From the NCBI GenBank assembly GCA_029262415.1, contig JAJCZL010000042.1:1-64000 (forward strand): a stretch of DNA of 64,000 nt, given 5' to 3'. The position numbers and the translations under genes were made by a program. The stretch comes from Deltaproteobacteria bacterium (GTDB lineage: Bacteria > Desulfobacterota > Binatia > UBA1149 > JAJCZL01). This document shows, piece after piece, positions 1-64,000 of the stretch (position 1 is its first letter; the number at the start of each line of letters is the position of its first letter). The notes under the pieces were generated by a model. The model saw only the letters and a program-made list of their open reading frames with translations. It searched no databases and was not told where the DNA came from.

Positions 1-2
1 TT

Positions 3-281
3 TGCGGCGACAGCATCGTCAACGGCACCGATGAGTGCGACGACGGCAACGCGGTCGACAACGACGGCTGCACCAACGCCTGCACGCTCCCGGTTTGCGG
101 CGACAGCATCGTCAACGGCACCGATGAGTGCGACGATGGCAACGCGGTCGATAACGACGGCTGCACCAACGCCTGCACTCTCCCGGTTTGCGGCGACGGT
201 ATCATCAATGGGACCGACCAGTGCGACGACGGCAACACGATTGACGACGGCAACGGCTGTGGTGCTGACTGTCAGCTGGTA
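3..281 (+). repeat. 93-bp tandem repeat (31-aa DUF4215-like unit)
   Basis: Units start at 3, 96 and 189. The first two encode identical 31-residue peptides and differ at only a few silent bases; the third diverges towards its end. The array probably continues upstream of the window. Confidence 0.85.
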
Positions 282-2216
282 CAGAACGCCGCTTGTCCGG
301 ACAGCGGTTTGTTGAAGTTCTTCGCGGGAACCTCGGAGGTGCCGTGTGCGTCGACTGCGGATTGCACGACGGCCGGGCATCCCGGTGTCTGTGATACCGG
401 GCTGGGTGTCTGTGTTGCCGTGTCCATTTTGGACGTCGGTTGGACAGGTGTTTCGCACGGGGGCGACGTGATCGACGGTAACGTCATTGCCGGCAATCTG
501 CTTTGTTCCGGCGGCGGAGCGCCCGGGCCCTGCGGTGAATGCCTCGTCACCGGGATCGATGCGTCTACCGACACCTGTCGTTGTTCTCACGACACTTCGC
601 AGCGCTGCGACGTACCGTTTGATTTCGATGGTGCGACCGGCGCACGAGGCTGCGGTACCGGCGTAGTCTGCGCGGCAGACAGCGACTGCAAGTACTGCAC
701 CGGCGATCCGAGTGTTAAGTGTAATGTGAACGGCGATTGCTCCGGCGTCGGGGGCACCTGCTTTGGTGGGACGCCGCGTCTGACCTGCAATACCGGCAGC
801 GGCATCTGTGAAGGCATCTGCGACTGTTACCTTGGCCCACCGTTGCCGCTTTCGGCGGGCAACGTTCCGGTCTGCGTCCTGAACAGGTTCAGTGAGGATG
901 TTGTCGGAACGGCGAACGTTGATCTAGGTGAGAGCGAACTGACGTCAAAACTCCGTTCGGTCGTTTTCCTAGCGGGGAACAAGGTCCAGCCGTGCCCGCT
1001 ATGCGGTGGAACTTGCAGCGCACCGGCCGCATCGAAGTGCTTCCTCCCGGCGGTGAACAAAGGCAATCCGTGCACGTTGGATAGCGATTGCGACAGCTCT
1101 CCGGGCAATGGCGTCTGCCGCTCAACATTGGGCGACAGCTGCTTCTTGGACACCGACTGCGACATCATCCCCCAGGATGGCGACGGCGTCTGCGACGGAT
1201 TCGATCCGGTTATCGCCGACGGTGTGCAAGGCGGCACTTGCTTCGGCGGTGACTTCGACGGCCAGGCCTGTGACATAGACGCGCGCAGCCCGTCGTTCCC
1301 GGCCTTCCCCGGCTCAAACGGTGGCGGCACTGCGCTGGACTGCTTCCCCGAGAACGGAACCAACGTCTCGGGCGCGGGCTTGAAGATCGAGTTGAGCACC
1401 ACGACCGGAACCGCGACGATGGGGGCGAACGTGAGCTGCGGCGGGTTTTTCTTCGGAGCATACAATTGCTTCTGCAAGGTATGCTCAGGAAACACGTCGA
1501 TTGCGTGCAACTCCGACACCGAGTGTTCAGACGTGGGAGCCGGGACTTGTTCCAGCAATGGCGCTGGTCAACAGGCGCAACCTAACGACTGCGACCCGAA
1601 TGGGATCGGCGGCGACGGAACCGTCGGCTTGTGTGTGTCCACCGGCGGCACTGACGAGTTCGGCGAGTGCGCCGATCCGGGTGACGTCTTGTTCAATTGC
1701 GACGGCGTTGTTCGCGCGGACGGCTCCGGATTCCTTCCTTGCGACCCCGCCATCACTCAATGCAGCGACGAAAAGGGCGGGCAAGGGCCGGGCGGGCAGA
1801 CTAACTGCTTAGTGGACACCGATTGTAAGAGGTGTTCGATCAGTGACGATCCTTGCGCAGACGCTCTCGATTGCCCCGGGGCCGAGACCTGTGACGACAC
1901 CGGTGTGACCTGCCAGGACACAGACTGCATCTTCGCCGGCACCGGCCTGCCGCCTGCATTCGATAAGACACTGGCAGGCGACTGTACGGTCGCGCAACAG
2001 CGCCCTTGTTTCATCGACCCGATCAAGGCCATCGGTGTTGCGGATCCGAACGCACCGGTGGGTGTTGCCACCTTCTGCATCCCGCCAACGATCAACGCGT
2101 CGGTCAACTCGGTTGCCGGCCTGCCCGGTCCGGGGCGTACCAAACTGCAGGTTACGTCAAGCCTGACGTGCCCGGGCGGGGCTGCTTACACCCCGGCTGT
2201 TGGGGGCTGCCCGTAA
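3..2216 (+). CDS. Secreted cysteine-rich repeat protein (DUF4215/Myxococcus-type repeats), 5' partial
   Basis: The frame is open from base 3, so the gene begins before the window; an apparent internal TTG start at 309 is not the true start. It opens with two identical 31-residue repeats and a third diverged copy, beginning CGDSIVNGTDECDDGN and matching the DUF4215/Myxococcus Cys-rich repeat style of extracellular proteins. The remaining ~640 residues hold many Cys pairs in a looser motif, DSDC/DTDC/DTEC followed 10-15 residues later by G-x-C, spaced along the chain. Such proteins are secreted, disulfide-rich and probably Ca-binding through the acidic DDGN loops (family knowledge). No catalytic domain is recognisable. 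It ends just before a strong terminator. Function is unknown; a surface or adhesion role is inference. Confidence 0.75.
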   Translation, partial: CGDSIVNGTDECDDGNAVDNDGCTNACTLPVCGDSIVNGTDECDDGNAVDNDGCTNACTLPVCGDGIINGTDQCDDGNTIDDGNGCGADCQLVQNAACPDSGLLKFFAGTSEVPCASTADCTTAGHPGVCDTGLGVCVAVSILDVGWTGVSHGGDVIDGNVIAGNLLCSGGGAPGPCGECLVTGIDASTDTCRCSHDTSQRCDVPFDFDGATGARGCGTGVVCAADSDCKYCTGDPSVKCNVNGDCSGVGGTCFGGTPRLTCNTGSGICEGICDCYLGPPLPLSAGNVPVCVLNRFSEDVVGTANVDLGESELTSKLRSVVFLAGNKVQPCPLCGGTCSAPAASKCFLPAVNKGNPCTLDSDCDSSPGNGVCRSTLGDSCFLDTDCDIIPQDGDGVCDGFDPVIADGVQGGTCFGGDFDGQACDIDARSPSFPAFPGSNGGGTALDCFPENGTNVSGAGLKIELSTTTGTATMGANVSCGGFFFGAYNCFCKVCSGNTSIACNSDTECSDVGAGTCSSNGAGQQAQPNDCDPNGIGGDGTVGLCVSTGGTDEFGECADPGDVLFNCDGVVRADGSGFLPCDPAITQCSDEKGGQGPGGQTNCLVDTDCKRCSISDDPCADALDCPGAETCDDTGVTCQDTDCIFAGTGLPPAFDKTLAGDCTVAQQRPCFIDPIKAIGVADPNAPVGVATFCIPPTINASVNSVAGLPGPGRTKLQVTSSLTCPGGAAYTPAVGGCP

Positions 2217-2248
2217 CAGCGGGATCGGCCCGCTAACGACACAACGAG

Positions 2249-2283
2249 AAGCCCGGGTGCGATAATCGCACCCGGGCTTTTTC
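2249..2283 (+). terminator. Rho-independent terminator
   Basis: A perfect 14-bp inverted repeat (AAGCCCGGGTGCGA, loop TAA, then its complement) is followed by a run of T. It lies 33 bp after the stop of the Cys-rich protein and closes that transcript before the acyl-CoA dehydrogenase gene. Confidence 0.9.
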
Positions 2284-2315
2284 GTTTAGCGGGAAGCGTT
2301 GGCTATAGTCCCCGG

Positions 2316-3524
2316 ATGGCTGACCACCTAGAACAGTTTCGCGAACGCACGCGTTCGTGGCTCGAACAGAACTGTCCGCAATCGATGCGTGTACAGCCCG
2401 GTACGCGCGCCCCGGGCGAACTGAGCGACGAAGTCGCATGGGGCGGCCGCAACGAGCACCACACCAACCCCGACGTAGCGACATGGCTCGCGCTTATGGC
2501 CGAGCGCGGTTGGACGGCGCCGCTGTGGCCAAAAGAATACGGCGGCGGCGGGCTCTCAAAGCCCGAAGCAAAGATCCTCGGCGAAGAGATGCGCCGATTG
2601 CGTTGCAAACCGGCGCTGGTCGGATTCGGCCTGACCATGATCGGTCCGCTGCTGCTCGAGCACGGCAGCGAAGCGCAAAAGAAGCGGTTTCTACCTGAAG
2701 TCTGCCGTGGCGAAATTCGTTGGTGCCAGGGCTACTCCGAGCCGGGTGCAGGGTCGGACCTCGCAGGGCTGCAAACCAAGGCTGAACTTGTCGGTGACGA
2801 ATACGTACTCAACGGCCAGAAGGTTTGGACCTCCTACGCGGACAAGTCCGATTGGATGTTCATCTTAACGCGCACGGATCCGGACGCACCCAAACATACC
2901 GGCATCACCTTTATGCTCTTCGACATGGAGACGCCGGGTGTAACCGTACGGCCGATTCCGCTGATCAGTGGGGCATCGCCTTTTTGTGAGACGTTCCTCG
3001 AGGATGTCCGCGTGCCGAAGGATCAGGTCGTCGGTGATGTCAACAACGGCTGGACGATGGCCAAAGCACTGCTCGGTCATGAGCGTTCGATGATCTCGGA
3101 GATTTTCAACGAAGAGCGTGAGCGCAACCTCGCGGTCGAGGCTGCACGTAAGTACATCCCGGGTAGCGAAGAGCGCATCGCGGACGCATCGTTACGTGAC
3201 GGGATCGCGCAACTGACGATGGACAAGGTCTGCCTCGACCTGACTATCGCGCGTACCAAAGAAGCGGCCAAGATCGGCCATCAACCCGGGCCGGAGTCCT
3301 CGATCTTCAAGTATTATGCAACTGAGCTGAACAAGCGTCGTACGGCGACGATGGTGTCCATCATGGGGCCGCAGGGGCTTGGCTGGGAAGGGGAGGGGTT
3401 CGAACCATCCGAGACCCAGGCAGTTAAGAATTGGCTGCGCGCCCGTGGTAACTCGATCGAGGGCGGTACCAGCGAAATTCAACTTAATATCATTGCCAAG
3501 CGTGTGCTCGGCCTTCCGGATTGA
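2316..3524 (+). CDS. Acyl-CoA dehydrogenase, catalytic subunit
   Basis: 402 residues, the normal length for FAD acyl-CoA dehydrogenases. The N-terminal helical domain runs to about residue 115. The flavin/substrate loop reads WCQGYSEPGAGSDLAGL, and the C-terminal helical domain carries RGNSIEGGTSEIQ, which keeps the Glu at the usual catalytic-base position. It oxidises an acyl-CoA to the 2-enoyl-CoA and passes electrons to ETF. The next gene starts 4 bp after the stop and encodes a second, catalytically incomplete homologue. That layout matches the alpha2beta2 acyl-CoA dehydrogenases known from steroid side-chain degradation (FadE28/FadE29 type). The substrate cannot be read from sequence; branched or CoA-linked ring compounds are possible. 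Confidence 0.88.
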   Translation: MADHLEQFRERTRSWLEQNCPQSMRVQPGTRAPGELSDEVAWGGRNEHHTNPDVATWLALMAERGWTAPLWPKEYGGGGLSKPEAKILGEEMRRLRCKPALVGFGLTMIGPLLLEHGSEAQKKRFLPEVCRGEIRWCQGYSEPGAGSDLAGLQTKAELVGDEYVLNGQKVWTSYADKSDWMFILTRTDPDAPKHTGITFMLFDMETPGVTVRPIPLISGASPFCETFLEDVRVPKDQVVGDVNNGWTMAKALLGHERSMISEIFNEERERNLAVEAARKYIPGSEERIADASLRDGIAQLTMDKVCLDLTIARTKEAAKIGHQPGPESSIFKYYATELNKRRTATMVSIMGPQGLGWEGEGFEPSETQAVKNWLRARGNSIEGGTSEIQLNIIAKRVLGLPD

Positions 3525-3528
3525 TGCC

Positions 3529-4671
3529 GTGGCATACGTACTCAACGAAGACCAACAACTGCTGAAAACGACCGCGGCCGATTTCATCAAAAAAGAGTGT
3601 CCTGTTTCGCGCTTACGTTCGTTGCGCGACAGCGGCAACGCAGGCGGCTTCGACCGTGCGATGTGGTCGCGAATGGCGGAACTGGGCTGGCCGGCGATTC
3701 TCGTCCCTGAGCGCCACGGCGGCTTGGAGATGGGAATGACCGAGTTGTGCTGCGTCCTCGAAGAGTTCGGCAAGAACTTGGTCCCGGAGCCGTTGTTTAC
3801 CAGTGCCTTGCTCGGAGCCGGGACGCTGCTCGCCGCCGCCGACGAACCCCACTGTGCGGCGCTCCTTCCTGAGATTGCCACGGGTTCGAGCCTGGTGACT
3901 TTGGCCTATCACGAACGCGGGTCGCGCTATGACTTTCTCCGCACGACGACGCGCGCCCGCAAGCATGGTTTGGGCTGGATAATCGATGGCGAGAAAAGCT
4001 TGGTTTTCGATGGCTACGTTGCCGACAAGTTCATCGTTTCGGCACGTACCGACGGCGGTGTTGCCGATCGTGACGGTATCACCTTGTTCGTCATTGATGC
4101 CGGTGCAGCGGGCTTGACGGTGACTAAGCAATCCACGATGCACCTTCGCGACCACGCGTTGGTTTTGCTGGCGGGTGTGGAGGTGAACGGCGCGGCTGTG
4201 CTCGGCAGCGAGGGGTGCGGCGGGGAGATTCTCGAAGATGTTCTTGACCGCGCGAGCGTCGGACTGAGTGCAGAGATGCTCGGCAACGCCGAAGGAGCGT
4301 TCGAGATGACACTCGAGTATCTCAAGACCCGAAAGCAGTTCGGAGTTCTCATCGGTACGTTCCAAGCGCTCAAGCACCGTGCGGCCGAGTTGTTCACCGA
4401 AATTGAGCTGTCCAGGTCGGCCGTTCTCGGAGCTTGCCACGCTTTGGACCACGGTTTGCCCGAGGCGCGCTCGTTGGTTTCGGTAGCCAAGGCGCGGTGC
4501 TCGGATACGGCGGTATTGGCCGGTTACGAAGGCATCCAGATGCACGGTGGCATCGGGATGACCGACGAGCACGAGATCGGCTTCTACGCAAAGAGAGCAA
4601 AGGCGTCCGAGCTCACATTCGGCGATGCGGCCTACCATCGTGACCGCTTCGCGAGGCTTGCCGGGTTCTGA
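3529..4671 (+). CDS. Acyl-CoA dehydrogenase family protein, partner subunit lacking the catalytic Glu
   Basis: 380 residues from GTG 3529. An upstream frame exists, but homology begins at AYVLNEDQQLLKTTAADF, and GTG lies 4 bp after the previous stop. It has the acyl-CoA dehydrogenase fold, including RKQFGVLIGTFQALKHRAAE and YEGIQMHGGIGMTDEHEI. Where active members have YEGT with the base Glu, this one reads KRAKASELTFGDAAYHRDR. That tail is typical of the second subunit of heterotetrameric enzymes. The acidic and basic spacing near residues 100-130 is diverged too. It is probably co-translated with the upstream subunit and may provide half of the FAD or substrate site (inference from family). 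Confidence 0.82.
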   Translation: MAYVLNEDQQLLKTTAADFIKKECPVSRLRSLRDSGNAGGFDRAMWSRMAELGWPAILVPERHGGLEMGMTELCCVLEEFGKNLVPEPLFTSALLGAGTLLAAADEPHCAALLPEIATGSSLVTLAYHERGSRYDFLRTTTRARKHGLGWIIDGEKSLVFDGYVADKFIVSARTDGGVADRDGITLFVIDAGAAGLTVTKQSTMHLRDHALVLLAGVEVNGAAVLGSEGCGGEILEDVLDRASVGLSAEMLGNAEGAFEMTLEYLKTRKQFGVLIGTFQALKHRAAELFTEIELSRSAVLGACHALDHGLPEARSLVSVAKARCSDTAVLAGYEGIQMHGGIGMTDEHEIGFYAKRAKASELTFGDAAYHRDRFARLAGF

Positions 4672-4672
4672 T

Positions 4673-4707
4673 CCCCCGTTTTGTGGCTAATAGCCACTCA
4701 CTGGGGG
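4673..4707 (+). terminator. Nested hairpin at the operon 3' end, possible terminator
   Basis: Directly after the stop of the second dehydrogenase, CCCCC pairs with GGGGG around an inner perfect hairpin GTGGCT-AAT-AGCCAC. There is no T tract, so it may be a structured 3' end rather than a classical terminator. Confidence 0.45.
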
Positions 4708-4877
4708 GCACCGTGAACGCAGTGTACCCATATGGTCTTGTTTGCAAAGCCAAATAATAGCCGTACTTAGCCCGTCGGCGGAACACTGAACGCCTTGATG
4801 CCTTGACGTACCCCGTCGGGGTTGGGTTAGCTGGCCTGGACTGCCTGTATCGTCCTCTTTTTATATCGGGAAGACGC

Positions 4878-5990
4878 GCACAGCGCCGCCTTCATCTGTT
4901 GATACTGGCGGGTATCCGAGCACCGCGGCCCGCTCGCGGCTTGGCCGCGAAGGTCCTCGGCCGCACGTTCGGCCCGGTTGTGGCTGTCGCGGCCATTGAG
5001 GTCGTGCCGTGTCTTGCCCCTGATCTTATGCCGGCGAAAGTCCGTTCGGTCGTTCGTCTCTACGAGGCCAGGGGCACGTGGGAAGACATGATGCGCGCCG
5101 ACGAAGAGCTCGGCTTTACGCGCTGCGACCGCGACTCGATCTTGACTTCCCTTCAGAGGGCCGCAAGGTCCATGTGCGAACGGTTTCGTCGGGCGTCGGG
5201 GACATCGGCATGCGCGACATCGGGACCACGGCTCCCTTCGATGCCGTGGCCGTCGGTGACTCGTTTACTTTTTGCGATGACTCATCGGCCGAAGAGTGCT
5301 GGGTACGGTTGCTGTCGGAGCGCACCGGATTGTCCTTTGTGACTCTCGGTGTCAACGGCTACTCCAATCTCGCCGCTGCGCGTATGCTGCGCAAGATGAG
5401 CGATACTTTTAAGCCGAAGCTCGTCTTGGTCGGTTTCTTCCCGAACGATTTCAAGGACAACCTGCACTTTGACAACTGGACGCGCAGCGAGACCGACGAT
5501 TATTGGACGTGGATGCGCCGTAAGCGCCGCCGCGAGGCCTCAGACTTTCTTGCACGGTATTCGGTTTTGTGCCGTTTGATAGATGCCTCAAGGCGTTACA
5601 GTGGGCGCGACATCTACGAGTACGACGAGGACGGGCTGCGCTTCGTGTTCCGCGCCGATGCCTGGTGTCGGGCGGTGGTGAAGGAGCCGGGCGGCACGCC
5701 GGGTTTCAAGCAAATGACCGAAGCTCTGCGCGATCTGAAAGCCCAGGACCCAGGAAATGGACGCGGAACTCGTGGTACTTCTGTTGCCGTTAAAAGAGCA
5801 GGTCTACTGGCATATCGCTGAGCGATTCCAGCCTGAGGGCCATGCTTTTGCTCAGCTGTTTACGGCGGCGGGATGTTCGCAGGCAGCCGGCTGCTGCAAC
5901 GAGGCCAACAACTGCTTCAAACGGATTGAGGGTCTCATGCCGAAGTCGAGTAGGAAGAACTGCACACTCAAATCGAGCGGTTGCGACTGA
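4878..5990 (+). pseudogene. Frameshifted SGNH/GDSL-type hydrolase
   Basis: One protein is readable only by changing frame. The first part (to about 5125) has a membrane-like N-terminus ending RLYEARGTWEDMMRADEELGF. The second frame continues PRLDLDFPSEGRKVHVRT, then the nucleophile block DAVAVGDSFTF and VLVGFFPNDFKDN. About base 5750 the frame changes again to AELVVLLLPLKEQVYWHIAERF, after which similarity fades. The order matches membrane-anchored SGNH hydrolases of polysaccharide or lipid acylation loci. At least two indels break it, so it is a pseudogene unless assembly errors are responsible. It sits beside the convergent sulfatase-like genes, and such pairings are common in this kind of genome (recollection, not checked). 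The 3' limit is uncertain. Confidence 0.6.
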
Positions 5991-6088
5991 GGTTACCCGA
6001 GACCGAGCACTCGAAGCGGTTAGGCGCGTCCGACGCCGAATATCGCTGTAGCCTGGCGGTAAATCGCCCGGTGCGAGAGCACGACGGG

Positions 6089-8116
6089 CTAGTCGCCGGT
6101 ATAGCCGAGTGACTCAAGGCGCTCACGGGTTTCTTCGTCTAACTTGAGTTCATTGACGCCGCTGTGGGCGAGGCGTTCGCTGTAGATCGTCCAACTGTTG
6201 TTCAGCCAACCGGTCATCTCGCTTGCCAGTGCTGTCGCTACGCCGGTGTGGGTGGTTCGCGGTTCCAGCTCTGCCGGGTCCAAAGCGAGGTTGTAGCTGT
6301 GGATGCGCAGTCGGAAAAACTCCTGGATTATTTTGTTACGGGCGGCTTGCAGCGAGACTTGTACATTGCGACTGGCCGTCCGGTACAACTCGCCATGGGT
6401 GCTACGCTCGAACTCAGCCTCACCCCGATATGCAACGCTCGACATATCGAACCCTTCGGTTCCGCGCGGGATTTCGATGCCGGTGATCGAGAGCAGTGTA
6501 GGCATGATGTCGATAATACTCGTCTCCATCGACACCGTACGGCTGGTCGGCCTGATGCCCGGTACATACAGGATGAACGGTACTTTCAACACCTCTTCGT
6601 ACAGCGTGCGGTGATGTCCCTTGCGGCCGTGCTCGAAGAACTCATCGCCGTGGTCTGAGGTGACGACAAAGATGGTCTTGCCCGCAATACCGAGGAGGCC
6701 GATTGTGCGGATGAGTTTGCCGATGTGATCATCGACCAGGCGGATCTCGCCGTCGTAAAGGGCTTTGAGGTGTTCGAGGTCCCGGTCAGAAATGTTCTTG
6801 TTGACAGCCGAGTTGAAGTAGAAGTTCTCGCCGTTAATCTCGCCGTCGTAGTCGGGGTCGAACATCGACGCGTACGGCTCTCCGGGCGTGTAGTCATAAT
6901 GGACGTCCCAGTAATGTAGAAAGAGAAAAAATTTCTTGTCGCTGTTGGCTTCGAGGAACTTTGCCGCGGCTTTTTGTACATCGGGGGCGGTCACCGACTT
7001 GTAGGATTCCTCATTGGATTCGAAGCGAACGGTCTTATCGTCGTAGTCGTCGAATCCCCGGCTGAATCCGAAGTGTTCTTCGAGGTAAGGTGCCGATGTG
7101 ATCGCTTTGGTCAAATAGCCGGCAGCCTGGAACTGCTCGGCCAGGGTTGGGACGTCGTCGGTCAGTGCTCGGTCGTCGGCGACCACGCCGTGCCCGAGCA
7201 GCGAGCGACCGGTGAGCATCGACATGTGAGCGGGGAGAGTCCACGACGTCGTGCTGCTGCAATTGTCGAACCTGACACCGGCAGCGGCTAAGGTTTTGAG
7301 AGTCGGCGTGGTATCGCGCTGGTAGCCGTAGGCGCTGAGGTGGTCGGCACGCAGAGAATCGATGGATATGAACACAACGTTGTAGTCTTCGACCAGAGTG
7401 TTACGACCGGGAAGGCCGGGCGCCTTGTCGGCGCCGAGGCGCGCCTCGACCCAGACCGGCGCCGATGCGGCGATCAACACAGCTATGGCCGCGAAGCCCG
7501 CAACTGCGGTGGCGCGCTCGGACTCTCCACGCAAAACATGCAGTGCTCCCACGCTAACGGCCGTCGTCAACAGCAGCACCCCGGAGGCAAGCAGCGAGCC
7601 ACCGTAGACGAAGTCGCGCAAGTAGTTCGTGAGCACCGCACTGCCGGTCGTTCCTGCGCTGACGTGAACATCGCCCAGCCACAATGTGACGTGGAGCGCC
7701 GCCTCGGCGAGAAGGATCACCGCCAGCATCGGCAGCAGGCGTGCACCGACGCTGCGTTCTTTGAACACGTTGGTTATCGTCGCCAGAAGCGTGACTCCCA
7801 GCACAATCAAGGGCGTAACGTACAGGTATGAGGCGACGATGTCGGGAAGGATGAAGAGTTTGCTTACGATGCCTTGTCCGATGAAGCTATTGAGGCGGAG
7901 CGGCCAGTCCATTCGTTGCTGCAGCAAGAAGTACAGTTGAATAAAACCGTCATACATGTTTGACGCGGCGAACTCGGCAGGGGGAAGGATGAGGTCCGAG
8001 TACAGGTAAGCGATGACCAGCGCCTGAATGATAATCTGGAGGATGGCTACCGTGAAGGTCGTAGTTGTCGCCGCTGCAAAGTTACGCAGGAAGCTCTTTA
8101 AAATGTAAGCGCCGAT
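6089..8116 (-). CDS. Membrane sulfatase-like protein (alkaline phosphatase superfamily), likely non-ATG start
   Basis: The N-terminal half has about five membrane segments. The C-terminal half is a sulfatase-fold ectodomain: FISIDSLRADHLSAYGYQRDTT, TSWTLPAHMSMLTG, and FVVTSDHGDEFFEHG for metal binding. The position taken by Cys/Ser in true sulfatases (CxPxR) is Thr (TLPAH), so formylglycine chemistry is unlikely and a phosphotransferase or phosphodiesterase role is more plausible (inference). The first ATG is at 7957, but the frame stays open and homologous to the next gene back to 8116. That stretch holds a first membrane helix ending LYSDLILPPAEF. No ATG, GTG or TTG lies in it; ATC at 8116 sits 6 nt after AGGAGA and aligns with the neighbour's start. 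If the ATC reading is wrong, 7957 is the start. Tandem with the paralogue upstream. Confidence 0.8.
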   Translation of the reverse strand: MGAYILKSFLRNFAAATTTTFTVAILQIIIQALVIAYLYSDLILPPAEFAASNMYDGFIQLYFLLQQRMDWPLRLNSFIGQGIVSKLFILPDIVASYLYVTPLIVLGVTLLATITNVFKERSVGARLLPMLAVILLAEAALHVTLWLGDVHVSAGTTGSAVLTNYLRDFVYGGSLLASGVLLLTTAVSVGALHVLRGESERATAVAGFAAIAVLIAASAPVWVEARLGADKAPGLPGRNTLVEDYNVVFISIDSLRADHLSAYGYQRDTTPTLKTLAAAGVRFDNCSSTTSWTLPAHMSMLTGRSLLGHGVVADDRALTDDVPTLAEQFQAAGYLTKAITSAPYLEEHFGFSRGFDDYDDKTVRFESNEESYKSVTAPDVQKAAAKFLEANSDKKFFLFLHYWDVHYDYTPGEPYASMFDPDYDGEINGENFYFNSAVNKNISDRDLEHLKALYDGEIRLVDDHIGKLIRTIGLLGIAGKTIFVVTSDHGDEFFEHGRKGHHRTLYEEVLKVPFILYVPGIRPTSRTVSMETSIIDIMPTLLSITGIEIPRGTEGFDMSSVAYRGEAEFERSTHGELYRTASRNVQVSLQAARNKIIQEFFRLRIHSYNLALDPAELEPRTTHTGVATALASEMTGWLNNSWTIYSERLAHSGVNELKLDEETRERLESLGYTGD

Positions 8117-8151
8117 GGCCGGTCTCCTATCTACTTTTGGCGAAGCTTCGC

Positions 8152-10203
8152 TTACTCGCTATCTGCGTATCCGAGCGAGCGGAGCCGTTCGGTCATGGCC
8201 TGGTCGTGGTGCAGGGTTGCGCCGCCGACCGACGCGGCCTGGATCGCGCGGTAAGCGCGCCATTCCTCTTCCAGCCAGCCGGCCATCTCGGTCAGCCCCG
8301 CACGGACGGCGTCCGAATCTTGCTCAGCGACATTATTCCGCTCACCCGGATCAGAGGCCAGGTCGAACAGTTCGACGGACGGGCTTCGTGGGTGAAGCAA
8401 TCGGTTAAAGTGCTGGATGAGCTTTCGGTCGGAGAGTCTACGCGCTACCTGTAGATTGAAGCCGCGCTTGTCGAAAAACTCGCTGTAAATGGGTCGTCCC
8501 TCGAGTACCGATGAATCTCCTGCTATGGCAGGCAACAGGCTTACCCCGGCCATACCGGCTGGGCGTTCGAGGCCGGCGGCGTCAATAAGCGTCGGCGCGA
8601 TGTCGATAAGGGTAACTGGTTCATCGACCACCGTCCCCGCGTGCTTGCCGCCGGGCATTCGCACGATGAACGGGACCGCGAGGACCTCGTCGTACAACGA
8701 CCGGTGGTGTCCTTTGTTCCGGTGTTCAAAGAACTCGTCTCCGTGATCGCTGACCACCATCACCAGCGTGTTATCGACAAGCTCGAGCCGATCGAGCGCA
8801 TCAAGAACCTTGGCCACGTAACCGTCGGTGAACCTGATCTCGCCGTCGTACAGGGCCAAGATATGCTCTAGGTCACGCTCGGGCATCCCCGGATGGATGG
8901 CCTTGCTCTCGATGAAGTAGCGGCCGTCCATCGGCCCGTCGTAGTGAGGGTCGAACATGGTGTCGAAAGGGGGAGGCGAGGTGTAGTCGTAGTGGATGTC
9001 GAAGTAATGAAGGAACATGAAGAAGGGCTCACCGGCGTGCTTCTCCATCCACTCGATCCCACGTTTGGTAATCTCGGGTGCAACGACGGCTGAGCGGGCT
9101 TCGTCTCGGTGTCCGTACGCCTCGCTCAAGTCTTCGTATACGTCCATGCCCCGGTTGTAACCGTAGGTCGCGGCGGTGTACGGCGCCGAAACAAAACCGG
9201 CCGTTGCGTACCCCTCTTTCTCGAAGACCGTGCCGAGGGTAGGGATCAATGGGTCTAACGTCATGGTATCGACGGTCACTCCGTGGGCGAGCTGGTACAA
9301 CGACGTGAACATCGTCAGGTGGGTGGGGAGAGTCCACGACGATGTCGAATGCGCATCGGCGAAGCGGATGCCCTGCTTCGCCAGTCGGTCGAGCGTCGGT
9401 GTGGTGTCGCGCTCGTAGCCGTAACAGCCGACGTGGTCGGCGCGCAGACTGTCAAGCGAGATCAGAATGACGTTAACCGGGCGATCGGCGGTTTCGGGGC
9501 GCATTCCCGCCGAGTCTGCCGATGCGGAGGCGGGCCCGGTCGAAGCTGCTAAAGGCGAGAGCGAGGCCGCCCCGGCCAGCGCGATTATCACGGCGGCACC
9601 GGCGGCCGTAGCCGCTGCAGGAGCTGTACGCGACGCGCGCTCGAAGCTTTTCGCGAGCGCATAGACGATCGCGGCCGATGATATCAGCACCAGGGCGGCG
9701 ATGATCGTCCCGTCGAGGATGAAACTACGCGACCGGTAGATGATGTGTTTCATGCTCGGCGATTGGTCGAGTGAGAGTCCCTCGAAGAACACCGCGCCGT
9801 GCACCACAGCGGCGATCACCAGCCAGCTCCACAAGTACGCTCGCACGCTGGGCCGACGCCCGGGCACTGCGAGACCGCCGAGTGTTCCGGCGAGCAGTGC
9901 CAAAACCAAGGCTGTCGCGAGGTTCGCCGTCAAGAGCGGCATAAAGAGGCTCAGGTGCCCTGAAAACGACGGCGGCAGGAAGCTATCGGGCAGCGTCGGT
10001 AGAAAGCCAAGCACCGGTCCGCCGGCATGGCGGATTTTCGCGAGGAAGTCGTAGAGCTGCGTCGGAAAGAATCCGTAAGGCGGGACAATCTGACCGGCAT
10101 AGACCCAGGCGATCGCGAGGGTCTCGAGCGCAGTCTGGACAACGGCAAGCGTCAGCAGCGATGCCAACGCAGCACTGAGATGGCGTTGGAGTGCTCCCGC
10201 CAC
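8152..10203 (-). CDS. Membrane sulfatase-like protein (alkaline phosphatase superfamily)
   Basis: 683 residues from GTG 10203 (AAGG about 9 nt upstream). Its architecture equals that of its downstream paralogue: N-terminal membrane helices with WVYAGQIVPP, then a long linker, then a sulfatase fold. Motifs seen are LISLDSLRADHVGCYGYERDTT, SSWTLPTHLTMFTS, HYFDIHYDY and VVSDHGDEFFEHRNKGHHR. Thr again replaces the formylglycine Cys/Ser and His replaces the Arg of CxPxR. The C-terminus, LRSLGYADSE, is the short conserved tail of this family. The catalytic domain should face the periplasm. The start of the next gene lies 36 bp downstream, so the two form one transcript and probably arose by duplication. 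The substrate is unknown; envelope glycan or lipid modification is inferred. Confidence 0.85.
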   Translation of the reverse strand: MAGALQRHLSAALASLLTLAVVQTALETLAIAWVYAGQIVPPYGFFPTQLYDFLAKIRHAGGPVLGFLPTLPDSFLPPSFSGHLSLFMPLLTANLATALVLALLAGTLGGLAVPGRRPSVRAYLWSWLVIAAVVHGAVFFEGLSLDQSPSMKHIIYRSRSFILDGTIIAALVLISSAAIVYALAKSFERASRTAPAAATAAGAAVIIALAGAASLSPLAASTGPASASADSAGMRPETADRPVNVILISLDSLRADHVGCYGYERDTTPTLDRLAKQGIRFADAHSTSSWTLPTHLTMFTSLYQLAHGVTVDTMTLDPLIPTLGTVFEKEGYATAGFVSAPYTAATYGYNRGMDVYEDLSEAYGHRDEARSAVVAPEITKRGIEWMEKHAGEPFFMFLHYFDIHYDYTSPPPFDTMFDPHYDGPMDGRYFIESKAIHPGMPERDLEHILALYDGEIRFTDGYVAKVLDALDRLELVDNTLVMVVSDHGDEFFEHRNKGHHRSLYDEVLAVPFIVRMPGGKHAGTVVDEPVTLIDIAPTLIDAAGLERPAGMAGVSLLPAIAGDSSVLEGRPIYSEFFDKRGFNLQVARRLSDRKLIQHFNRLLHPRSPSVELFDLASDPGERNNVAEQDSDAVRAGLTEMAGWLEEEWRAYRAIQAASVGGATLHHDQAMTERLRSLGYADSE

Positions 10204-10529
10204 TTTACCGTGCCTTCGGAACGGGTCGGTCGAAACCAGTGTCCGCGTCGTCGCCTTTCTTAGTAGGCATCACTCGTGCGCTCTTGTTTCTAGTGTATTT
10301 CATGACTTTGCCCGTCTCGCTGACCTGGGCGGAGATCCATCCGTCTGCCTGCCCGGCGGCGAATGACGAGGACGAGGCGACCACAGCGATAGGCATGACG
10401 TGGCAGGCCTCGAGTGCTCAGAGCGGCTTGCCGGGCTGGCCCGCGCCCGAGGTATTTCTTCGCGACGCTGCCACTCCAATCCATGAAGAATATAACGCCG
10501 CAAGCCGATGCCAGCAATGCGCGGCCCGG
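10204..10529. other. Intergenic region between ferredoxin and sulfatase genes
   Basis: About 325 bp. A minus-strand frame ending at 10205 could encode a 32-residue peptide from ATG 10303 that would run almost into the GTG of the sulfatase gene. It has no recognisable domain or ribosome binding site, so I do not call it a gene. No terminator or promoter stands out. Confidence 0.4.
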
Positions 10530-10751
10530 TCAGTCGTAAAGTTTGACTACACGTACACCGTCGGGGGAGGCCTGGGTACACAGGTCACACAACGTGCACT
10601 CGTCTACGTTGTCCTCGACCACTGCGACCGAGTTTGCATCGGTACCCGCGGCGAAGATGTTCACGGGACAGACCTCAATGAGTCGCTTAGCGAGCCCGTT
10701 GCCTTTGCGAATGACCGTGTCGTCGGTCTCTACAGAGATGAACATTCCCAT
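10530..10751 (-). CDS. Small ferredoxin-like protein with a single [4Fe-4S] site
   Basis: 73 residues from ATG 10751, with AGGG 6 nt upstream; it starts 16 bp after the stop of the CoA-ligase alpha subunit. Four Cys are arranged as one C-P early (EVCPVNIF) and C-x2-C-x2-C later (DECTLCDLC). In a normal two-cluster ferredoxin these are the ligands of one cluster; the other cluster's ligands are missing. This resembles the degenerate ferredoxin insert of archaeal RNA polymerase subunit D. The electron partner is unknown. Its fixed place after a succinyl-CoA-synthetase-like pair suggests a role with that pathway rather than with bulk ferredoxin metabolism (inference). Confidence 0.72.
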   Translation of the reverse strand: MGMFISVETDDTVIRKGNGLAKRLIEVCPVNIFAAGTDANSVAVVEDNVDECTLCDLCTQASPDGVRVVKLYD

Positions 10752-10767
10752 TGCGTTTCCCTCGCCC

Positions 10768-11667
10768 TCAGCCTTTGAGCGCTTCTTTTACGAGATCCGG
10801 AATGTCGCCGACTTGGTCGGCAACGCGGATGCCCGCCGCGCCCATGCGACGGATCTTCTCGGCGGGCGAGTCTTCCTTTCGGTTCACGACGGTGCCGGCA
10901 TGGCCGAAGCTCATGCCGGGCATATCGTCCATGAAGCGCCCCGATACAAAAGCGATTATGGGAAGACGGCTGTTGTTGTCTTCCACCCACTTGGCGAGTT
11001 CGGCCTCTGCAGATCCCCCCGGCTCTGAATAGATCACCACCGCCTCGGTGTCGGGGTCGGCTTCGAACAGCGGCATCAGATCCGCATAGGTGGAGCCGAT
11101 AACCGGGTCACCGCCGATCGAGAGCGCCGTTGACTGGCCGAGCCCGTTGGTGGTTAGAGTGCTGCAGATTTCGGTCGTCATTCCGCCGGAGCGCGACATC
11201 ACGCCGACGTTACCGGGGGTGAAGGCTTTGCGGACATCGACGGCCGGTCCGCCCAGACTGCCAAAGCGGCAAACGTTTGGAACCATCACGCCGAGACAGT
11301 TTGGCCCGATCACGCGTGCACCGTGGTAGTCGGCGTACTCGACGATCATCGCCGCGTCCAGGCGTGTGATGCCCTCGGTAATGATGACAATAAGTTTAAC
11401 ACCGGCGTCGATCGCCTCGATTGCCGCGTCGGCAGCGAATGCCAACGGTACGGTGATCACCGAACCGTCCACGCGGCGTGACTCGGTGATCTCACGAACG
11501 GTGTCGAATACCGGGACGCCGTAGACGTCGCGACCGCCCTTGCCGGGGGTGACGCCGCCGACGATCTTCGACCCGTATTCCAGGCACTCGCGCGTGAAGT
11601 TTACCGCCTCGCGCCCGGTGATGCCCTGGACGATGAACTGAAAGTCCTCGTTGAGGAGAATGGCCAT
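10768..11667 (-). CDS. Succinyl/malyl-CoA synthetase-like alpha subunit
   Basis: 299 residues from ATG 11667; the open frame extends further upstream, but homology starts at AILLNEDFQFIVQGITGREA. The CoA-binding Rossmann domain comes first. The phosphorylated-His domain follows: IGPNCLGVMVPN, then VGVMSRSGGMTTEICSTL and GLGQSTALSIGGDPVIG. The phospho-His of SucD lies in the segment now reading MSFGHAG, so the active His is present. It starts 17 bp after the beta-subunit stop. It should form or cleave an acyl-CoA with ATP, succinate or malate being the usual acids. The neighbouring malyl-CoA-lyase-type gene favours malate-CoA ligase, but SucD or another dicarboxylate ligase cannot be excluded. 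Confidence 0.83.
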   Translation of the reverse strand: MAILLNEDFQFIVQGITGREAVNFTRECLEYGSKIVGGVTPGKGGRDVYGVPVFDTVREITESRRVDGSVITVPLAFAADAAIEAIDAGVKLIVIITEGITRLDAAMIVEYADYHGARVIGPNCLGVMVPNVCRFGSLGGPAVDVRKAFTPGNVGVMSRSGGMTTEICSTLTTNGLGQSTALSIGGDPVIGSTYADLMPLFEADPDTEAVVIYSEPGGSAEAELAKWVEDNNSRLPIIAFVSGRFMDDMPGMSFGHAGTVVNRKEDSPAEKIRRMGAAGIRVADQVGDIPDLVKEALKG

Positions 11668-11684
11668 GATTGGGTGCTCGCTCC

Positions 11685-12890
11685 TTACTCGCCGTAGACC
11701 TTGGCAACCGCGCGGCGCGCGGCCTCGCTGATCGAGACGGTCCGATCGCAGTAGTCGATGTTGTACTTCTTGAGGATCTTGGCCGCGTCGGCTTCCCAAG
11801 CGCCTGGAACGCGAAAGATCGTGATTGTCTCTGCCGGGTCGAGTCCCAGTTCGAGCACGCCCTTGATCACCCCGCGTGCTACGAGATCGGCGCGTGTGTT
11901 GGAGACGACGTTGGAGATCACGCAGATCTTGTTGACCTTCGGTTTTGATAACACGAGCTTGGTGAGTCGGCGTGCCTTATCCACGCTCGGGTTGCCACCG
12001 AGGGCGGCGTAGTTGGCTGGGTTTCCGCCAAGGCGCTTTACGGCGTCGAACGTAGTGATCGATCCGCCACCGGCGCCGATAACGAGCCCCATGTCTCCGT
12101 CGAAATCGACAGCCGGGCCGATCAGTCCGCGAGGGTCCTCTTCGTCGATCCGTATGGCCTCGAGTTCCCACTCGGTGGGCGCGCGTGCGCCGCGGGTGTC
12201 GGCATCGGTGATGCCGAGTTCTTCGACGATGCCTTTCTGGCGGTAGCGACCCTCGGCCTCGAGTTCCATGTGCGCGTCGAGCGCAACGAGACGGCCGTCG
12301 GATGTGAGCGCGAGCGCGTTCACCTCGGCGTGCGTAAGGTCGTATTGGCGGCAAATCTCCGCAAGGCGCGTGACCACGCCGGTCATTCGGTTGAGGCCGC
12401 TACCCGAGAGACCGAGATCGTGCGCAAGTTCTTTCGAACGGTAGGGGAGCACGGGCCCGAGGAGCGAGAGGTGGCGTCGTTTGACGCGCTCAGGCGTCTC
12501 ATCATTTACGTCGTCGAGATCTTTGCCGCCCGCATCGGTGGCGACTAAGACGGGGCGCTTCGCGGCCGCGTCATAAGTGGCGTTGATCGCGAACAGCGTC
12601 TCAGCCGCGATCTTTTCCTCTACCAGCACTCGATCTACTTTGGCACCGCATATCTCGGTTCCAATAATCGCAGCCGCGGCCTTTCCCGCGTCGGCAGCGC
12701 CAGAGGCTTCTTTAATTCCTCCGGCCTTGCCGCGGTTGCGGCCGAAAACTTGCGCCTTTACATACACGTCGCCACCCAGTTCCTGAGCGGCGCTTGCGGC
12801 CTCGGCGGCTGAGCCGACGAGCTTGCCCTTGGGCACCGCTACGCCGTGCTTGGCGAGAATTCGCTTCGCCTCAAACTCGTAGAAATGCAT
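11685..12890 (-). CDS. Succinyl/malyl-CoA synthetase-like beta subunit (ATP-grasp)
   Basis: 401 residues. It starts MHFYEFEAKRILAKHGVAVPKG, as in SucC/MtkA. The ATP-grasp part contains VYVKAQVFGRNRGKAGGIK, and the substrate-side domain contains GAGGGSITTFDAVKRLGGNPANYAALGG, equivalent to the NGAGLAMATMD...GGEPANF block of SucC. It is clearly diverged from housekeeping SucC; for example the usual EINPL segment reads EVNALAL. ATG 12890 is preceded by AGGAGG. It is first in the ligase-ferredoxin set and lies 159 bp after the CoA-ester lyase stop. The likely reaction is ATP-dependent CoA ligation of a dicarboxylate; malate is favoured by the context. Confidence 0.83.
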   Translation of the reverse strand: MHFYEFEAKRILAKHGVAVPKGKLVGSAAEAASAAQELGGDVYVKAQVFGRNRGKAGGIKEASGAADAGKAAAAIIGTEICGAKVDRVLVEEKIAAETLFAINATYDAAAKRPVLVATDAGGKDLDDVNDETPERVKRRHLSLLGPVLPYRSKELAHDLGLSGSGLNRMTGVVTRLAEICRQYDLTHAEVNALALTSDGRLVALDAHMELEAEGRYRQKGIVEELGITDADTRGARAPTEWELEAIRIDEEDPRGLIGPAVDFDGDMGLVIGAGGGSITTFDAVKRLGGNPANYAALGGNPSVDKARRLTKLVLSKPKVNKICVISNVVSNTRADLVARGVIKGVLELGLDPAETITIFRVPGAWEADAAKILKKYNIDYCDRTVSISEAARRAVAKVYGE

Positions 12891-13049
12891 AGCGACGGGT
12901 TACCTCCTGAACGAAAACGCGGGACTCCATTGGACCGCGATCCCTGCATGTATCGCAAAGAACGCGAAGCGGCGCAAATCGGTGGCGGAGGCCGCAAACG
13001 CCTAGCCGTCGGCCCAGCCGGAGTGCGCCGACCGGCTAGAATGTACGGA

Positions 13050-14099
13050 TCAGAACTGGTAGGCCACGCGTAGCTCTTCGTCCTTCGTGGCGAGCATGCG
13101 TGCGAGTTCAACGACAACCTTGCACTGTTTGTAGGTGGCGTCGTCCTGCATCTTGCCGTCGATCATGACCGCGCCGGTTCCGTCGCCCATCGCTTCGATT
13201 ACACGTTTGGCCCACAGCACCTCGTCTACGGGAGGGCTGAACACCTTTTTTGCGATCGCGATCTGCGCCGGATGCAGCGACCAGGTTCCAACGCAGCCCA
13301 TCAAGAACGCATTGCGGAACTGATCTTCGCAGGCCACGGTATCCTTGATGTCACCGAACGGTCCGTAGTAGGGCAGACAACCGTGCGCAACGCAGGCATC
13401 GACCATACGCGCGATCGTATAGTGCCAGAGGTCCTGCTGCGCAGTAGCGCGTGGAGACTCTGGGTTATCGGGGTCGGGGTCGGTGCGCACCAGATATCCG
13501 GGGTGCCCGCCGCCTACACGCGTGGTCTTCATCTTGCGCGAGGCGGCCAGATCGGCCGGCCCCAGCGAAAGCCCCTGCATGCGCGGGCTCGCCGCGCAGA
13601 TCTCCTCGACATTGGCGACTCCGCCCGCCGTCTCCAAGATCGCGTGGATAAGGATCGGCCGCTCGAGCCGTACCTTGGCTTCGAGTTGCGCGAGCAACTG
13701 ATCGACGTAATGGATGTCCCACGCTCCCTCGACCTTCGGTATCATCACGACCTCGAGTTTGTCGCCGATTTCGGTGACCAGCTCGAGTAGATCATCGAGG
13801 CCCCACGGAGAGTCGAGACTGTTGACGCGCGTCCACAACTGCGTGTCTCCGAAGTCGTTGGCCTTGGCAATCTCAATCAGGCCACGCCGCGCGGCTACTT
13901 TGTTGTCAGCCTGGATTGCGTCCTCAAGATTCCCGAGCAGGACGTCAACCTGCTTGGCGATGTCAGGAACTTTCGCCGCCATCTTGGCGTTCGATGGGTC
14001 AAAGAAGTGAATCATCCGCGACGGACGAACCGGAATCTCACGTAGTGGTGTCGGCGCACCGATGGCGCGCGGCTGGAAGAAATGTTTGGCACTTCGCAT
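13050..14099 (-). CDS. CoA-ester lyase, malyl-CoA / beta-methylmalyl-CoA lyase type
   Basis: 349 residues, a HpcH/HpaI-CitE-type TIM barrel. Landmarks are [14 protein letters not shown] (usually LDLEDAV; the acidic metal-binding residues are kept), [33 protein letters not shown] and [20 protein letters not shown] region around [16 protein letters not shown] then GPFGDIKD follows, which is found in L-malyl-CoA/beta-methylmalyl-CoA lyases rather than in citrate lyase beta subunits. The enzyme would cleave malyl-CoA to glyoxylate and acetyl-CoA, or beta-methylmalyl-CoA to glyoxylate and propionyl-CoA. It is transcribed ahead of the CoA ligase pair and divergently from another CitE homologue. Confidence 0.82.
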
Positions 14100-14318
14100 G
14101 GGCTTTTCTCTACACTAAAAGTCGCACGGTTTCGACCCCACGAGTAGGGGCTTACGTGGGAGCGGAATCGAGGCGAAATTGGCACCGAGTACAGACGCGG
14201 GGGATTGCTTCCCGCGAAGGTCGGCCGTGTCCGCGCGCGGTATCCCGACCGCGGCGGTCGCTTGCAAAACTGCGGCGGTGGTCTAAGTAGCTGCGTGCCC
14301 CATCGCGGCGCCACGACC
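14100..14318. promoter_or_regulatory. Divergent promoter region between two CoA-ester lyase genes
   Basis: 219 bp separate the start of the minus-strand malyl-CoA-lyase-type gene from ATG 14319 of the plus-strand lyase. Both promoters must lie here. I could not pick out a convincing -35/-10 or operator by eye. Confidence 0.5.
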
Positions 14319-15191
14319 ATGGCAGATCAGATTCGTCCCCGACGCAGCGTTCTCTACATGCCGGGCTCCAACGCCCGCGCGCTCGAGAAAGCGAAGACCC
14401 TCCCTGCTGATGCGCTCATCCTCGACCTCGAGGATGCGGTAGCGCCCGACAGAAAGGAAGTTGCGCGCGGTCAGGTGTGTACGACGGCGAGTTCAGGTGA
14501 ATACGGCTACCGCGAGATTGCCATTCGCATCAACGGCTTGGATACGGTCTGGGGTCACAAGGATCTACGTGCCGCGGCGGCCGCGAAGCCGCACGCGATT
14601 CTGGTGCCGAAGATAGACGGTCCCAACATGCTCCGTCAGGTGGCCTCGGTACTTGAGTCGATCGACGGGGCGGCTTCTATCCGCCTGTGGGCGATGCTCG
14701 AGACCCCTCGCGGCCTGCTTCACGCCGAAGAGATTGCAGGTGCAAGCGAACGTCTGGAGGTGTTGGTTATGGGCACCAACGACATCGCCAAAGAACTCAA
14801 GGCCGCCCACCGCTCTGGGCGCGGTCCTCTGTTGACGAGTCTGGGGCTGTGCCTGCTTGCTGCGCGTGCCCACGGGTTGGTGATTCTCGACGGTGTCTAC
14901 AACGACATCAAGAACACCGATGGCTTCGAGACCGAGTGCGTTCAGGGCGCCCAGATGGGATTCGACGGCAAGACCTTGATTCATCCAAGTCAGCTCGAGA
15001 TCTGCAACCGGATTTTCTCGCCCAGCGATGAAGAATTGGGCAACGCCGAAAAGATTATTGATGCCTTCCGTGAGGCGATGGAGGCCGGCAAGTATGTTGC
15101 GACTGTCGATGGCCGGATGATCGAAAATCTGCATGTCGAGCAAGCCAAGCGCGTCGTTGCGATGGCTGATGCCATCGCCGCGCGGGCGTAA
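14319..15191 (+). CDS. CitE-like CoA-ester lyase (citramalyl/malyl-CoA type)
   Basis: 290 residues from ATG 14319; the open frame runs 38 codons further upstream without homology. It starts RPRRSVLYMPGSNARALEKA, the classic CitE opening. Next come LPADALILDLEDAVAPDRK with the Mg-binding Glu and Asp, AIRINGLDT, ILVPKID, WAMLETPRGLLHAEEI and DGKTLIHPSQLEI. It lacks the extended segment seen in the divergent malyl-CoA lyase homologue, so its substrate probably differs: citramalyl-CoA, citryl-CoA, or a thioesterase-like activity on malyl-CoA are known for this family. Two lyases side by side suggest two steps of a glyoxylate or pyruvate-releasing pathway. Confidence 0.85.
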   Translation: MADQIRPRRSVLYMPGSNARALEKAKTLPADALILDLEDAVAPDRKEVARGQVCTTASSGEYGYREIAIRINGLDTVWGHKDLRAAAAAKPHAILVPKIDGPNMLRQVASVLESIDGAASIRLWAMLETPRGLLHAEEIAGASERLEVLVMGTNDIAKELKAAHRSGRGPLLTSLGLCLLAARAHGLVILDGVYNDIKNTDGFETECVQGAQMGFDGKTLIHPSQLEICNRIFSPSDEELGNAEKIIDAFREAMEAGKYVATVDGRMIENLHVEQAKRVVAMADAIAARA

Positions 15192-15324
15192 TCCCCCGGC
15201 GTTCCTAATGTGGATGCTGCTTGTATGCCCCTCAGTTTCCGGCCTGCGGGTGACTGGACTGCGAATCCCGCGTAACGCCCCTGTAACGGTGTACCTACAC
15301 CCAGGCCGCCGTGAGATCGGTCGG

Positions 15325-15510
15325 ATGGACTATGCACGGCTGTGTGAACAGTTCGAGTTGGATCCGACGATGATATTCGACGCGGTTGCGCACGCCGAGT
15401 GGGCCTTGCGTGACTGCACAGGATTCCTCGCCGACGTCGGTGGCGAGTTTGCTGACGCGCAGGGTCTTCGCCACCTGGGCGGCGTGCTCTACGCGCCCGG
15501 CATTCGTTAG
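15325..15510 (+). CDS. Hypothetical small protein
   Basis: 61 residues from ATG 15325 (MDYARLCEQFELDPTMIFDA). The open frame extends back into the lyase gene, but the upstream part looks non-coding. Predicted helical, with a short Leu/Gly-rich tail. The stop region overlaps by 4 bp the stop of the convergent metF. No domain recognised; it could be a chance frame. Confidence 0.3.
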   Translation: MDYARLCEQFELDPTMIFDAVAHAEWALRDCTGFLADVGGEFADAQGLRHLGGVLYAPGIR

Positions 15511-16376
15511 TCGGCGCGCAGCTCGCGCAGAATCTCGCGCGTTGAGCGCGAGCGGTTGAGCGTGTAGAAGTGCACGCCCGGGGCGCCCTTTGCGAGTAGG
15601 TCGCGGCATTGTGCCACCGAATGTTCAATGCCGATCTTCACCACCGCTTCTGGGTCGTCGCGGTGACGGTCTAAATCCTGCCATAGTTTACTCGGGATCG
15701 TTGCCCCGCACATCTTGGTAAAGCGCTCGATCTGCGCGACGTTCGTCACCGGCATGATCCCGGCGACGATCGGCGAGGTCAGGCCTGCATTGCGCGCCTT
15801 TTCCGCGAATCGGAAGTAGCAGTCGTTGTCGAAGAACAGTTGTGTCATCGCGACGGAGGCACCTGCCTGCATTTTGTCGATGAAGTGCTCGAAGTCGCTT
15901 TCGGCGCTGGCAGCCTCAGTGTGGCCTTCGGGGTAACACGCCGCAGCGATACAAAACGGCCGGTTCTCGCTGCGGATGAGCGTGACTAGGTCGCTTGCGT
16001 AGCGAAGACCGTCGCGGTGCGGAACGAAGCCTGTTTCACCAGAGGGCGGGTCGCCACGCAAGGCGATGACGTTTTCGATACCCGATGTGGTCAGGCGGTC
16101 AAGCACGGCGCGCAACTCGTCTCGCCCGGCGCCAACACAGGTCAGGTGGGCCATCGCTTCCAAGCCGAGTTTGTTCTTGATGTGCGATACCAACTCGATC
16201 GTCCGGTCGCGTGTAGAGCCACCGGCGCCGTAGGTGACCGAGACGAAATCCGGCGATAGTGCGCGGAGCTCATCGATCGTAGCGAGGAGGTCGCCGTGTC
16301 CTTTATCGGTCTTGGGAGGAAAGAACTCGAAAGAGAAAACCGCTTTATCGGCCTGGAACAGTTCGGAGATCCGCAC
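15507..16376 (-). CDS. metF: Methylenetetrahydrofolate reductase
   Basis: 289 residues, the usual MetF length. Motifs are FSFEFFPPKTDKG with the catalytic Glu, FVSVTYGAGGSTRDRT, AHLTCVG, NVIALRGDPP, FCIAAACYPEGH and MTQLFFDND, as in bacterial FAD-dependent MetF. It reduces 5,10-methylene-THF to 5-methyl-THF for methionine synthesis or C1 metabolism. It stands next to CoA-ester lyases; with those and a malate-CoA ligase it could belong to serine-cycle-like C1 assimilation, but MetF is also an ordinary housekeeping gene. The next gene upstream on the same strand ends 33 bp away. Confidence 0.95.
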   Translation of the reverse strand: MRISELFQADKAVFSFEFFPPKTDKGHGDLLATIDELRALSPDFVSVTYGAGGSTRDRTIELVSHIKNKLGLEAMAHLTCVGAGRDELRAVLDRLTTSGIENVIALRGDPPSGETGFVPHRDGLRYASDLVTLIRSENRPFCIAAACYPEGHTEAASAESDFEHFIDKMQAGASVAMTQLFFDNDCYFRFAEKARNAGLTSPIVAGIMPVTNVAQIERFTKMCGATIPSKLWQDLDRHRDDPEAVVKIGIEHSVAQCRDLLAKGAPGVHFYTLNRSRSTREILRELRAD

Positions 16377-16409
16377 TGTCGGAAATCGTGCTTATCGAGA
16401 GACCGGATG

Positions 16410-16757
16410 TCAACCCACGGGTGGCAGCAGGGTGCGCGTCTCGGGTCCGCAGCGGATCTCGATCCGAGCGCCAAGCGCCGCCACGCCGGCAAAACCGCGG
16501 GCGAGGCGATTGAGCCATTCGACGTCAGACGGGCCGACGATCTCTAAGGTCATGACCGGCACTCCGTTGCCGGCGCGCGCCTCTTCGGTGACCGTCTCGA
16601 CCAACCCTTCTAGGCAGTAAGGTGTAAGCGCGCCGCTGTCGTAGTAGCAAAGGGCCCGCCCGGAGGTGTCGCTGAAGCGGAGTTCGGCGCGATAGTCGAG
16701 TGCGAATTGACTCTGGGGAATCGTAGTAACGGGTCTTGAAATAACCGCCTTCCTCAT
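16410..16757 (-). CDS. Hypothetical protein, 115 aa
   Basis: Read from ATG 16757 (MRKAVISRPVTTIPQSQFAL); the frame is open about 35 codons further. Contains RAELRFSDTSGRALCYYDSGALTPYCLEG and a C-terminal region with VETVTEEARAGNGVPVMTLEIVGPSDVEWLNRLA. Mixed alpha/beta with no signal peptide. It lies 33 bp upstream of metF on the same strand, so it is probably co-transcribed. I do not recognise a family. Confidence 0.55.
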   Translation of the reverse strand: MRKAVISRPVTTIPQSQFALDYRAELRFSDTSGRALCYYDSGALTPYCLEGLVETVTEEARAGNGVPVMTLEIVGPSDVEWLNRLARGFAGVAALGARIEIRCGPETRTLLPPVG

Positions 16758-16915
16758 CGACCAAATCTCCTGCGGCAGCCATGGCCCGCGTAGGGCTGAA
16801 CACGTGCCCACCCGATCGAGGGGCATACCCGATCGGGTACGCCGACGGTTTGGTGCCGTCAAGTGGTATTTTTCGCGAGTAAAGACCAGACGTTACGCGT
16901 CGATTGTCGGGCGTG

Positions 16916-17605
16916 CTACTTGCGTCGGATCGATTCGATCACGACTTGTTCGGCCGGTGCGTCCGTGAAGGCCCCTCCGCGGTTCTTTGTCGGAGTGGTT
17001 TCGATGGCTTTGACGACGTCCATGCCGTCTGAGACTTTGCCGAACACAGCATAGCCGTACTCACGGGGGGTGGTGGATTTATGATTGAGGAAGGTGTTGT
17101 CGACGACGTTGATAAAAAACTGCGCCGTTGCTGAGTCGACCACGCTGGTCCTCGCCATCGCGACGGTACCTGTACTGTTTCTGAGGCCGTTGGTTGCCTC
17201 GTTCTTGATCGGGGCTTTGGCTGGTTTCTGCTTGTAGGACGCGTCGAAGCCGCCGCCCTGTACCATGAAGCCCGCAATCACCCGGTGGAAGATCGTACCG
17301 TCGTAGAACCCTTCATCGACGTAGTTGAGAAAGTTCTTGACGGTTCCCGGGGCTTTTTCGGCGTCGAGTTCGACGGTGATCTCACCTTTGTTGGTTTTGA
17401 TTATGACGACGTTGCTGCCGGTGGCAGCGGCGGAGCCAGTCGTGGCGGCGCCCGTCTGGCCCTTGGTAGGCGCCGCGGCTTTAGCGGCAACATCCTTGCC
17501 GGTGGTGCCTGCGTTCGGGGCGCTATTGCACGCGGTGAGAGCGAAGCACAAGGCCGAGGCGGAAAGAGCGCAAAAAGTGGCGGTAGAAATTCGTTGCGGG
17601 TTCAA
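16916..17605 (-). CDS. Lipoprotein peptidyl-prolyl cis-trans isomerase (cyclophilin)
   Basis: 229 residues from TTG 17605, chosen because AGGAGG lies 7 nt upstream and the resulting N-terminus is a lipoprotein signal with lipobox ALTAC. An Ala/Thr/Gly-rich linker of about 45 residues is followed by a cyclophilin domain: [45 protein letters not shown] with the catalytic Arg, and [12 protein letters not shown]. It would help fold exported proteins on the periplasmic side. The luciferase-like gene upstream ends 11 bp before this start. The cyclophilin core is full length. Confidence 0.92.
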
Positions 17606-17616
17606 GTGTGTGCCTC

Positions 17617-18750
17617 CTAGTTCAACGGAATGCGGCGCAGCTTTCGAATTAAGCTGCCGAGTCTCCACAAATCGGATGCTCCGGCGCCTGTGATCGCGCC
17701 GCCTACGTTAGAGATTATGACGTTGCGGCAACCTGCGCTGACCATCGGCGCGAGCTCATCACGGATCTGCTCCGGGCTACCCATGTATATCTGCGACGAG
17801 AGCAACTCGGGAGTCAGCGCACCCGCCGCGGCTTGTATCTGTTCTTCAGTGACCCGCGGGGGGACGATGTCGAGCCAGCCGCGATGGTTTTCACCCAACG
17901 GGTGGGTCTTACCGAAACTTTTCCACACCTCTGAAGGTGCCAGAAGAGACATCGCAGCAGCCACACGTGATTTCATCGAAAGTTCGGAGACCTTGTCGCG
18001 ATTCTCTCCTAGAGCAACGATGACCAGCAGTGAAGGCACAAACGAGGACATGTCGCGGCCGTGCTCTTCGCCGGCGGACTTAATGACAGCCAACCGCCGC
18101 GCATACTCCGAAGGTTCGACCTTCATCGTCGGCAACCAACCATCTGCGAAGCGACCGGTGAGGGCCAACATGCGCGGCGCGTGTGCCGCAACCCAAATCC
18201 GCGGTGGTGTGTCCTTGTAGAGCGGCAAGTTGAAGACCGCGTCCTTGAGTTTCCAGATCTTGCCGTCGTAATCGACCGGATTACCCTTGCTGTGCCAAAG
18301 TTTGCGGATGATCGCCAGAGCTTCTTCGAGGCGCGCCACCTGCTTTTCCCAGGGCAGCCCGTAAGGCTCGACGTTCTCACGCTCTCCGTTGCCGATTCCG
18401 AGGATGGCGTGGCCTCGGGAGAGGTGATCGAGGGTTACGAACGACTGAGCAAGCGTCATCGGATGCTTGCGGAACGCTTCGGTTACTGCGGTACCCAGGT
18501 CGATACCGCGGTAACGCGTCGAGGCGACCGCAAGCAATTGCATCGGGTCGAAAAACCCATCGGGCGAGTGAACGATCTTTGCGGCCGAAGAGTACTCGGG
18601 TTTCCACACCAGAGGCGAGATGAACCCCATGTAGTGGTCGGGAAGCCACAGCGACTCTGCACCGAACAGCCGGGCTACGCGAAAGCCCATGTTTGCGAGC
18701 CACAGCGGATAAACGCCGCCGTCCTGGTAGCCTACGTTCAGGCGGGGCAT
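17617..18750 (-). CDS. LLM-class (luciferase-like, probably F420-dependent) oxidoreductase
   Basis: 377 residues from ATG 18750 ([12 protein letters not shown]); the frame runs another 94 codons upstream but that part is non-homologous and covers the promoter region. Bacterial-luciferase TIM barrel: [81 protein letters not shown]. The N-terminal WLPDH pattern is typical of F420-dependent members such as the phthiodiolone ketoreductase group; FMN use is the alternative. The substrate is unknown. Its 3' end lies 11 bp from the cyclophilin start on the same strand, so the two are probably co-transcribed, although no functional link is evident. Confidence 0.83.
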
Positions 18751-18964
18751 GGGAATGGGTACCTCAACACGAAAAACTTGGGTGCCGATTGATGTCCGGC
18801 CGTACAAAGTTTTCCCATGTTGGGGGGGGGGATGCAATGCCGTAGCGTGCATCTTTTCTGTTACGGGAGCCCTTGAACACTTTGGCGTTTGCTGAGAGGG
18901 GGCTTTCTTGACTCCGACCATGGCGGATCGTAGCGTTTCCGACTCAGTTAAGGAGACGACCGAC
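18751..18964. promoter_or_regulatory. Divergent promoter region with a 10-G run
   Basis: 214 bp between the luciferase-like gene (minus) and the methylsuccinyl-CoA dehydrogenase-type gene (plus). Contains an uninterrupted run of ten G at 18822-18831, unusual here and prone to slippage or assembly error. No clear -10/-35 seen. Confidence 0.5.
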
Positions 18965-20629
18965 ATGAGCAGCGAAGCCATTTCCGAGGTGACCCTCGAG
19001 CAAATCGAGACCCTCGCAGGAACCCTCACCAAAGCCGTTGAAGCGGCGACACAGGCCGCCTCGCTCTTGACCGAGCGGGGTAAGCGAATCGACGAATTCC
19101 AGGTTCACTCTGAACGGATAGCGTACGCTGCTTCGCAGCTACGCGCAGTCGTTGCCGCCACCGAGTACGCGGCGGCGGCGGCAGGAGCGGGTGCCTCGGA
19201 GCTTACCGCGCTCGACATGGCGGCGGTTTATGCGGGGGAGTTCGCCGCATCGCTGATCGCCCAGGTTATCAGCGCACCGGGCGACTTTAATCTGCCCGAA
19301 GAGGTTTTCGCAAAGCTCGTATCCGACAGCTCGACCCGTGGTTTCATCGCGTCGTTTTGCTCGGAGGCGCGTGTACGACGCATCGGGCGTCACGTTGCCG
19401 AGACCAAGGGCGCGAATAACTCGTGGCTGGCTGACGAAGACGTCGTCATGGTTCGCGATTCGGTCCGAGCGTTTGCCGAACAGGAGGTCGCTGAGCTTGC
19501 CGAGCACATCCATCGCGCCGACGACCTAGTCCCTGACTCGTTGATCTCGAAGATGGCCGAGATGGGCTACTTCGGAATGTCGGCTCCCGAGGAGTACGGC
19601 GGGCTCGGGATGGGTAACCTCGCAATGATCGCCACAACCGAAGAGCTTTCACGGGTTTCGCTCGCCGCCGCAGGCTCGCTCATCACGCGGCCGGAAATCC
19701 TGACCAAGGCGTTGCTCAACGGCGGCACCGAGGAGCAAAAGAATAAGTGGCTCGGCGCGGTCAGCGCGGGTGAATTGATGGTGGGCATAGCGGTTACCGA
19801 GCCCGACGCGGGTTCCGATGTTGCCTCGGTCGCGTGCAAGGCGGAGCCAGCCGAGGTTGACGGTAAGCAGGGCTATCTAATCAACGGTGCCAAGGCGTGG
19901 TGTACGTTTGCGGGCCGCGCCAACGTCCTCGCGCTCCTGGCGCGTACGGATTTCACTCCAGGCTGCGGGGCGCGTGGGCTGTCTCTGTTTATCGTCGAGA
20001 AGGACGCCTTTGACGGTCACGAGTTCACGATGCGCCAGGCCGGCGGCGGTGTGCTCGCGGGCAAGGCCGATGCGACGCCCGGATACCGGGGCATGCACTC
20101 GTTTACGCTTTCCTTCGAGAACTACTTTGTACCTGCTGAGAATCTGATCGGCGGAGAGGCGGCCAAGAACAAGGGCTTCAAGCTGCAGATGAGCGGCTTC
20201 GCGGCAGGACGCTTGCAAACCGGAGGGCGCGCCTGCGGGCTTGCGCAGGCAGCGCTTGAGGTAAGCGCAGCCTACGTTACCGACCGCAAACAGTTCGGAC
20301 AGCCACTGGCGGACTTTCAGCTCACGCAATACAAGCTCGGCCGCATGGCAAGCGCCCTCAACGCGAGTCGGCGCCTGACCTATAAGGCTGCCCTTGAGAT
20401 GGATGCCGACGAGGGTGCTTCGCTCGGGCCGGCGATGGCCAAGCTCGTGGCCTGCGATATAGCCGTCGAAGTTGCTCAAGAGGGCCAGCTGCTTCACGGC
20501 GGCTGGGGCTATGCCGAAGAGTACCCGATTTCGCGCTATGTAGTGGACGCGCAGGTCCTCCCGATCTTCGAGGGGGTCAAACCGATCCTTGAACTTAAGG
20601 TCATCGCGCGCCAACTGCTGGCAGCCTGA
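18965..20629 (+). CDS. mcd: Acyl-CoA dehydrogenase with N-terminal extension, (2S)-methylsuccinyl-CoA dehydrogenase type
   Basis: 554 residues from ATG 18965, preceded by AAGGAG 9 nt upstream; earlier in-frame starts lack this. About 170 helical residues precede a complete acyl-CoA dehydrogenase domain. In the domain are EYGGLGMGNLAMIATTEELSR, GIAVTEPDAGSDVAS, DRKQFGQPLADFQLTQYKLG, HGGWGYAEEYPISRY and VLPIFEGVKPILELK, the last keeping the active-site Glu. The extra N-terminal domain and total length match methylsuccinyl-CoA dehydrogenase of the ethylmalonyl-CoA pathway, which makes mesaconyl-C1-CoA. The beta-methylmalyl-CoA-lyase-type gene nearby acts in that same pathway. Other steps (Ccr, Ecm) are not in the window, so the assignment is likely but unproven. 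Confidence 0.75.
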   Translation: MSSEAISEVTLEQIETLAGTLTKAVEAATQAASLLTERGKRIDEFQVHSERIAYAASQLRAVVAATEYAAAAAGAGASELTALDMAAVYAGEFAASLIAQVISAPGDFNLPEEVFAKLVSDSSTRGFIASFCSEARVRRIGRHVAETKGANNSWLADEDVVMVRDSVRAFAEQEVAELAEHIHRADDLVPDSLISKMAEMGYFGMSAPEEYGGLGMGNLAMIATTEELSRVSLAAAGSLITRPEILTKALLNGGTEEQKNKWLGAVSAGELMVGIAVTEPDAGSDVASVACKAEPAEVDGKQGYLINGAKAWCTFAGRANVLALLARTDFTPGCGARGLSLFIVEKDAFDGHEFTMRQAGGGVLAGKADATPGYRGMHSFTLSFENYFVPAENLIGGEAAKNKGFKLQMSGFAAGRLQTGGRACGLAQAALEVSAAYVTDRKQFGQPLADFQLTQYKLGRMASALNASRRLTYKAALEMDADEGASLGPAMAKLVACDIAVEVAQEGQLLHGGWGYAEEYPISRYVVDAQVLPIFEGVKPILELKVIARQLLAA

Positions 20630-20934
20630 GTATCCAGGTCCGACGCCAAGACCGCGACAGAGGTTTGCTGTCTCGTGGCTGAGCCTACCGAGTAGGTCTC
20701 GGTCCCGGTTGCTTCGTGCCGCATCGTGAGCACCGACTCACAACCGCAGGCGAATTGTTGCACAAGTTTGGCCCCGGGTGTGCGCACATGGACGTCAAAA
20801 TCTTGACGCTCCTCATCCAAACCCAGTTGTTTCAGGTACTTATATAGACCCCCGAGGCTGGCAAACTGTTTGCTCTGTTGCTGGGCATTGTGGCGCGCAC
20901 AGCGTCGACGATGAATGGATGAGGGAGGATGCAG
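20630..20934. other. Intergenic region after the methylsuccinyl-CoA dehydrogenase gene
   Basis: 305 bp. Holds a short dyad ACCGAG-n5-CTCGGT at 20687-20703 and a wider inverted pair CGGTTG/CAACCG at 20706-20746, possibly a transcript end without a T tract. An antisense open frame crosses it but shows no family resemblance. The promoter for the regulatory operon downstream should lie near 20830-20920. Confidence 0.4.
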
Positions 20935-21300
20935 ATGAGTCAGTCGAGCGAAGCAACCATCTACGATTACTACCAGCCCCACGAGGAAGTGGTCACTGAG
21001 AAACGTAGGAAGACCGATGACAATCTCAAGTCGCTCGGTGCCGGCGACCCGGGGTTGGATGATGAGGCCATCCAGTGGACGCCTGAACTCACGCTGATGC
21101 TCGCGATCCTAGAAGACGCGATTGCTTGTTACCGTCGCGCACTGAAACGGCCGCGCCAAAACCCCGAGATCTTGGCTCGCCAGGCCGAGTTCTGGTTCAC
21201 GCTGGATGACTGGGATTCTCCTTTCTCGTTCAACAACATCTGTGAGGCACTAAATCTGGAGCCGGTCGCGACGCGCGAACGGATCATGCAAAACGATTGA
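20935..21300 (+). CDS. Conserved hypothetical protein of deltaproteobacterial type, 121 aa
   Basis: Start ATG 20935, with GGAGG 6 nt upstream (the ATG at 20929 would overlap the ribosome site). The N-terminal third is polar and probably disordered. The C-terminal part has LMLAILEDAIACYRR and then WFTLDDWDSPFSFNNICEALNLEPVATRERI. I recall similar 'WPFSFENICEVLGL' proteins as common in deltaproteobacteria, often near regulatory genes; the function is unknown, and the C-terminal helices could bind nucleic acid. It is followed 207 bp later by the two-component cluster, so it may be regulated separately. No signal peptide or membrane segment. Confidence 0.72.
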   Translation: MSQSSEATIYDYYQPHEEVVTEKRRKTDDNLKSLGAGDPGLDDEAIQWTPELTLMLAILEDAIACYRRALKRPRQNPEILARQAEFWFTLDDWDSPFSFNNICEALNLEPVATRERIMQND

Positions 21301-21507
21301 TTTCGATAGGTTAGGTGTGATTTCCCAAGCTGGAGCGACCTCCCGACGCGGAAGTGAAAAAATGAGGTTGATAATTCGCACCTCGGAGCGGTAGGGTAGT
21401 GCAGGAATGCAATTTCCTACTTGTCCGGCACTGCATCCGTTCCCGACTCTTGCATTAGCGCGAGACAAAGCGGTCGTGGTTCCGGCCCGGCAAGACCGAG
21501 GCAAACT

Positions 21508-21804
21508 GTGACCGACAACGTCCGCGAGCACTTCGAGCAAATTTTGGCGCGCTACCAAGCGCTTGATTCTAAGTTGGAATCCCTGGGCGGAATCGGCCAG
21601 TTACTGGGCTTCTTCGAAGGCGTTAAGCGCGATCTCAAAGCCGTTTCTTCGGAGGAGCTCGAGCGGATCTCTGCCGAGATCAAGACAGTTGTCGAGTCCC
21701 TACTAAAAGTCGATTACGAGCTGCGCAAGGTCCAGAACCTCAAGTTGTTATTCGAACAAACCGATCCCAGTTCAGGCCGGGGCGAGGGCGGCAAGGGCCA
21801 GTGA
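21508..21804 (+). CDS. Small helical protein preceding the kinase-like gene
   Basis: 98 residues from GTG 21508, with GAGG 6 nt upstream; the open frame back to 21421 has no such site. The chain is almost all helix, with heptad-like repeats (EHFEQILARYQALDSKLESLGG then KRDLKAVSSEELERISAEIKTVVESLLKVDYELRKVQNLKLLF), suggesting a coiled coil or four-helix partner. The stop overlaps the GTG of the histidine-kinase-like gene (GTGA), so translation is coupled. It may be a phosphotransfer or scaffolding partner, but it has no recognisable HPt His motif. Function unknown. Confidence 0.6.
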   Translation: MTDNVREHFEQILARYQALDSKLESLGGIGQLLGFFEGVKRDLKAVSSEELERISAEIKTVVESLLKVDYELRKVQNLKLLFEQTDPSSGRGEGGKGQ

Positions 21805-22484
21805 GCGCTCTCACGCCGCCCCGACCGGGCCAACGCCCGCCACCGGGCTCGGGCGACTACGAACCAGGTTTCGGCCTGCCCGACCAGGAAGTTCTCGCCG
21901 AGATCTCTCACGAACTCGGCAACTATTTCCATAAGCTCTATTACTGGACAGATTTCCTGAAGAGCCGCTGCGAGCCCGAATCCGATGAGATGGCATCGTG
22001 GCGGATGCTTGACGACAACGTCGAAGGGCTTGAGGCGTTCCTTAAGATGACGCTCGAGTACTTTGCGCCTGCCCGCCTGAGTTTCACCCGAATCCCGCTT
22101 GGGGATCTTTTGGACGGGGCCGAGAGCTACGTCCCTGGGAGGCGGGTTCACATCGAGGGGTTAGAGCACTGGCGCGGCACTGATGTGATGGCGGATCCGG
22201 CGCGATTTCACCACGTCATGCGGACGATATTCGAGCGCGTCGCAGAGTCGCTGTCGGGAGACGATGAATTGGTGATCCGGCTTCGACCGTCGTCTCGCGA
22301 TGAATTCGACGGGGTAGAGATCGAGTTCGTGGCCGGCCACGCCTACGAAGGACCCGGGTCTCTTGTCGGTGGAATCGCGATGTCTGTCGCGGAGAAATTC
22401 TTAAAAGTGCACGGCGGAGAGTTCTGCGAGCGGAATGATAACGAGAGCCGAGCGCTGACGATGTTCCTTCCTCTGTACGGTTGA
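21801..22484 (+). CDS. Histidine-kinase-like protein with degenerate ATP-binding domain
   Basis: 227 residues from GTG 21801. The helix VLAEISHELGNYFHKLYYWTDFLKS resembles a HisKA dimerisation helix with the phospho-acceptor H-E pair. The expected ATPase part is present in outline, ending GIAMSVAEKFLKVHGGEF and LTMFLPLYG as in HATPase_c. The N box (N-x3-NA) is replaced by RTIFERVAESL and the first glycine box is missing. No sensor or membrane segment is seen, so it is soluble. It may be a phosphatase/scaffold or a phosphotransfer protein for the response regulator 23 bp downstream, with another kinase supplying phosphate (inference). Confidence 0.68.
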   Translation: MSALTPPRPGQRPPPGSGDYEPGFGLPDQEVLAEISHELGNYFHKLYYWTDFLKSRCEPESDEMASWRMLDDNVEGLEAFLKMTLEYFAPARLSFTRIPLGDLLDGAESYVPGRRVHIEGLEHWRGTDVMADPARFHHVMRTIFERVAESLSGDDELVIRLRPSSRDEFDGVEIEFVAGHAYEGPGSLVGGIAMSVAEKFLKVHGGEFCERNDNESRALTMFLPLYG

Positions 22485-22507
22485 TGCGGTAATGCACGAG
22501 GCAAACT

Positions 22508-23890
22508 TTGATACATAGAATATTGGTCGTGGATGACGACCTGCTGATCTGCAAGCAGCTCGAGGATCTCTACAGAGACCGTAACTACGAAGTCGATACC
22601 TGTGGCGGCGCAGACGCCGCGATGGCTTTGCTCGAGGAGTTCGAGTACGCGCTTGCTGTAGTCGATCTCAAGATGCCGGGAACCGACGGCATCAGCTTGA
22701 CCAAAGAGATCCGCGAGCGTTGGCTCGATCTCGACGTCATCATCGTTACCGGGTATGCGTCGATCAAGGGTGCCGTAGAGGCGATTCGTCACGGCGCCAG
22801 CGACTACATTACTAAGCCTTTCGAGCGTGAAGAGATCCTCTTGGCGACCGAGAAGGTTCTCGAGAAGCGGCGGCTGCTCGACGAGATCAGCTACCTACGC
22901 GACCAACTCTCCGACCGCTATTCGTTTGCGAACATGGTTAGCCGCAATCGTGTCATGCATGACATCTTCGAAACAATTCAGTCGTTGGCACAGAACGATG
23001 CGACGGTGTTGATCTCAGGAGAGTCAGGGACCGGCAAGGAGTTGGTTGCGCGTGCTGTTCATTTTCAAGGGCGTCGCAGGGGGGGGCGGTTTGTCGCAAT
23101 CAACTGCGCGGCTTTCCCCGACTCTTTGCTTGAGAGTGAGCTGTTCGGTTTCGAACGTGGTGCGTTTACAGGTGCTGTCCACGACCGCGTCGGGAAGATC
23201 GAAGCCTCAAGCGGTGGCACGCTGTTTCTCGACGAAGTCGAGTCGATCTCACTGCCAATGCAGCTGAAACTCCTACGTGTGCTCGAACAACGTGAGATCG
23301 AGAAGCTCGGTGGCAACAAGGTGATCTCGGTCAACATGCGGATCATCACTGCAACCAACCGTGATCTCGAAAGTATGGTTGCCAGCGGCGAGATGCGTGA
23401 GGATTTCTTCTACCGAATCAATGTCGTGCCGATCAAACTGCCACCGCTTCGCGACAGAGTCGAGGATATTCCTCTGCTCGCGGGCGAAATGTTGCGCAAC
23501 AATACCATGGCGCGTGAGAACAACGTTACGCGGGTATCGAACAAAGCCCTTCAGCAATTGATGGGTTACCCGTGGCCCGGAAACATCCGCGAGCTCGGCA
23601 ACGTGATCGAGCGCGCAGTGTTGAAAACCACCGGAACCGTGGTTAGGGACGTCGATTTACCCAACCCCAGCGGCGGGGTTGGTCCCACCGCAGTGGGGCC
23701 CGCGGCGAAGCGCGACCTGGAACTCCCGCTCAAGGAGTACGTCAAGCGCGCAGAGCGCGACTATCTGGCTGCGCTGCTCAAACGTCACCAGGGGGGGATC
23801 TCTGCCTCGGCCGGCCACGCCATGATCGATGCTGCGACCCTCCATCGAAAGATGAAAAGCCACGGGCTCAAACGGGAAGATTTTCGCTAG
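22508..23890 (+). CDS. Sigma-54-dependent response regulator (NtrC family)
   Basis: 460 residues from TTG 22508; GAGG lies 6 nt upstream inside the same 11-base leader found before the 21508 gene. The receiver domain has Asp pair DD, phospho-acceptor D53 (VVDLKMPG) and K103. The AAA+ domain has Walker A GESGTGKE at 171-178, GAFTGA at 218-223 for sigma-54 contact, and FFYRINV/LPPLRDR. A Fis-type helix-turn-helix closes the protein (AERDYLAALLKRH...ATLHRKMKSHG). It should activate -24/-12 promoters, and one such promoter lies 277 bp after its stop in front of the EPS genes. The arrangement resembles the response regulators of PEP-CTERM-type EPS loci, though no exosortase is seen here. Confidence 0.93.
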   Translation: MIHRILVVDDDLLICKQLEDLYRDRNYEVDTCGGADAAMALLEEFEYALAVVDLKMPGTDGISLTKEIRERWLDLDVIIVTGYASIKGAVEAIRHGASDYITKPFEREEILLATEKVLEKRRLLDEISYLRDQLSDRYSFANMVSRNRVMHDIFETIQSLAQNDATVLISGESGTGKELVARAVHFQGRRRGGRFVAINCAAFPDSLLESELFGFERGAFTGAVHDRVGKIEASSGGTLFLDEVESISLPMQLKLLRVLEQREIEKLGGNKVISVNMRIITATNRDLESMVASGEMREDFFYRINVVPIKLPPLRDRVEDIPLLAGEMLRNNTMARENNVTRVSNKALQQLMGYPWPGNIRELGNVIERAVLKTTGTVVRDVDLPNPSGGVGPTAVGPAAKRDLELPLKEYVKRAERDYLAALLKRHQGGISASAGHAMIDAATLHRKMKSHGLKREDFR

Positions 23891-24119
23891 CTGCTGCGCA
23901 CGTCGACGGCCTCCTCAGGCACCACAGCCTCGCGCACAAAGTAGCCTCGGCCACCCTACGACTGGTTCTGCCCAGCACAACACCCAGGGCTCGCCCCGTG
24001 TCTCGCAAACATGCAATAAGCCTTCATTTTTGTTGGTCTTTCGTTGTTCTTAAGGGCACCGTGAGCGTACCGGGTACCACCCAATCGAGGGGGCCAAGCT
24101 GCTGGATTTGTGTCGCTTT

Positions 24120-24147
24120 CGCCGACCCCCCATGAGGCGGGTCGGCG
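24120..24147 (+). promoter_or_regulatory. 9-bp inverted repeat upstream of the sigma-54 promoter
   Basis: CGCCGACCC and its exact complement GGGTCGGCG are separated by 10 nt and lie about 20 bp upstream of the -24 element. It could be a terminator stem for the regulator operon (there is no T tract) or a regulator-binding dyad. Confidence 0.4.
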
Positions 24148-24166
24148 TATACGGTTGGAGTTCGAC

Positions 24167-24181
24167 TGGCACAGGCGTTGC
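24167..24181 (+). promoter_or_regulatory. Sigma-54 (-24/-12) promoter
   Basis: TGGCACAGGCGTTGC matches the RpoN consensus TGGCAC-N5-TTGC exactly, with GG and GC at the required spacing. It lies about 90 bp before the start of the AAA/LysM gene, and the gene just upstream encodes a sigma-54 activator. Confidence 0.82.
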
Positions 24182-24270
24182 TGATGTGCAGGTCGGAGCT
24201 TAAGGTCACCGATAGGGAGACCGCCCGTGCCTGCAAACGCAGGTATATGAGGCCCGCTTGGGAACACTGC

Positions 24271-26691
24271 ATGTACGCGAGTTTTTATAATCTCACCGAA
24301 AACCCCTTCAATCTGACACCCGACCCGAATTACCACTTCGTGAATGACTCCACGCGGGAGGCGCTCGCCTCTTTGCTGTACGGAATCGAGTCGCGCAAGG
24401 GTTTTCTTACCCTCGTAGGTGACGCGGGCACGGGCAAGACGACGCTCCTCAGACGCGTGTTCGAGACTATCGAGAACGACACCCGCGTAGTTTTCGTCTT
24501 TAACCCAGGCGTAACCTTCGATGAGCTACTAGAGTTCATCTGTATCGAACTCGGAATACGCACAGACAGTTTCCGACGTCTGCACCTCCTCGACCGACTC
24601 AATCAGTATCTGCTCGAACAATTGACCGCAGGCTACAACGTCGTCGTCATGATCGACGAGGCCCAAACTCTCGAGGACAAGGTTCTCGAAGAGTTGCGGC
24701 TCTTGTCGAATCTTGAGACCTCGAAGGAGAAGATTCTCCAGATCATCCTTTCGGGCCAACCCGAGCTCGAAGATAAGTTGCGCAAGCCGAGCATGCGCCA
24801 GCTCCGGCAGCGGATCGGCGCGCGCGCGTCGCTGCAGCCGATGAAGCAAAACGAGATCGGCCCGTACATCGAAACGCGTCTGCGAAGCGCCGGGTCTGAA
24901 GAAGGTCAGCTGTTTACCGCGCCTGCTCTTCGTAAGATTTGGTTGGCATCCAAGGGGATTCCACGCATCGTCAATGTGATTTGTGACAACGCGTTGGTCA
25001 TCGGTTTCGCAAAGAGCGAGCGGCGCGTCTCGACAGCGACGGTCAAAGAGGCGATCGGTGATCTAGCGGGCGCGGATCCGGGCGGTGGCGAACTCGACCT
25101 TGTCCGGCTGTGGCTCGGGCGGCCCACCGTGCGCTATTTGGGTGCGGCAACTGCGGCGCTCGCCGTAGGTGTGCCGTTTGCCCTCTCGTTGATGTTTAAC
25201 GGCGCCCAGCCGCCGCGGAGCGCACCGGACACCTTTAGCGGCCGCGCCGGATACGGCGCACGGGTTGAGGTGTCTGATCCAGGAATCGCTCCGGTCATTG
25301 TTCCGTCCGTCATCGATGCAACTCGCGACGAAGGCGTTTCGCCGGCAACTGTTGCGGTGATGGAAGCAGAGGATCTCAGCAGCACTGGCGGGTTCGGTAG
25401 TGTCAAAACGATCGCAGCGGTTGCCGCAGACGAGGGTACGCCGCGTGGGTCCGAAGCAATACCCGTGGCGGCGGTGATCCCCTTGGAGTCTACCGGCGCG
25501 ATTGCGGCGCCCGCTTCGGAGATGCTTCCCAAGCTCGCCCCGCACAATACCGTGGTTGCCGACAGCATTAGAAGGGCCGAAGTATTGGCGCGTTCTGCTG
25601 CCGCAAGGCTTTACGAGAACGGAAACCGCGTGTTGTCAGGTGACGGTGTACCCGCTCCCGAGCGGCGAGTCGGCCCAACTGTGACCAGGGCTGTGCCGCA
25701 AGCTGCATCTGCACCTGCGGCTGTGGTGAAGCCGGTTGCGGCGGCCAAGATCGAGGTTGCGCAATCGGTGGTGCCGCGGGCAACCGAGCCTGCGGCCCGG
25801 CGGGTGACGACGCCTGTTGCTCCACCTGCGCCCGAGCCCGTCCAAGTTGCGAAAGCGATCGCAAAGCCGACGCCGCGGGTAAGCGAGCCTGCGGCCCGGC
25901 GGGTGACGACGCCTGTTGCTCCACCTGCGCCCGAGCCCGTCCAAGTTGTGAAAGCGATCGCAAAGCCGACGCCGCGGGTAACCGAGCCTGCGGCCCGGCG
26001 GGTGACGACGCCTGTTGCTCCGCGTGCACCCGAGCCCGTCCAAGTTGCGAAGGCGATCGCAAAGCCGGCGCCGCGGCCGTCACCTGTCGCGAAGCCTGCA
26101 CCAGCGAAGCGCACACTGAAGGAGACCGCTTCGATTAAGCGTGAGTCGGCTCCGGCACGTAGCGGAATCGTCGGGCTCTCAGCTGGCCAGCCACCGATGG
26201 GTCGTCTGGTCCGTGTTCGCAAGAACGACACAATCTGGAAGATCGCATCGCGGTACTACCCCGATGCTGGTGCGGCGACGGTGGAAGCTTTGTTGGCGCG
26301 CAACCCTGCGCTGAAGAACGCCGGGCCTTTGTACGAAGATCAACTCTTGCTGTTACCGTTCCTTACGGCGCAGGAAATGGTCGTCGCAGGCTCTGACGGC
26401 TCCTACCGAGTTCTGCTGTCGAAAGCGCCGAGCAGCTCGCATACCGACGCCGCGATGGGATGGGTCGGGTCAACGATGCCGAAGATGAGTGTGCAGTCGA
26501 TGCAGCCGCGCAGGCTTGGCGACCCCTACGAACTCTATGCGGTCGGTTTCATCAGCCGCAACGACGCTCTGGCCGCGGCTGACTACGTTCTCTTCAAGCT
26601 CGCCGAACTTCAAGCAGGGGTAAAGAGTAGGCGGGCTGGTTCCGAGCCGAGGGCCCGTTATGTGACAACCCCTCAGTCAACCACCCATTAG
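24271..26691 (+). CDS. ExeA-like AAA ATPase with membrane segment, Ala/Pro repeats and LysM domain
   Basis: 806 residues from ATG 24271 (MYASFYNLTENPFNLTPDP, the classic ExeA/GspA start). Walker A GDAGTGKTT is at 50-58, Walker B VVVMIDEA at 124-131, then sensor LSGQPELEDKL. A single transmembrane segment lies at about 287-310. After it, an Ala/Pro/Val-rich region carries three 33-residue repeats, then a LysM domain (VRVRKNDTIWKIASRYYP) at about 643-698 and a SPOR-like tail. The ATPase would be cytoplasmic and LysM periplasmic, binding peptidoglycan. In EPS loci such ATPases accompany Wza/Wzc genes and may help exporter insertion through the wall (inference). First gene after the sigma-54 promoter. 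Confidence 0.85.
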   Translation: MYASFYNLTENPFNLTPDPNYHFVNDSTREALASLLYGIESRKGFLTLVGDAGTGKTTLLRRVFETIENDTRVVFVFNPGVTFDELLEFICIELGIRTDSFRRLHLLDRLNQYLLEQLTAGYNVVVMIDEAQTLEDKVLEELRLLSNLETSKEKILQIILSGQPELEDKLRKPSMRQLRQRIGARASLQPMKQNEIGPYIETRLRSAGSEEGQLFTAPALRKIWLASKGIPRIVNVICDNALVIGFAKSERRVSTATVKEAIGDLAGADPGGGELDLVRLWLGRPTVRYLGAATAALAVGVPFALSLMFNGAQPPRSAPDTFSGRAGYGARVEVSDPGIAPVIVPSVIDATRDEGVSPATVAVMEAEDLSSTGGFGSVKTIAAVAADEGTPRGSEAIPVAAVIPLESTGAIAAPASEMLPKLAPHNTVVADSIRRAEVLARSAAARLYENGNRVLSGDGVPAPERRVGPTVTRAVPQAASAPAAVVKPVAAAKIEVAQSVVPRATEPAARRVTTPVAPPAPEPVQVAKAIAKPTPRVSEPAARRVTTPVAPPAPEPVQVVKAIAKPTPRVTEPAARRVTTPVAPRAPEPVQVAKAIAKPAPRPSPVAKPAPAKRTLKETASIKRESAPARSGIVGLSAGQPPMGRLVRVRKNDTIWKIASRYYPDAGAATVEALLARNPALKNAGPLYEDQLLLLPFLTAQEMVVAGSDGSYRVLLSKAPSSSHTDAAMGWVGSTMPKMSVQSMQPRRLGDPYELYAVGFISRNDALAAADYVLFKLAELQAGVKSRRAGSEPRARYVTTPQSTTH
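25786..26082 (+). repeat. Three tandem 99-bp repeats (33-aa Ala/Pro/Val unit)
   Basis: Copies start at 25786, 25885 and 25984. They begin EPAARRVTTPVAPPAPEPVQ and are nearly identical in DNA; the last is diverged at its end. They form the periplasmic spacer of the AAA/LysM protein. Confidence 0.9.
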
Positions 26692-27056
26692 GGGCGGAAT
26701 TCCTGGACTTGACCATTCCCGAACCCCCCGTGCGGGGCGACCCGGAATTGTGCAGTCCAGAGGCCGCAAGGGTGCGAGTTTTCAGCTGAATATGTATAAC
26801 CTGTGCGTAAATAGAGAGGCCTGCAATGATGCGGCGCATGGCAAGAATACGGGAATTTGCACTTGTTCGTGCGTGAAGGCTTTTTGTTCAGGCTACAAGG
26901 CCATATTCTCATGCTGATGTCTTCCCCGCCCGGGGACCGGAAAGGCGGTCTCGGTGGCGTGGTCCGCAGGCCAGTTGCGGGTGAGGGCTCCCCCCGAGTT
27001 GCGGGGTGTTACATGGCAACCGACTTATGAGTAGGCAGTTCCAAACCGGACAAAAG
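26692..27056. other. Intergenic region upstream of the Wza-like gene, with structured element
   Basis: 365 bp. A nested inverted repeat at 26704-26759 pairs TGGACT/AGTCCA, ATTCC/GGAAT and CCCC/GGGG around a short loop. Downstream sequence is AT-richer near 26780-26900, then G-rich to the start. Antisense frames here look spurious. It probably contains a transcript end or attenuator plus a promoter for the export genes; no consensus promoter is clear. Confidence 0.45.
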
Positions 27057-27779
27057 ATGCGCGAGCAGATCACCTTATTGTGCGCAGTTTGTGCGTTGGC
27101 GATGTTGGCGGGCTGCGCGTCGCGATCGACCGTTCCGCCTTACCAGCCGAGCGCCGCGCCGCCCCCACGGGTAGTCTCGCCCGGCACCCCGATGCCCTAC
27201 TACCAGGTTCAAGACGGCGATGAGGTGGAGGTGAGGTTCGCTTTCCACGAAACTTTGAACACTACCACCGTCGTTCGTCCCGACGGCCGCGTTACCGTGC
27301 CCGGCCTCGGCGACTTTTACGCACTCGGCCTTACTACTGACCAGCTAGAGGCCGATATCTACGGCCGCGCGTCGATCACGCACCGCGATCCGACGGTCTC
27401 AGTCACTGTGACCCATTCGCTTGAGAGGCGTGCGTACGTCGGAGGCGAGGTCGGGCGTCCGGGTTATGTTGCTCTACGTTCCGGGTTAACCACGCTTCGC
27501 GCGATCACGGAGCGTGGCGGGTTCATCCTCAGTTCGGAGAAACGCAAAGTAGTTGTGATCAAGTGGGCCGAGGATGGCACGTATGCCGCGACCCAGCTCG
27601 ATCTGCGCGAGGTCCTCGAAACCGGCGACTCGACTCAGGACTTGGCTCTGGAACCGAACGACATGGTCTACGTACCGCCCACCGGGATCGCCAACGCCAC
27701 GAGTTGGGTCCAACAGTACATCACCGACCTTCTTCCCGTGCGCGCGCCGACGCTGCGCGGCCCGGATGTGGGGAGGTAA
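27057..27779 (+). CDS. Wza-like polysaccharide export lipoprotein
   Basis: 240 residues from ATG 27057, chosen because it gives a compact lipoprotein signal ending LAGC (Cys20); starts at 27006 or 27027 are possible. The Poly_export/SLBB part reads YYQVQDGDEVEVRFAFHETLNTTTVVRPDGRVTVPGLGDFYALGLT, then ITHRDPTVSVTVT and RRAYVGGEVGRPGYVALRSGLTTLRAI. It should form the outer-membrane export channel. At about 240 residues it is shorter than E. coli Wza and resembles the simplified exporters of EPS loci. It is followed 18 bp later by the co-polymerase gene. Confidence 0.9.
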   Translation: MREQITLLCAVCALAMLAGCASRSTVPPYQPSAAPPPRVVSPGTPMPYYQVQDGDEVEVRFAFHETLNTTTVVRPDGRVTVPGLGDFYALGLTTDQLEADIYGRASITHRDPTVSVTVTHSLERRAYVGGEVGRPGYVALRSGLTTLRAITERGGFILSSEKRKVVVIKWAEDGTYAATQLDLREVLETGDSTQDLALEPNDMVYVPPTGIANATSWVQQYITDLLPVRAPTLRGPDVGR

Positions 27780-27797
27780 GCCGACAGGCATTTGGTC

Positions 27798-29327
27798 ATG
27801 GATCAGCGGTCTCTATATCTCGTAAGGCAGGCGATCAACGCGATCTTCAAGCGTTGGCGCATGGTCGTGGGCCTGTTCCTGGTCATCCTGGTGCCGGTCA
27901 CGATCGGCACTCTTCTGAAGAAGCCGGTGTTCCGGGCGAGTTCGAAGATCTACATCGGCAAAGACCGAGTCTACCCTGAGGTTTCGCCCATCGACCGTAA
28001 AGAAGAGGCGGGTTCGTTGCCCAACGAATCGATGATCAACTCCGAGATCCAGGTGCTACGTAGTCGCAGGTTGTTGACCCGCCTGGCCGAAGATCTTGAC
28101 CGGCAGGCCGAGGAGCAAGACGTCGAGCGCTACACCCCGGGCGTAACCGCGCTGATGCAGAACGTGCGCGTTTCGCGCAAACCTGCATCGAACGTACTCG
28201 AGGTCTCCTACAGTAGTGCCGACCAGCAATTCGCGATCGACGTCGTCAATACGCTCATCAAACTCCACAAGCAGCACCACATCGAGTTTAACCAAGAGGG
28301 TGACGCTCTCCGGTTCTTCGAAGTTCGAGCTGAAGAGGCAAAGACACACTACGTGGAAGCCGATCTCATGCTCGAGCGGTTTGACGCTACGCACGGCTTG
28401 ACCTCGATTGCGGTCGAGAAAGATGCCGCGATTCGACAGAAAGGCCAGATAGAGGCCGACCAACGGCGCACCGAGGCCTCGGTCGTAGAGTTGACGACCA
28501 AAGTCGCAGCGCTTGAAGCGGAGCTCGAGTACATCCCAGCGACCGAGACAGTTGAACTCGACTACGTTCCCAATCCGGTTACCGAGTATATGCGCCAGAA
28601 CCTGTCGCGCCTCGAACTCGAACGCGAGCGTCTGCTTGGTCTGTACACGCCCCAGCACCGCCTGGTGATTGATATTGAGAACGAAGCGGCGTCGCTCAAG
28701 CGCCAAATCGCAGGCGAAGACGCAACTATTGTAGGCCGTAAGCGCACGGTGACTTCGCCGGTCCGGCGGCGATTGGAGCAAGAGTTGCTCGCCGCGCAAG
28801 CCGAACTCGGCTCGCTCGAAGCACGGCGTGCGCTGCTCGGTCAACGCCTCAACGAATACGACGAAAGGATCGGCCTGATGCACACCAAGCACTACGAAGT
28901 GATGCGCATGCGTCGCGATCGAACCGAGGCGCGCCAGAAGTACGATTCGCTGCAGAACAAGCTCGAGCAACTCCGACTGTCCGAAGAAATGGACGGAGTC
29001 GGTATTTCGAACATCCGCCTGGTAGAGGCGGCGGCAGGGCCGCTCAAAGCCGATCCCGATTTCAAGGGCATCACTTTGGTGCTCACGTTATTTGCGGCGC
29101 TGCTTCTGAGTACCGGCTCGGCTGTGGTCATGGAGTTGCTCAACCCAGTGTTGAATAGCGAACTCGATGTTAGGCACCAGCTCGGATTGCCGGTTTTGGC
29201 CGAGTTGCCTCTGAACGGCCTGAACGGCGGGTTGGGCAACGGAAGCAGTCTCCGAAATGGCGGCGGTAACGGCCACCGCAACGGCGGTAACGGGAGCGGG
29301 CCGAATGGCAAGAACGGAAACAATTAG
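27798..29327 (+). CDS. Wzc/Wzz-like polysaccharide co-polymerase (chain-length determinant)
   Basis: 509 residues from ATG 27798. Two membrane helices flank a large periplasmic coiled coil: an N-terminal helix near residues 20-40 (RMVVGLFLVILVPVTIG) and a C-terminal one near 420-440 (GITLVLTLFAALLLSTGSAV). Between them are long helices (DATHGLTSIAVEKDAAIRQK and LERERLLGLYTPQHRLVIDI, the GNVR-like region). The cytoplasmic tail is rich in Gly/Asn repeats (NGG/GNG) and carries no kinase domain, so the ATPase is encoded separately by the next gene. It sets chain length and contacts the Wza-like exporter. Confidence 0.9.
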   Translation: MDQRSLYLVRQAINAIFKRWRMVVGLFLVILVPVTIGTLLKKPVFRASSKIYIGKDRVYPEVSPIDRKEEAGSLPNESMINSEIQVLRSRRLLTRLAEDLDRQAEEQDVERYTPGVTALMQNVRVSRKPASNVLEVSYSSADQQFAIDVVNTLIKLHKQHHIEFNQEGDALRFFEVRAEEAKTHYVEADLMLERFDATHGLTSIAVEKDAAIRQKGQIEADQRRTEASVVELTTKVAALEAELEYIPATETVELDYVPNPVTEYMRQNLSRLELERERLLGLYTPQHRLVIDIENEAASLKRQIAGEDATIVGRKRTVTSPVRRRLEQELLAAQAELGSLEARRALLGQRLNEYDERIGLMHTKHYEVMRMRRDRTEARQKYDSLQNKLEQLRLSEEMDGVGISNIRLVEAAAGPLKADPDFKGITLVLTLFAALLLSTGSAVVMELLNPVLNSELDVRHQLGLPVLAELPLNGLNGGLGNGSSLRNGGGNGHRNGGNGSGPNGKNGNN

Positions 29328-29341
29328 GGTGTTGGTGACGA

Positions 29342-30202
29342 ATGAGTAAAACCTACGAAGCATTGAAGCGTGCCGAAGCCGCGCGGTCCGAGGCGGTACG
29401 GCAAGATACGACGCGCCTGGCTGCGGCCGTCGAGGCCGGCGCAGCGCCCGCTGCTTCCGCGGAAGCGATTCTCGAGAGGGGCGCTCGCGTTGCTCCAGAG
29501 GCATCGGCGCCGATCGGAGATCCCGGCAATCTCGGGCAACAAGGATTCGACATCGGCAGCGAGTTCGGACTGCTTACCGGTGCCGATGAATACTTCGAAG
29601 TGCGCCGTTCGCTGCGCAGCGCGGCCATCGGTGTTGAACTGAAGACTATTCTGGTTGTTTCCTCGCTCCACGGAGAAGGCGCCTCGACGGTTGTGTGCCA
29701 ATTTGCGCGGGCGATGGCGGACGGAGGTCGCTGCCATGTGCTGCTCTCCGACCTGAATATGCGGACGCCGTCGCTACGCCGCCTGATGCGCGTGCTAGGG
29801 CAAAAAGGGTTCATGAACGTCGTCGCCGACGACGAGCCGCTTGATAACGTGATTCAAGCCTCGAACGTCGAAGGCGTCAGCGTGATCACGGCAGGCTCGG
29901 GCCGCTACGGTGCGATCGAGATTCTCGATACCGACAAGGCGCCCTCTGTGGTCAACGGACTTGCCGAGGCTGCTGACCTGGTTTTCGCGGATGCGCCGCC
30001 GGTTACGCTTTATCCGGACGCGCGAGCTCTGGCCCCACTGTTCGACGGTGTGGTTCTGGTCGTCGAGGCCGACACCACGCCGGTGAGCGTCGCTACGCGT
30101 TCTTGCCAAATTTTGCGCGATGCAGGCGCGAATATTCTGGGTGTGGTTCTCAACAAGCGTAAAGACTACATCCCCGAAGTGGTGAACCGCCTGGTCGGTT
30201 AA
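29342..30202 (+). CDS. CpsD/CapB-like tyrosine kinase-family protein with altered Walker A
   Basis: 286 residues. A low-complexity Ala-rich N-terminus is followed by the BY-kinase P-loop fold. ILVVSSLHGEGASTVVCQFARAMAD occupies the Walker A position, but the invariant Lys of GEGKST is Ala (GEGAST, residue 114). Walker A' reads VLLSDLNMRTPSLRRLM and Walker B LVFADAPPVTLYPDA. Because the P-loop Lys is needed for ATP hydrolysis in this family, the protein may be a non-catalytic regulator, or use ATP differently. No Tyr-rich C-terminal tail is seen. It lies between the co-polymerase gene (15 bp upstream) and the ligase gene (16 bp downstream), the usual place for the Wzc kinase half. Confidence 0.83.
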   Translation: MSKTYEALKRAEAARSEAVRQDTTRLAAAVEAGAAPAASAEAILERGARVAPEASAPIGDPGNLGQQGFDIGSEFGLLTGADEYFEVRRSLRSAAIGVELKTILVVSSLHGEGASTVVCQFARAMADGGRCHVLLSDLNMRTPSLRRLMRVLGQKGFMNVVADDEPLDNVIQASNVEGVSVITAGSGRYGAIEILDTDKAPSVVNGLAEAADLVFADAPPVTLYPDARALAPLFDGVVLVVEADTTPVSVATRSCQILRDAGANILGVVLNKRKDYIPEVVNRLVG

Positions 30203-30217
30203 ACCACTCGCTACAAC

Positions 30218-31756
30218 ATGTCGCAGGTCGTAATAGCGCCGCCGGGCAGTGGACGGGGTGTCTCCCCATGGGTACTAGCCACGCTCGGCTTGATGGTGTT
30301 GACCGTCGTTTGGCTCGGGCTGACCGGCGCAGGCGGAGTGATTCTCCTCGGCGCTGTCGGCGCTATTATGGCGGTACTGATTTGGCGCAACCCGGTCATC
30401 GGGATCGCGATCTACGTCACGACGTTCTTGTTCACATACCCGGCTGCGTTACGTGGTGTCGGAAACTTCACCATCAACAACCTGCTCGGTATGCTGTTGG
30501 TGCCGTTGATGCTGATATCGATGCTCCGCGAGGGGAGCCTCCGACTGATCTCGGTCCGTCCGTTGATGATGATCGGGGCCGGTGTAGCAGTCGTGGTGAT
30601 GGCCGCGTCTTTCTATCACCCAACCGAAGACCCGCTCGCGCAGCGCCTAGAGCAAAAGATCGAAAGAAGTAAACGTTCACAGGGGCCGGTACTCATTCAA
30701 ACGCGCGGGGCGCAACAAAAGGCGATTACCCGCTTCGTGTTCCTGTGCTTCTTTGTGTACTTCGTACGAACACCGCGCGACCTGAAGATCGTCGCCGCAA
30801 CGGTAGTGGGATGTCTACTGGCCAGCTACCTGACAGCGTCCTCCGGCGAGGGGGCGCACGGTTGGGGCGAAGGGCGTTTGCGGGTGTTGGGCGAGGCCGG
30901 CACCGGGGTTTATGCCGCGCGTAATCCGAACAAGCTCGCATTCTTCCTGTTGTTCTGCCTGAACGTGCTTTGGTACTCGCGCCGGCAGATCCGCAATCTG
31001 ATCATGTATCCACCGTGGATGGTGCTGACGGCATCGACCTTTGCTATGATCCCGCTGACCGGTTCACGCAGTGGGATGCTGAACTTGCTGCTGTTCGTCG
31101 GCATTGTCTTACTGGAAGGCCGCTTCAGCTTCCGCAAAATCGCCGGTCTTGCGATGGTGACCGTGATCTTCGTCGTCCAGTTCGGCTACGAGGTGAACAT
31201 CCTCGAGTATGCGCTGCCGGAGGATATTTCAGCAAGGCTTACTCGTTTCGATGTCAAAGCTGAGGTCTTCGAAGAGGGCGTTGAGGCGCACGGTTCCGCG
31301 CAGGCCCGTCAGCAGACATTCAAGGCGAGCCTGTTGATGATACCGCATCATCCGATCTTCGGTGTCGGTGTCGGCAATTTCAGTTACGAGCGTGCGGTTG
31401 TGGATACCACGGGAACTATCGGTCCTCCACACAATTCCTACCTCTGGGCGGCTTGCGAAGGCGGCCTGGTGACTCTCATCATCTTCCTTTCGATGTTTTA
31501 TTGGGTTTATCGTGCGCTCGGTCGTATCGAACGAAACTACGATGCCCGTTTCAGCGAGCTTGATATGCAATGGATGGTCAACGCGATGCGAACATCGCTG
31601 ATCGGCTTCATGTTCTTCTCGATGTTCGCGGATATGTGGCTGCACGTTTTTTTCTTCGTATTGATCGGGAAATGCATATGTTTGATCGAGATGCACCGCA
31701 GGTACGAGGAAACCGGTCGCCTGCCGGGCAGGCAGACGGTTACGGTTCTGCCGTGA
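30218..31756 (+). CDS. O-antigen ligase/Wzy-like membrane polymerase
   Basis: 512 residues with about 10-12 membrane segments (hydrophobic stretches from about residue 17 to 460). The large periplasmic loop typical of the WaaL/Wzy_C family contains SAQARQQTFKASLLMIPHHPIFGVGVGNF and GPPHNSYLWAACEGGL, with the His/Arg pattern of that family. It would polymerise repeat units in the periplasm. It starts 15 bp after the CpsD-like stop, and the next glycosyltransferase starts 8 bp later. The alternative is an O-antigen ligase, since the two families are hard to separate, but the EPS context favours polymerase. Confidence 0.85.
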   Translation: MSQVVIAPPGSGRGVSPWVLATLGLMVLTVVWLGLTGAGGVILLGAVGAIMAVLIWRNPVIGIAIYVTTFLFTYPAALRGVGNFTINNLLGMLLVPLMLISMLREGSLRLISVRPLMMIGAGVAVVVMAASFYHPTEDPLAQRLEQKIERSKRSQGPVLIQTRGAQQKAITRFVFLCFFVYFVRTPRDLKIVAATVVGCLLASYLTASSGEGAHGWGEGRLRVLGEAGTGVYAARNPNKLAFFLLFCLNVLWYSRRQIRNLIMYPPWMVLTASTFAMIPLTGSRSGMLNLLLFVGIVLLEGRFSFRKIAGLAMVTVIFVVQFGYEVNILEYALPEDISARLTRFDVKAEVFEEGVEAHGSAQARQQTFKASLLMIPHHPIFGVGVGNFSYERAVVDTTGTIGPPHNSYLWAACEGGLVTLIIFLSMFYWVYRALGRIERNYDARFSELDMQWMVNAMRTSLIGFMFFSMFADMWLHVFFFVLIGKCICLIEMHRRYEETGRLPGRQTVTVLP

Positions 31757-31763
31757 GGCTGCG

Positions 31764-33101
31764 ATGAGACGGCTCGCCTATTTATTCCCGACCTTCCCGG
31801 TGCTGCACCAGACCTTCACGGTGGGCGAGGTTCTTGGGCTGCAGCGCAAGGGCTACGACCTCAAGCTGGTGTCGCTCAAGCGAACCGGTCAGGGCCGTCA
31901 ACAACCGGAGGCGGAGCGGCTGGTGGCCGAGACCGAATACTGCCCGCCACTGTTTTCAGCTGAAACGGCAGGCTCGGTTTGGCGTGCTCTGCGAAACCGC
32001 CCGGGCGATACCGCGGCTTTGGTCATCGACGTCTGGAAAGCGTGGCGGGTGTACGTGCCCGAGAAGCCTGCGTCGGAGACGGGTGACGAAACCACGATGG
32101 GAGTCTATGAGAAACTCCGAGCCGTTTACCACTGCAACCCTTGGGTGTATCTCGCCAAGTCGTTGAGTATGATCCCTTACGCGTTGGTGCTAGCCGAAAG
32201 TTTTCAGCGCGACCGGATCGGTCACGTTCATGCGCACTGGGCGACGTATCCGGCGACGGTTGCTTGGTTGGTAAAGCGCTGGTCGGGCATCCCCTATAGT
32301 TTTACGGCACATGCATACGACATTCATATGATCCAGAAGATGCTGCCGACCAAGATCGAAGAAGCCACTTTTGTGGTTACATGCGCACAGGCGAACCGTT
32401 CGTTTCTCGCCAGGCTTTGCCCGACACCGGCCTCAGACCGCGTCTACGTTAACTACCACGGCACCGACCTCGAGCGTTTTGCGCCTTCGCCGGCAAAAGC
32501 CGATGACGGGCGCTTTCATATCGTTAGCTGCGGAAGCCTCGAGGAGTACAAAGGTTTTCACTACCTGCTCGACGCGGTCGCGCTTCTGGCTGCGAATGAC
32601 ATCGACGCCGTTTGCCATTTGGTAGGTGACGGTCCACAACGCCGTGTTCTAGAAAGCAAAGCCCGCGAGCTTGGCATCGAGGGTCGCGTCGAGTTCCACG
32701 GCTTCGTTGACCAGCAGGTTCTGGCCGGCATATACGGCAGTGCACACGTCTTTGCGATGCCGAGCATTCTTCTGGGCAAGTACGGGAAGCAAGACGTGAT
32801 TCCTAACGTCTTGGCTGAAGCCATGGCCTGTGGGCTTCCGGTCATCGGAACCAATATCGCCGGAATCCCAGAGTTGATCCAACACCAGCGGACGGGGTTG
32901 TTGGTACCACAACGAGACGCGCAGGCCCTGGCCGACGCTCTGTCCGGACTATACGCTGACCGTGACGCGGCTGCGCGGATGGCGCAGGCCGGGCGCGAGA
33001 AGATTCAGACGATCTGGGACCGAGACAAGAACCTCGACGACCTAGCGGGATTCATCGACCTCTACGTTCCTGTGGAGGCGGTTCTGCCCACGTCAGCCTG
33101 A
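31764..33101 (+). CDS. Glycosyltransferase family 4
   Basis: 445 residues, GT-B fold. The N-terminal domain has YLFPTFPVLHQTFTVGEVL and HVHAHWATYPATVAWLVKRWSGIPYSFTAHAYDI, the latter a His motif typical of colanic-acid-type transferases (WcaL/WcaC group). The C-terminal nucleotide-sugar domain has VSCGSLEEYKGFHYLLDA and IPNVLAEAMACGLPVIGTNIAGIPELI with the E-x7-E pattern. It adds a sugar to the lipid-linked repeat unit at the cytoplasmic face; the sugar donor is not predictable. It lies 8 bp after the Wzy-like gene. Confidence 0.88.
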   Translation: MRRLAYLFPTFPVLHQTFTVGEVLGLQRKGYDLKLVSLKRTGQGRQQPEAERLVAETEYCPPLFSAETAGSVWRALRNRPGDTAALVIDVWKAWRVYVPEKPASETGDETTMGVYEKLRAVYHCNPWVYLAKSLSMIPYALVLAESFQRDRIGHVHAHWATYPATVAWLVKRWSGIPYSFTAHAYDIHMIQKMLPTKIEEATFVVTCAQANRSFLARLCPTPASDRVYVNYHGTDLERFAPSPAKADDGRFHIVSCGSLEEYKGFHYLLDAVALLAANDIDAVCHLVGDGPQRRVLESKARELGIEGRVEFHGFVDQQVLAGIYGSAHVFAMPSILLGKYGKQDVIPNVLAEAMACGLPVIGTNIAGIPELIQHQRTGLLVPQRDAQALADALSGLYADRDAAARMAQAGREKIQTIWDRDKNLDDLAGFIDLYVPVEAVLPTSA

Positions 33102-33129
33102 GGCGCGTCGAGCGGCGCGTACCACCACG

Positions 33130-34302
33130 ATGAGCGATACCCGATTACGAGAATTCCTGCCTTTTCACCGACCCTACATGGGTGAGGAAGAAATCAACGA
33201 GGTCATCGATACCCTGCGTTCGGGTTGGTTGACGATGGGACCGAAGACGGCTCGACTCGAAGAGAAGTTCGCGGCCTCACTCGGTGCCGGACATGCCGTC
33301 GCGGTTAACTCGTGTACTGCGGCGCTACATCTTGCGCTCGAGTGCCTCGGGGTCGGGCCGGGTGATGAGGTCATCACCAGCCCCTATACATTCTCGGCGA
33401 CGGCGGCCGCTATCATGTACTGCGGCGCGAAGCCGGTGTTTGCCGACACCGAGGCCGACTATCCCAATATCGACCCCGCGGCTGTCCAGCGGGCGATTAC
33501 GGAGCGCACAAAGGCGATCATTCCGGTTCATTTTGCCGGAGGCCCCTGTGACATGGACGCTCTTATGGAACTCGGCGCTAGCTGCGGCGCAGCCGTCATT
33601 GAAGACGCGGCACATGCGTTGCCGTCCAGATATAAGGGGCGTCGAATCGGTACCATCGGGCCGGCCACATGTTTCAGCCTTTATGCGGGCAAGAATATCA
33701 CTACAGGCGAAGGGGGGATGATCGCCACCGATTCGGCCGAGCTAGCCGATCAGCTACGGATTCGTCGGCTACACGGGATCTCGCGCGACGCATGGAAGCG
33801 CTATACGGCCGAAGGAAGCTGGTATTACGAGGTGTCTGAACGCGGGTTCAAGTACAACATGACTGATATCAACGCCGCTATAGGTCTCCATCAGCTCGAT
33901 CGTCTCGAAGCCTTTCATACGCGTCGCGTCGAAATTGTTGCTTTGTATGATGCTTTGCTTGCCGATACTCCGGGTGTTTTGTGCCCACGACCTTCGTCTT
34001 ATGGGGAGTCTTCCTGGCACCTATATGTTGTGCGTATAGATGGTGGAGCGGTATCCGTAGACCGGAACTCCGTGATCGAGATGATGAAACAGGACAACAT
34101 CGGCACCAGCGTCCACTTCATCCCCCTCCACCTGCATTCGTTTTATCAGGAGCGGCTCGGGGTAACCGAGAACGACTTCCCGAACTCCCGCAGTCTGTAC
34201 GAGGCGGCGATTTCCTTGCCACTGTTCCCGACGATGTCGAACGACGATGTTCGAGCTGTAGTAGCCAGCCTCGGCCGCATAATGGCGGAGAACCGCCGGT
34301 GA
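33130..34302 (+). CDS. DegT/DnrJ/EryC1/StrS-type sugar aminotransferase
   Basis: 390 residues, a fold-type I PLP enzyme. PLP-Lys K188 lies in CFSLYAGKNITTGEGGMIAT. Also seen are GAGHAVAVNSCTAALHLAL for phosphate binding, AVIEDAAHALPSRYKG, and YNMTDINAAIGLHQL. It transfers an amino group to a keto-sugar nucleotide. With the epimerase and dehydrogenase genes downstream, it suggests an amino sugar in the repeat unit. The stop overlaps the GTG of the sugar transferase gene (GTGA), so translation is coupled. The specific sugar cannot be named from the sequence. Confidence 0.93.
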   Translation: MSDTRLREFLPFHRPYMGEEEINEVIDTLRSGWLTMGPKTARLEEKFAASLGAGHAVAVNSCTAALHLALECLGVGPGDEVITSPYTFSATAAAIMYCGAKPVFADTEADYPNIDPAAVQRAITERTKAIIPVHFAGGPCDMDALMELGASCGAAVIEDAAHALPSRYKGRRIGTIGPATCFSLYAGKNITTGEGGMIATDSAELADQLRIRRLHGISRDAWKRYTAEGSWYYEVSERGFKYNMTDINAAIGLHQLDRLEAFHTRRVEIVALYDALLADTPGVLCPRPSSYGESSWHLYVVRIDGGAVSVDRNSVIEMMKQDNIGTSVHFIPLHLHSFYQERLGVTENDFPNSRSLYEAAISLPLFPTMSNDDVRAVVASLGRIMAENRR

Positions 34303-35720
34303 CGACCGGCGATGTCATCGCCAAGCGCGCCACTGACCTGGTGCTCGGTGTTATCGGGTTTGCGGTGTTGCTGCCGGTGTTCGTGTTGATCGCGGTGTTG
34401 ATCAAGCTCGATACCAGCGGGCCGGTGTTTTACCGTCAAGAGCGGGTAGGCGAGGGCCGTAAGCTGTTTCAGATCTATAAGTTCCGCACGATGATCGTCG
34501 GCGCTTATCGCAGTGGCGCGCGCCTGACCGTTAAGCGCGATCCACGCATCACACGGATGGGGCAGCTACTGCGTTGGACCAAGCTCGATGAGTTGCCGCA
34601 GATTCTTAATGTTATCCTTGGCGATATGTCGCTGGTCGGCCCGCGCCCCGAGGATCCGTACTTCGTAAACTTCTACAGTGAAGACCACCTAGCAGTTGTC
34701 TCGGTCAAGCCGGGACTGATTGGCCCGAGTCAGGTCGACGGTCGCGACGAGGTCGATAAGTATCCGGAAGGTACCGAGGACACCGAAGCGTATTATATCG
34801 AACACATTTTGCCGGAGAAGCTCGACCGCGACCTTGCGTATGTGCGTTCGGCGACCGCGTGGAGTGATTTGAAGTTCGTCTTCGTCGGTTTCTTCTACGT
34901 GCTGCTGAGCCAGTTCAAGTCCGACTTTTTCATACGCTCGAAGTCAAGGATGGCGCTACTTGGAGCCGACCTTGCATTCATGGTCGTGTCGTATCTCCTG
35001 GCCTGCCTTATCCAGTTCGACTCGAACATACCGGATAAGGCGTGGCCGTTCATGACGTCAACGCTGCTGCTTATCGTCTTGCTGAAGCCGATAGTATTCT
35101 TGTACTACGGGATCTATCAGCGTTCGGCGCGGTGGGTGGGGCGCCGGGATCTCGCTGCAATGGTCAAGGCCTCGTTTGTCGCGTCGGCCGTGGTCGTTGC
35201 GGCCACTTACTTCACGGGGCTTCGTACTCACTCACGCGCGATCTTCATCGTCGATTGGGCGTTGTTGAATTTCCTGATGGCCGGCTTCCGCTACGTTGTA
35301 CGCAACATCCTGTCCGGCGCGACGCGCAGCGAGGAGGGGCCTTCCTACGAGAAAGTCCTAGTAGCCGGTTCCGGTCATGGTGGCGAGTCGATCCTGCGTT
35401 CGCTTCTCGAAGACCCCAATTCGCGTTTCATGCCGATCGGTATCATCGACCACGAGCCCCACCGCTGGGGTGCCTTGATTCATGGAGTGAAAGTGATGGG
35501 AGGCGCGACGGATATCGCGATGGCCGCCTCTACGCATGGTGTAAAGATGGTACTTGTCGCACTCGCTGATCTCGATCCGGCCATCGTCCGCGACATTACC
35601 GAGGCGTGCAAGAAGTTGAATCTTGACTACCGACTGGTTCCGGCACTCTCAGACATGCTTTCGCGCCAGGAAGCGAAAGTCGTGACCCGAACGGAACTGA
35701 CCACGGAGGGCTCCCCATGA
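34299..35720 (+). CDS. Undecaprenyl-phosphate sugar transferase fused to FlaA1/CapD-like membrane domain
   Basis: 473 residues from GTG 34299; a longer open frame upstream overlaps the aminotransferase and is spurious. Residues 1-200 are a WbaP/PglC-type bacterial sugar transferase: one N-terminal helix, YKFRTMIVGA, GQLLRWTKLDELPQILNV and DMSLVGPRPE. Residues about 215-470 hold four membrane segments and a Rossmann-like CoA_binding_3 part (YYGIYQRSARWVGRRDL, KVLVAGSGHGGESILRSL). That second half normally forms the N-terminus of WbpM/CapD epimerases or of long WbaP. Here it comes after the transferase, and no epimerase domain follows. It is expected to start repeat-unit assembly on undecaprenyl phosphate; the swapped order is odd. 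Confidence 0.86.
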   Translation: MTTGDVIAKRATDLVLGVIGFAVLLPVFVLIAVLIKLDTSGPVFYRQERVGEGRKLFQIYKFRTMIVGAYRSGARLTVKRDPRITRMGQLLRWTKLDELPQILNVILGDMSLVGPRPEDPYFVNFYSEDHLAVVSVKPGLIGPSQVDGRDEVDKYPEGTEDTEAYYIEHILPEKLDRDLAYVRSATAWSDLKFVFVGFFYVLLSQFKSDFFIRSKSRMALLGADLAFMVVSYLLACLIQFDSNIPDKAWPFMTSTLLLIVLLKPIVFLYYGIYQRSARWVGRRDLAAMVKASFVASAVVVAATYFTGLRTHSRAIFIVDWALLNFLMAGFRYVVRNILSGATRSEEGPSYEKVLVAGSGHGGESILRSLLEDPNSRFMPIGIIDHEPHRWGALIHGVKVMGGATDIAMAASTHGVKMVLVALADLDPAIVRDITEACKKLNLDYRLVPALSDMLSRQEAKVVTRTELTTEGSP

Positions 35721-36784
35721 AAGATCCTATCCTGACACCCGGAGATTTAGTCTTCGTGACCGGAGGTGCGGGCTACGTGGGCTCGCACTTGGTGCGCATG
35801 CTTCTCGGCCGAGGCTACCGCGTACGAGTACTTGATGCCCTCTTGTACGGTGACGCCGGCGTCAAGAGCCTGTGCGGTACGCCGGGCCTCGAATTCGAAC
35901 ACGGTGACATTTGTAATATCCGCGACATGTTCCGTTGCGCCAAGGGCGCGAAAGCCGTCATCGCGTTGGCTGCTCTAGTCGGCGATGGCGCGTGTGAACT
36001 GAATCACGACGAGACGGTTGCGATTAACATCGAGTCGAGCAAGATTCTTGCCCAGGTAGTCAAGCTGGAGACGGAGATCGAACGTCTGGTGTTTGCCTCT
36101 TCGTGCAGCGTGTACGGTGCTGCCGACGATCTTCTGATCAACGAGGGCTCGTCGTTGAATCCGGTTTCGTACTACGCGCGCAGCAGGATCGTTTCCGAAA
36201 CGATACTTACGCGTGAACTCGAAGACCGCTCTGTCGTCAACCTGCGTCTTGGCACTGTGTTCGGCCCCTCGACGCGGATGCGCCTGGACCTGATGGTCAA
36301 CACGATGACCTGCCGCGCGGTGACCGCAGGTAGGATCACGGTGATGGGTGGCTCGGCGTGGCGTCCACACGTGCACGTCGAAGACGTAGCACGTGCATTT
36401 ATGATGGCGGCCGAAGCTCCTGCTGGGAAGGTCTCAGGCGAGGTATTCAACGTCGGTTCCAACGAAAACAACTACACGATCGCGGACACGGCCAAGATCG
36501 TTGCCGAATCCATCCCTGGTGTTGAGATCGAGAACAAAGCCACTACCGACGATCCACGGAGTTACCGTGTTTCATTCGACAAGATTCGCCACGTGCTCGG
36601 CTTTCGCGCGCGCCATGCGGTCACTGACGGGGTGGCCCAGGTGAGGCAGTTGCTCGAAGACGGCAGTGTTGATCCGAAAGACTTGCGCTATTACAACCTC
36701 GGATACCTTGAACAACACGGCTTCGGTGGGATCAAGAAGACCGAGATCGCGCGAGCGCCGCTTGGAGTGCGGCCGCAGGCCTAG
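35717..36784 (+). CDS. NAD-dependent sugar epimerase/dehydratase (extended SDR)
   Basis: 355 residues; ATG overlaps the previous stop (ATGA). Rossmann motif FVTGGAGYVGSHLVRML, then SSCSVYGAADDLLINEG and the C-terminal domain with WRPHVHVEDVARAFMMA and FNVGSNENNYTI. The usual Tyr-x3-Lys catalytic pair reads YARSR, so Arg takes the place of Lys; the Tyr is kept. This resembles nucleotide-sugar epimerases and dehydratases of surface polysaccharide loci. Activity with Arg is uncertain. Tightly coupled to the sugar transferase, it may change the donor sugar used there. Confidence 0.85.
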   Translation: MKDPILTPGDLVFVTGGAGYVGSHLVRMLLGRGYRVRVLDALLYGDAGVKSLCGTPGLEFEHGDICNIRDMFRCAKGAKAVIALAALVGDGACELNHDETVAINIESSKILAQVVKLETEIERLVFASSCSVYGAADDLLINEGSSLNPVSYYARSRIVSETILTRELEDRSVVNLRLGTVFGPSTRMRLDLMVNTMTCRAVTAGRITVMGGSAWRPHVHVEDVARAFMMAAEAPAGKVSGEVFNVGSNENNYTIADTAKIVAESIPGVEIENKATTDDPRSYRVSFDKIRHVLGFRARHAVTDGVAQVRQLLEDGSVDPKDLRYYNLGYLEQHGFGGIKKTEIARAPLGVRPQA

Positions 36785-36841
36785 CTCCCCCATCGGGTGG
36801 CGGGCTACGCGCTCGGTGGACGAATATCTGGAGGAACAACT

Positions 36842-37852
36842 TTGGTTCAAGGACTGCCGGATGACGGCGTTGGAATTCTACACTTCGGCTTAGGAGAGAT
36901 CGGCGTCGCGCTGGTGCGCGCGACTGCCTCTGCCGCCGGGCTGCGCAGTGCCGGGGCCGTGGATATCAAGCCCGAACTCCACGGCCGTACGCTTCAAGAC
37001 GTCTTTGATACCGGCGGCCAAGTACTGATCGACGGATCGCTTGCCGAATCTCTCATTCGGGGCGGCAAGCCGCAGGTCGCGTTTCACGCGGCCGGTTCCT
37101 ACTTGCGCGATATAGAGGGCCAACTCGCCGATCTGATGAATGCGGGGCTCAACGTAGTGACGACCTCCGAAGAACTCATCCGACCGCGCGGAGAATCCGG
37201 GCCGGCAGCGGCGAGGCTCGACGCGATTGCCAAAAACGCCGGAGTTTCCTTGTTCCCGGCCGGCGTTAATCCAGGTTTTTTGATGGACCGGCTTCCAGCG
37301 TATGTTACCTCGATGTGTCTTGCCCCGCGCGCGGTTACCGTTCGACGAACGGTGGATCTGAAAATCCGCCGCAACGCGCTGCGTCGTAAGATGGGGGTCG
37401 CAGAGTCCGCGGCTTCGGTTCGCGCGCGCACCGACAAGCGAGCGATGGGGCATGCCGGGTTGAAAGAGTCCGTTGCCTATCTGGCAGACGTCCTTGAGTG
37501 GGAGATTGGCGAGATCGACGAGCAGCTTGGACCCATCGTCGCGGAAACCCGTTTTGAAGGTGCAGGCGAGGTGGTCGAGGTCGGCGAGGTGCTTGGCTTG
37601 GAGCACACCGCACGGGTCTCGGATCGCAAGGGGCGACGGCTTTCGCTCGAATTGGTAATGCGGATCGACGCACCTCAAGGTATCGACGAGATCGAGATTG
37701 ATGCCGATCCACCTTTACTTATCCAGATCCCGGGGGGCCTGAACGGTGACGTTGCCACGGTTGCCAGTGTGCTCAATGCGGCACGGATGGTTCGCGGCGC
37801 TGCACCCGGCCTGGTCCGACAACTTTCTGTGCCGTTCGCCAACGTGTACTAA
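36842..37852 (+). CDS. DapB-like (2,4-diaminopentanoate dehydrogenase-type) oxidoreductase
   Basis: 336 residues from TTG 36842, with GGAGG about 8 nt upstream; 15 earlier codons lack homology. N-terminal Rossmann block ILHFGLGEIGVALVRAT with the GxGxxG nucleotide motif, then VAFHAAGSYLRDIEGQLADLMNAGLNVVTTSEELI and FPAGVNPGFLMDRLP, as in the dihydrodipicolinate-reductase-like family that includes diaminopentanoate dehydrogenase. The C-terminal part is alpha/beta with no extra domain. The likely reaction is NAD(P)-linked imine reduction or amine oxidation; in a polysaccharide locus it may act on an amino-sugar or amino-acid substituent. The true substrate is unknown. Confidence 0.75.
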   Translation: MVQGLPDDGVGILHFGLGEIGVALVRATASAAGLRSAGAVDIKPELHGRTLQDVFDTGGQVLIDGSLAESLIRGGKPQVAFHAAGSYLRDIEGQLADLMNAGLNVVTTSEELIRPRGESGPAAARLDAIAKNAGVSLFPAGVNPGFLMDRLPAYVTSMCLAPRAVTVRRTVDLKIRRNALRRKMGVAESAASVRARTDKRAMGHAGLKESVAYLADVLEWEIGEIDEQLGPIVAETRFEGAGEVVEVGEVLGLEHTARVSDRKGRRLSLELVMRIDAPQGIDEIEIDADPPLLIQIPGGLNGDVATVASVLNAARMVRGAAPGLVRQLSVPFANVY

Positions 37853-37872
37853 CCTGGGTATCTACATTGGCC

Positions 37873-38934
37873 ATGGCAAATCAAGAAAAGCCGCTTAAGG
37901 TCGGTATCGTCGGGTGTGGTGTCATTGCCGAAACCCACCTGGGGTATATCCGCAAAGCGGGTGCCCAGTTGGTCGGGGTGGTGGACCTGTCGGCAGCGCG
38001 GGCCAACGAGTTTGCAGACAAGTACGGGATTCAGCGGGCTTATACTTCGGTTGAAAGTCTGCTCGAGGTCGAGCGACCGGATGCCGTCCATATTTTGACC
38101 CCGCCGCATACACACGCCGATGCGGCAGTCGCGGCTCTCGAGCGCGGGGTGCATACCTTGGTCGAGAAGCCGCTGGCGACAGAAATGGTCGATGTTGAGC
38201 GGATGCGTAAGGCCGCCGCGGCCGGCGGGGCGATCCTGACTGTCGATCACAATCGCCTGTTCGACCCGCCGATGCTCGAAGCGCGTCGCGTGTTCGCCGA
38301 GGGAGAGCTTGGCGACATCGTTGCGGTGGAAAGCTTCCAGGCGGGCGAGGCGAGCCGCCGCGCTTGGCTATCGCGTTTACCCGGCGGAGGGCTTGGTGAC
38401 TTGATCCCGCACCCGCTTTATCTCCAACTCGCGTTCACTGGCCCGGTAGGTGCACTTGAAGCCTACGCCCTGGAACGGCGGGGCTCCAATGAACCCGAAG
38501 AACTGCGGGTGATGATGCGCGGCGAGCACTGTACCGGTTCATTGACTATTTCGATGAACGCCTCCCCACCGCTCAACACTCTTAAGCTTTACGGCACCAA
38601 AATGACGGTGGAGGTCAATCTCAATAACATGACGATCGTCAAGCGTCGTGAGTTCAACTTGCCGAAGGTCGTTGCTAAGCCGATGCCGAACCTCGATGAA
38701 TCCAGGCAGCTGATTTCGCAGACCGTCACGTCGACGCTTAACTTTCTTACCGGCAAGGTCCGTTACTACCCTGGCATGGGTGAGCTGATCCGCCGGTTCT
38801 ACGCCGCTATACGTGGCGAAGGCGAGGCTCCGGTGTCGGTTGTCGATGCCGCAGAGGTCGTCCGGGTTACTACGGCAATATGGGAACGTATCGGGGCTGC
38901 CAACGGCAAGCGTCCGGTTCGTGCAGTGGGGTAA
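37873..38934 (+). CDS. Gfo/Idh/MocA-family NAD(P)-dependent sugar oxidoreductase
   Basis: 353 residues from ATG 37873. The N-terminal Rossmann domain (VGIVGCGVIAETHLGYIRKAG) and the catalytic EKPLA motif (HTLVEKPLATEMVD) with its Lys are both present. Also seen are VDHNRLFDPPMLEARR and a C-terminal beta-sheet domain (LGDLIPHPLYLQLAF). It would oxidise or reduce a sugar at C3 or a related position. It lies 20 bp after the DapB-like gene and 3 bp before the next SDR gene, in one tight set of nucleotide-sugar enzymes. Typical length for the family. Confidence 0.9.
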   Translation: MANQEKPLKVGIVGCGVIAETHLGYIRKAGAQLVGVVDLSAARANEFADKYGIQRAYTSVESLLEVERPDAVHILTPPHTHADAAVAALERGVHTLVEKPLATEMVDVERMRKAAAAGGAILTVDHNRLFDPPMLEARRVFAEGELGDIVAVESFQAGEASRRAWLSRLPGGGLGDLIPHPLYLQLAFTGPVGALEAYALERRGSNEPEELRVMMRGEHCTGSLTISMNASPPLNTLKLYGTKMTVEVNLNNMTIVKRREFNLPKVVAKPMPNLDESRQLISQTVTSTLNFLTGKVRYYPGMGELIRRFYAAIRGEGEAPVSVVDAAEVVRVTTAIWERIGAANGKRPVRAVG

Positions 38935-38937
38935 GCT

Positions 38938-39933
38938 TTGCGTGCATTTGTAACCGGTGGTTCAGGTTTCCTCGGGCGCTACATTGTCAAGCGGCTTTTA
39001 GATCGCGGCGATGACGTTACGGTTCTAGCTCGTCAGTCGAGCGATACGGCGGCGCTCGAGGCTGCGGGCGTCAAGATCGTGCGCGGAGATCTCGCGTCGC
39101 TCGATTCGCTCGGTGACTTCCTCGACGGCCAGGACGTCGTGTATCATGCGGGTGCTCGCGTCGTGTCTTATGGCGACTGGCAGGAGTTCCACGATGCGAA
39201 CGTGGCTGCCACACAAAAGCTGATCGATATGGCACTGAAAGTGGGGGTGCGACGTTTCGTCTACGTCAGCTCGCTCGGAATCTTCGACATTCCCGAAGCC
39301 GGAGTCACGATTACCGAGAACTCCGACTACGATCACCAACCGACACTACGCGGCCACTACACGCGCTCGAAGATTCATGCCGACCGCATCGCATGTGAGG
39401 CTGCCCGCTCCGGTAAACCGGTTGTCGTCGTTCGGCCGGGTCGAATCTACGGCCACGATCACCCTTCGCTTCCGTTGTTCATGGGTCGCGTGAAGAAGAA
39501 GTTGTTCGGCAACACCTGGGTCGTCGTCAGCAGGCCCGGCTATTTCGTGCCGATTGCCTTCGTCGAAAACGCCGCCGACGCGGTGGTCCGCGCCGGAATC
39601 AAGGAAGGGGCCGACGGAAAGATCTTCAACGTTATCGATGATTCTGACCTGACCCAGAAGGAATACTTCGCGGCGCTTGATCGTGTTGAGAAACGTCACG
39701 GCCGCGGTCTACGCATACTCTACCTTCCGGTCGGTTTGTTCATCCCGGCGGTGATCGCCGCTGCGTGGGCGTTCCGCATCCTCAAGCGCCGCAAGTGGGC
39801 GGTGGCGCATCAGCTGCGTCGTTCCGGGCGTAACGCGTTTTACAGCACCGACGCGGTTCGCTCCGAGCTGGGTTGGGAGCCTCAGGTCGGCCTCGAAGAC
39901 GCCGTGGAGCTGACCCTCGCCGGCGTGCGGTGA
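38938..39933 (+). CDS. NAD-dependent epimerase/dehydratase (extended SDR)
   Basis: 331 residues from TTG 38938, 3 bp after the previous stop. FVTGGSGFLGRYIVKRLLDRGDDV, YVSSLGIFDIPEAG, catalytic YTRSK (Tyr and Lys both present) and VVRPGRIYGHDHPS. A hydrophobic stretch near residues 262-280 (LPVGLFIPAVIAAAWAF) suggests membrane association, as in 3-beta-HSD-like or dihydroflavonol-reductase-like SDRs. It therefore may act on a sugar nucleotide or on a lipid-linked substrate. The stop overlaps the next GTG (GTGA). Confidence 0.88.
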   Translation: MRAFVTGGSGFLGRYIVKRLLDRGDDVTVLARQSSDTAALEAAGVKIVRGDLASLDSLGDFLDGQDVVYHAGARVVSYGDWQEFHDANVAATQKLIDMALKVGVRRFVYVSSLGIFDIPEAGVTITENSDYDHQPTLRGHYTRSKIHADRIACEAARSGKPVVVVRPGRIYGHDHPSLPLFMGRVKKKLFGNTWVVVSRPGYFVPIAFVENAADAVVRAGIKEGADGKIFNVIDDSDLTQKEYFAALDRVEKRHGRGLRILYLPVGLFIPAVIAAAWAFRILKRRKWAVAHQLRRSGRNAFYSTDAVRSELGWEPQVGLEDAVELTLAGVR

Positions 39934-41189
39934 AGATACTTTATCTAGAAGCTTCCTCAGGTCAGGTGGTGGGCGGTTCGCTCACCGGGATGCTTCATCT
40001 CATCGGTGGACTGGACCGCGCGCGGTATCAGCCGGCGGTGGTTCTCTACGAAGAAAAGTCGGTGGCGAAAGCGCTCGTTGCGCAGGGCGTACGTGTGCGC
40101 GTGTTTTCCAAGCGACGGCTTCCCAAGGAGCACTCTCTTCAAGACGATCCGCGCTTCCTGCGCGCAAAGCGGGTCGGGCTGGTCACCTCAGCGCTGCGAG
40201 GAGCGCGGGCTCTGGGTACGCTGGTCTTTGAGACGCTGCCCGCCGCATTACGCTTATCGCGTGTTTTCCGCGACGAGAACCCCGATATCGTCCATGTGTG
40301 CAACGGATTTCGCGGTAACATGGACGCGATCCTCGCGGCTCGTATCTGCGGCATCCCGTGCATTGTTCACTCGAAAGGCTTCGACAAGCATAGTTTTGTC
40401 GAGCGTCTGTTCGCACCCGGCGTGGCTGCCTCGGTGTGTATGACGATGGCGATCGAGGAGCACTGTCGTGCCCAAGGGGTCCGGCCTCCTGAGTACAACG
40501 TCGTCTACGACGGTTTGGATCTGGCCGAGTTCCTTCCCACCCGCGGCAGTAGCGATGTGCGTGAAGAGTTGGGCATAGACCCTGACGCACCGGTCGTCGG
40601 CGTGGTCGGAAATATCCAGGAGTGGAAAGGGCAGCTCATCCTGCTCCACGCGGTCGCGAAGTTGCGAGCCGAGTTTCCCAATGTCGTCGCGCTAATTGTC
40701 GGCGGTGTGCATCGCAGCGGCATGGCTTATGCCGAGCGGTTGCAGAAATTTATTGAAGAGAGGGGCTTGTCGGCTAATGTGGTGATGACCGGGGCCCGTG
40801 ACGACGTCAGCGACCTCATGAACTGTATGGATGTTGTCGCCCACACTTCGGTTCGTGGTGAGCCGTTCGGCCGTGTGATCATCGAAGGGATGGCCGTGGG
40901 AAAGCCGGTTGTCGCCACCCGCGCCGGTGGGGTGCCGGAGTTCGTCGACGACGGTGATAACGGGCTGCTGGTTGAGGCGGGGGATGACGATGCGTTGGCA
41001 GAAACGTTGAGAAATCTGTTCACCGATTCGGGACTTCGCGCCTCACTCAGTGCCGGGGCCCTGCGGGCGGTGCGGCGCTTCAGTGTCGAGAACCACGTGT
41101 CTGAGATGACGAAGATCTACGACCGTGTGGCCGACAGGTATGGCGTCGGCGGTGCCCCCCGTCGGCTCCCCGAGGCCGTCGGCGCTTGA
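39930..41189 (+). CDS. Glycosyltransferase family 4
   Basis: 419 residues from GTG 39930 (VKILYLEASSGQVVGGSLTGML); upstream codons overlap the previous gene and are not used. GT-B fold: HVCNGFRGNMDAILAARICGIPCIVHSKGF in the N-domain; VVGVVGNIQEWKGQLILLHAVAKL and PFGRVIIEGMAVGKPVVATRAGGVPEFVDDGDNG in the donor domain. It adds one sugar to the repeat unit. Start and stop overlap the neighbours (GTGA and TTGA), so translation is coupled. Confidence 0.88.
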   Translation: MKILYLEASSGQVVGGSLTGMLHLIGGLDRARYQPAVVLYEEKSVAKALVAQGVRVRVFSKRRLPKEHSLQDDPRFLRAKRVGLVTSALRGARALGTLVFETLPAALRLSRVFRDENPDIVHVCNGFRGNMDAILAARICGIPCIVHSKGFDKHSFVERLFAPGVAASVCMTMAIEEHCRAQGVRPPEYNVVYDGLDLAEFLPTRGSSDVREELGIDPDAPVVGVVGNIQEWKGQLILLHAVAKLRAEFPNVVALIVGGVHRSGMAYAERLQKFIEERGLSANVVMTGARDDVSDLMNCMDVVAHTSVRGEPFGRVIIEGMAVGKPVVATRAGGVPEFVDDGDNGLLVEAGDDDALAETLRNLFTDSGLRASLSAGALRAVRRFSVENHVSEMTKIYDRVADRYGVGGAPRRLPEAVGA

Positions 41190-42319
41190 GCCAGAGCAAA
41201 CAGCCGAGGCCCAGTAGCGTAGAGTCGGTGTCTCTTTCGTTGCACGGCGTTGGGGTGCTTGTGACCTCCGGGCAGCCCGCCTTTCTTGAGTACCTGCGGA
41301 CAGCGATGGCCCCGTTCCTGACCGACGACGACCAAGACGCCGCAGTTCGTTCACACCTCGACTGGGTCGACGGCGCACCGGGCCAATCTCTCGCCGAAGC
41401 ATTCGGTGTGCAGTCGTGGGAGCGCCGTCCGGACCGTGACTTGTATCTGGACGGCCGGTCCGCGTACTGGCTGCGGATTGACGATTTTACCGATCTCCAG
41501 CTTGCGGCTTCTTTCGACGGTACTTTGTCGCTTAGGGGTCGCTATCACTTCAACCTGGGGGCCGGTAGCGGTGCCATGGAGAGAGTGAGGCGAATGCGCT
41601 GGGCCGGAGATATGACGCGGCTGCGCGCGCGCCGATTCTCGACGTTGCTATACTACCTGGTCTACTACCCGGTGCTGTGGTGGCTCTCGCGGTACAAGGG
41701 GTGGCACCTTCTGCACGGCGGGGCTGTGCGCTTAGGCACAGAGGCGGCGGTGTTCGCCGGAATGCCCGGCTGCGGCAAGTCTACGTTGGCGGTGTCGATG
41801 CTCGCGGACCCGGCGTGTTCCATGCTATCCGATAACCTCGTGTTGTTTCGTGCGAGCGAAGTGCGAGCCTGTCCGGAGCTGTTACTGCTCGACCAATCGA
41901 GTCTTGAAATGGTTGGGGAGGCTGCGGCTGCACGCTTACACGGGACGGGAGAATCCAGGATTTTTGAACGCGAAGCCTACCGGCCCGATGACGTGGTACT
42001 CGCGCCGGTTCGCGCCGGGGCGGTATTTAGCATCGAGCGAGCTGCGCGCACACAGTGTGCACAACTCGACGCGCGGCAGGCCGCGCGTCGTCTCCTGGCC
42101 GGCAATATCATGGCCAAAGAGGTCCGCCGCTTGACGATCATGTCGGAAGTCCTCGATCTCATCTCCGACATGCCCGTCCCTGACGCAGGCGCTGATCTTG
42201 CATCACTGCTAACCATCACTCCGGCCTACCAGCTCGGAATTGGCGAGGGTGCCGATTTTGCCGCCGTTGCGCGAGAGTACGTAGTACCTGCGCTGTCCGG
42301 CAACGGACGTCGCGGCTGA
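41186..42319 (+). CDS. HPr kinase (HprK)-like P-loop kinase of the EPS locus
   Basis: 377 residues from TTG 41186, overlapping the previous stop (TTGA). Walker A GMPGCGKST is at 192-200, preceded by LLHGGAVRLGTEAAVFA as in HprK-related proteins, and followed by SMLSDNLVLFRASEVRACPELL, a Walker-B-like Asp segment. The N-terminal ~150 residues are unique and include a DLYLDGRSAYWLRIDDF stretch. HPr itself is absent from the window, so the substrate is not PTS-HPr. Related kinases sit in polysaccharide and lasso-peptide loci and may phosphorylate a sugar or protein. Target unknown. Confidence 0.72.
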   Translation: MSQSKQPRPSSVESVSLSLHGVGVLVTSGQPAFLEYLRTAMAPFLTDDDQDAAVRSHLDWVDGAPGQSLAEAFGVQSWERRPDRDLYLDGRSAYWLRIDDFTDLQLAASFDGTLSLRGRYHFNLGAGSGAMERVRRMRWAGDMTRLRARRFSTLLYYLVYYPVLWWLSRYKGWHLLHGGAVRLGTEAAVFAGMPGCGKSTLAVSMLADPACSMLSDNLVLFRASEVRACPELLLLDQSSLEMVGEAAAARLHGTGESRIFEREAYRPDDVVLAPVRAGAVFSIERAARTQCAQLDARQAARRLLAGNIMAKEVRRLTIMSEVLDLISDMPVPDAGADLASLLTITPAYQLGIGEGADFAAVAREYVVPALSGNGRRG

Positions 42320-42320
42320 G

Positions 42321-43694
42321 ATGGCCGTTGGGAAGCAAGAACGCAAGCGTTCGAGTCCATCGCTCAGACGCCTAGCGAACGACGTTAGTGGTACGGTTGG
42401 GACGCGCCTGATCACGATGGTGTTCGGCTTGATTACGGGTGTCATCACGGCGCGTGTCCTCGGGCCGGAGAACCGCGGTATTTTCTCGCTGGTCTGTCTT
42501 TTCCCGGCAAGTCTGGTGACGCTTTCGAAGTTCGGCCAAGCGCAGGCGGCCATCTACCACATCAAACGCGAGAAGTTCGACCCGGCACAGGTCGCGGCCA
42601 ACGTGCTGCTGTTTGGTTTGGGTGTCGGAGCCGTGTTGATCGCAGTCGTGCTGGTGTTTCGCAACCAGTTGATCGGAACTATTCTAAATGGAGTACCCAT
42701 GTGGGCGCTGCTCGTCGTACTTCCACTGATCCCGATCCTGCTGCTGGAAAGCTATCTGTACGGCATTCTGCAGGCGACCGACCGTTTCAGGGTTTTCAAT
42801 ACTCGGGTGCTCGCCGAATCGATCCTGACCATGCTGTGCATGGCGATCGCGTTGCTGGTCTTAGAACTGGGACTGGCCGGAGCGCTCGGGGTTGCCGTCG
42901 GTGTGCGCTTCTTGATGGCACTGTGGATCGTTTACTCGGTCGGCAAAGAGACTCCGATCCAGTTTAGGTTTCACGGAGAGTTGTTCCCGCGGATGTTCCG
43001 TTACGGGCTCAAGTCTCACGTGCAGATCATCGCTTCACATTTTCACTTCAAGGCAGACACCTACATGGTCGCGTACTTTCTCGGACCTACGCAAGTCGCG
43101 TTTTATACGATCGCGGCACGCTTGGCCGAGCACATCATGTATCTTCCGCAGTCACTCGGGCTGGCACTATTCCCGCGTCTTGCGAGCGCGAGCGAAGCGC
43201 AGGTCCACGATATGACCGCGCGGGCCTGCCGCCAGACTCTGGCGTTGACGATCTCGGTCGCAATTGGGCTCGCGTTTCTCGGCCCCTACGCGATCTCGGC
43301 TTGGTATGGGAGTCGGTATGCGCCGGCTGCGGCGCCGTTGCCGTACGTCTGCATCGGCATCGTGATGATGTCGCTTTATGTGCTGCTGTCGCGTAACTTC
43401 ACCAGCCGAAATCACCAAAGCGTCAACATTACTGCGGCCTACATAGCACTGGGCGGAAACATCGCCTTGAACCTCTACCTGATCCCGCGCCGGGGGATCG
43501 AGGGCGCGGCGATGGCCACAGCAGCCTCCTACAGTGTATCGGCGCTACTCCTGTTCTTCTTCTTTCTCCGGCACTCGGGCCTCCCTTGGCACTCGGCGCT
43601 TATCCTGCGGCGTACTGATCTGGCGATGTGGCGGCGGCTAGCGCTGGACTTCTGGTCGGACATGCGGCCGGGGCGCGCGCCGGAACGCACCTGA
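42321..43694 (+). CDS. Wzx-type oligosaccharide flippase (MATE/MOP superfamily)
   Basis: 457 residues with about 12-14 membrane segments. The opening GTVGTRLITMVFGLITGVITARVLGPENRGIFSLV is typical of Wzx/PST-type flippases. Loops contain FHFKADTYMVAYFLGPTQVAFYTIAARLAE and LYLIPRRGIEGAAMATAASY. It moves the lipid-linked repeat unit to the periplasmic side for the Wzy-like polymerase. It is the last gene of the first EPS gene run; a 265-bp gap follows. Confidence 0.9.
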   Translation: MAVGKQERKRSSPSLRRLANDVSGTVGTRLITMVFGLITGVITARVLGPENRGIFSLVCLFPASLVTLSKFGQAQAAIYHIKREKFDPAQVAANVLLFGLGVGAVLIAVVLVFRNQLIGTILNGVPMWALLVVLPLIPILLLESYLYGILQATDRFRVFNTRVLAESILTMLCMAIALLVLELGLAGALGVAVGVRFLMALWIVYSVGKETPIQFRFHGELFPRMFRYGLKSHVQIIASHFHFKADTYMVAYFLGPTQVAFYTIAARLAEHIMYLPQSLGLALFPRLASASEAQVHDMTARACRQTLALTISVAIGLAFLGPYAISAWYGSRYAPAAAPLPYVCIGIVMMSLYVLLSRNFTSRNHQSVNITAAYIALGGNIALNLYLIPRRGIEGAAMATAASYSVSALLLFFFFLRHSGLPWHSALILRRTDLAMWRRLALDFWSDMRPGRAPERT

Positions 43695-43959
43695 AGCGGC
43701 GTATGCGCTCTGTGCTCTAAGTTACCGAAAAACGGGAGGGCATGAGGCAATGAAATAAGCCTCGCTCATTGCCGCGTTGCTACTCCAGGTTTCGCAACCG
43801 TCTCGCCCTGAGCCCTTGCGGACGGCATCAGCAAGGGCGACTCGGTCGACATCTCTTCGGGCGTCGCTGGTTGGCTCCTTGGAACCGACCGCTTTCTTCG
43901 GCGCTGAACCATGAGTGCCGGGGTAGCCTCCGGGTTGCGCGAAGGTCACAATTACTCAG
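43695..43959. promoter_or_regulatory. Intergenic region with two dyads, start of second EPS run
   Basis: 265 bp. GGCAATGA (43746) pairs with TCATTGCC (43766) in a hairpin overlapping GAGGC/GCCTC. Further on, GCCCTTGC (43812-43819) pairs with GCAAGGGC (43831-43838). The first could end the upstream transcript; the second could be an operator or leader structure. No consensus sigma-54 site was found here. Confidence 0.45.
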
Positions 43960-45135
43960 ATGCCACGGTCAATGGATCCAGTTACCGAGACGCAGCATTC
44001 AATAGAGCCTCGTGGGGTCGTCTACGTCGTAGCGTCGATGATCACCGGCGGAACGCAGACACACCTTCTCCAGGTCCTTCGTTTTCTCGACCGAACCGAG
44101 TACCGCCCGGTTTTGTTCTGTTTGCGCGATGACGGGAATCTCCTCGACGAAGCGCGCGCTTTGGGTGTTGAGGTGTACACCTTCGGCATGAGCGGCAGTT
44201 TGAGGAGCCCGCGCGACTTAGCCGGTTTCTGGCGTATGGTCCGGGTGTTACGTAAGATCCAGCCGGCGCTCGTACACGGCTACTTGCTGCGCGGCAACTT
44301 TTACGGCGCGGTCGCTGCTCGGCTGGTCGGCATCCGCGCTGTGGTGACCAGCAAGCGGGGCTTACACGTTCCTGCAGGTGCGGCTGAAAAGTTCTCGGTT
44401 GCGGTGTCCAACCGGCTGTCTTCGGTGATTACCGGAAATTCGCCCGCAGTGATCGAGTTCACACGCGAGGTGGAGCGGACGCAGCGACATCCGATGGAGA
44501 TGATACCGAGCGGCATAGATGTCGATCGGTTTGAACCTCGGCGTACGCGCTCGATCCGTGCCGAGCTCGGTATCGAGGGTCGGCCTGTTTTGGGGACCGC
44601 CATAACGCTGCGGCCGCGCAAGGGCTACGCGATGTTATTCCGCACCTACGCAGAGTTGCGCAAGGAATTTCCGGATCTGGCGCTGGTCGTCGCCGGTGTC
44701 GAGGAACACAACGACGAAACTCGCCGTTTGGCCGAGGAGCTCAAGATCACAGACGGTCTTTACCTAATCGGCAAGCGTTCGGACATGCCTGACGTTATGG
44801 CGAGCCTCGATGTTTTCGTCCTACCCTCAGAGAGCGAGGGAATGTCCAATGCGATCCTCGAAGCGTTGGCTCTGCAGGTGCCGGTTGTAGCGACTGACAC
44901 CGGTGGCAACCGTCTGGTCATCGGAGATGGGATCGCGGGTTACATTGTTGATTATAAAGACCATGCGGCCATGGCCGAGCGTATCGGAAGTATCCTGCGT
45001 GACCCGTCTCTGCGTGCGCAGATGGGGCGGATCGGTCGGCACCGCGTCGTCGAATCATACTCGGCTGCCGCGATGGTGCGCAGCATCGCGGCCCTGTACG
45101 ATAGGATTCTCGCCGCATCAGGAATGAGAACGTGA
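43960..45135 (+). CDS. Glycosyltransferase family 4
   Basis: 391 residues from ATG 43960 (43972 also possible). YVVASMITGGTQTHLLQVLRFLDRTEYRPV opens the N-domain, and LVHGYLLRGNFYGAVAARLVGI follows. The donor domain has ITLRPRKGYAMLF and PSESEGMSNAILEALALQVPVVATDTGGNRLVI, with the E-x7-E-type Glu pair. Retaining GT-B enzyme adding one sugar. Its stop overlaps the next GTG (GTGA), pairing it with the pseudo-sulfatase gene. Confidence 0.88.
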   Translation: MPRSMDPVTETQHSIEPRGVVYVVASMITGGTQTHLLQVLRFLDRTEYRPVLFCLRDDGNLLDEARALGVEVYTFGMSGSLRSPRDLAGFWRMVRVLRKIQPALVHGYLLRGNFYGAVAARLVGIRAVVTSKRGLHVPAGAAEKFSVAVSNRLSSVITGNSPAVIEFTREVERTQRHPMEMIPSGIDVDRFEPRRTRSIRAELGIEGRPVLGTAITLRPRKGYAMLFRTYAELRKEFPDLALVVAGVEEHNDETRRLAEELKITDGLYLIGKRSDMPDVMASLDVFVLPSESEGMSNAILEALALQVPVVATDTGGNRLVIGDGIAGYIVDYKDHAAMAERIGSILRDPSLRAQMGRIGRHRVVESYSAAAMVRSIAALYDRILAASGMRT

Positions 45136-46502
45136 GCCGTCCCGACGTCGTCGTCGTCGTGCTCAGCTCTGCGCGCGCCGATCATCTTTCATGCTACGGC
45201 TACGGCCGCGACACCACTCCGTTCCTCGACACCATTGTGGCCGAGGGGACGCTTTTCCAGAACACCTTTTCGCCTGCGCCGTGGGCGCTACCGGCAAACG
45301 CCTCGATCTTGACCGGCCTTTACCCGTCGGTTCATGGCGCTACCGACGAGAACCCGAGTCTGGCCGAGGAGCACGGCACGCTGTTTGAGCTGTTTTCGCA
45401 GCGTGGGTATGCGACCGCGGCGTTCTCCTCCAACCATTGGCTGAGCCCGGCAACGGGGTTCGGCCGCTCGGTGGACGCGTTCTTCACCGCCGGCTCCGAT
45501 TCCGCCACCGCGTTACCGGTGTTGGCGGTGCGAAAGGCGTTCGACGTTCTGCGTGGGCGCCGCGACTCAGGGGCGCTGCGTACCAACCGGGCGATGGCCC
45601 GATGGATTAGCGGTCTCGACCGTAGCACGCCGATGTTCGCCTACATCCATCTGAGCGAGACCCAGTTGCGCTACCGACCACCGGACGGTTTCCGTCAGCT
45701 TTTCTTGGAAATCTCCGATACGCCGGCCCGTGTTGCAGCGGTCAATCAGGACCCGATCGCGTACTTGGCCGGAGGCGTCGCTATGGGCGAAGAGGAGTTT
45801 CGCATCCTTGGCGCACTTTACGATGCTGCGCTTCGCTACGCGGATAGTCGCATCGAAATGCTGGTTGAAGAACTCACACGCTTTGGTCGCTGGCGCAATA
45901 CCGTTTTCGTCGTAATGGGTGATCACGGTGAGAACCTCGGAGACCATGGGTTGATGAGTCACAAGTTCAGCTTGCACGAGACCGTACTGCGCGTACCTCT
46001 GGTGTTGCGCGGCCCCGGTGTCCCGCACGGGGGGCGTTCCGACGGCCTTGCGCAGACCGTCGACGTGTTTCCTACGCTCGCCGGCCTCGCCGGGATTGAA
46101 CCCGAGCTGTTCGCGCCTGTCGACGGCAGGGCACTGATCGATGACACACGGTTACGTAGTGGACGCGATTTCGTATTCGCCGAACGGCGGCGCCCCAACT
46201 TGAGCGCGATCGTCGGAAAGTATCCGGATTTTGACACCGGTGTAGTCGATGTCCGACGACGATCGGTCAGCGACGGTAGGCTGAAGCTGATCTGGCGCGA
46301 AGACGGTGCCCATGAGCTTTTCGATCTTGTAGCCGATCCCGCCGAGGCCGTTAACCTAGCGAGCGAGATGCCCGAATCGGTGGCGCGTCTCGAAAACGTG
46401 CTCGAAGATTGGGCTGTTTCGCTCGGAGAAGGGGCGGCGGAGGAGCTCGAACCCGAAGGAATTGATATCGAGCACCTCGCCGGGTTGGGATACATCGACT
46501 GA
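45132..46502 (+). CDS. Sulfatase-fold protein with lost active-site residues (likely pseudoenzyme)
   Basis: 456 residues from GTG 45132; no membrane segment or signal, so probably cytoplasmic. It has the sulfatase order: VVVVVLSSARADHLSCYGYGRDTT, PAPWALPANASILTG, VVMGDHGENLGDHGLMSHK, LLIWRED-like tail. Compared with its relatives in the window, the metal-binding Asp of xDSLR is Ser (LSSAR). The nucleophile position of CxPxR is Ala (ALPAN). The second metal site (GDHGEN) is kept. Both core residues being lost suggests binding without catalysis, perhaps of a substrate handled by the neighbouring active homologues (inference). Confidence 0.75.
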   Translation: MSRPDVVVVVLSSARADHLSCYGYGRDTTPFLDTIVAEGTLFQNTFSPAPWALPANASILTGLYPSVHGATDENPSLAEEHGTLFELFSQRGYATAAFSSNHWLSPATGFGRSVDAFFTAGSDSATALPVLAVRKAFDVLRGRRDSGALRTNRAMARWISGLDRSTPMFAYIHLSETQLRYRPPDGFRQLFLEISDTPARVAAVNQDPIAYLAGGVAMGEEEFRILGALYDAALRYADSRIEMLVEELTRFGRWRNTVFVVMGDHGENLGDHGLMSHKFSLHETVLRVPLVLRGPGVPHGGRSDGLAQTVDVFPTLAGLAGIEPELFAPVDGRALIDDTRLRSGRDFVFAERRRPNLSAIVGKYPDFDTGVVDVRRRSVSDGRLKLIWREDGAHELFDLVADPAEAVNLASEMPESVARLENVLEDWAVSLGEGAAEELEPEGIDIEHLAGLGYID

Positions 46503-46607
46503 AGTGTGTACAGTACATGGTTTGTTGGGGGTCTGAATGCGCCCCCGCAAGCAGTTAGATCGGTTGATGAGTCACCACAGAGTAACGCGCAAATGGGGTT
46601 GGAGAGG

Positions 46608-48641
46608 ATGATGGTTTCTGCGATCGGCGGTTCCCTAACAGCAGTGTTGCACAGTGCAGGTCGTAGGTTGCTACTGGTCGCGATCATGGTTTCGATTGCG
46701 GCGCCTCTCGGATGCAGTGGGCCCGCACGCAACCAGGGTGACAAGCCAGCCCAGAGGGTGGTTGTGCTTGGCTTCGACGGTGTCGATCCTGACTTCATTG
46801 AACGCTGGGTCGATGAGTTGCCGCATATCAAGAAGCTTATGGCGGATGGGTCGTTCCGTAGGCTCGCGACTACGACCCCGCCGGCCTCCTGTACTGCGTG
46901 GGCGTCGTTCGCGACCGGGATGAATGCCGGCGGGCACGGGATCTTTGATTTCATCTTCCGCGATCCGAAAACGTATCTCCCTGACCGTACCGGCGCGGTC
47001 AGCGAAAAAGCCGAGTACCTTTTTGGGCTGTTTCCGACCAAGCCGGAGACGTTTTCTTCGACGATGACCGGCGACCCGTTTTGGAAGGTGATCGACGCTG
47101 GCGGAATGCGCTCCCTGGTTCTGCGCGTGCCCTGCATCTACCCGCTGGCTGAACTCGAGCATGGTCGGTTACAAGCTGGTCTCGGCGCCCCGGACGTACG
47201 CGGCACCGAAGGCACGTTCCATTTTTTCACCACAGGATTGAGTCCGCGCGAAGCCAACGAGCCCTCTTTGGGCGGCAAGGTGGTCTCGCTCAAGCGCAGC
47301 GATGTGATCGAGACGCTGATCGAAGGCCCGGTCAACCCGTTGGCTGAGAAGCACGAACGCTTGACCGTACCGTTGCAGATCCGAAAAAAAGGCAGTGATA
47401 CGCTTGGACTGACTGTCGATGGTGTCGAGACCGCCGCGAAAGTCGGCCAATGGAGTGACTGGGTCGGCATGGAATTCCCCGTCACTGCGTTCTCCAGCAT
47501 CGCGGGTATCGGTAGGTTCCGTGTGATTTCGGTCGAGCCCGAAATTCATCTGTACCTGTCTCCGGTCTCACATGACCCGGCCGATCCGGCGATCGCCGTG
47601 ACCGAGCCGAAGGAGTATGCCCGCGAACTCCACGCCGCTGTTGGTGACTACAAGACCGTCGGCTGGAACCATGAGACCTGGGGCTTGAACGAGGAACGCA
47701 TCGACGAAGACGCCTTCATGGAAGACATCTTCGAGACAATGCGCAAGACCGAAGAGATCACGTTCCGCGAGTTGGATTCCAAGCCCGCCGAACTCTTCGT
47801 TTCGGTGTTTACGGAGACCGACCGTACCTCGCACATGATGTACCGCTTGATCGACCCCGATCACCCGCGTTACGACGCTGAACTTGCGGCCAAGCACGGC
47901 GACGCGATCCTCAGAACCTACCGTCGCATGGACGAGATCATCGGCAAAACCATGGGGCGTCTTGGCAAAGACGATACGTTGCTGATCCTGAGTGACCACG
48001 GTTTCCACAGCTGGCGCCGAGGTTTCAACGTCAATACGTGGCTGATTTCACAGGGGTATATGACGCTTAAGCGCGGCGCGAAGCACACCGACAAGAAATT
48101 CTTGCTCGACGTCGATTGGTCTAAGACCCAGGCCTACGCGCTGGGCGTAGGGGCGATCTATTTGAATGTCCGCGGCCGTGAAGGAAAGGGCATCGTCTCT
48201 CCGGGGGCTGCTGCGCAGACGCTTGCCGAGGAGATCGCGGAAAAGCTCAAGAAGGTCGTAGATCCGAAAACCGGGAAGCCTGTCGTCGAGACGGTCTATC
48301 TGGCTTCTGAGACCTGGTCCGGGGAGCGCATGGCCGAGGCGCAAGACCTGCAGGTCGGTCTTGCGGCCGGTTACAGGGTTTCTTCGGCGACGCCGCTTGG
48401 AGGAGCGCCGGAGGGCCTGTTCGAGGACAACCAGAAGAAGTGGAGCGGTGACCACGCGACAAGTAATACGGCCGACACCGAGGGCGTTTTCCTCAGCAAT
48501 AAGAAGGTTGCCGATCGCGAAGTATCAATTTTCGACTTGCCGCCGACGATCCTCCGGCTGCTCGGTCTTGACGTGCCTGAACACTACATAGGCAAGGCGT
48601 TGCAGATCGAGGGGTTGGCATCGGCAGCAAAAGGGTCTTGA
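46608..48641 (+). CDS. Lipoprotein alkaline-phosphatase-superfamily (type I phosphodiesterase-like)
   Basis: 677 residues from ATG 46608 (ATG 46593 or 46611 possible), preceded by GGAGAGG. The signal sequence ends APLGC, so it is a lipoprotein. VVVLGFDGVDPDFIERWVDELPHIKKLMADG supplies the first metal Asp, TTTPPASCTAWASFATGMN the nucleophile region, DRTSHMMYRLID and LLILSDHGFHSWRRGFNVNTWL the second metal site. This is the PF01663 nucleotide-pyrophosphatase/phosphodiesterase family, exported to the periplasm. It lies about 105 bp after the pseudo-sulfatase gene and 2 bp before the membrane sulfatase gene. Probably acts on phosphate-linked groups of the polysaccharide or lipid. Confidence 0.83.
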   Translation: MMVSAIGGSLTAVLHSAGRRLLLVAIMVSIAAPLGCSGPARNQGDKPAQRVVVLGFDGVDPDFIERWVDELPHIKKLMADGSFRRLATTTPPASCTAWASFATGMNAGGHGIFDFIFRDPKTYLPDRTGAVSEKAEYLFGLFPTKPETFSSTMTGDPFWKVIDAGGMRSLVLRVPCIYPLAELEHGRLQAGLGAPDVRGTEGTFHFFTTGLSPREANEPSLGGKVVSLKRSDVIETLIEGPVNPLAEKHERLTVPLQIRKKGSDTLGLTVDGVETAAKVGQWSDWVGMEFPVTAFSSIAGIGRFRVISVEPEIHLYLSPVSHDPADPAIAVTEPKEYARELHAAVGDYKTVGWNHETWGLNEERIDEDAFMEDIFETMRKTEEITFRELDSKPAELFVSVFTETDRTSHMMYRLIDPDHPRYDAELAAKHGDAILRTYRRMDEIIGKTMGRLGKDDTLLILSDHGFHSWRRGFNVNTWLISQGYMTLKRGAKHTDKKFLLDVDWSKTQAYALGVGAIYLNVRGREGKGIVSPGAAAQTLAEEIAEKLKKVVDPKTGKPVVETVYLASETWSGERMAEAQDLQVGLAAGYRVSSATPLGGAPEGLFEDNQKKWSGDHATSNTADTEGVFLSNKKVADREVSIFDLPPTILRLLGLDVPEHYIGKALQIEGLASAAKGS

Positions 48642-48643
48642 GC

Positions 48644-50500
48644 ATGGAACTAATTCGGAGAATCGTTGCGGGTGCGTTCGGAGGTGCTACCGGCGGAGCC
48701 CTGGTCGGGCTGGCTGAGGCGGGTGTGATCGCGTCCGCAGGAGGCGAAGAGTACTGGGCTTTCGTCTTCGGCTCGGTTGCCTATGGATTGATCGGCGCTG
48801 CGGCCGGTGCGGGGTGGGGATTCGTCTCGACAATTTTTCCCTTTGATAAAACAAGCGGCATGACGATGGGCACTGCTGCAGGTTTTGTCGGTGCCGGTCT
48901 GGGCTTCGTCGTCGCTCGCTTTCGTGTGATTCGTGATGTCTTTGCCGAATCGCTGATACTGGCGACACCAACGGGCTTGGTCGTGCACCTCGGGTTGTTG
49001 GCTGTTGCGGCGATATTGTTCTTGGTGTTGCGGCGGGCGCTGGGAGGAGCCGCCGAACGGCGCGGGGCCGCTTCGACGGGGATGCGCTGGTTTGGTGGTC
49101 TGGTGGCACTGGGAGTGTTGCTCGGAACCTTGCTTACCTTCGCGGTTGGTGGTGCCCCTGCTGTTGTACCGACCGCTGCGACCGCAAGCGGCCCGAACGT
49201 GGTCCTGGTGATCGTGGATACGCTGCGCGCCGACCGCCTCGGCGCCTATGGGGGCACACGGGTCGCCACGCCGAACATCGATGCGTTGGCGAAAGACAGC
49301 GTGGTTTTCGACAACGCCTTTGCCAATTCATCGTGGACGCGTCCTGCGATTGCGACGATCCTCACCGGACTCTACCCCGCGTCGCACAAGGTGATGCACA
49401 AGACCGATCTGTTGCCCGACGCCGTCTCGACGATCGCCGAGGTGATGGGCGAAGGCGGCTATAGAACCGCCGGGTTCGTGACGAACATCAACGTTGCGCC
49501 GTCTTTTAACTTTCAGCAGGGCTTTGACAGCTTCTCCTACTTGAGTCCGGCATTCTTTTTCGGTGCCACCGATTCGGGGGCCAAGCTCTCGCTTTATAGC
49601 GGTATGCGGCTGGTGCGCGAGCGCTTTCTGTCGAACAAGAAGTACGTGCAGAATTACTACCAAGACGCAGAAACCGTCAACGGCCTGGTTCTTCCATGGG
49701 TTGACGACAGTGCGCGCGATCCGTTCTTTGCCCTTGTGCACTATATGGATCCGCACGATCCATATTTCGACATCCCTTACGATGGTAGGGCGGTTGCGCG
49801 AGTGGATACCCCGAACCCCGCGCCGGAGCGTGCCGAGGAACTCGCCAAGCTCTATGACTCCAACGTCGCTTACCTGGATCGATTCGTCGGCGATCTGGTC
49901 GGCGTACTGAAGTCCTCGGGTGTTTACGAGGACACGGTGATCGCATTTGTTTCGGACCACGGTGAAGAGTTCTACGAGCACAAAGGTTGGTGGCACGGCA
50001 CTACACTGTACGATGAGCAGATTCACGTACCGCTCTTTTTCAAGCTCGAGAAGTCGCAGCATGCGGGGACGCGCGTCCCCGACCTCGCGGCACAGGTCGA
50101 CATTGCCCCCACGCTTGCGGCAACGGCGGGACTCGGCGTGCCGACGGGGATGCAAGGCCGCGACCTGTTCGGCAATACCAAGGTGCCGGAGATGATCTAT
50201 GCCGAGGAGGACCACGAGGGCAACGACCTCGAATCGGTGCGTTCGCTCGCATGGAAACTGGTGCTTGCAAACCCCGGGAACCCGCGGCGGCTGGAGGCCA
50301 TCGAACTCTATGATCTGAATGAGGATCCCGGCGAGACTTACAACCTTGCGGCGTTCAAGAAGGATCGTGTCGCCAAGATGACGGAAAGCCTCGCGGCCCT
50401 TCGTTTGCTCGCGGGATCGAACGCGGTGAGCGGCAGTTCCGGCGAGATCGATCCGGCGGTTGCGGAAAAGCTCAAGTCTCTGGGCTATTCCGGCGATTAG
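48644..50500 (+). CDS. Membrane sulfatase-like protein (alkaline phosphatase superfamily)
   Basis: 618 residues from ATG 48644 (TTG 48638 would overlap the previous stop). The N-terminal ~170 residues form about four small-residue-rich membrane segments. The C-terminal ectodomain has VVLVIVDTLRADRLGAYGG, NSSWTRPAIATILTGLYPASH, HYMDPHDPYFD and FVSDHGEEFYEHKGWWHG. Thr stands where true sulfatases have the modified Cys/Ser, and the Arg of CxPxR is Ile, so hydrolysis of sulfate esters is doubtful. The LKSLGYSGD tail matches its paralogues near 6-10 kb. Next to two phosphodiesterase-like genes, it probably serves the same envelope-modifying step. Confidence 0.85.
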   Translation: MELIRRIVAGAFGGATGGALVGLAEAGVIASAGGEEYWAFVFGSVAYGLIGAAAGAGWGFVSTIFPFDKTSGMTMGTAAGFVGAGLGFVVARFRVIRDVFAESLILATPTGLVVHLGLLAVAAILFLVLRRALGGAAERRGAASTGMRWFGGLVALGVLLGTLLTFAVGGAPAVVPTAATASGPNVVLVIVDTLRADRLGAYGGTRVATPNIDALAKDSVVFDNAFANSSWTRPAIATILTGLYPASHKVMHKTDLLPDAVSTIAEVMGEGGYRTAGFVTNINVAPSFNFQQGFDSFSYLSPAFFFGATDSGAKLSLYSGMRLVRERFLSNKKYVQNYYQDAETVNGLVLPWVDDSARDPFFALVHYMDPHDPYFDIPYDGRAVARVDTPNPAPERAEELAKLYDSNVAYLDRFVGDLVGVLKSSGVYEDTVIAFVSDHGEEFYEHKGWWHGTTLYDEQIHVPLFFKLEKSQHAGTRVPDLAAQVDIAPTLAATAGLGVPTGMQGRDLFGNTKVPEMIYAEEDHEGNDLESVRSLAWKLVLANPGNPRRLEAIELYDLNEDPGETYNLAAFKKDRVAKMTESLAALRLLAGSNAVSGSSGEIDPAVAEKLKSLGYSGD

Positions 50501-52186
50501 ATGCTCCTGGTCGTTGCGTGGGACGGGGCGGACTTTGACGTCCTCGACCCGCTGCTTCACGGCGGCGAACTGCCGGTTCTCGCGTCATTGCTGCAGGCCG
50601 GCGCGCATTGCGACCTGCACTCGACAGTTCCGGAGGTAACCTTCCCGGCGTGGACGTCGTTCTTTACCGCGGCGTCGCCGGCGCGCCACGGGGTGACCGA
50701 CTTCACCGTCCGCGACGGCTACAAAGTACGCTTCGTAAACGCCAGCTACCGGCGTCTCCCTACCTTTCTTGCGCGCATGAGCGATGCCGGTATGCGCGTC
50801 GGCGCATACGCGTTTCCGGCGACGTATCCTGCCGAGCCTATCAACGGTATTCAGGTTTGCGGCTTCGATAGTCCGTTCGGGACAGCGGGCGGACACGGTT
50901 TCTGTCATCCCGGGTCTCTGGCGCGGAGGCTCGAGTCGCGCTACGGAGGATTGGCGGTCGACGGACCCTCACAATCGCTTATCGACGAAGGTTGGCACAC
51001 GCGAGCGCTTGGGGAAATGCTCGAGACCATCGACCTGCGTACCCGCATTGTGTCCGACCTCATGACTGCGGAGCGCTTCGACTGCTTTGCGGTCCACTAC
51101 GGCGAGTCTGATACCGTCTCACATCACTTCGCGCAGTTTTGCGATGCCGGTTCGCCGCGGTTCCGGCCCGGGGGCCCGGCTGCGGCAATCGCGCAGGTGT
51201 ACCGACGACTCGACGATGCGCTCGGTCGCCTGCTGGACGCGGCGGATACGGACGCGACGGTCATGCTGGTCTCGGATCACGGCAGTGGTGGTGCGGGTGA
51301 CCGCGTGTTGTTTTGGAACCGATGGCTGGCCGATCAAGGCTTTCTCGCTTTCAGGAATGCGAACGGTCCGGTGGGCTTGTTTGGCTCGGCCATCGCGTCG
51401 ATGGCCAAGCAGGCTGCGTTGCGCCTGTTGCCCCAGTCACAGCAGGCGAGTTTGTTCGCGCGTATGCGCAGCCTCGCCGGAGCGCTCGAGTCCGCTTCGC
51501 GATTCTCCGGGATCGACTGGGAGCGGACCGAGATATTTAGCGAAGAACTCAACTATTACCCGTCGCTATGGCTGAACATTCAGGGGCGCGAGCCTCGTGG
51601 TGTGGTACCGCCGTTGCGAGCCGAGACCCTGCTTGATACCGTCACCGAGCGTCTGCTTGCGTGGCGGGATCCGTTCGACGGCAAGCCGGTTGTCGAGGGT
51701 GTCTCGCGCCGGGCCGAGCTTTTCGAAGGACCTTTCGCCGCGGCGAGTCCCGACCTCGTTGTGCACTTGCGGCGGCCCGACGGCTACACTTACTGTTCCA
51801 TGTCTAGCGCAGGAGGTTTTGAGCGCCGTCCTCTGCGACGGATGACATCTGCCGAGATGAGCGGGGTTCGCGGTACCACGATGTCGGGCTCGCACCGCCG
51901 CGACGGCATTTGCGTGATACGCGGGGCGGGAGTCCGTCCCGGAGCGCGCGACGCGGGAGGGATCGCGGACGCGGGCGCGACTTTGCTGGCCTTAGCTGGG
52001 CTTGCGGTCGATCCGCGCGCCGATGGCCGGGTATGGAAAGACATTGTCTTGCCGGTAACCGCTGCACCGAGCGACGCCGTTACAGCCGAGCAGACCTCGG
52101 CCGTTACCGACAGTCAGGTTGCGTACGACGTAGACCAACAGCGCGAAGTCGAGGAACGCTTGCGGGCTTTGGGCTACGTGGAGTAG
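50501..52186 (+). CDS. Alkaline-phosphatase-superfamily phosphodiesterase-like protein
   Basis: 561 residues; ATG follows the previous stop directly. LVVAWDGADFDVLDPLL gives the first metal Asp, PEVTFPAWTSFFTAASPARHG the Thr nucleophile in the P-x-x-T-x-P-x-W-T-S pattern of PF01663 enzymes, then HYGESDTVSHHFAQF and VMLVSDHGSGGAGDRVLFWNRWL. No signal peptide, so cytoplasmic. The tail LRALGYVE again resembles the family. It probably hydrolyses or transfers a phosphate- or sulfate-linked group on a nucleotide-sugar or lipid intermediate (inference). Co-transcribed with the membrane homologue before it and the glycosyltransferase after it. Confidence 0.83.
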   Translation: MLLVVAWDGADFDVLDPLLHGGELPVLASLLQAGAHCDLHSTVPEVTFPAWTSFFTAASPARHGVTDFTVRDGYKVRFVNASYRRLPTFLARMSDAGMRVGAYAFPATYPAEPINGIQVCGFDSPFGTAGGHGFCHPGSLARRLESRYGGLAVDGPSQSLIDEGWHTRALGEMLETIDLRTRIVSDLMTAERFDCFAVHYGESDTVSHHFAQFCDAGSPRFRPGGPAAAIAQVYRRLDDALGRLLDAADTDATVMLVSDHGSGGAGDRVLFWNRWLADQGFLAFRNANGPVGLFGSAIASMAKQAALRLLPQSQQASLFARMRSLAGALESASRFSGIDWERTEIFSEELNYYPSLWLNIQGREPRGVVPPLRAETLLDTVTERLLAWRDPFDGKPVVEGVSRRAELFEGPFAAASPDLVVHLRRPDGYTYCSMSSAGGFERRPLRRMTSAEMSGVRGTTMSGSHRRDGICVIRGAGVRPGARDAGGIADAGATLLALAGLAVDPRADGRVWKDIVLPVTAAPSDAVTAEQTSAVTDSQVAYDVDQQREVEERLRALGYVE

Positions 52187-52194
52187 CTGCAACG

Positions 52195-53415
52195 ATGACC
52201 CGTATCGCGATGGTCAATGCCGGCCCGTTCCCTTCACCGCAGGGTTCTCAGGTCTTTACGGGGCAGATGGCCGCCGCGCTTGCTGCGCGCGGTCACGAGG
52301 TTCACCTGCTGACCTACGGGCAGGGACAAGAGGTGACGGGATCTGGATTTGTTCACCACCGTATTGCGAGGCTGCCCGGAGACGATGCTACGCGGTCGGG
52401 GCCGACCGCCCTCAAACCGTTGCTCGATTCTCTGATGATAGGCGCATTGACCGCGCTGGTGCGCCGTGAATCGATCGAGGTTGTCCATGCGCACAACTAC
52501 GAAGCAGCGATTGTAGCGATTGCCGCACGTGCGGTCGCAGGGGCACCGGTCGTCTACCACAGCCACAACGTCATGCGTGACGAACTCTCCACCTACTTCG
52601 AGCGGCCTACGGCCAAACGGCTCGCGGACGCGGCCGGACGCATGCTTGATCGCAACATCCCCCGTCGCGCCGATCATACCATCGCATTGTGCGACCATAG
52701 CGCGCAGGTTCTCAGTGACGCCGGCGTCGAAGGCGCGCGGCTTTCGGTGATCCCGGCTGCAGCAGCCGACGACATTGAGTGGAGCAGCCGGGACTCGGCG
52801 CGGCGACTGTTAGGGCTTTCGCAGGATGCACTGGTTGCGGCCTATGTGGGAAACCTCGACGGATACCAGAACCTCGACGTGCTGCTCGACGCCGTTGCCG
52901 ACCTCGAGTCACGGAGCGCCGACTCACGTATCCAACTGCTCGTGGCCAGCCATCGGATCGACGAGAGTTTCCGCTTTGCGGTTTCAAAGCGTGCCCTCGG
53001 CGGACGCCTCGTGCTCGTCGAAGCCGCGGAATTCAGCCATGCGAAGACAGCGATCGAGGCTGCCGACGTGTTGGCACTCCCGCGTCGCCTGGGGTCCGGA
53101 TACCCGATCAAACTGCTAAATTTCATGAGTGCGGCGCGTGCAGTGGTGACCGCCGGCTGTGGGGCGAAGGTCTTGCGGGATGGCATCGACGGGGTCGTCG
53201 TCGCCGACGACAACCCGAAGGCGATGGCCGAAGCGCTGGCTGCCCTGCTCGCCGACCCGGCCAGGCGGGACACCCTCGGGGCGGCCGCCCGCCAGAGGTT
53301 TTTGCGCGAGTTGACGTGGGAAACGGTTCTCCCGCGCGTCGAATCGATCTACGATGGGTTGTTGCGGGGCACGGGCGACGTGCGAGGAGGACAGTGGGTT
53401 GACGATCGAACATAA
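52195..53415 (+). CDS. Glycosyltransferase family 4
   Basis: 406 residues from ATG 52195; a longer open frame upstream overlaps the phosphodiesterase gene and is spurious. MTRIAMVNAGPFPSPQGSQVFTGQMAAAL opens the N-domain; EVVHAHNYEAAIVAIAARAVAGAPVVYHSHNVMRDELSTYF is characteristic. The C-domain has VAAYVGNLDGYQNLDVLLDAV and LPRRLGSGYPIKLLNFMSAARAVVTA, where the usual E-x7-E is replaced by SGYPIKLL. It overlaps the next gene by 17 bp. Confidence 0.83.
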   Translation: MTRIAMVNAGPFPSPQGSQVFTGQMAAALAARGHEVHLLTYGQGQEVTGSGFVHHRIARLPGDDATRSGPTALKPLLDSLMIGALTALVRRESIEVVHAHNYEAAIVAIAARAVAGAPVVYHSHNVMRDELSTYFERPTAKRLADAAGRMLDRNIPRRADHTIALCDHSAQVLSDAGVEGARLSVIPAAAADDIEWSSRDSARRLLGLSQDALVAAYVGNLDGYQNLDVLLDAVADLESRSADSRIQLLVASHRIDESFRFAVSKRALGGRLVLVEAAEFSHAKTAIEAADVLALPRRLGSGYPIKLLNFMSAARAVVTAGCGAKVLRDGIDGVVVADDNPKAMAEALAALLADPARRDTLGAAARQRFLRELTWETVLPRVESIYDGLLRGTGDVRGGQWVDDRT

Positions 53416-54424
53416 CCAAACGGCCGCTAGGCAGGATGACGGGTTGTTGCCGCGGCCGGATCTTGCCTCGGCGAAAGTCTCGGTCGTGATACCCATCTTC
53501 AACGAGGAGGAAACCCTCGAGGCGCTGGTCAAACGTTTGATCGAGGTGCTCGAGTCGCTAGCGGGCGACTATGAGGTGATCTTCGTCGATGACGGTAGCC
53601 GGGACCGTTCGTTGTCGATGCTCCGCGAATTCCGTGCGAACAATGAGCGCATTAAAGTCATAGCTCTTTCTCGTAACTTCGGGCACCAGACAGCGATCTC
53701 ATGCGGTTTGGATTGTGCGACCGGAGACGCGGTCATCGCCATGGATGGCGATCTGCAAGATCCACCCGAAATTCTGCCCGAGCTCACCCAGAGGTGGCGC
53801 GAGGGTTATGAGGTCGTTTACGCCGTGCGGCGCGAACGCAAAGAAAATATTTTTAAGCGGGCCGCGTACAAATCGTTTTACTGGTTGATGAGCAAAGTCA
53901 GCTATCTCGACATCCCGCTCGACACCGGTGACTTCTCGTTGATGGATCGCCGCGTTATCGATCAATTGCGTGCGATGCCGGAACGAAACCGTTTCGTTCG
54001 CGGTCTGCGCACTTGGGTCGGCTACCGTCAGATCGGACACGAGTACGAGCGCAGTTCGCGCTATGCCGGCGAGTCCAAGTTCACGCTGCCGAAACTGATA
54101 CGTTTGGCCTTCGACGGATTGGTGTCGTACTCTTTCGTGCCGCTACGCCTGGTAAGCAATGTCGGTATGCTGGTTTCGCTGTTCTCGCTCGTCTACATGC
54201 TCTACCTCGTGGTAGCGCGTCTGATGGGTGATACCACCATCGAGGGTTGGGTATCGACGGTAGCGATCGTGTTGTTCCTCGGAGGAATTCAGCTGTTGTC
54301 GCTCGGCATCATCGGCGAGTACATCGGCCGGATTTTCGATGAGGTCAAGCAACGGCCGCAATATGTGGTGCGCGAGGCGCTCGGGGTGGAGGTGCGGTCG
54401 AACCGCAGCGGCGTGGCGCCTTGA
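53399..54424 (+). CDS. Family 2 glycosyltransferase, polyprenyl-phosphate sugar transferase (DPM1/GtrB-like)
   Basis: 341 residues from TTG 53399, with GAGGAC upstream. VSVVIPIFNEEETLEALVKRL, VIFVDDGSRDRSLSML, DGDLQDPPEILPELTQRW (DxD-type) and DTGDFSLMDRRVID form the GT-A domain. Two C-terminal membrane helices follow (about 245-310), with LGIIGEYIGRIFDEVKQRPQYVVRE. That is the GtrB/ArnC-like architecture, making a polyprenyl-phosphate sugar used by GT-C enzymes in the periplasm. The next gene is a GT-C-like membrane protein, whose donor it may supply. Its stop overlaps that gene's TTG (TTGA). Confidence 0.92.
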   Translation: MTIEHNQTAARQDDGLLPRPDLASAKVSVVIPIFNEEETLEALVKRLIEVLESLAGDYEVIFVDDGSRDRSLSMLREFRANNERIKVIALSRNFGHQTAISCGLDCATGDAVIAMDGDLQDPPEILPELTQRWREGYEVVYAVRRERKENIFKRAAYKSFYWLMSKVSYLDIPLDTGDFSLMDRRVIDQLRAMPERNRFVRGLRTWVGYRQIGHEYERSSRYAGESKFTLPKLIRLAFDGLVSYSFVPLRLVSNVGMLVSLFSLVYMLYLVVARLMGDTTIEGWVSTVAIVLFLGGIQLLSLGIIGEYIGRIFDEVKQRPQYVVREALGVEVRSNRSGVAP

Positions 54425-56082
54425 ACCGGATCCTGTTCTTCGCGCTGCTCACCGCCGCCATCGCCATGAGGTTGGTGATGCTCACTAACTATGGCCTCGT
54501 TAACGGAGGCGAGGTGGATGTGTATCTCGCCGACGAAGGAATCGTCGGGCTAATGGGTAAACACATCCTCAGTGGACGCGAACTTCCCATCTTCTTCTAC
54601 GGACAGCACTATCTCGGCGCGCTCGAGGCGTATTTGGCGGCGGCGGTGTTCGCGTTTCTCGGTCCCGGGTTTTTCCAGCTGCGTCTCGTGCCGTTCCTTT
54701 TCTCGCTATTGATCCCCGGCTTGGTCTACCGTTTTACCTACCTCCACTATTCGGTTGCGGCGGCGCGCTGGGCGACGACCATTGCGTTGCTCGCGCCTGT
54801 CTACTACCTGCAGTGGAACCTCAAGGCGCGAGGTGGTTTTGTCGAGCATATAGCGTTGGTGCTGGTCTTCATGCTGTTGTTCTGGCGGTTCTACCTTCAC
54901 CACGATCGACGTCCAGGGCTCGCTTTTGCGCTTGGAGTGGCAGCCGGCATAGCCGTCTGGGTCAACCAATTGGCACTCGCGTATGTCGGGCTGATGGGGG
55001 TGCTGCTGTTTTTCAACCGTGACGACAAGCGGGGCTTGGCAACCTTGGCCGTGGGGTTTTTCCTCGGTTCCTCACTGCTGCTCGGCTACAACATCGTCCA
55101 TCCGTTTGCGACGTTTCGTACGCTCGCGCGAAAGGCGCTCCTGGTCAATCGCGTTGATGAAAGCGAACGAGGGGAGGACTGGGCGCTCAAGGGGGCGTCG
55201 AAGCGCTTCGAAGCTTTGGGGCAGGGCGTCGACAAGCTTGGCATTGTCTTCGGCGTGCCGCCTCGTGCCGGGGTCGAGCGTTTGGGGTTAAGTAGTGAAG
55301 CGCGCGAAGATGGGCCGCTGACCGCCACGCGACGACTCTTGTGGCCGCTCCCGGCGTTGGTGTTCGGAGTGGCGCTTGGCGCCGCTCGGCCGCGCCGCGG
55401 GCGCTCAGGTTGGGGACCGGTCGGTTCCGATCAGGTTCTCGGGTTGTTCATTCTGGTGACCTTCGTGGTCGGCTATGTCAGTCCGCGTTACATGTTACCC
55501 GCTTATCCGCTGGCAGCAGTGCTCGCCGGTGTGCTTTGCGCGCGCCAGTCCGGCGGCCGGCGCCGTGCCATCATCGCCGGGGTTGGTCTGGTTTTGATCT
55601 TCAACCTGGCGAGCTGGGCCGACGCGGTCATGCGTCGCGACATAGGTGACAGCGCCCGTGTGGACGTACTGCTGGAAAAACTCGATGAGCTGGGGCTTAC
55701 CCGGTGTTTCTCTGCTGCGCCGCTCTACCATGTGGTCTTTGCGGCGAATGAGCGGGTGATCGTCTCGGCGCTCCAAAAGGATCGATATCCCGCCTATAGT
55801 ACGGAGGTCGAGGCCGCCAATCGGATTTGTTATATCTTCCGCGAGGACCAGCAGCGCAAGCGTCAGCACCAGGCGTTCATGTCCCTGCTGGAGCTCCGAG
55901 GAATCCGCTACAATACCGCTAAGGCCTCGGTTTACAATATAATTTACTGGTTCACACCGTCCCCTGTGCTGAGTGCGCAAGACCTTGCGAAAGTGCGCCA
56001 CCAAGAGACGGGCCGCGTTAGAATAAGGGGAGTTTTTGAACCTTCCTCTGAGGAGTCCCATGGATCTCGTAGCAAAGATTAA
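54421..56082 (+). CDS. GT-C-fold membrane glycosyltransferase-like protein
   Basis: 553 residues from TTG 54421, overlapping the previous stop. About 10-12 membrane segments in two blocks (to ~240 and ~310-400), and a periplasmic C-terminal domain. Early in the first loop, DVYLADEGIVGLMGKHILSGRELPIFFYGQHYLGALEAY carries the acidic D/E motif and PIFFYGQ typical of the GT39/ArnT/PMT-like group. A polyprenyl-P-sugar-dependent transfer in the periplasm is expected, using the product of the GtrB-like gene before it. The acceptor, either the EPS repeat or a lipid, is unknown. It overlaps the start of the nucleotide-sugar dehydrogenase gene by 23 bp. Confidence 0.8.
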   Translation: MNRILFFALLTAAIAMRLVMLTNYGLVNGGEVDVYLADEGIVGLMGKHILSGRELPIFFYGQHYLGALEAYLAAAVFAFLGPGFFQLRLVPFLFSLLIPGLVYRFTYLHYSVAAARWATTIALLAPVYYLQWNLKARGGFVEHIALVLVFMLLFWRFYLHHDRRPGLAFALGVAAGIAVWVNQLALAYVGLMGVLLFFNRDDKRGLATLAVGFFLGSSLLLGYNIVHPFATFRTLARKALLVNRVDESERGEDWALKGASKRFEALGQGVDKLGIVFGVPPRAGVERLGLSSEAREDGPLTATRRLLWPLPALVFGVALGAARPRRGRSGWGPVGSDQVLGLFILVTFVVGYVSPRYMLPAYPLAAVLAGVLCARQSGGRRRAIIAGVGLVLIFNLASWADAVMRRDIGDSARVDVLLEKLDELGLTRCFSAAPLYHVVFAANERVIVSALQKDRYPAYSTEVEAANRICYIFREDQQRKRQHQAFMSLLELRGIRYNTAKASVYNIIYWFTPSPVLSAQDLAKVRHQETGRVRIRGVFEPSSEESHGSRSKD

Positions 56083-57355
56083 GGCCGGCCAAGCCCGTGC
56101 TGGTGTAGTGGGCCTAGGCTATGTCGGCCTGCCGTTGGCGGTGGAGTTGGCGGAGTCAGGTCTCACTGTCGTCGGTATCGACGTCAACCAGCAGAAGGTC
56201 GATCAGCTGAATGCAGGGCACTCATACATTTTGGACGTCCCTTCGGAGCGGGTTGCCCCGCTGGTGGATAGCGGTCGTCTAAGTGCGACGACCGATTTCA
56301 GCGCGGTTGCCGATCTGGACACCATCAATATTTGTGTGCCTACTCCGCTGCGCAAGACGCGTGAACCCGACCTTTCGTTCGTTGTGGATTCGATCAAGGC
56401 GATTGCTGAGCACATGCACTCCGGCCAGCTGTTGGTCCTGGAAAGCACCACCTATCCGGGTACCACCGAGGAACTCGTCGCGCCGATGTTAGTCGAGGTC
56501 GGCCTCATGCCCGGTGTTGACGTCGAACTCGCGTTCTCGCCCGAGCGTACTGACCCGGGCAACAAGTCGTATTCGACCAAGACGATTCCCAAGGTCGTCG
56601 GTGGGATGACTGAGAAAGCCAACGAGGCGGCCTGCGCGCTGTACGGGCGTTGTATCGACACCGTCGTGCCGGTCAGCTCTCCTAAAGTCGCCGAGATGGT
56701 CAAGCTCCTGGAAAACACCTTCCGTGCTGTAAACATCGCGCTCGCCAACGAGATGGCGATGTTGTGTGCGAGCTTCAAGGTTGACGTGTGGGAAGTCATC
56801 GATGCCGCTGCGACCAAGCCGTTCGGATTCATGCCTTTTTATCCGGGCCCCGGTCTCGGTGGCCACTGTATTCCCGTCGATCCGCACTACCTGACGTGGA
56901 AGGCACGCGCCGAGGGGTTCGAGCCGCGGTTCATCGAACTCGCCGGCCAGATCAATGCGCAAAAGCCGCAGTTCTGCCTTGGCCGTATTTCCGACGTCTT
57001 GAACGATCGTGGTCTGCCCCTCAAGGGTGCGAAGATTCTCGCGCTTGGTGTTGCTTACAAGCGCGATACCAATGACGTGCGCGAGTCACCGGCGCTTGAC
57101 GTGATGACCTTGCTGACCGTCAAGGGAGCGGTGATCGAGTACTCCGATCCGCTAGTGGGCTCGATCCGTTTCGGTGCTGGAGCCCTTGACTCGGTTGCGC
57201 TGACACCCGAAAAGATCGCGGAGGCGGACGCAGTGTTGCTGCTCACCGATCATGCCGGCTTCGACTTGGCGATGGTCGAAAAACACGCGCGCGTCGTGAT
57301 CGACACCCGCAATGCATTCCGCGCATTCAAGTCCGAGAAGATCGTCCGCATATAG
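56060..57355 (+). CDS. Nucleotide-sugar 6-dehydrogenase (UDP-HexNAc dehydrogenase type)
   Basis: 431 residues from ATG 56060, with GAGGAG 5 nt upstream; it overlaps the previous gene. Rossmann domain VVGLGYVGLPLAVELAESG; central VLESTTYPGTTEEL and ELAFSPERTDPGN; catalytic Cys270 in GPGLGGHCIPVDPHYLTWKA; C-terminal ALGVAYKRDTNDVRESPAL. The PHYLTWKA context is that of WbpA/WbpO/TviB-like UDP-N-acetylhexosamine dehydrogenases rather than UDP-glucose dehydrogenase. It would oxidise C6 to make a HexNAc uronic acid for the polymer. The WbpP-like epimerase downstream is its usual partner. Confidence 0.93.
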   Translation: MDLVAKIKAGQARAGVVGLGYVGLPLAVELAESGLTVVGIDVNQQKVDQLNAGHSYILDVPSERVAPLVDSGRLSATTDFSAVADLDTINICVPTPLRKTREPDLSFVVDSIKAIAEHMHSGQLLVLESTTYPGTTEELVAPMLVEVGLMPGVDVELAFSPERTDPGNKSYSTKTIPKVVGGMTEKANEAACALYGRCIDTVVPVSSPKVAEMVKLLENTFRAVNIALANEMAMLCASFKVDVWEVIDAAATKPFGFMPFYPGPGLGGHCIPVDPHYLTWKARAEGFEPRFIELAGQINAQKPQFCLGRISDVLNDRGLPLKGAKILALGVAYKRDTNDVRESPALDVMTLLTVKGAVIEYSDPLVGSIRFGAGALDSVALTPEKIAEADAVLLLTDHAGFDLAMVEKHARVVIDTRNAFRAFKSEKIVRI

Positions 57356-57398
57356 GTAGGACCGGGTAATGGTCCGGCTTAGCAAGAGAGCCTGAGAG

Positions 57399-58553
57399 AT
57401 GCCGTCTTTAGGACGCCGCCGCATCGGGCTGGTGATCGGCCAGCTGAGTTTCGGTGGTGCGGAGTCTCAGCTTTACGAACTCGCAAAAAATCTGCGCAAG
57501 ACCGACGACGTTGTCGTCTACTGTCTTTCCGATCGCGTTGAGCCCTACGGCGACCGCCTTGCGGCCGCCGGTGTGCCGGTTCGCAGTATCCCGTCACGTG
57601 GTAGTTTCGACTTCAGTCGTGCACGTAGGCTCGCCGCGATGCTGCGTACGGACCGTATCGAGATCGTCCATGCGTTTCTGTTCATCGCCAGTGCCTACGC
57701 TTATCTCGCGACCCGCGGGGCCACAGGGTGTGCGCTGGTGACCTCGGCTCGCAACTGTAAGGCAGAGGCGAACCCGCTAAAGCGCACGCTGATGCGCAGG
57801 GCCTTCCGCGCTTCACATGCGGTGATCTGTAACTCGCGCGTGATGCGCGACTATGCGGTGTCTCACTACCACGCGCCCGCCGCGCGCAGCCACGTCGTTT
57901 ATAACGGAGTCGACAGCGAGCGGTTTGCCGCTGCTTGCACTGACGGTCGGATTGTGGATCGCGCCGGCGTTGTCGGCAACGCTGAACGCCAGGCTGAGCT
58001 ACCCTTTACGGCGGGGACTGTCGGCCGCATCGAAGCACAGAAGAACCTGTCGATGTTTATTGAGGTGGCGATCAAGGTTTGTGCTGTACGTCCGCAATCG
58101 CGTTTCGCCGTCGTCGGAGAGGGGAGTCTACGCTCCGAGATGGAGAACCGAGCCCAGGCTGCAGGAGTTGGTGAGGCGATCGAGTTTCGCGGCGTTACAG
58201 CGGACATGCCCGGGTTTCTTGCCGGGCTGCGGCAGTTCTGGCTGACCTCTGACTGGGAGGGTACCCCCAATGTAGTTCTCGAGGCCATGGCAGCGGGGGT
58301 ACCGGTGATCGCAACCGACGCCGGCGCGACCGCCGAGCTGGTGAAAGACGGCGAGACCGGGTTCGTGGTGGCGTGCGGTGATGCGCGGGTTTTTGCTGAG
58401 CGCAGCCTTCGCTTGCTCAACGATCCGGATTTGGCCACGCGGATGGCCGTGGCTGCGGCGCAATGTGTGCGGCGTGACTTCTCGATAGCGCGAATGGTGG
58501 AGGCTACCCGTCACGTGTACGCTCTTGCGCTGGAATTTTCCGGGTGTGAGTAG
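57399..58553 (+). CDS. Glycosyltransferase family 4
   Basis: 384 residues from ATG 57399. LVIGQLSFGGAESQLYELAKNLRK, the Gly-rich acceptor loop, then RIEIVHAFLFIASAYAYLATRG. The donor domain has AGTVGRIEAQKNLSMFIEVA, FAVVGEGSLRSEMENRAQ and LTSDWEGTPNVVLEAMAAGVPVIATDAGATAEL with the conserved E-x7-E. A typical retaining EPS glycosyltransferase. Its stop lies inside the first codons of the following GT2 gene, so the two are translationally coupled. Confidence 0.9.
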   Translation: MPSLGRRRIGLVIGQLSFGGAESQLYELAKNLRKTDDVVVYCLSDRVEPYGDRLAAAGVPVRSIPSRGSFDFSRARRLAAMLRTDRIEIVHAFLFIASAYAYLATRGATGCALVTSARNCKAEANPLKRTLMRRAFRASHAVICNSRVMRDYAVSHYHAPAARSHVVYNGVDSERFAAACTDGRIVDRAGVVGNAERQAELPFTAGTVGRIEAQKNLSMFIEVAIKVCAVRPQSRFAVVGEGSLRSEMENRAQAAGVGEAIEFRGVTADMPGFLAGLRQFWLTSDWEGTPNVVLEAMAAGVPVIATDAGATAELVKDGETGFVVACGDARVFAERSLRLLNDPDLATRMAVAAAQCVRRDFSIARMVEATRHVYALALEFSGCE

Positions 58554-59616
58554 AAGTAGCGTCATAGCAGGGTCCGCCACCGTGGCTGAAAAGCCGTTTG
58601 TCAGCGTCATCGTCCCGATGCGCAACGAAGAGGATTGGATTGGGCGTTGTGTCGGTTCGATCCTCGCCCAGGACTACCCCCACGGGCGTATGGAGCTGAT
58701 CGTAGTAGACGGGATTTCCGACGACCGCTCCCCAGAAATCCTTACAGGGATTGCCGAGCGGGATACCCGCTTACGGGTGCTCAGCAATCCGGCCCGCATT
58801 GTGCCGAGTAGCCTGAACCTGGCGCTCGCCGAGGCATGTGGTGATATCATCGCGCGGATCGATGCCCACACTGTTCTTGACCCCGACTTCCTGAGCGTCG
58901 GCGTAGAGTTGCTCAGCCGTACCGGAGCCGACAATGTGGGCGGTCCTATGGTGAGTTTGGGAGGAGGGCCGGTCGGCGACGCGATAGCTGAAGCTATGGC
59001 CTCTCGATTCGGCATCGGTGCGGCCTTTCACTTCGCGACAGAGGAGCAAGAGTGCGACACCGTGTACATGGGAATGTGGCCGCGACGGGTTTTCGAGACT
59101 GTTGGTCTCTTCGACGAGCAACTGGTGCGTAACCAAGACGATGAGCATAGCTACCGCATTCGCAAGGCGGGCGGCCGCGTTATAGTGACTCCGGCGATGC
59201 GCTCGCGCTACCAGAACCGCCAGTCGTGGAAGCCACTCCTCAAGCAGTTTTTCCAGTATGGTTTCTGGAAGGTTCGCGTTCTGCAGAAGCACCCGGCGCA
59301 GATGAGCGTGCGGCACTTCGTGCCGCCTATATTGGTCTCTGGACTGGTGGTCGGCCTGGGGCTCAGCCTGTGGTTTCCCTGGATCTCTGCGCTGATTTTG
59401 GGGGCCTACATGGCATACCTCGTCGGGCTGGTTGCTGTCGCGGTTTACGCGGGCGGCGCTCCGGCGGCGGTCGCAAGGCGCTTCGTGGCGATGTTAATCA
59501 TCCACCACGCGTGGGGAACCGGGTTTTTGCTCGGTCTTGGCCGTTTTGCCGCTAACTGGCTGCGTGCAGAAGACCGGCCTGCCAAACTAGCGCCGCGTGG
59601 GATTGTGTCACCTTAA
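58546..59616 (+). CDS. Family 2 glycosyltransferase, ExoA-like
   Basis: 356 residues from GTG 58546 (GTG 58582 possible). VSVIVPMRNEEDWIGRCVGSIL, LIVVDGISDDRSPEIL, ARIDAHTVLDPDFL (DxD-like DAH), VRNQDDEHSYRIRKAGGRV. C-terminal membrane segments (about 275-345) match succinoglycan ExoA-type inverting transferases. It adds a beta-linked sugar at the membrane. It overlaps the previous GT4 gene by 8 bp. Confidence 0.9.
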   Translation: MSRSSVIAGSATVAEKPFVSVIVPMRNEEDWIGRCVGSILAQDYPHGRMELIVVDGISDDRSPEILTGIAERDTRLRVLSNPARIVPSSLNLALAEACGDIIARIDAHTVLDPDFLSVGVELLSRTGADNVGGPMVSLGGGPVGDAIAEAMASRFGIGAAFHFATEEQECDTVYMGMWPRRVFETVGLFDEQLVRNQDDEHSYRIRKAGGRVIVTPAMRSRYQNRQSWKPLLKQFFQYGFWKVRVLQKHPAQMSVRHFVPPILVSGLVVGLGLSLWFPWISALILGAYMAYLVGLVAVAVYAGGAPAAVARRFVAMLIIHHAWGTGFLLGLGRFAANWLRAEDRPAKLAPRGIVSP

Positions 59617-59651
59617 CCGGGCTTCCCGGCCGGTATTTTTGAGGAGGAGAG

Positions 59652-60395
59652 ATGTCCGAACAGTCTTACAAACTTTCTGTTTTGATTCCGGTGTTCAACG
59701 AGGCGAGCACGATTGAGCATGTGATTGAGCGTGTTCGTGCGGTACCGGTTGAGACCGAGATCATCTTGGTTGACGACTGTTCGACTGACGGCACCACTGA
59801 AGTGTTGAGAAAGCTCGCGGTCGAACAACCCGATCTGGTGATCCGCTTTCATCAGGTCAACCGCGGCAAGGGCGCGGGTATCCGCACCGCGCTGGCCGAA
59901 GCCACCGGCGACCTGGTCATCGTCCAAGACGCGGACCTCGAGTACGATCCCTCAGAATACCCCAAGCTTCTCGGGCCGATCGAAGACGGTGTGGCCGACG
60001 TCGTGTACGGATCGCGCTTTCTGGGCGGGCCGCACCGCGTGCTGTTCTTCTGGCATCAGGTCGGCAACCAACTATTGACGCTGCTGTCCAACCTGATGAC
60101 CAACCTCAACCTTTCGGACATGGAGACAGGCTATAAGATCTTCCGTACGCCGTTGCTCAAGGCGATGAGGCTGACCAGCGATCGCTTTGGTTTCGAGCCC
60201 GAGGTGACCGCTCGTGTGGCACAGATGCATCTACGAGTTTACGAGGTCCCGATCTCATACTGGGGCCGCGACTACGGCGAGGGCAAGAAGATCACCTGGA
60301 AGGACGGTATTGCGGCATTTTGGCACATATTTAAGTTCAACGTGCTCGACAGGATGCCGGCGCCGCGCAGGCGCGCTGAAGGAGAGCAGGACTGA
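59652..60395 (+). CDS. Family 2 glycosyltransferase, dolichyl-P-mannose-synthase-like (soluble)
   Basis: 247 residues; ATG 59652 has GAGGAGGAG close upstream. SVLIPVFNEASTIEHVIERV, EIILVDDCSTDGTTEVLRKL, IVQDADLEYDPSEYPKLL (DAD) and VYGSRFLGGPHRVLFFWHQVGNQLLTLLSN. No C-terminal membrane helices, unlike the GtrB-like gene at 53.4 kb. C-terminal end has SYWGRDYGEGKKITWKDGIAAFWHI, as in DPM-like enzymes. It likely loads a sugar onto polyprenyl phosphate. The epimerase gene starts 1 bp after the stop. Confidence 0.93.
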   Translation: MSEQSYKLSVLIPVFNEASTIEHVIERVRAVPVETEIILVDDCSTDGTTEVLRKLAVEQPDLVIRFHQVNRGKGAGIRTALAEATGDLVIVQDADLEYDPSEYPKLLGPIEDGVADVVYGSRFLGGPHRVLFFWHQVGNQLLTLLSNLMTNLNLSDMETGYKIFRTPLLKAMRLTSDRFGFEPEVTARVAQMHLRVYEVPISYWGRDYGEGKKITWKDGIAAFWHIFKFNVLDRMPAPRRRAEGEQD

Positions 60396-60396
60396 T

Positions 60397-61332
60397 ATGT
60401 ATTTAGTTACCGGTGGGGCAGGTTTTATCGGTTCGCACATTGCGTCGGCCTTGGTCAACGAGGGCGAACCGGTCCGGATCCTGGACGACCTTTCCAACGG
60501 TACCGAGACCAACGTCGCGACGGTCGGCGCCCGCGCCGAGTTTCAGCAAGGCGATATCTGCAGCCCGGCGGACTGTGGGCGCGCGATGAAAGGGGTACAC
60601 ACGGTGTTCCACCTGGCTGCGCTCGGTTCGGTGCCGCGCTCGATCGAAAACCCCGTGCGCAGCAATGAGGTAAATGTTACCGGCACCCTCAACATTCTCG
60701 ATGCGGCCAGACGTGCGGGCGTCAAGCGCGTCGTGTACTCGTCTTCCTCGTCGGTGTACGGCGACAACCCCGCGTTGCCCAAGGGTGAAGACCTGCCGAC
60801 CAGCCCTATTTCTCCTTACGCGGTAAGCAAGCTTGCGGCCGAGAACTATACGCGCGTGTTCGCCCGCGTGTACGCAATGGAGAATGTCTGTCTGCGCTAC
60901 TTCAACGTGTTTGGGCCACGTCAGCGGCCGGACTCGCAATACGCCGCAGTGATTCCGCTGTTTATGAAAGGCGCGAATGAGGGAACGCCGATAACCGTGT
61001 TCGGTACCGGTGAGCAGTCGCGCGACTTCACATACGTTTCCAATGTCGTTGATGCGAATCTGCTTGCAGCGCGGACCGAGGGGGTTGCAGGCCGGGTGTT
61101 CAACATCGCCTGCGGCGGACGGCACTCGTTGCTAGAGATCATCGGTGCGCTGGAGAAAGCTTCGGGTAGGGAACTCGAGCGCAAGCATGAACCACCTCGC
61201 GCCGGCGACATTCCCCACAGCATGGCCGACATTACTGCCGCGCGCGAAGCGCTGCAGTTCGATGTCAAAGTCTCGTTCGAAGACGGTCTGGCGCGTACGT
61301 GGGAGGCTTACTTAGAGACTTGGGCCGGCTGA
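60397..61332 (+). CDS. UDP-sugar 4-epimerase (WbpP/GalE-type SDR)
   Basis: 311 residues from ATG 60397; a longer frame upstream overlaps the preceding gene and is spurious. YLVTGGAGFIGSHIASALVNEGEPVRILDDLSNG; SSSSSVYGDNP; catalytic YAVSK (Tyr and Lys present); LRYFNVFGPRQRPDSQYAAVIPLFM; NIACGGRHSLLEI. The DSQYAAVIP-type loop is seen in WbpP-like UDP-GlcNAc 4-epimerases. With the upstream HexNAc dehydrogenase it suggests a GalNAcA-type residue. The last 25 bases overlap the convergent histidine kinase gene. Confidence 0.92.
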   Translation: MYLVTGGAGFIGSHIASALVNEGEPVRILDDLSNGTETNVATVGARAEFQQGDICSPADCGRAMKGVHTVFHLAALGSVPRSIENPVRSNEVNVTGTLNILDAARRAGVKRVVYSSSSSVYGDNPALPKGEDLPTSPISPYAVSKLAAENYTRVFARVYAMENVCLRYFNVFGPRQRPDSQYAAVIPLFMKGANEGTPITVFGTGEQSRDFTYVSNVVDANLLAARTEGVAGRVFNIACGGRHSLLEIIGALEKASGRELERKHEPPRAGDIPHSMADITAAREALQFDVKVSFEDGLARTWEAYLETWAG

Positions 61333-62528
61333 CCCTGGACTGGTAGCCGCGTCTTCGGGATCGAAAGCTCGACTACGCTGCCGCTTTCACCTTCAGAGCT
61401 CGATACTTTTATACGCGCGCGTAGCGCACGCGCGTAGACCGCTACAGCCCTCAATCCGATCGATCCGTACTGCGAAGGTAGAGGCTGCGCTGAAGCCGCG
61501 TTCTTGGTTGCGGAGCCGTTGCTGGTCGAGATGCGTGCGCGTTGGTCGAGGGGGAAAGATCCGCCCGCAGCCTCAACGCTTACGCGGATGTTGCGTTGGT
61601 CTCGCGTGCAGTCCACACGGACCAGCGTGCCGTCGCTGTGCTCGAGTGCGTTGTCGATCAGGTTCTGCAGAAGCCGCGCGAGCAAAACGGGATCTACCGG
61701 GAAGAGAAAGCGCGACTCGGGCCCCGGCCACTCAATCCTCTCAGCTTCGGCGGAAAACACGTCGCGTGCGAGATGCTCGAATAACGACCCGATCTCCGCC
61801 TCGACTGCGACGGCACGCAACGCGTGTTCGCTGTCGGCGTGAACGTCGAGCAACGCATCGACGGTCGCCTGAAGCCCTGCCAAGCGACGGCGCAACACCC
61901 CGACGGCAGCACCTACCCGCTCGGAGATCTCGCCGAATCCCCCCGCTGCGATAGTCTCGGTGTAGGCGGCGGCGACCGAAAGTGGTTTGCGAAGATCGTG
62001 TGCCGCGATAGCGGCTAGCCCGCCCGACCCATCGGGCAGCGCCAAAGTGGCAATGGGTGCGAGGGCCGGGGGGGCTGGTGTCTCAGGATCGGCAGCTACC
62101 GTGGGCGGCTGCGGCGCAACGACTGCCATCGTTGTCGTACCGGGGCCGCGTTGCTCGGCAATGACCGGCGCAAGCACGCCTGCCCGCTCCAAAGCCAGTC
62201 CCGCGATGGTTGCGACCAAACGTAAGAACTCTACGTCGCGCGCCGACGTGGAGGGTTGCTCGTGTTCGATCCTGATAGAACCCCTAAGGCTGCCGTCGAT
62301 GCTCAATGGAAACGACGCCGCTGAGCCACTTGGAAGAGCTTCGACCCTTGCCGACTCTGCGGCGTGCTTGGTGGGGTCGAGCTGCAGGTGAACGCAGCGA
62401 GCACCGGTGAGCGCGGCAACCACAGCTGCGATCCTGTGTGCGAGCTCCTGCGGGTCTCTGACCTGGAGCCAGGTTCTCTCGATCTCGAGAAGCTGGGTCA
62501 GGCGTATCAAATCAGTCGGTGTTTGCAT
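61308..62528 (-). CDS. Soluble histidine kinase with GAF-like input
   Basis: 406 residues. The N-terminal ~115 residues look GAF-like (LEIERTWLQVRDPQELAHRIAAVVAALTGARCVHLQL; LVATIAGLALERAGV). A Pro/Ala-rich linker follows, then the HisKA helix IAAHDLRKPLSVAAAYTETIAAGG with the phospho-acceptor His. The HATPase has N box LLQNLIDNALEHSDGT; the G1 box (usually DxGxG) reads EAAGGSFP and lacks the Asp, while the G2 box SIGLRAVAVYAR is kept. No membrane segment. It is convergent with the EPS operon and no response regulator is adjacent; it may feed the sigma-54 regulator at 22.5 kb or the kinase-like protein next to it (inference). Confidence 0.85.
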   Translation of the reverse strand: MQTPTDLIRLTQLLEIERTWLQVRDPQELAHRIAAVVAALTGARCVHLQLDPTKHAAESARVEALPSGSAASFPLSIDGSLRGSIRIEHEQPSTSARDVEFLRLVATIAGLALERAGVLAPVIAEQRGPGTTTMAVVAPQPPTVAADPETPAPPALAPIATLALPDGSGGLAAIAAHDLRKPLSVAAAYTETIAAGGFGEISERVGAAVGVLRRRLAGLQATVDALLDVHADSEHALRAVAVEAEIGSLFEHLARDVFSAEAERIEWPGPESRFLFPVDPVLLARLLQNLIDNALEHSDGTLVRVDCTRDQRNIRVSVEAAGGSFPLDQRARISTSNGSATKNAASAQPLPSQYGSIGLRAVAVYARALRARIKVSSSEGESGSVVELSIPKTRLPVQGQPAQVSK

Positions 62529-62757
62529 TCAGGGTTCCCACACGCATCCTGAATCGCGGAGCCGTGCGGAATCAAGCCGGATTCGCGCCGGCGTGCACCT
62601 TGCGGTAGGTGCCGTCCGGTGCCTATCGGCCAACCGGACGGGCAGACCGCGCAGTATTGACTTCGCAGGGATCGGTCCTTAGCCTTGACGATCACGCATC
62701 GCGCCACTGCCCCGAGTGAGGGGTGCTAAGGGTAAATGCGACGCTAAGGAGAAACGA

Positions 62758-62973
62758 GTGGAGTTCGCCTTGTCTCTGGCTTCTGGTGCCCATCCGACGA
62801 CCGCTTGGGGCCAATTCGTCGACATTATCAGCAAACCCGACAATATGCCGGTTGCCGGCGCGCTCGTTCTCGTCGTGTTTTTTACTTGGGTGTCGCTGAG
62901 GCAGGCCTTCCACAACGATCGTTTGATCGCTGAGGATCGCAAGGACGACATCCTTTCCGACATGCAGGAATAG
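62758..62973 (+). CDS. Small single-pass membrane protein paired with ferredoxin
   Basis: 71 residues from GTG 62758, chosen because AAGGAG lies 7 nt upstream; an ATG at 62716 has no such site. One hydrophobic segment (MPVAGALVLVVFFTWVSL, about residues 30-47) is followed by an acidic tail (LIAEDRKDDILSDMQE). It starts 229 bp from the divergent histidine kinase and ends 9 bp before the four-cluster ferredoxin. It could anchor that ferredoxin to the membrane (inference). I do not recognise the family. Confidence 0.6.
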   Translation: MEFALSLASGAHPTTAWGQFVDIISKPDNMPVAGALVLVVFFTWVSLRQAFHNDRLIAEDRKDDILSDMQE

Positions 62974-62982
62974 CCCCGACCG

Positions 62983-63450
62983 ATGCCGTTTCACATCATC
63001 GCGGAGAATTGCACGGGGTGTACTGCGTGCGAACAGCGTTGCCCGACCCGCGCGATCAGCGGCAGTAAGGGGCTGGCGTTCTACATTGAGGCGTCGTTCT
63101 GCATCGACTGCGGCGCCTGCGGTGTGATCTGCCCCGACGACGCGATCCTCGACACCTTCGGCAACATGACCGGCGTGCTCAAGAAAGCCGAGCGTCCGAT
63201 CGCGGTCGTCCACCCGGACAACTGCAATGGTTGCGGTGTTTGCATCGACGTTTGTCCCTTCGACGCCTTATTCCCTTCACCGACGAATACCGGTCCGGAG
63301 TTCCTCGGCCTCGTCGCGGTTGAAGAGAAGAAGTGTGTCGGCTGCAAACTCTGTGAAGAAGTCTGCGGCTGGGAAGGCATCTACATCATGACCGGAGCCG
63401 AAAAGCCGGTCTTCCTCGAAAACGTCGGCTACGAACTAGCCGAAACCTGA
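62983..63450 (+). CDS. Polyferredoxin with four [4Fe-4S] motifs
   Basis: 155 residues. Three complete CxxCxxCxxxCP motifs are seen (NCTGCTACEQRCP, FCIDCGACGVICP, NCNGCGVCIDVCP). A fourth, KCVGCKLCEEVCGWEG, has Gly instead of Pro. Four [4Fe-4S] clusters in a soluble protein of this size indicate an electron wire, as in the beta subunits of membrane oxidoreductases. With the small membrane protein before it, it might deliver electrons to or from the quinone pool. No catalytic partner lies within the window. ATG 62983 is 9 bp after the neighbour's stop. Confidence 0.9.
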   Translation: MPFHIIAENCTGCTACEQRCPTRAISGSKGLAFYIEASFCIDCGACGVICPDDAILDTFGNMTGVLKKAERPIAVVHPDNCNGCGVCIDVCPFDALFPSPTNTGPEFLGLVAVEEKKCVGCKLCEEVCGWEGIYIMTGAEKPVFLENVGYELAET

Positions 63451-63594
63451 GCTTTCCCACCCCGACGGGTGGCTACACCAACAGATTCCCATTGTCAGGC
63501 GTCCTCGGATCTGCGACGATCGCGCGCGTACGTCGCTTGCCAACGATCATATGTTGGTGGTGATCCCGGGCGGCGTGCCGGAGAGGGGGGATCT

Positions 63595-63735
63595 ATGCGT
63601 GCGTTGAGGACGATCGCGACTATGGCGTCGCTGGGTATCGCTCTGCTCATGAACGCCCCTGTCGATACCCAAGCGGCGTTGGTGCATGGTTGCGGCCAGG
63701 CAATGCTGGATCAGGGGGAAGTTGATGAAACCTGA
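63595..63735 (+). pseudogene. Secreted protein gene interrupted after its signal peptide
   Basis: From ATG 63595 (GGAGAGGGGGG upstream) it encodes 46 residues. It begins with a clear signal peptide, MRALRTIATMASLGIALLMNAP, with a likely cleavage near DTQA. The frame stops at 63735 after 17 further residues that look non-protein. At about 63682 the sequence changes to intron-like RNA (see the mobile element entry). This is probably the 5' exon of a larger secreted protein, with the rest beyond the window. Confidence 0.45.
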
Positions 63736-64000
63736 ATAGTTGTCCAGCGGGTGCGAATCCCGCCCGGCCAAGGCACCAGCTCAGCCAGCCGGTAGCGAGC
63801 TTTGCAGTTCTGGAGGTAACTCCAGCGTTGATGCGTAAGTACGCGAACAGGTGAGCCGTGGATATTAGCCTCGAAACAACGTCATTCCAGTTGCCCAAGG
63901 GGTCATGCACCCTGAAGGCCATGATTTCTCCCGCGCAAAAATGAGCGAGTGGGCGAAATGGCTGGCGGGGTGTTGCGCCACGGCGCGTCTGAACAGGACA
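63682..64000 (+). mobile_element. Possible group II intron, 5' part, truncated by the window end
   Basis: From GTGCATGG at 63682 the sequence is rich in short stems, in the style of group II intron domain I: GGCGGG-type pair CAGCGGGTGCGAATCCCGCC, TGGAGG/AACTCCAG near 63812, and GCGTAAGTACGCGAACAGG. It has no coding frame, starts with GTGC (group II introns start GUGYG) and lies inside a signal-peptide gene. The ORF-encoding part and domain V would be beyond 64000. Assigned by resemblance only. Confidence 0.4.

What the first reader, a model, noticed from the sequence alone, without database searches (positions are those of the whole stretch)
24120..24271. Near-perfect sigma-54 promoter driving the EPS locus, with an upstream dyad
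TGGCACAGGCGTTGC matches the -24/-12 consensus exactly. It lies 277 bp after the gene for a sigma-54 activator and about 90 bp before the AAA/LysM gene. A 9-bp inverted repeat sits just upstream. This links the regulator to polysaccharide export.
Basis: partly seen in the sequence, partly recalled or inferred. Interest (0 to 1): 0.58.

Follow-up and report, generated by a model that had tools for sequence, protein, structure and literature searches.

The report
Conserved sigma-54 promoter before polysaccharide-export gene
A textbook on/off switch that needs the special sigma factor RpoN sits in front of a gene for secreting sugar polymers, next to the gene of its likely activator; several related bacteria keep it, and comparing them suggests a different activator docking site from the one first proposed.

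Summary
Confirmed. TGGCACAGGCGTTGCT at 24167-24182 is an exact -24/-12 site, the only one in the window (0.05 expected). It lies 277 bp after a GAFTGA response regulator (RR) and 88 bp before a TIGR03015-like AAA/LysM gene. The genome has one rpoN and 16 exact sites against 3 for the reversed pattern. The site is kept at 10 of 10 positions in 5 of 13 genomes of the order, in otherwise poorly conserved DNA.

The upstream dyad (24120-24147) exists, but its sequence is not kept in relatives. A better enhancer candidate is TTGCA-N4-TGCAA at 24003-24016: matches lie 149-150 bp before the -24 element in all five genomes, 164-165 bp before another sigma-54 site in four, and also before the regulator genes. 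Of 16 exact sites only this one has it.

In five sister genomes site and enhancer are gone and a sigma-70-like promoter stands instead.

Verdict: a real, conserved RpoN-type promoter for an export-cluster gene, probably activated by the adjacent RR. New member of a known kind; binding and start site untested.

The parts
24167..24182 (+). sigma-54 promoter TGGCACAGGCGTTGCT (-24 GG at 24168-24169, -12 GC at 24180-24181); predicted start about 24193
   Evidence: exact consensus; 10 of 10 in four other order genomes and in G037; invariant blocks in a 3-way alignment
24003..24016 (+). candidate enhancer of the RR, TCGCAAACATGCAA (9 of 10 to TTGCA-N4-TGCAA)
   Evidence: same motif 149-150 bp before the -24 element in 5 of 5 order genomes with the site; only 1 of 16 exact sigma-54 sites of the genome has it
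   Evidence: 12-nt arms, 11 of 12 paired; sequence not conserved; no T-run
24080..24093 (.). C-tract/G-tract dyad CCCAATCGAGGGGG, one of a set before ATPase and export-gene promoters
   Evidence: pattern chosen after seeing the sequences
24271..26691 (+). AAA ATPase/LysM protein, TIGR03015-like, first gene behind the promoter
   Evidence: 264.1 bits to TIGR03015, under its cut-off 324.5; AAA_22 and LysM
22508..23890 (+). response regulator with sigma-54 AAA+ domain and GAFTGA, probable activator
   Evidence: adjacent to the ATPase gene in relatives
21801..22484 (+). 227-aa sensor-less histidine-kinase-core-like protein
   Evidence: model pLDDT 82.8; best solved match ZraS, Z 16.3, rmsd 3.5, 206 aligned
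21421..21804 (+). small gene B of the regulator cluster, unknown family
21399..21412 (+). second enhancer-like dyad GTGCAGGAATGCAA before the B-kinase-RR genes
   Evidence: 9 of 10; also in G001; 1-3 copies before the regulator genes in G002, G004, G006, G008
20859..20874 (+). second sigma-54-type site TGGCAAACTGTTTGCT before gene A
   Evidence: site of 9 or more of 11 near the start of gene A in 12 of 12 loci with that gene; background 6%
20929..21300 (+). gene A, 123 aa, unknown family, conserved ahead of the regulators
27006..27779 (+). polysaccharide export protein, next gene after a 314-bp gap
   Evidence: Poly_export and SLBB; TIGR03027 99 bits, under its cut-off 180

Best explanation
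24167-24182 is a working sigma-54 promoter. RNA polymerase with RpoN waits there in a closed complex. The response regulator encoded just upstream, once phosphorylated, binds the dyad TTGCA-N4-TGCAA at 24003-24016, loops over 150 bp and uses its GAFTGA AAA+ ring to open the complex. Transcription starts near 24193 and makes the AAA/LysM export-cluster gene, perhaps with read-through into the export operon. A second copy of the dyad before the regulator genes suggests that the regulator also controls its own genes. Shown by sequence: the site, its conservation, the enhancer-like motif and its fixed spacing, one rpoN. Inferred: that this RR binds that motif, phosphorylation, looping, start site and direction of effect.
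For: Exact site against 0.05 expected; 16 exact sites in the genome against 3 reversed; one rpoN; GAFTGA and sigma-54 AAA+ domain in the RR. Site kept in own, G001, G004, G006, G008 and in G037 of another order. Enhancer motif: 25 of 27 hits in promoter zones covering 10.6% of 398 kb, next best permuted half-site 6 of 36; gap 149-150 bp in 5 of 5 and 164-165 in 4 of 4; both exact copies of G004 and of G006, and two of three of G008, lie in this locus; 1 of 16 exact sigma-54 sites of this genome has it. Held-out family f9: sigma-54 sites in the same cluster in 6 of 6, related dyads at 71-72 and 150-152 bp. RR-ATPase gene order conserved.
Against: Motif and sigma-54 site are absent at this gene in 8 of 13 order genomes (f2, f3), although the RR is there. 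G037 has the sigma-54 site but not the motif. In own, G001, G002 and G003 all exact copies of the motif lie elsewhere, mostly inside frames. The motif was found by eye after looking; alone in the window it is weak, 4 hits against 1.25. Own B-kinase-RR genes have the motif but no good sigma-54 site next to it (best 6 of 11). No binding or transcript data.
Confidence: 0.75

Rival explanations
1. The promoter is sigma-54 dependent, but another activator of the genome (for instance NtrC) works it; the neighbouring RR controls other genes.
For: RR kept without the site in 8 of 13 order genomes; G037 has the site without the motif.
Against: RR and promoter are adjacent in all genomes that have the site; the motif also stands before the RR's own genes and before no other exact sigma-54 site of the genome.
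Confidence: 0.15
2. The first reader's dyad (24120-24147) is the RR's binding site and acts close to the promoter.
For: A real dyad just upstream; other dyads at about the same place in G001 and f4; C-tract/G-tract dyads before 5 of 5 ATPase and 4 of 4 export-gene sigma-54 promoters of the order.
Against: Letters not shared between orthologues although the RR's DNA-reading helix is nearly the same; 20 bp from the -24 element is close for an enhancer (recalled rule).
Confidence: 0.1
3. The dyad is an RNA hairpin that ends or slows transcripts from the regulator genes, insulating the sigma-54 promoter.
For: Structure kept better than sequence; -22.1 kcal/mol, z -2.1; f4 z -3.4.
Against: No T-run, not listed as terminator; G001 z -0.85.
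Confidence: 0.35
4. The site is a chance match in GC-rich DNA.
For: Some exact matches of the genome lie inside genes, such as L001 in an aspartokinase-like frame.
Against: Kept in other genomes at a constant distance from the enhancer-like dyad.
Confidence: 0.03

Closest known systems
PrsK/PrsR-controlled sigma-54 promoters of the PEP-CTERM/exosortase system (Haft et al. 2006, PMC1569441; passages and section 7 read)
   Same: NtrC-type RR with Fis-type HTH, sigma-54 motif with an upstream regulator motif, near exopolysaccharide genes; related ATPase and export families
   Different: Their motif 1 is 17 nt ending TTTACA about 63 nt before the sigma-54 motif and stands before PEP-CTERM genes; here TTGCA-N4-TGCAA at 150 bp before an ATPase gene. 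RR, kinase and exosortase score under the curated cut-offs.
RpoN1-dependent pepA of Aquincola tertiaricarbonis (PMC9850573; passages read)
   Same: mapped start behind TGGCAC/CTGCTT, PrsK/PrsR locus involved in floc formation
   Different: target is a PEP-CTERM protein; EPS genes themselves reported as not RpoN1-regulated
EPS/biofilm sigma-54 regulons of Desulfovibrio vulgaris, DVU0110 and DVUA0057 (PMC4641369; passages read)
   Same: two-component EBPs with GAFTGA controlling EPS/biofilm operons through UAS and sigma-54 sites; regulators next to their promoters
   Different: other lineage; no TTGCA or TGCA string found in the main text, logos not seen
sigma-54 as controller of the bacterial exterior (Francke et al. 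2011, PMC3162934; abstract read)
   Same: links sigma-54 promoters with exopolysaccharide genes in general
   Different: general survey, not this locus
ZraS/ZraR two-component system
   Same: the kinase-like protein's predicted fold matches the ZraS core best, and its neighbour RR is of the same sigma-54 type
   Different: no sensor part, no recognisable ATP boxes

Membership tests
sigma-54 (RpoN) promoter | TGGCAC-N5-TTGC with GG and GC 10 bp apart | tested here: met
   exact
sigma-54 (RpoN) promoter | rpoN in the genome | tested here: met
   one match to PF04552, 212.2 bits
sigma-54 (RpoN) promoter | conserved enhancer upstream for an EBP | tested here: met
   as a motif; binding not tested
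sigma-54 (RpoN) promoter | transcript start about 12 bp after GC, RpoN and EBP dependent | not testable with these tools
   needs RNA and mutants
sigma-54 activator (EBP) | sigma-54 AAA+ domain with GAFTGA loop, receiver domain | tested here: met
   PF00158 225.7 bits, PF00072 95.1 bits; GAFTGA in the translation
PrsR (TIGR02915) | curated score | tested here: not met
   368.7 bits against 502.6
PEP-CTERM/exosortase system | EpsH exosortase (TIGR02602) | tested here: not met
   20.6 bits against 105.55 in the genome
PEP-CTERM/exosortase system | PrsK kinase (TIGR02916) | tested here: not met
   best 125.5 bits against 300
Active sensor histidine kinase (21801-22484) | DHp-CA fold | tested here: met
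   predicted model, ZraS Z 16.3
Active sensor histidine kinase (21801-22484) | phosphorylatable His and ATP-binding boxes | tested here: inconclusive
   His37 invariant in 14 sequences; ATP boxes not recognised by Pfam or by eye

The most novel reading that the evidence does not exclude
A self-regulated sigma-54 circuit in an unnamed lineage: a GAFTGA regulator with its own enhancer motif (TTGCA-N4-TGCAA) and a sensor-less, possibly ATP-blind kinase core controls polysaccharide export from a fixed 150-bp enhancer distance, and a sister clade has rewired the same gene to a sigma-70-type promoter while losing motif and site and changing one residue (S/A/L to Q) at the end of the regulator's DNA-reading helix. 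That would be a natural case of promoter-class switching with a matching change in the activator.
Probability: 0.35. Interest if true: 0.52.

Novelty: new member of a known kind. Interest (0 to 1): 0.38.

Why it matters
It gives an unnamed lineage a concrete, testable wiring for making extracellular polysaccharide, with a predicted start site, enhancer and activator. The comparison across the order shows where the wiring is kept and where the promoter class appears to have changed, which can be tested with reporters in a laboratory host. For sigma-54 biology at large it is one more case of control of the cell exterior, a theme already published.

Tried and rejected
Chance match: rejected. The dyad as an intrinsic terminator with T-run: not listed by the scan. 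PEP-CTERM/exosortase membership: not met. K-mer enrichment before the gene A and the ATPase/export promoters gave nothing clearly above shuffles; the enhancer motif came from reading the sequences, then scanning. Sigma-54-like sites within one mismatch in the window: of 8, only 20859 and 24167 lie between genes; the other six lie in long ORFs. Two other TIGR03015-like loci and the weak exosortase-like locus of this genome: no sigma-54 site of 10 or more of 11. Off-locus exact copies of the enhancer motif (12 places in 5 genomes): most lie inside open frames; a sigma-54-like site within 400 bp downstream in 2 of 12 (L180, 10 of 11; L183, 9 of 11). A TGTACG-like element seen by eye before gene A in sister genomes was not pursued. 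The fold search for the kinase-like protein lists ordinary kinase cores; no ChpT-type phosphotransferase is among the rows shown.

Rows dropped: the ATPase rows of G003 and G005 fell out by my filter (best match was the C-terminal part); one search covers both (L022, L025), with no site of 8 or more of 10. In one search a second count keeps one of the three near-identical f4 genomes (16 of 18).

Full report
What was checked. The window is part of contig C42 of a 3.91-Mb, 83-contig genome, 96.8% complete. TGGCACAGGCGTTGCT lies at 24167-24182, 277 bp after the stop of the RR gene and 88 bp before the ATG of the AAA/LysM gene. With GC as -13/-12 the start would be about 24193, giving a leader of about 78 nt. 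It is the only exact site in the window (0.05 expected). Genome-wide there are 16 exact sites and 3 for the pattern read backwards. Reading the downstream frames by eye, several stand shortly before frames that look like Flp pilins (two), GlnB/GlnA, a prepilin peptidase and multihaem cytochromes; one (L001) is inside an aspartokinase-like frame. These names are mine from the translations, not from a family search. One rpoN was found.

Conservation of the promoter. The ATPase has close relatives (64-74% identity) in all 12 other genomes of the order (the order has 13 genomes here). Of the 30 loci read, six have a site with 10 of 10 consensus positions upstream: own, G001 (same family, f1), G004, G006, G008 (family f4) and G037 (another order). 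The other eight order genomes (G002 of f2, seven of f3) have none. On an 11-position score the five order genomes have 11 of 11 and G037 10 of 11; 390-bp windows of reversed sequence reach 10 in 0.4% and 11 in none of 4200. A three-way alignment of own, G001 and G008 shows TGGCAC and GTTGCT invariant in an otherwise poorly conserved intergenic region.

More sigma-54 sites. Near the start of gene A, a 123-aa protein of unknown family ahead of the regulator genes, a site of 9 or more of 11 stands in 12 of 12 loci in which tblastn found that gene (own: TGGCAAACTGTTTGCT at 20859); 6% of background windows reach 9. In G011 it falls 29 bp inside the estimated start, which was extrapolated. In f4 (3 of 3) and G002 a further site of 10-11 of 11 stands before the export-protein gene; in this genome it does not (best 6).

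The enhancer. Reading the stretches before these promoters suggested a dyad with GCAA halves. A first form, taken from the ATPase and export-gene promoters, was scanned over 21 loci (20 fetched, plus 20 kb of the window) and turned up also before genes B and RR. The refined form TTGCA-N4-TGCAA gives 27 hits with 9 or 10 of 10 in 398 kb; 25 of them lie in promoter zones that make up 10.6% of the bases, while the best of the other 59 permuted half-sites has 6 such hits out of 36. Keeping one f4 genome, 16 of 18. The gap to the -24 element is 150, 150, 150, 149, 149 bp at the ATPase gene (own, G001, G004, G006, G008) and 164, 165, 165, 165 at the export gene (G004, G006, G008, G002). In G004 and G006 both exact copies in the genome lie in this locus, in G008 two of three; own, G001, G002 and G003 have 3, 2, 4 and 2 exact copies, all elsewhere, mostly inside frames. 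Alone in the 64-kb window the motif is not striking: 4 hits at one mismatch against 1.25. Among the 16 exact sigma-54 sites of the genome, only this one has the motif (8 or more of 10) within 60-280 bp upstream.

Held-out family. Six genomes of family f9, outside the order, were then examined. A sigma-54 site of 11 of 11 stands before the B-kinase-RR genes in 5 of 6 (not found in G049), with GTGCA-N4-TGCA(T/C) 71-72 bp before it at 8 of 10 in G023, G029 and G042, 7 of 10 in G036 and no clear match in G017. Another site of 10-11 of 11 stands after the ATPase gene in 6 of 6, before a frame that looks like NusG/RfaH to my eye, with a conserved block ending GCA-N4-CGCAA at 150-152 bp (7 of 10 in five; 6 of 10 in G017 by hand count). 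G017 and G042 had been seen before in part. This agrees with the motif and with the 150-bp spacing but is weaker than in the order, and the six genomes are not independent.

It is real, but the window holds four of that quality against 0-3 in shuffles, and its letters differ in G001 and f4, where other dyads sit at about the same place. It belongs to a set of C-tract/G-tract dyads before 5 of 5 order ATPase promoters and 4 of 4 export-gene promoters with sigma-54 sites, and before 0 of 12 gene A promoters, 0 of 3 gene B promoters and not in G037, a pattern I chose after seeing the sequences. Folded as RNA it gives -22.1 kcal/mol, z -2.1; f4 z -3.4; G001 z -0.85. No T-run follows. Its role stays open: insulation, a second protein's site, or none.

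Loss in the sister family. Five f3 genomes (G003, G005, G007, G009, G010) lack site and motif here; all five have TTGGGW-N17-GATAAV before the ATPase gene, which resembles a sigma-70 promoter (consensus recalled). Their RR reads MKQHG near the C-terminus where motif-bearing ones have MKSHG, MKAHG or MKLHA. This is a lead from few genomes of one clade, no proof of rewiring; G037 (KAHG, no motif) does not follow it.

Regulator and kinase. The RR has receiver and sigma-54 AAA+ domains and GAFTGA. It scores under the PrsR cut-off. Next to it stands a 227-aa protein without family hits, with His37 and Asn41 invariant in 14 relatives and a predicted fold matching kinase cores, best ZraS, Z 16.3. It has no sensor part and no ATP boxes that I could recognise; f4 has no tblastn match to it. 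How the RR is switched on is unknown.

Literature. Haft et al. 2006 (passages and section 7) described a regulator motif plus sigma-54 motif before PEP-CTERM genes, with PrsR as activator; RpoN-dependent pepA was mapped in Aquincola (passages); the D. vulgaris study links two EBPs to EPS/biofilm operons and notes regulators next to their promoters (passages); Francke et al. 2011 (abstract) make the general point. In four library searches (listings) I saw no paper on this locus or motif; subscription journals are mostly not held.

Verdict. Ordinary in kind, well supported by comparison, untested at the bench.

Noticed in passing
20859-20874 and 20929-21300: Sigma-54-type site before gene A, a 123-aa protein of no known family that is conserved ahead of the regulator genes across the order; a TGTACG-like element precedes it in sister genomes.
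   Followed up: partly
63754-63979: Group II intron D1-D4-6 hit, 117 bits, at the end of the window.
   Followed up: no
25740-26080: The AAA/LysM gene holds near-identical tandem repeats in its Pro/Ala-rich linker (seen).
   Followed up: no
L002 and L003 (G000:C1:64494 and 64998): Two neighbouring Flp-pilin-like frames with nearly the same sequence each have an exact sigma-54 site 68 bp upstream.
   Followed up: no
L142, L143, L166, L167, L170, L171: In family f9 a NusG/RfaH-looking frame behind the ATPase gene has its own sigma-54 site with a conserved block 150-152 bp upstream in 6 of 6: an antiterminator may be under the same regulator.
   Followed up: partly
26924-26935 and 26990-27006: A pair of C-tract/G-tract dyads also precedes the export-protein gene of this genome, without a sigma-54 site.
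   Followed up: partly
21801-22484: Sensor-less kinase-core-like protein with an invariant His but no recognisable ATP boxes beside the RR; f4 genomes have no match to it.
   Followed up: partly
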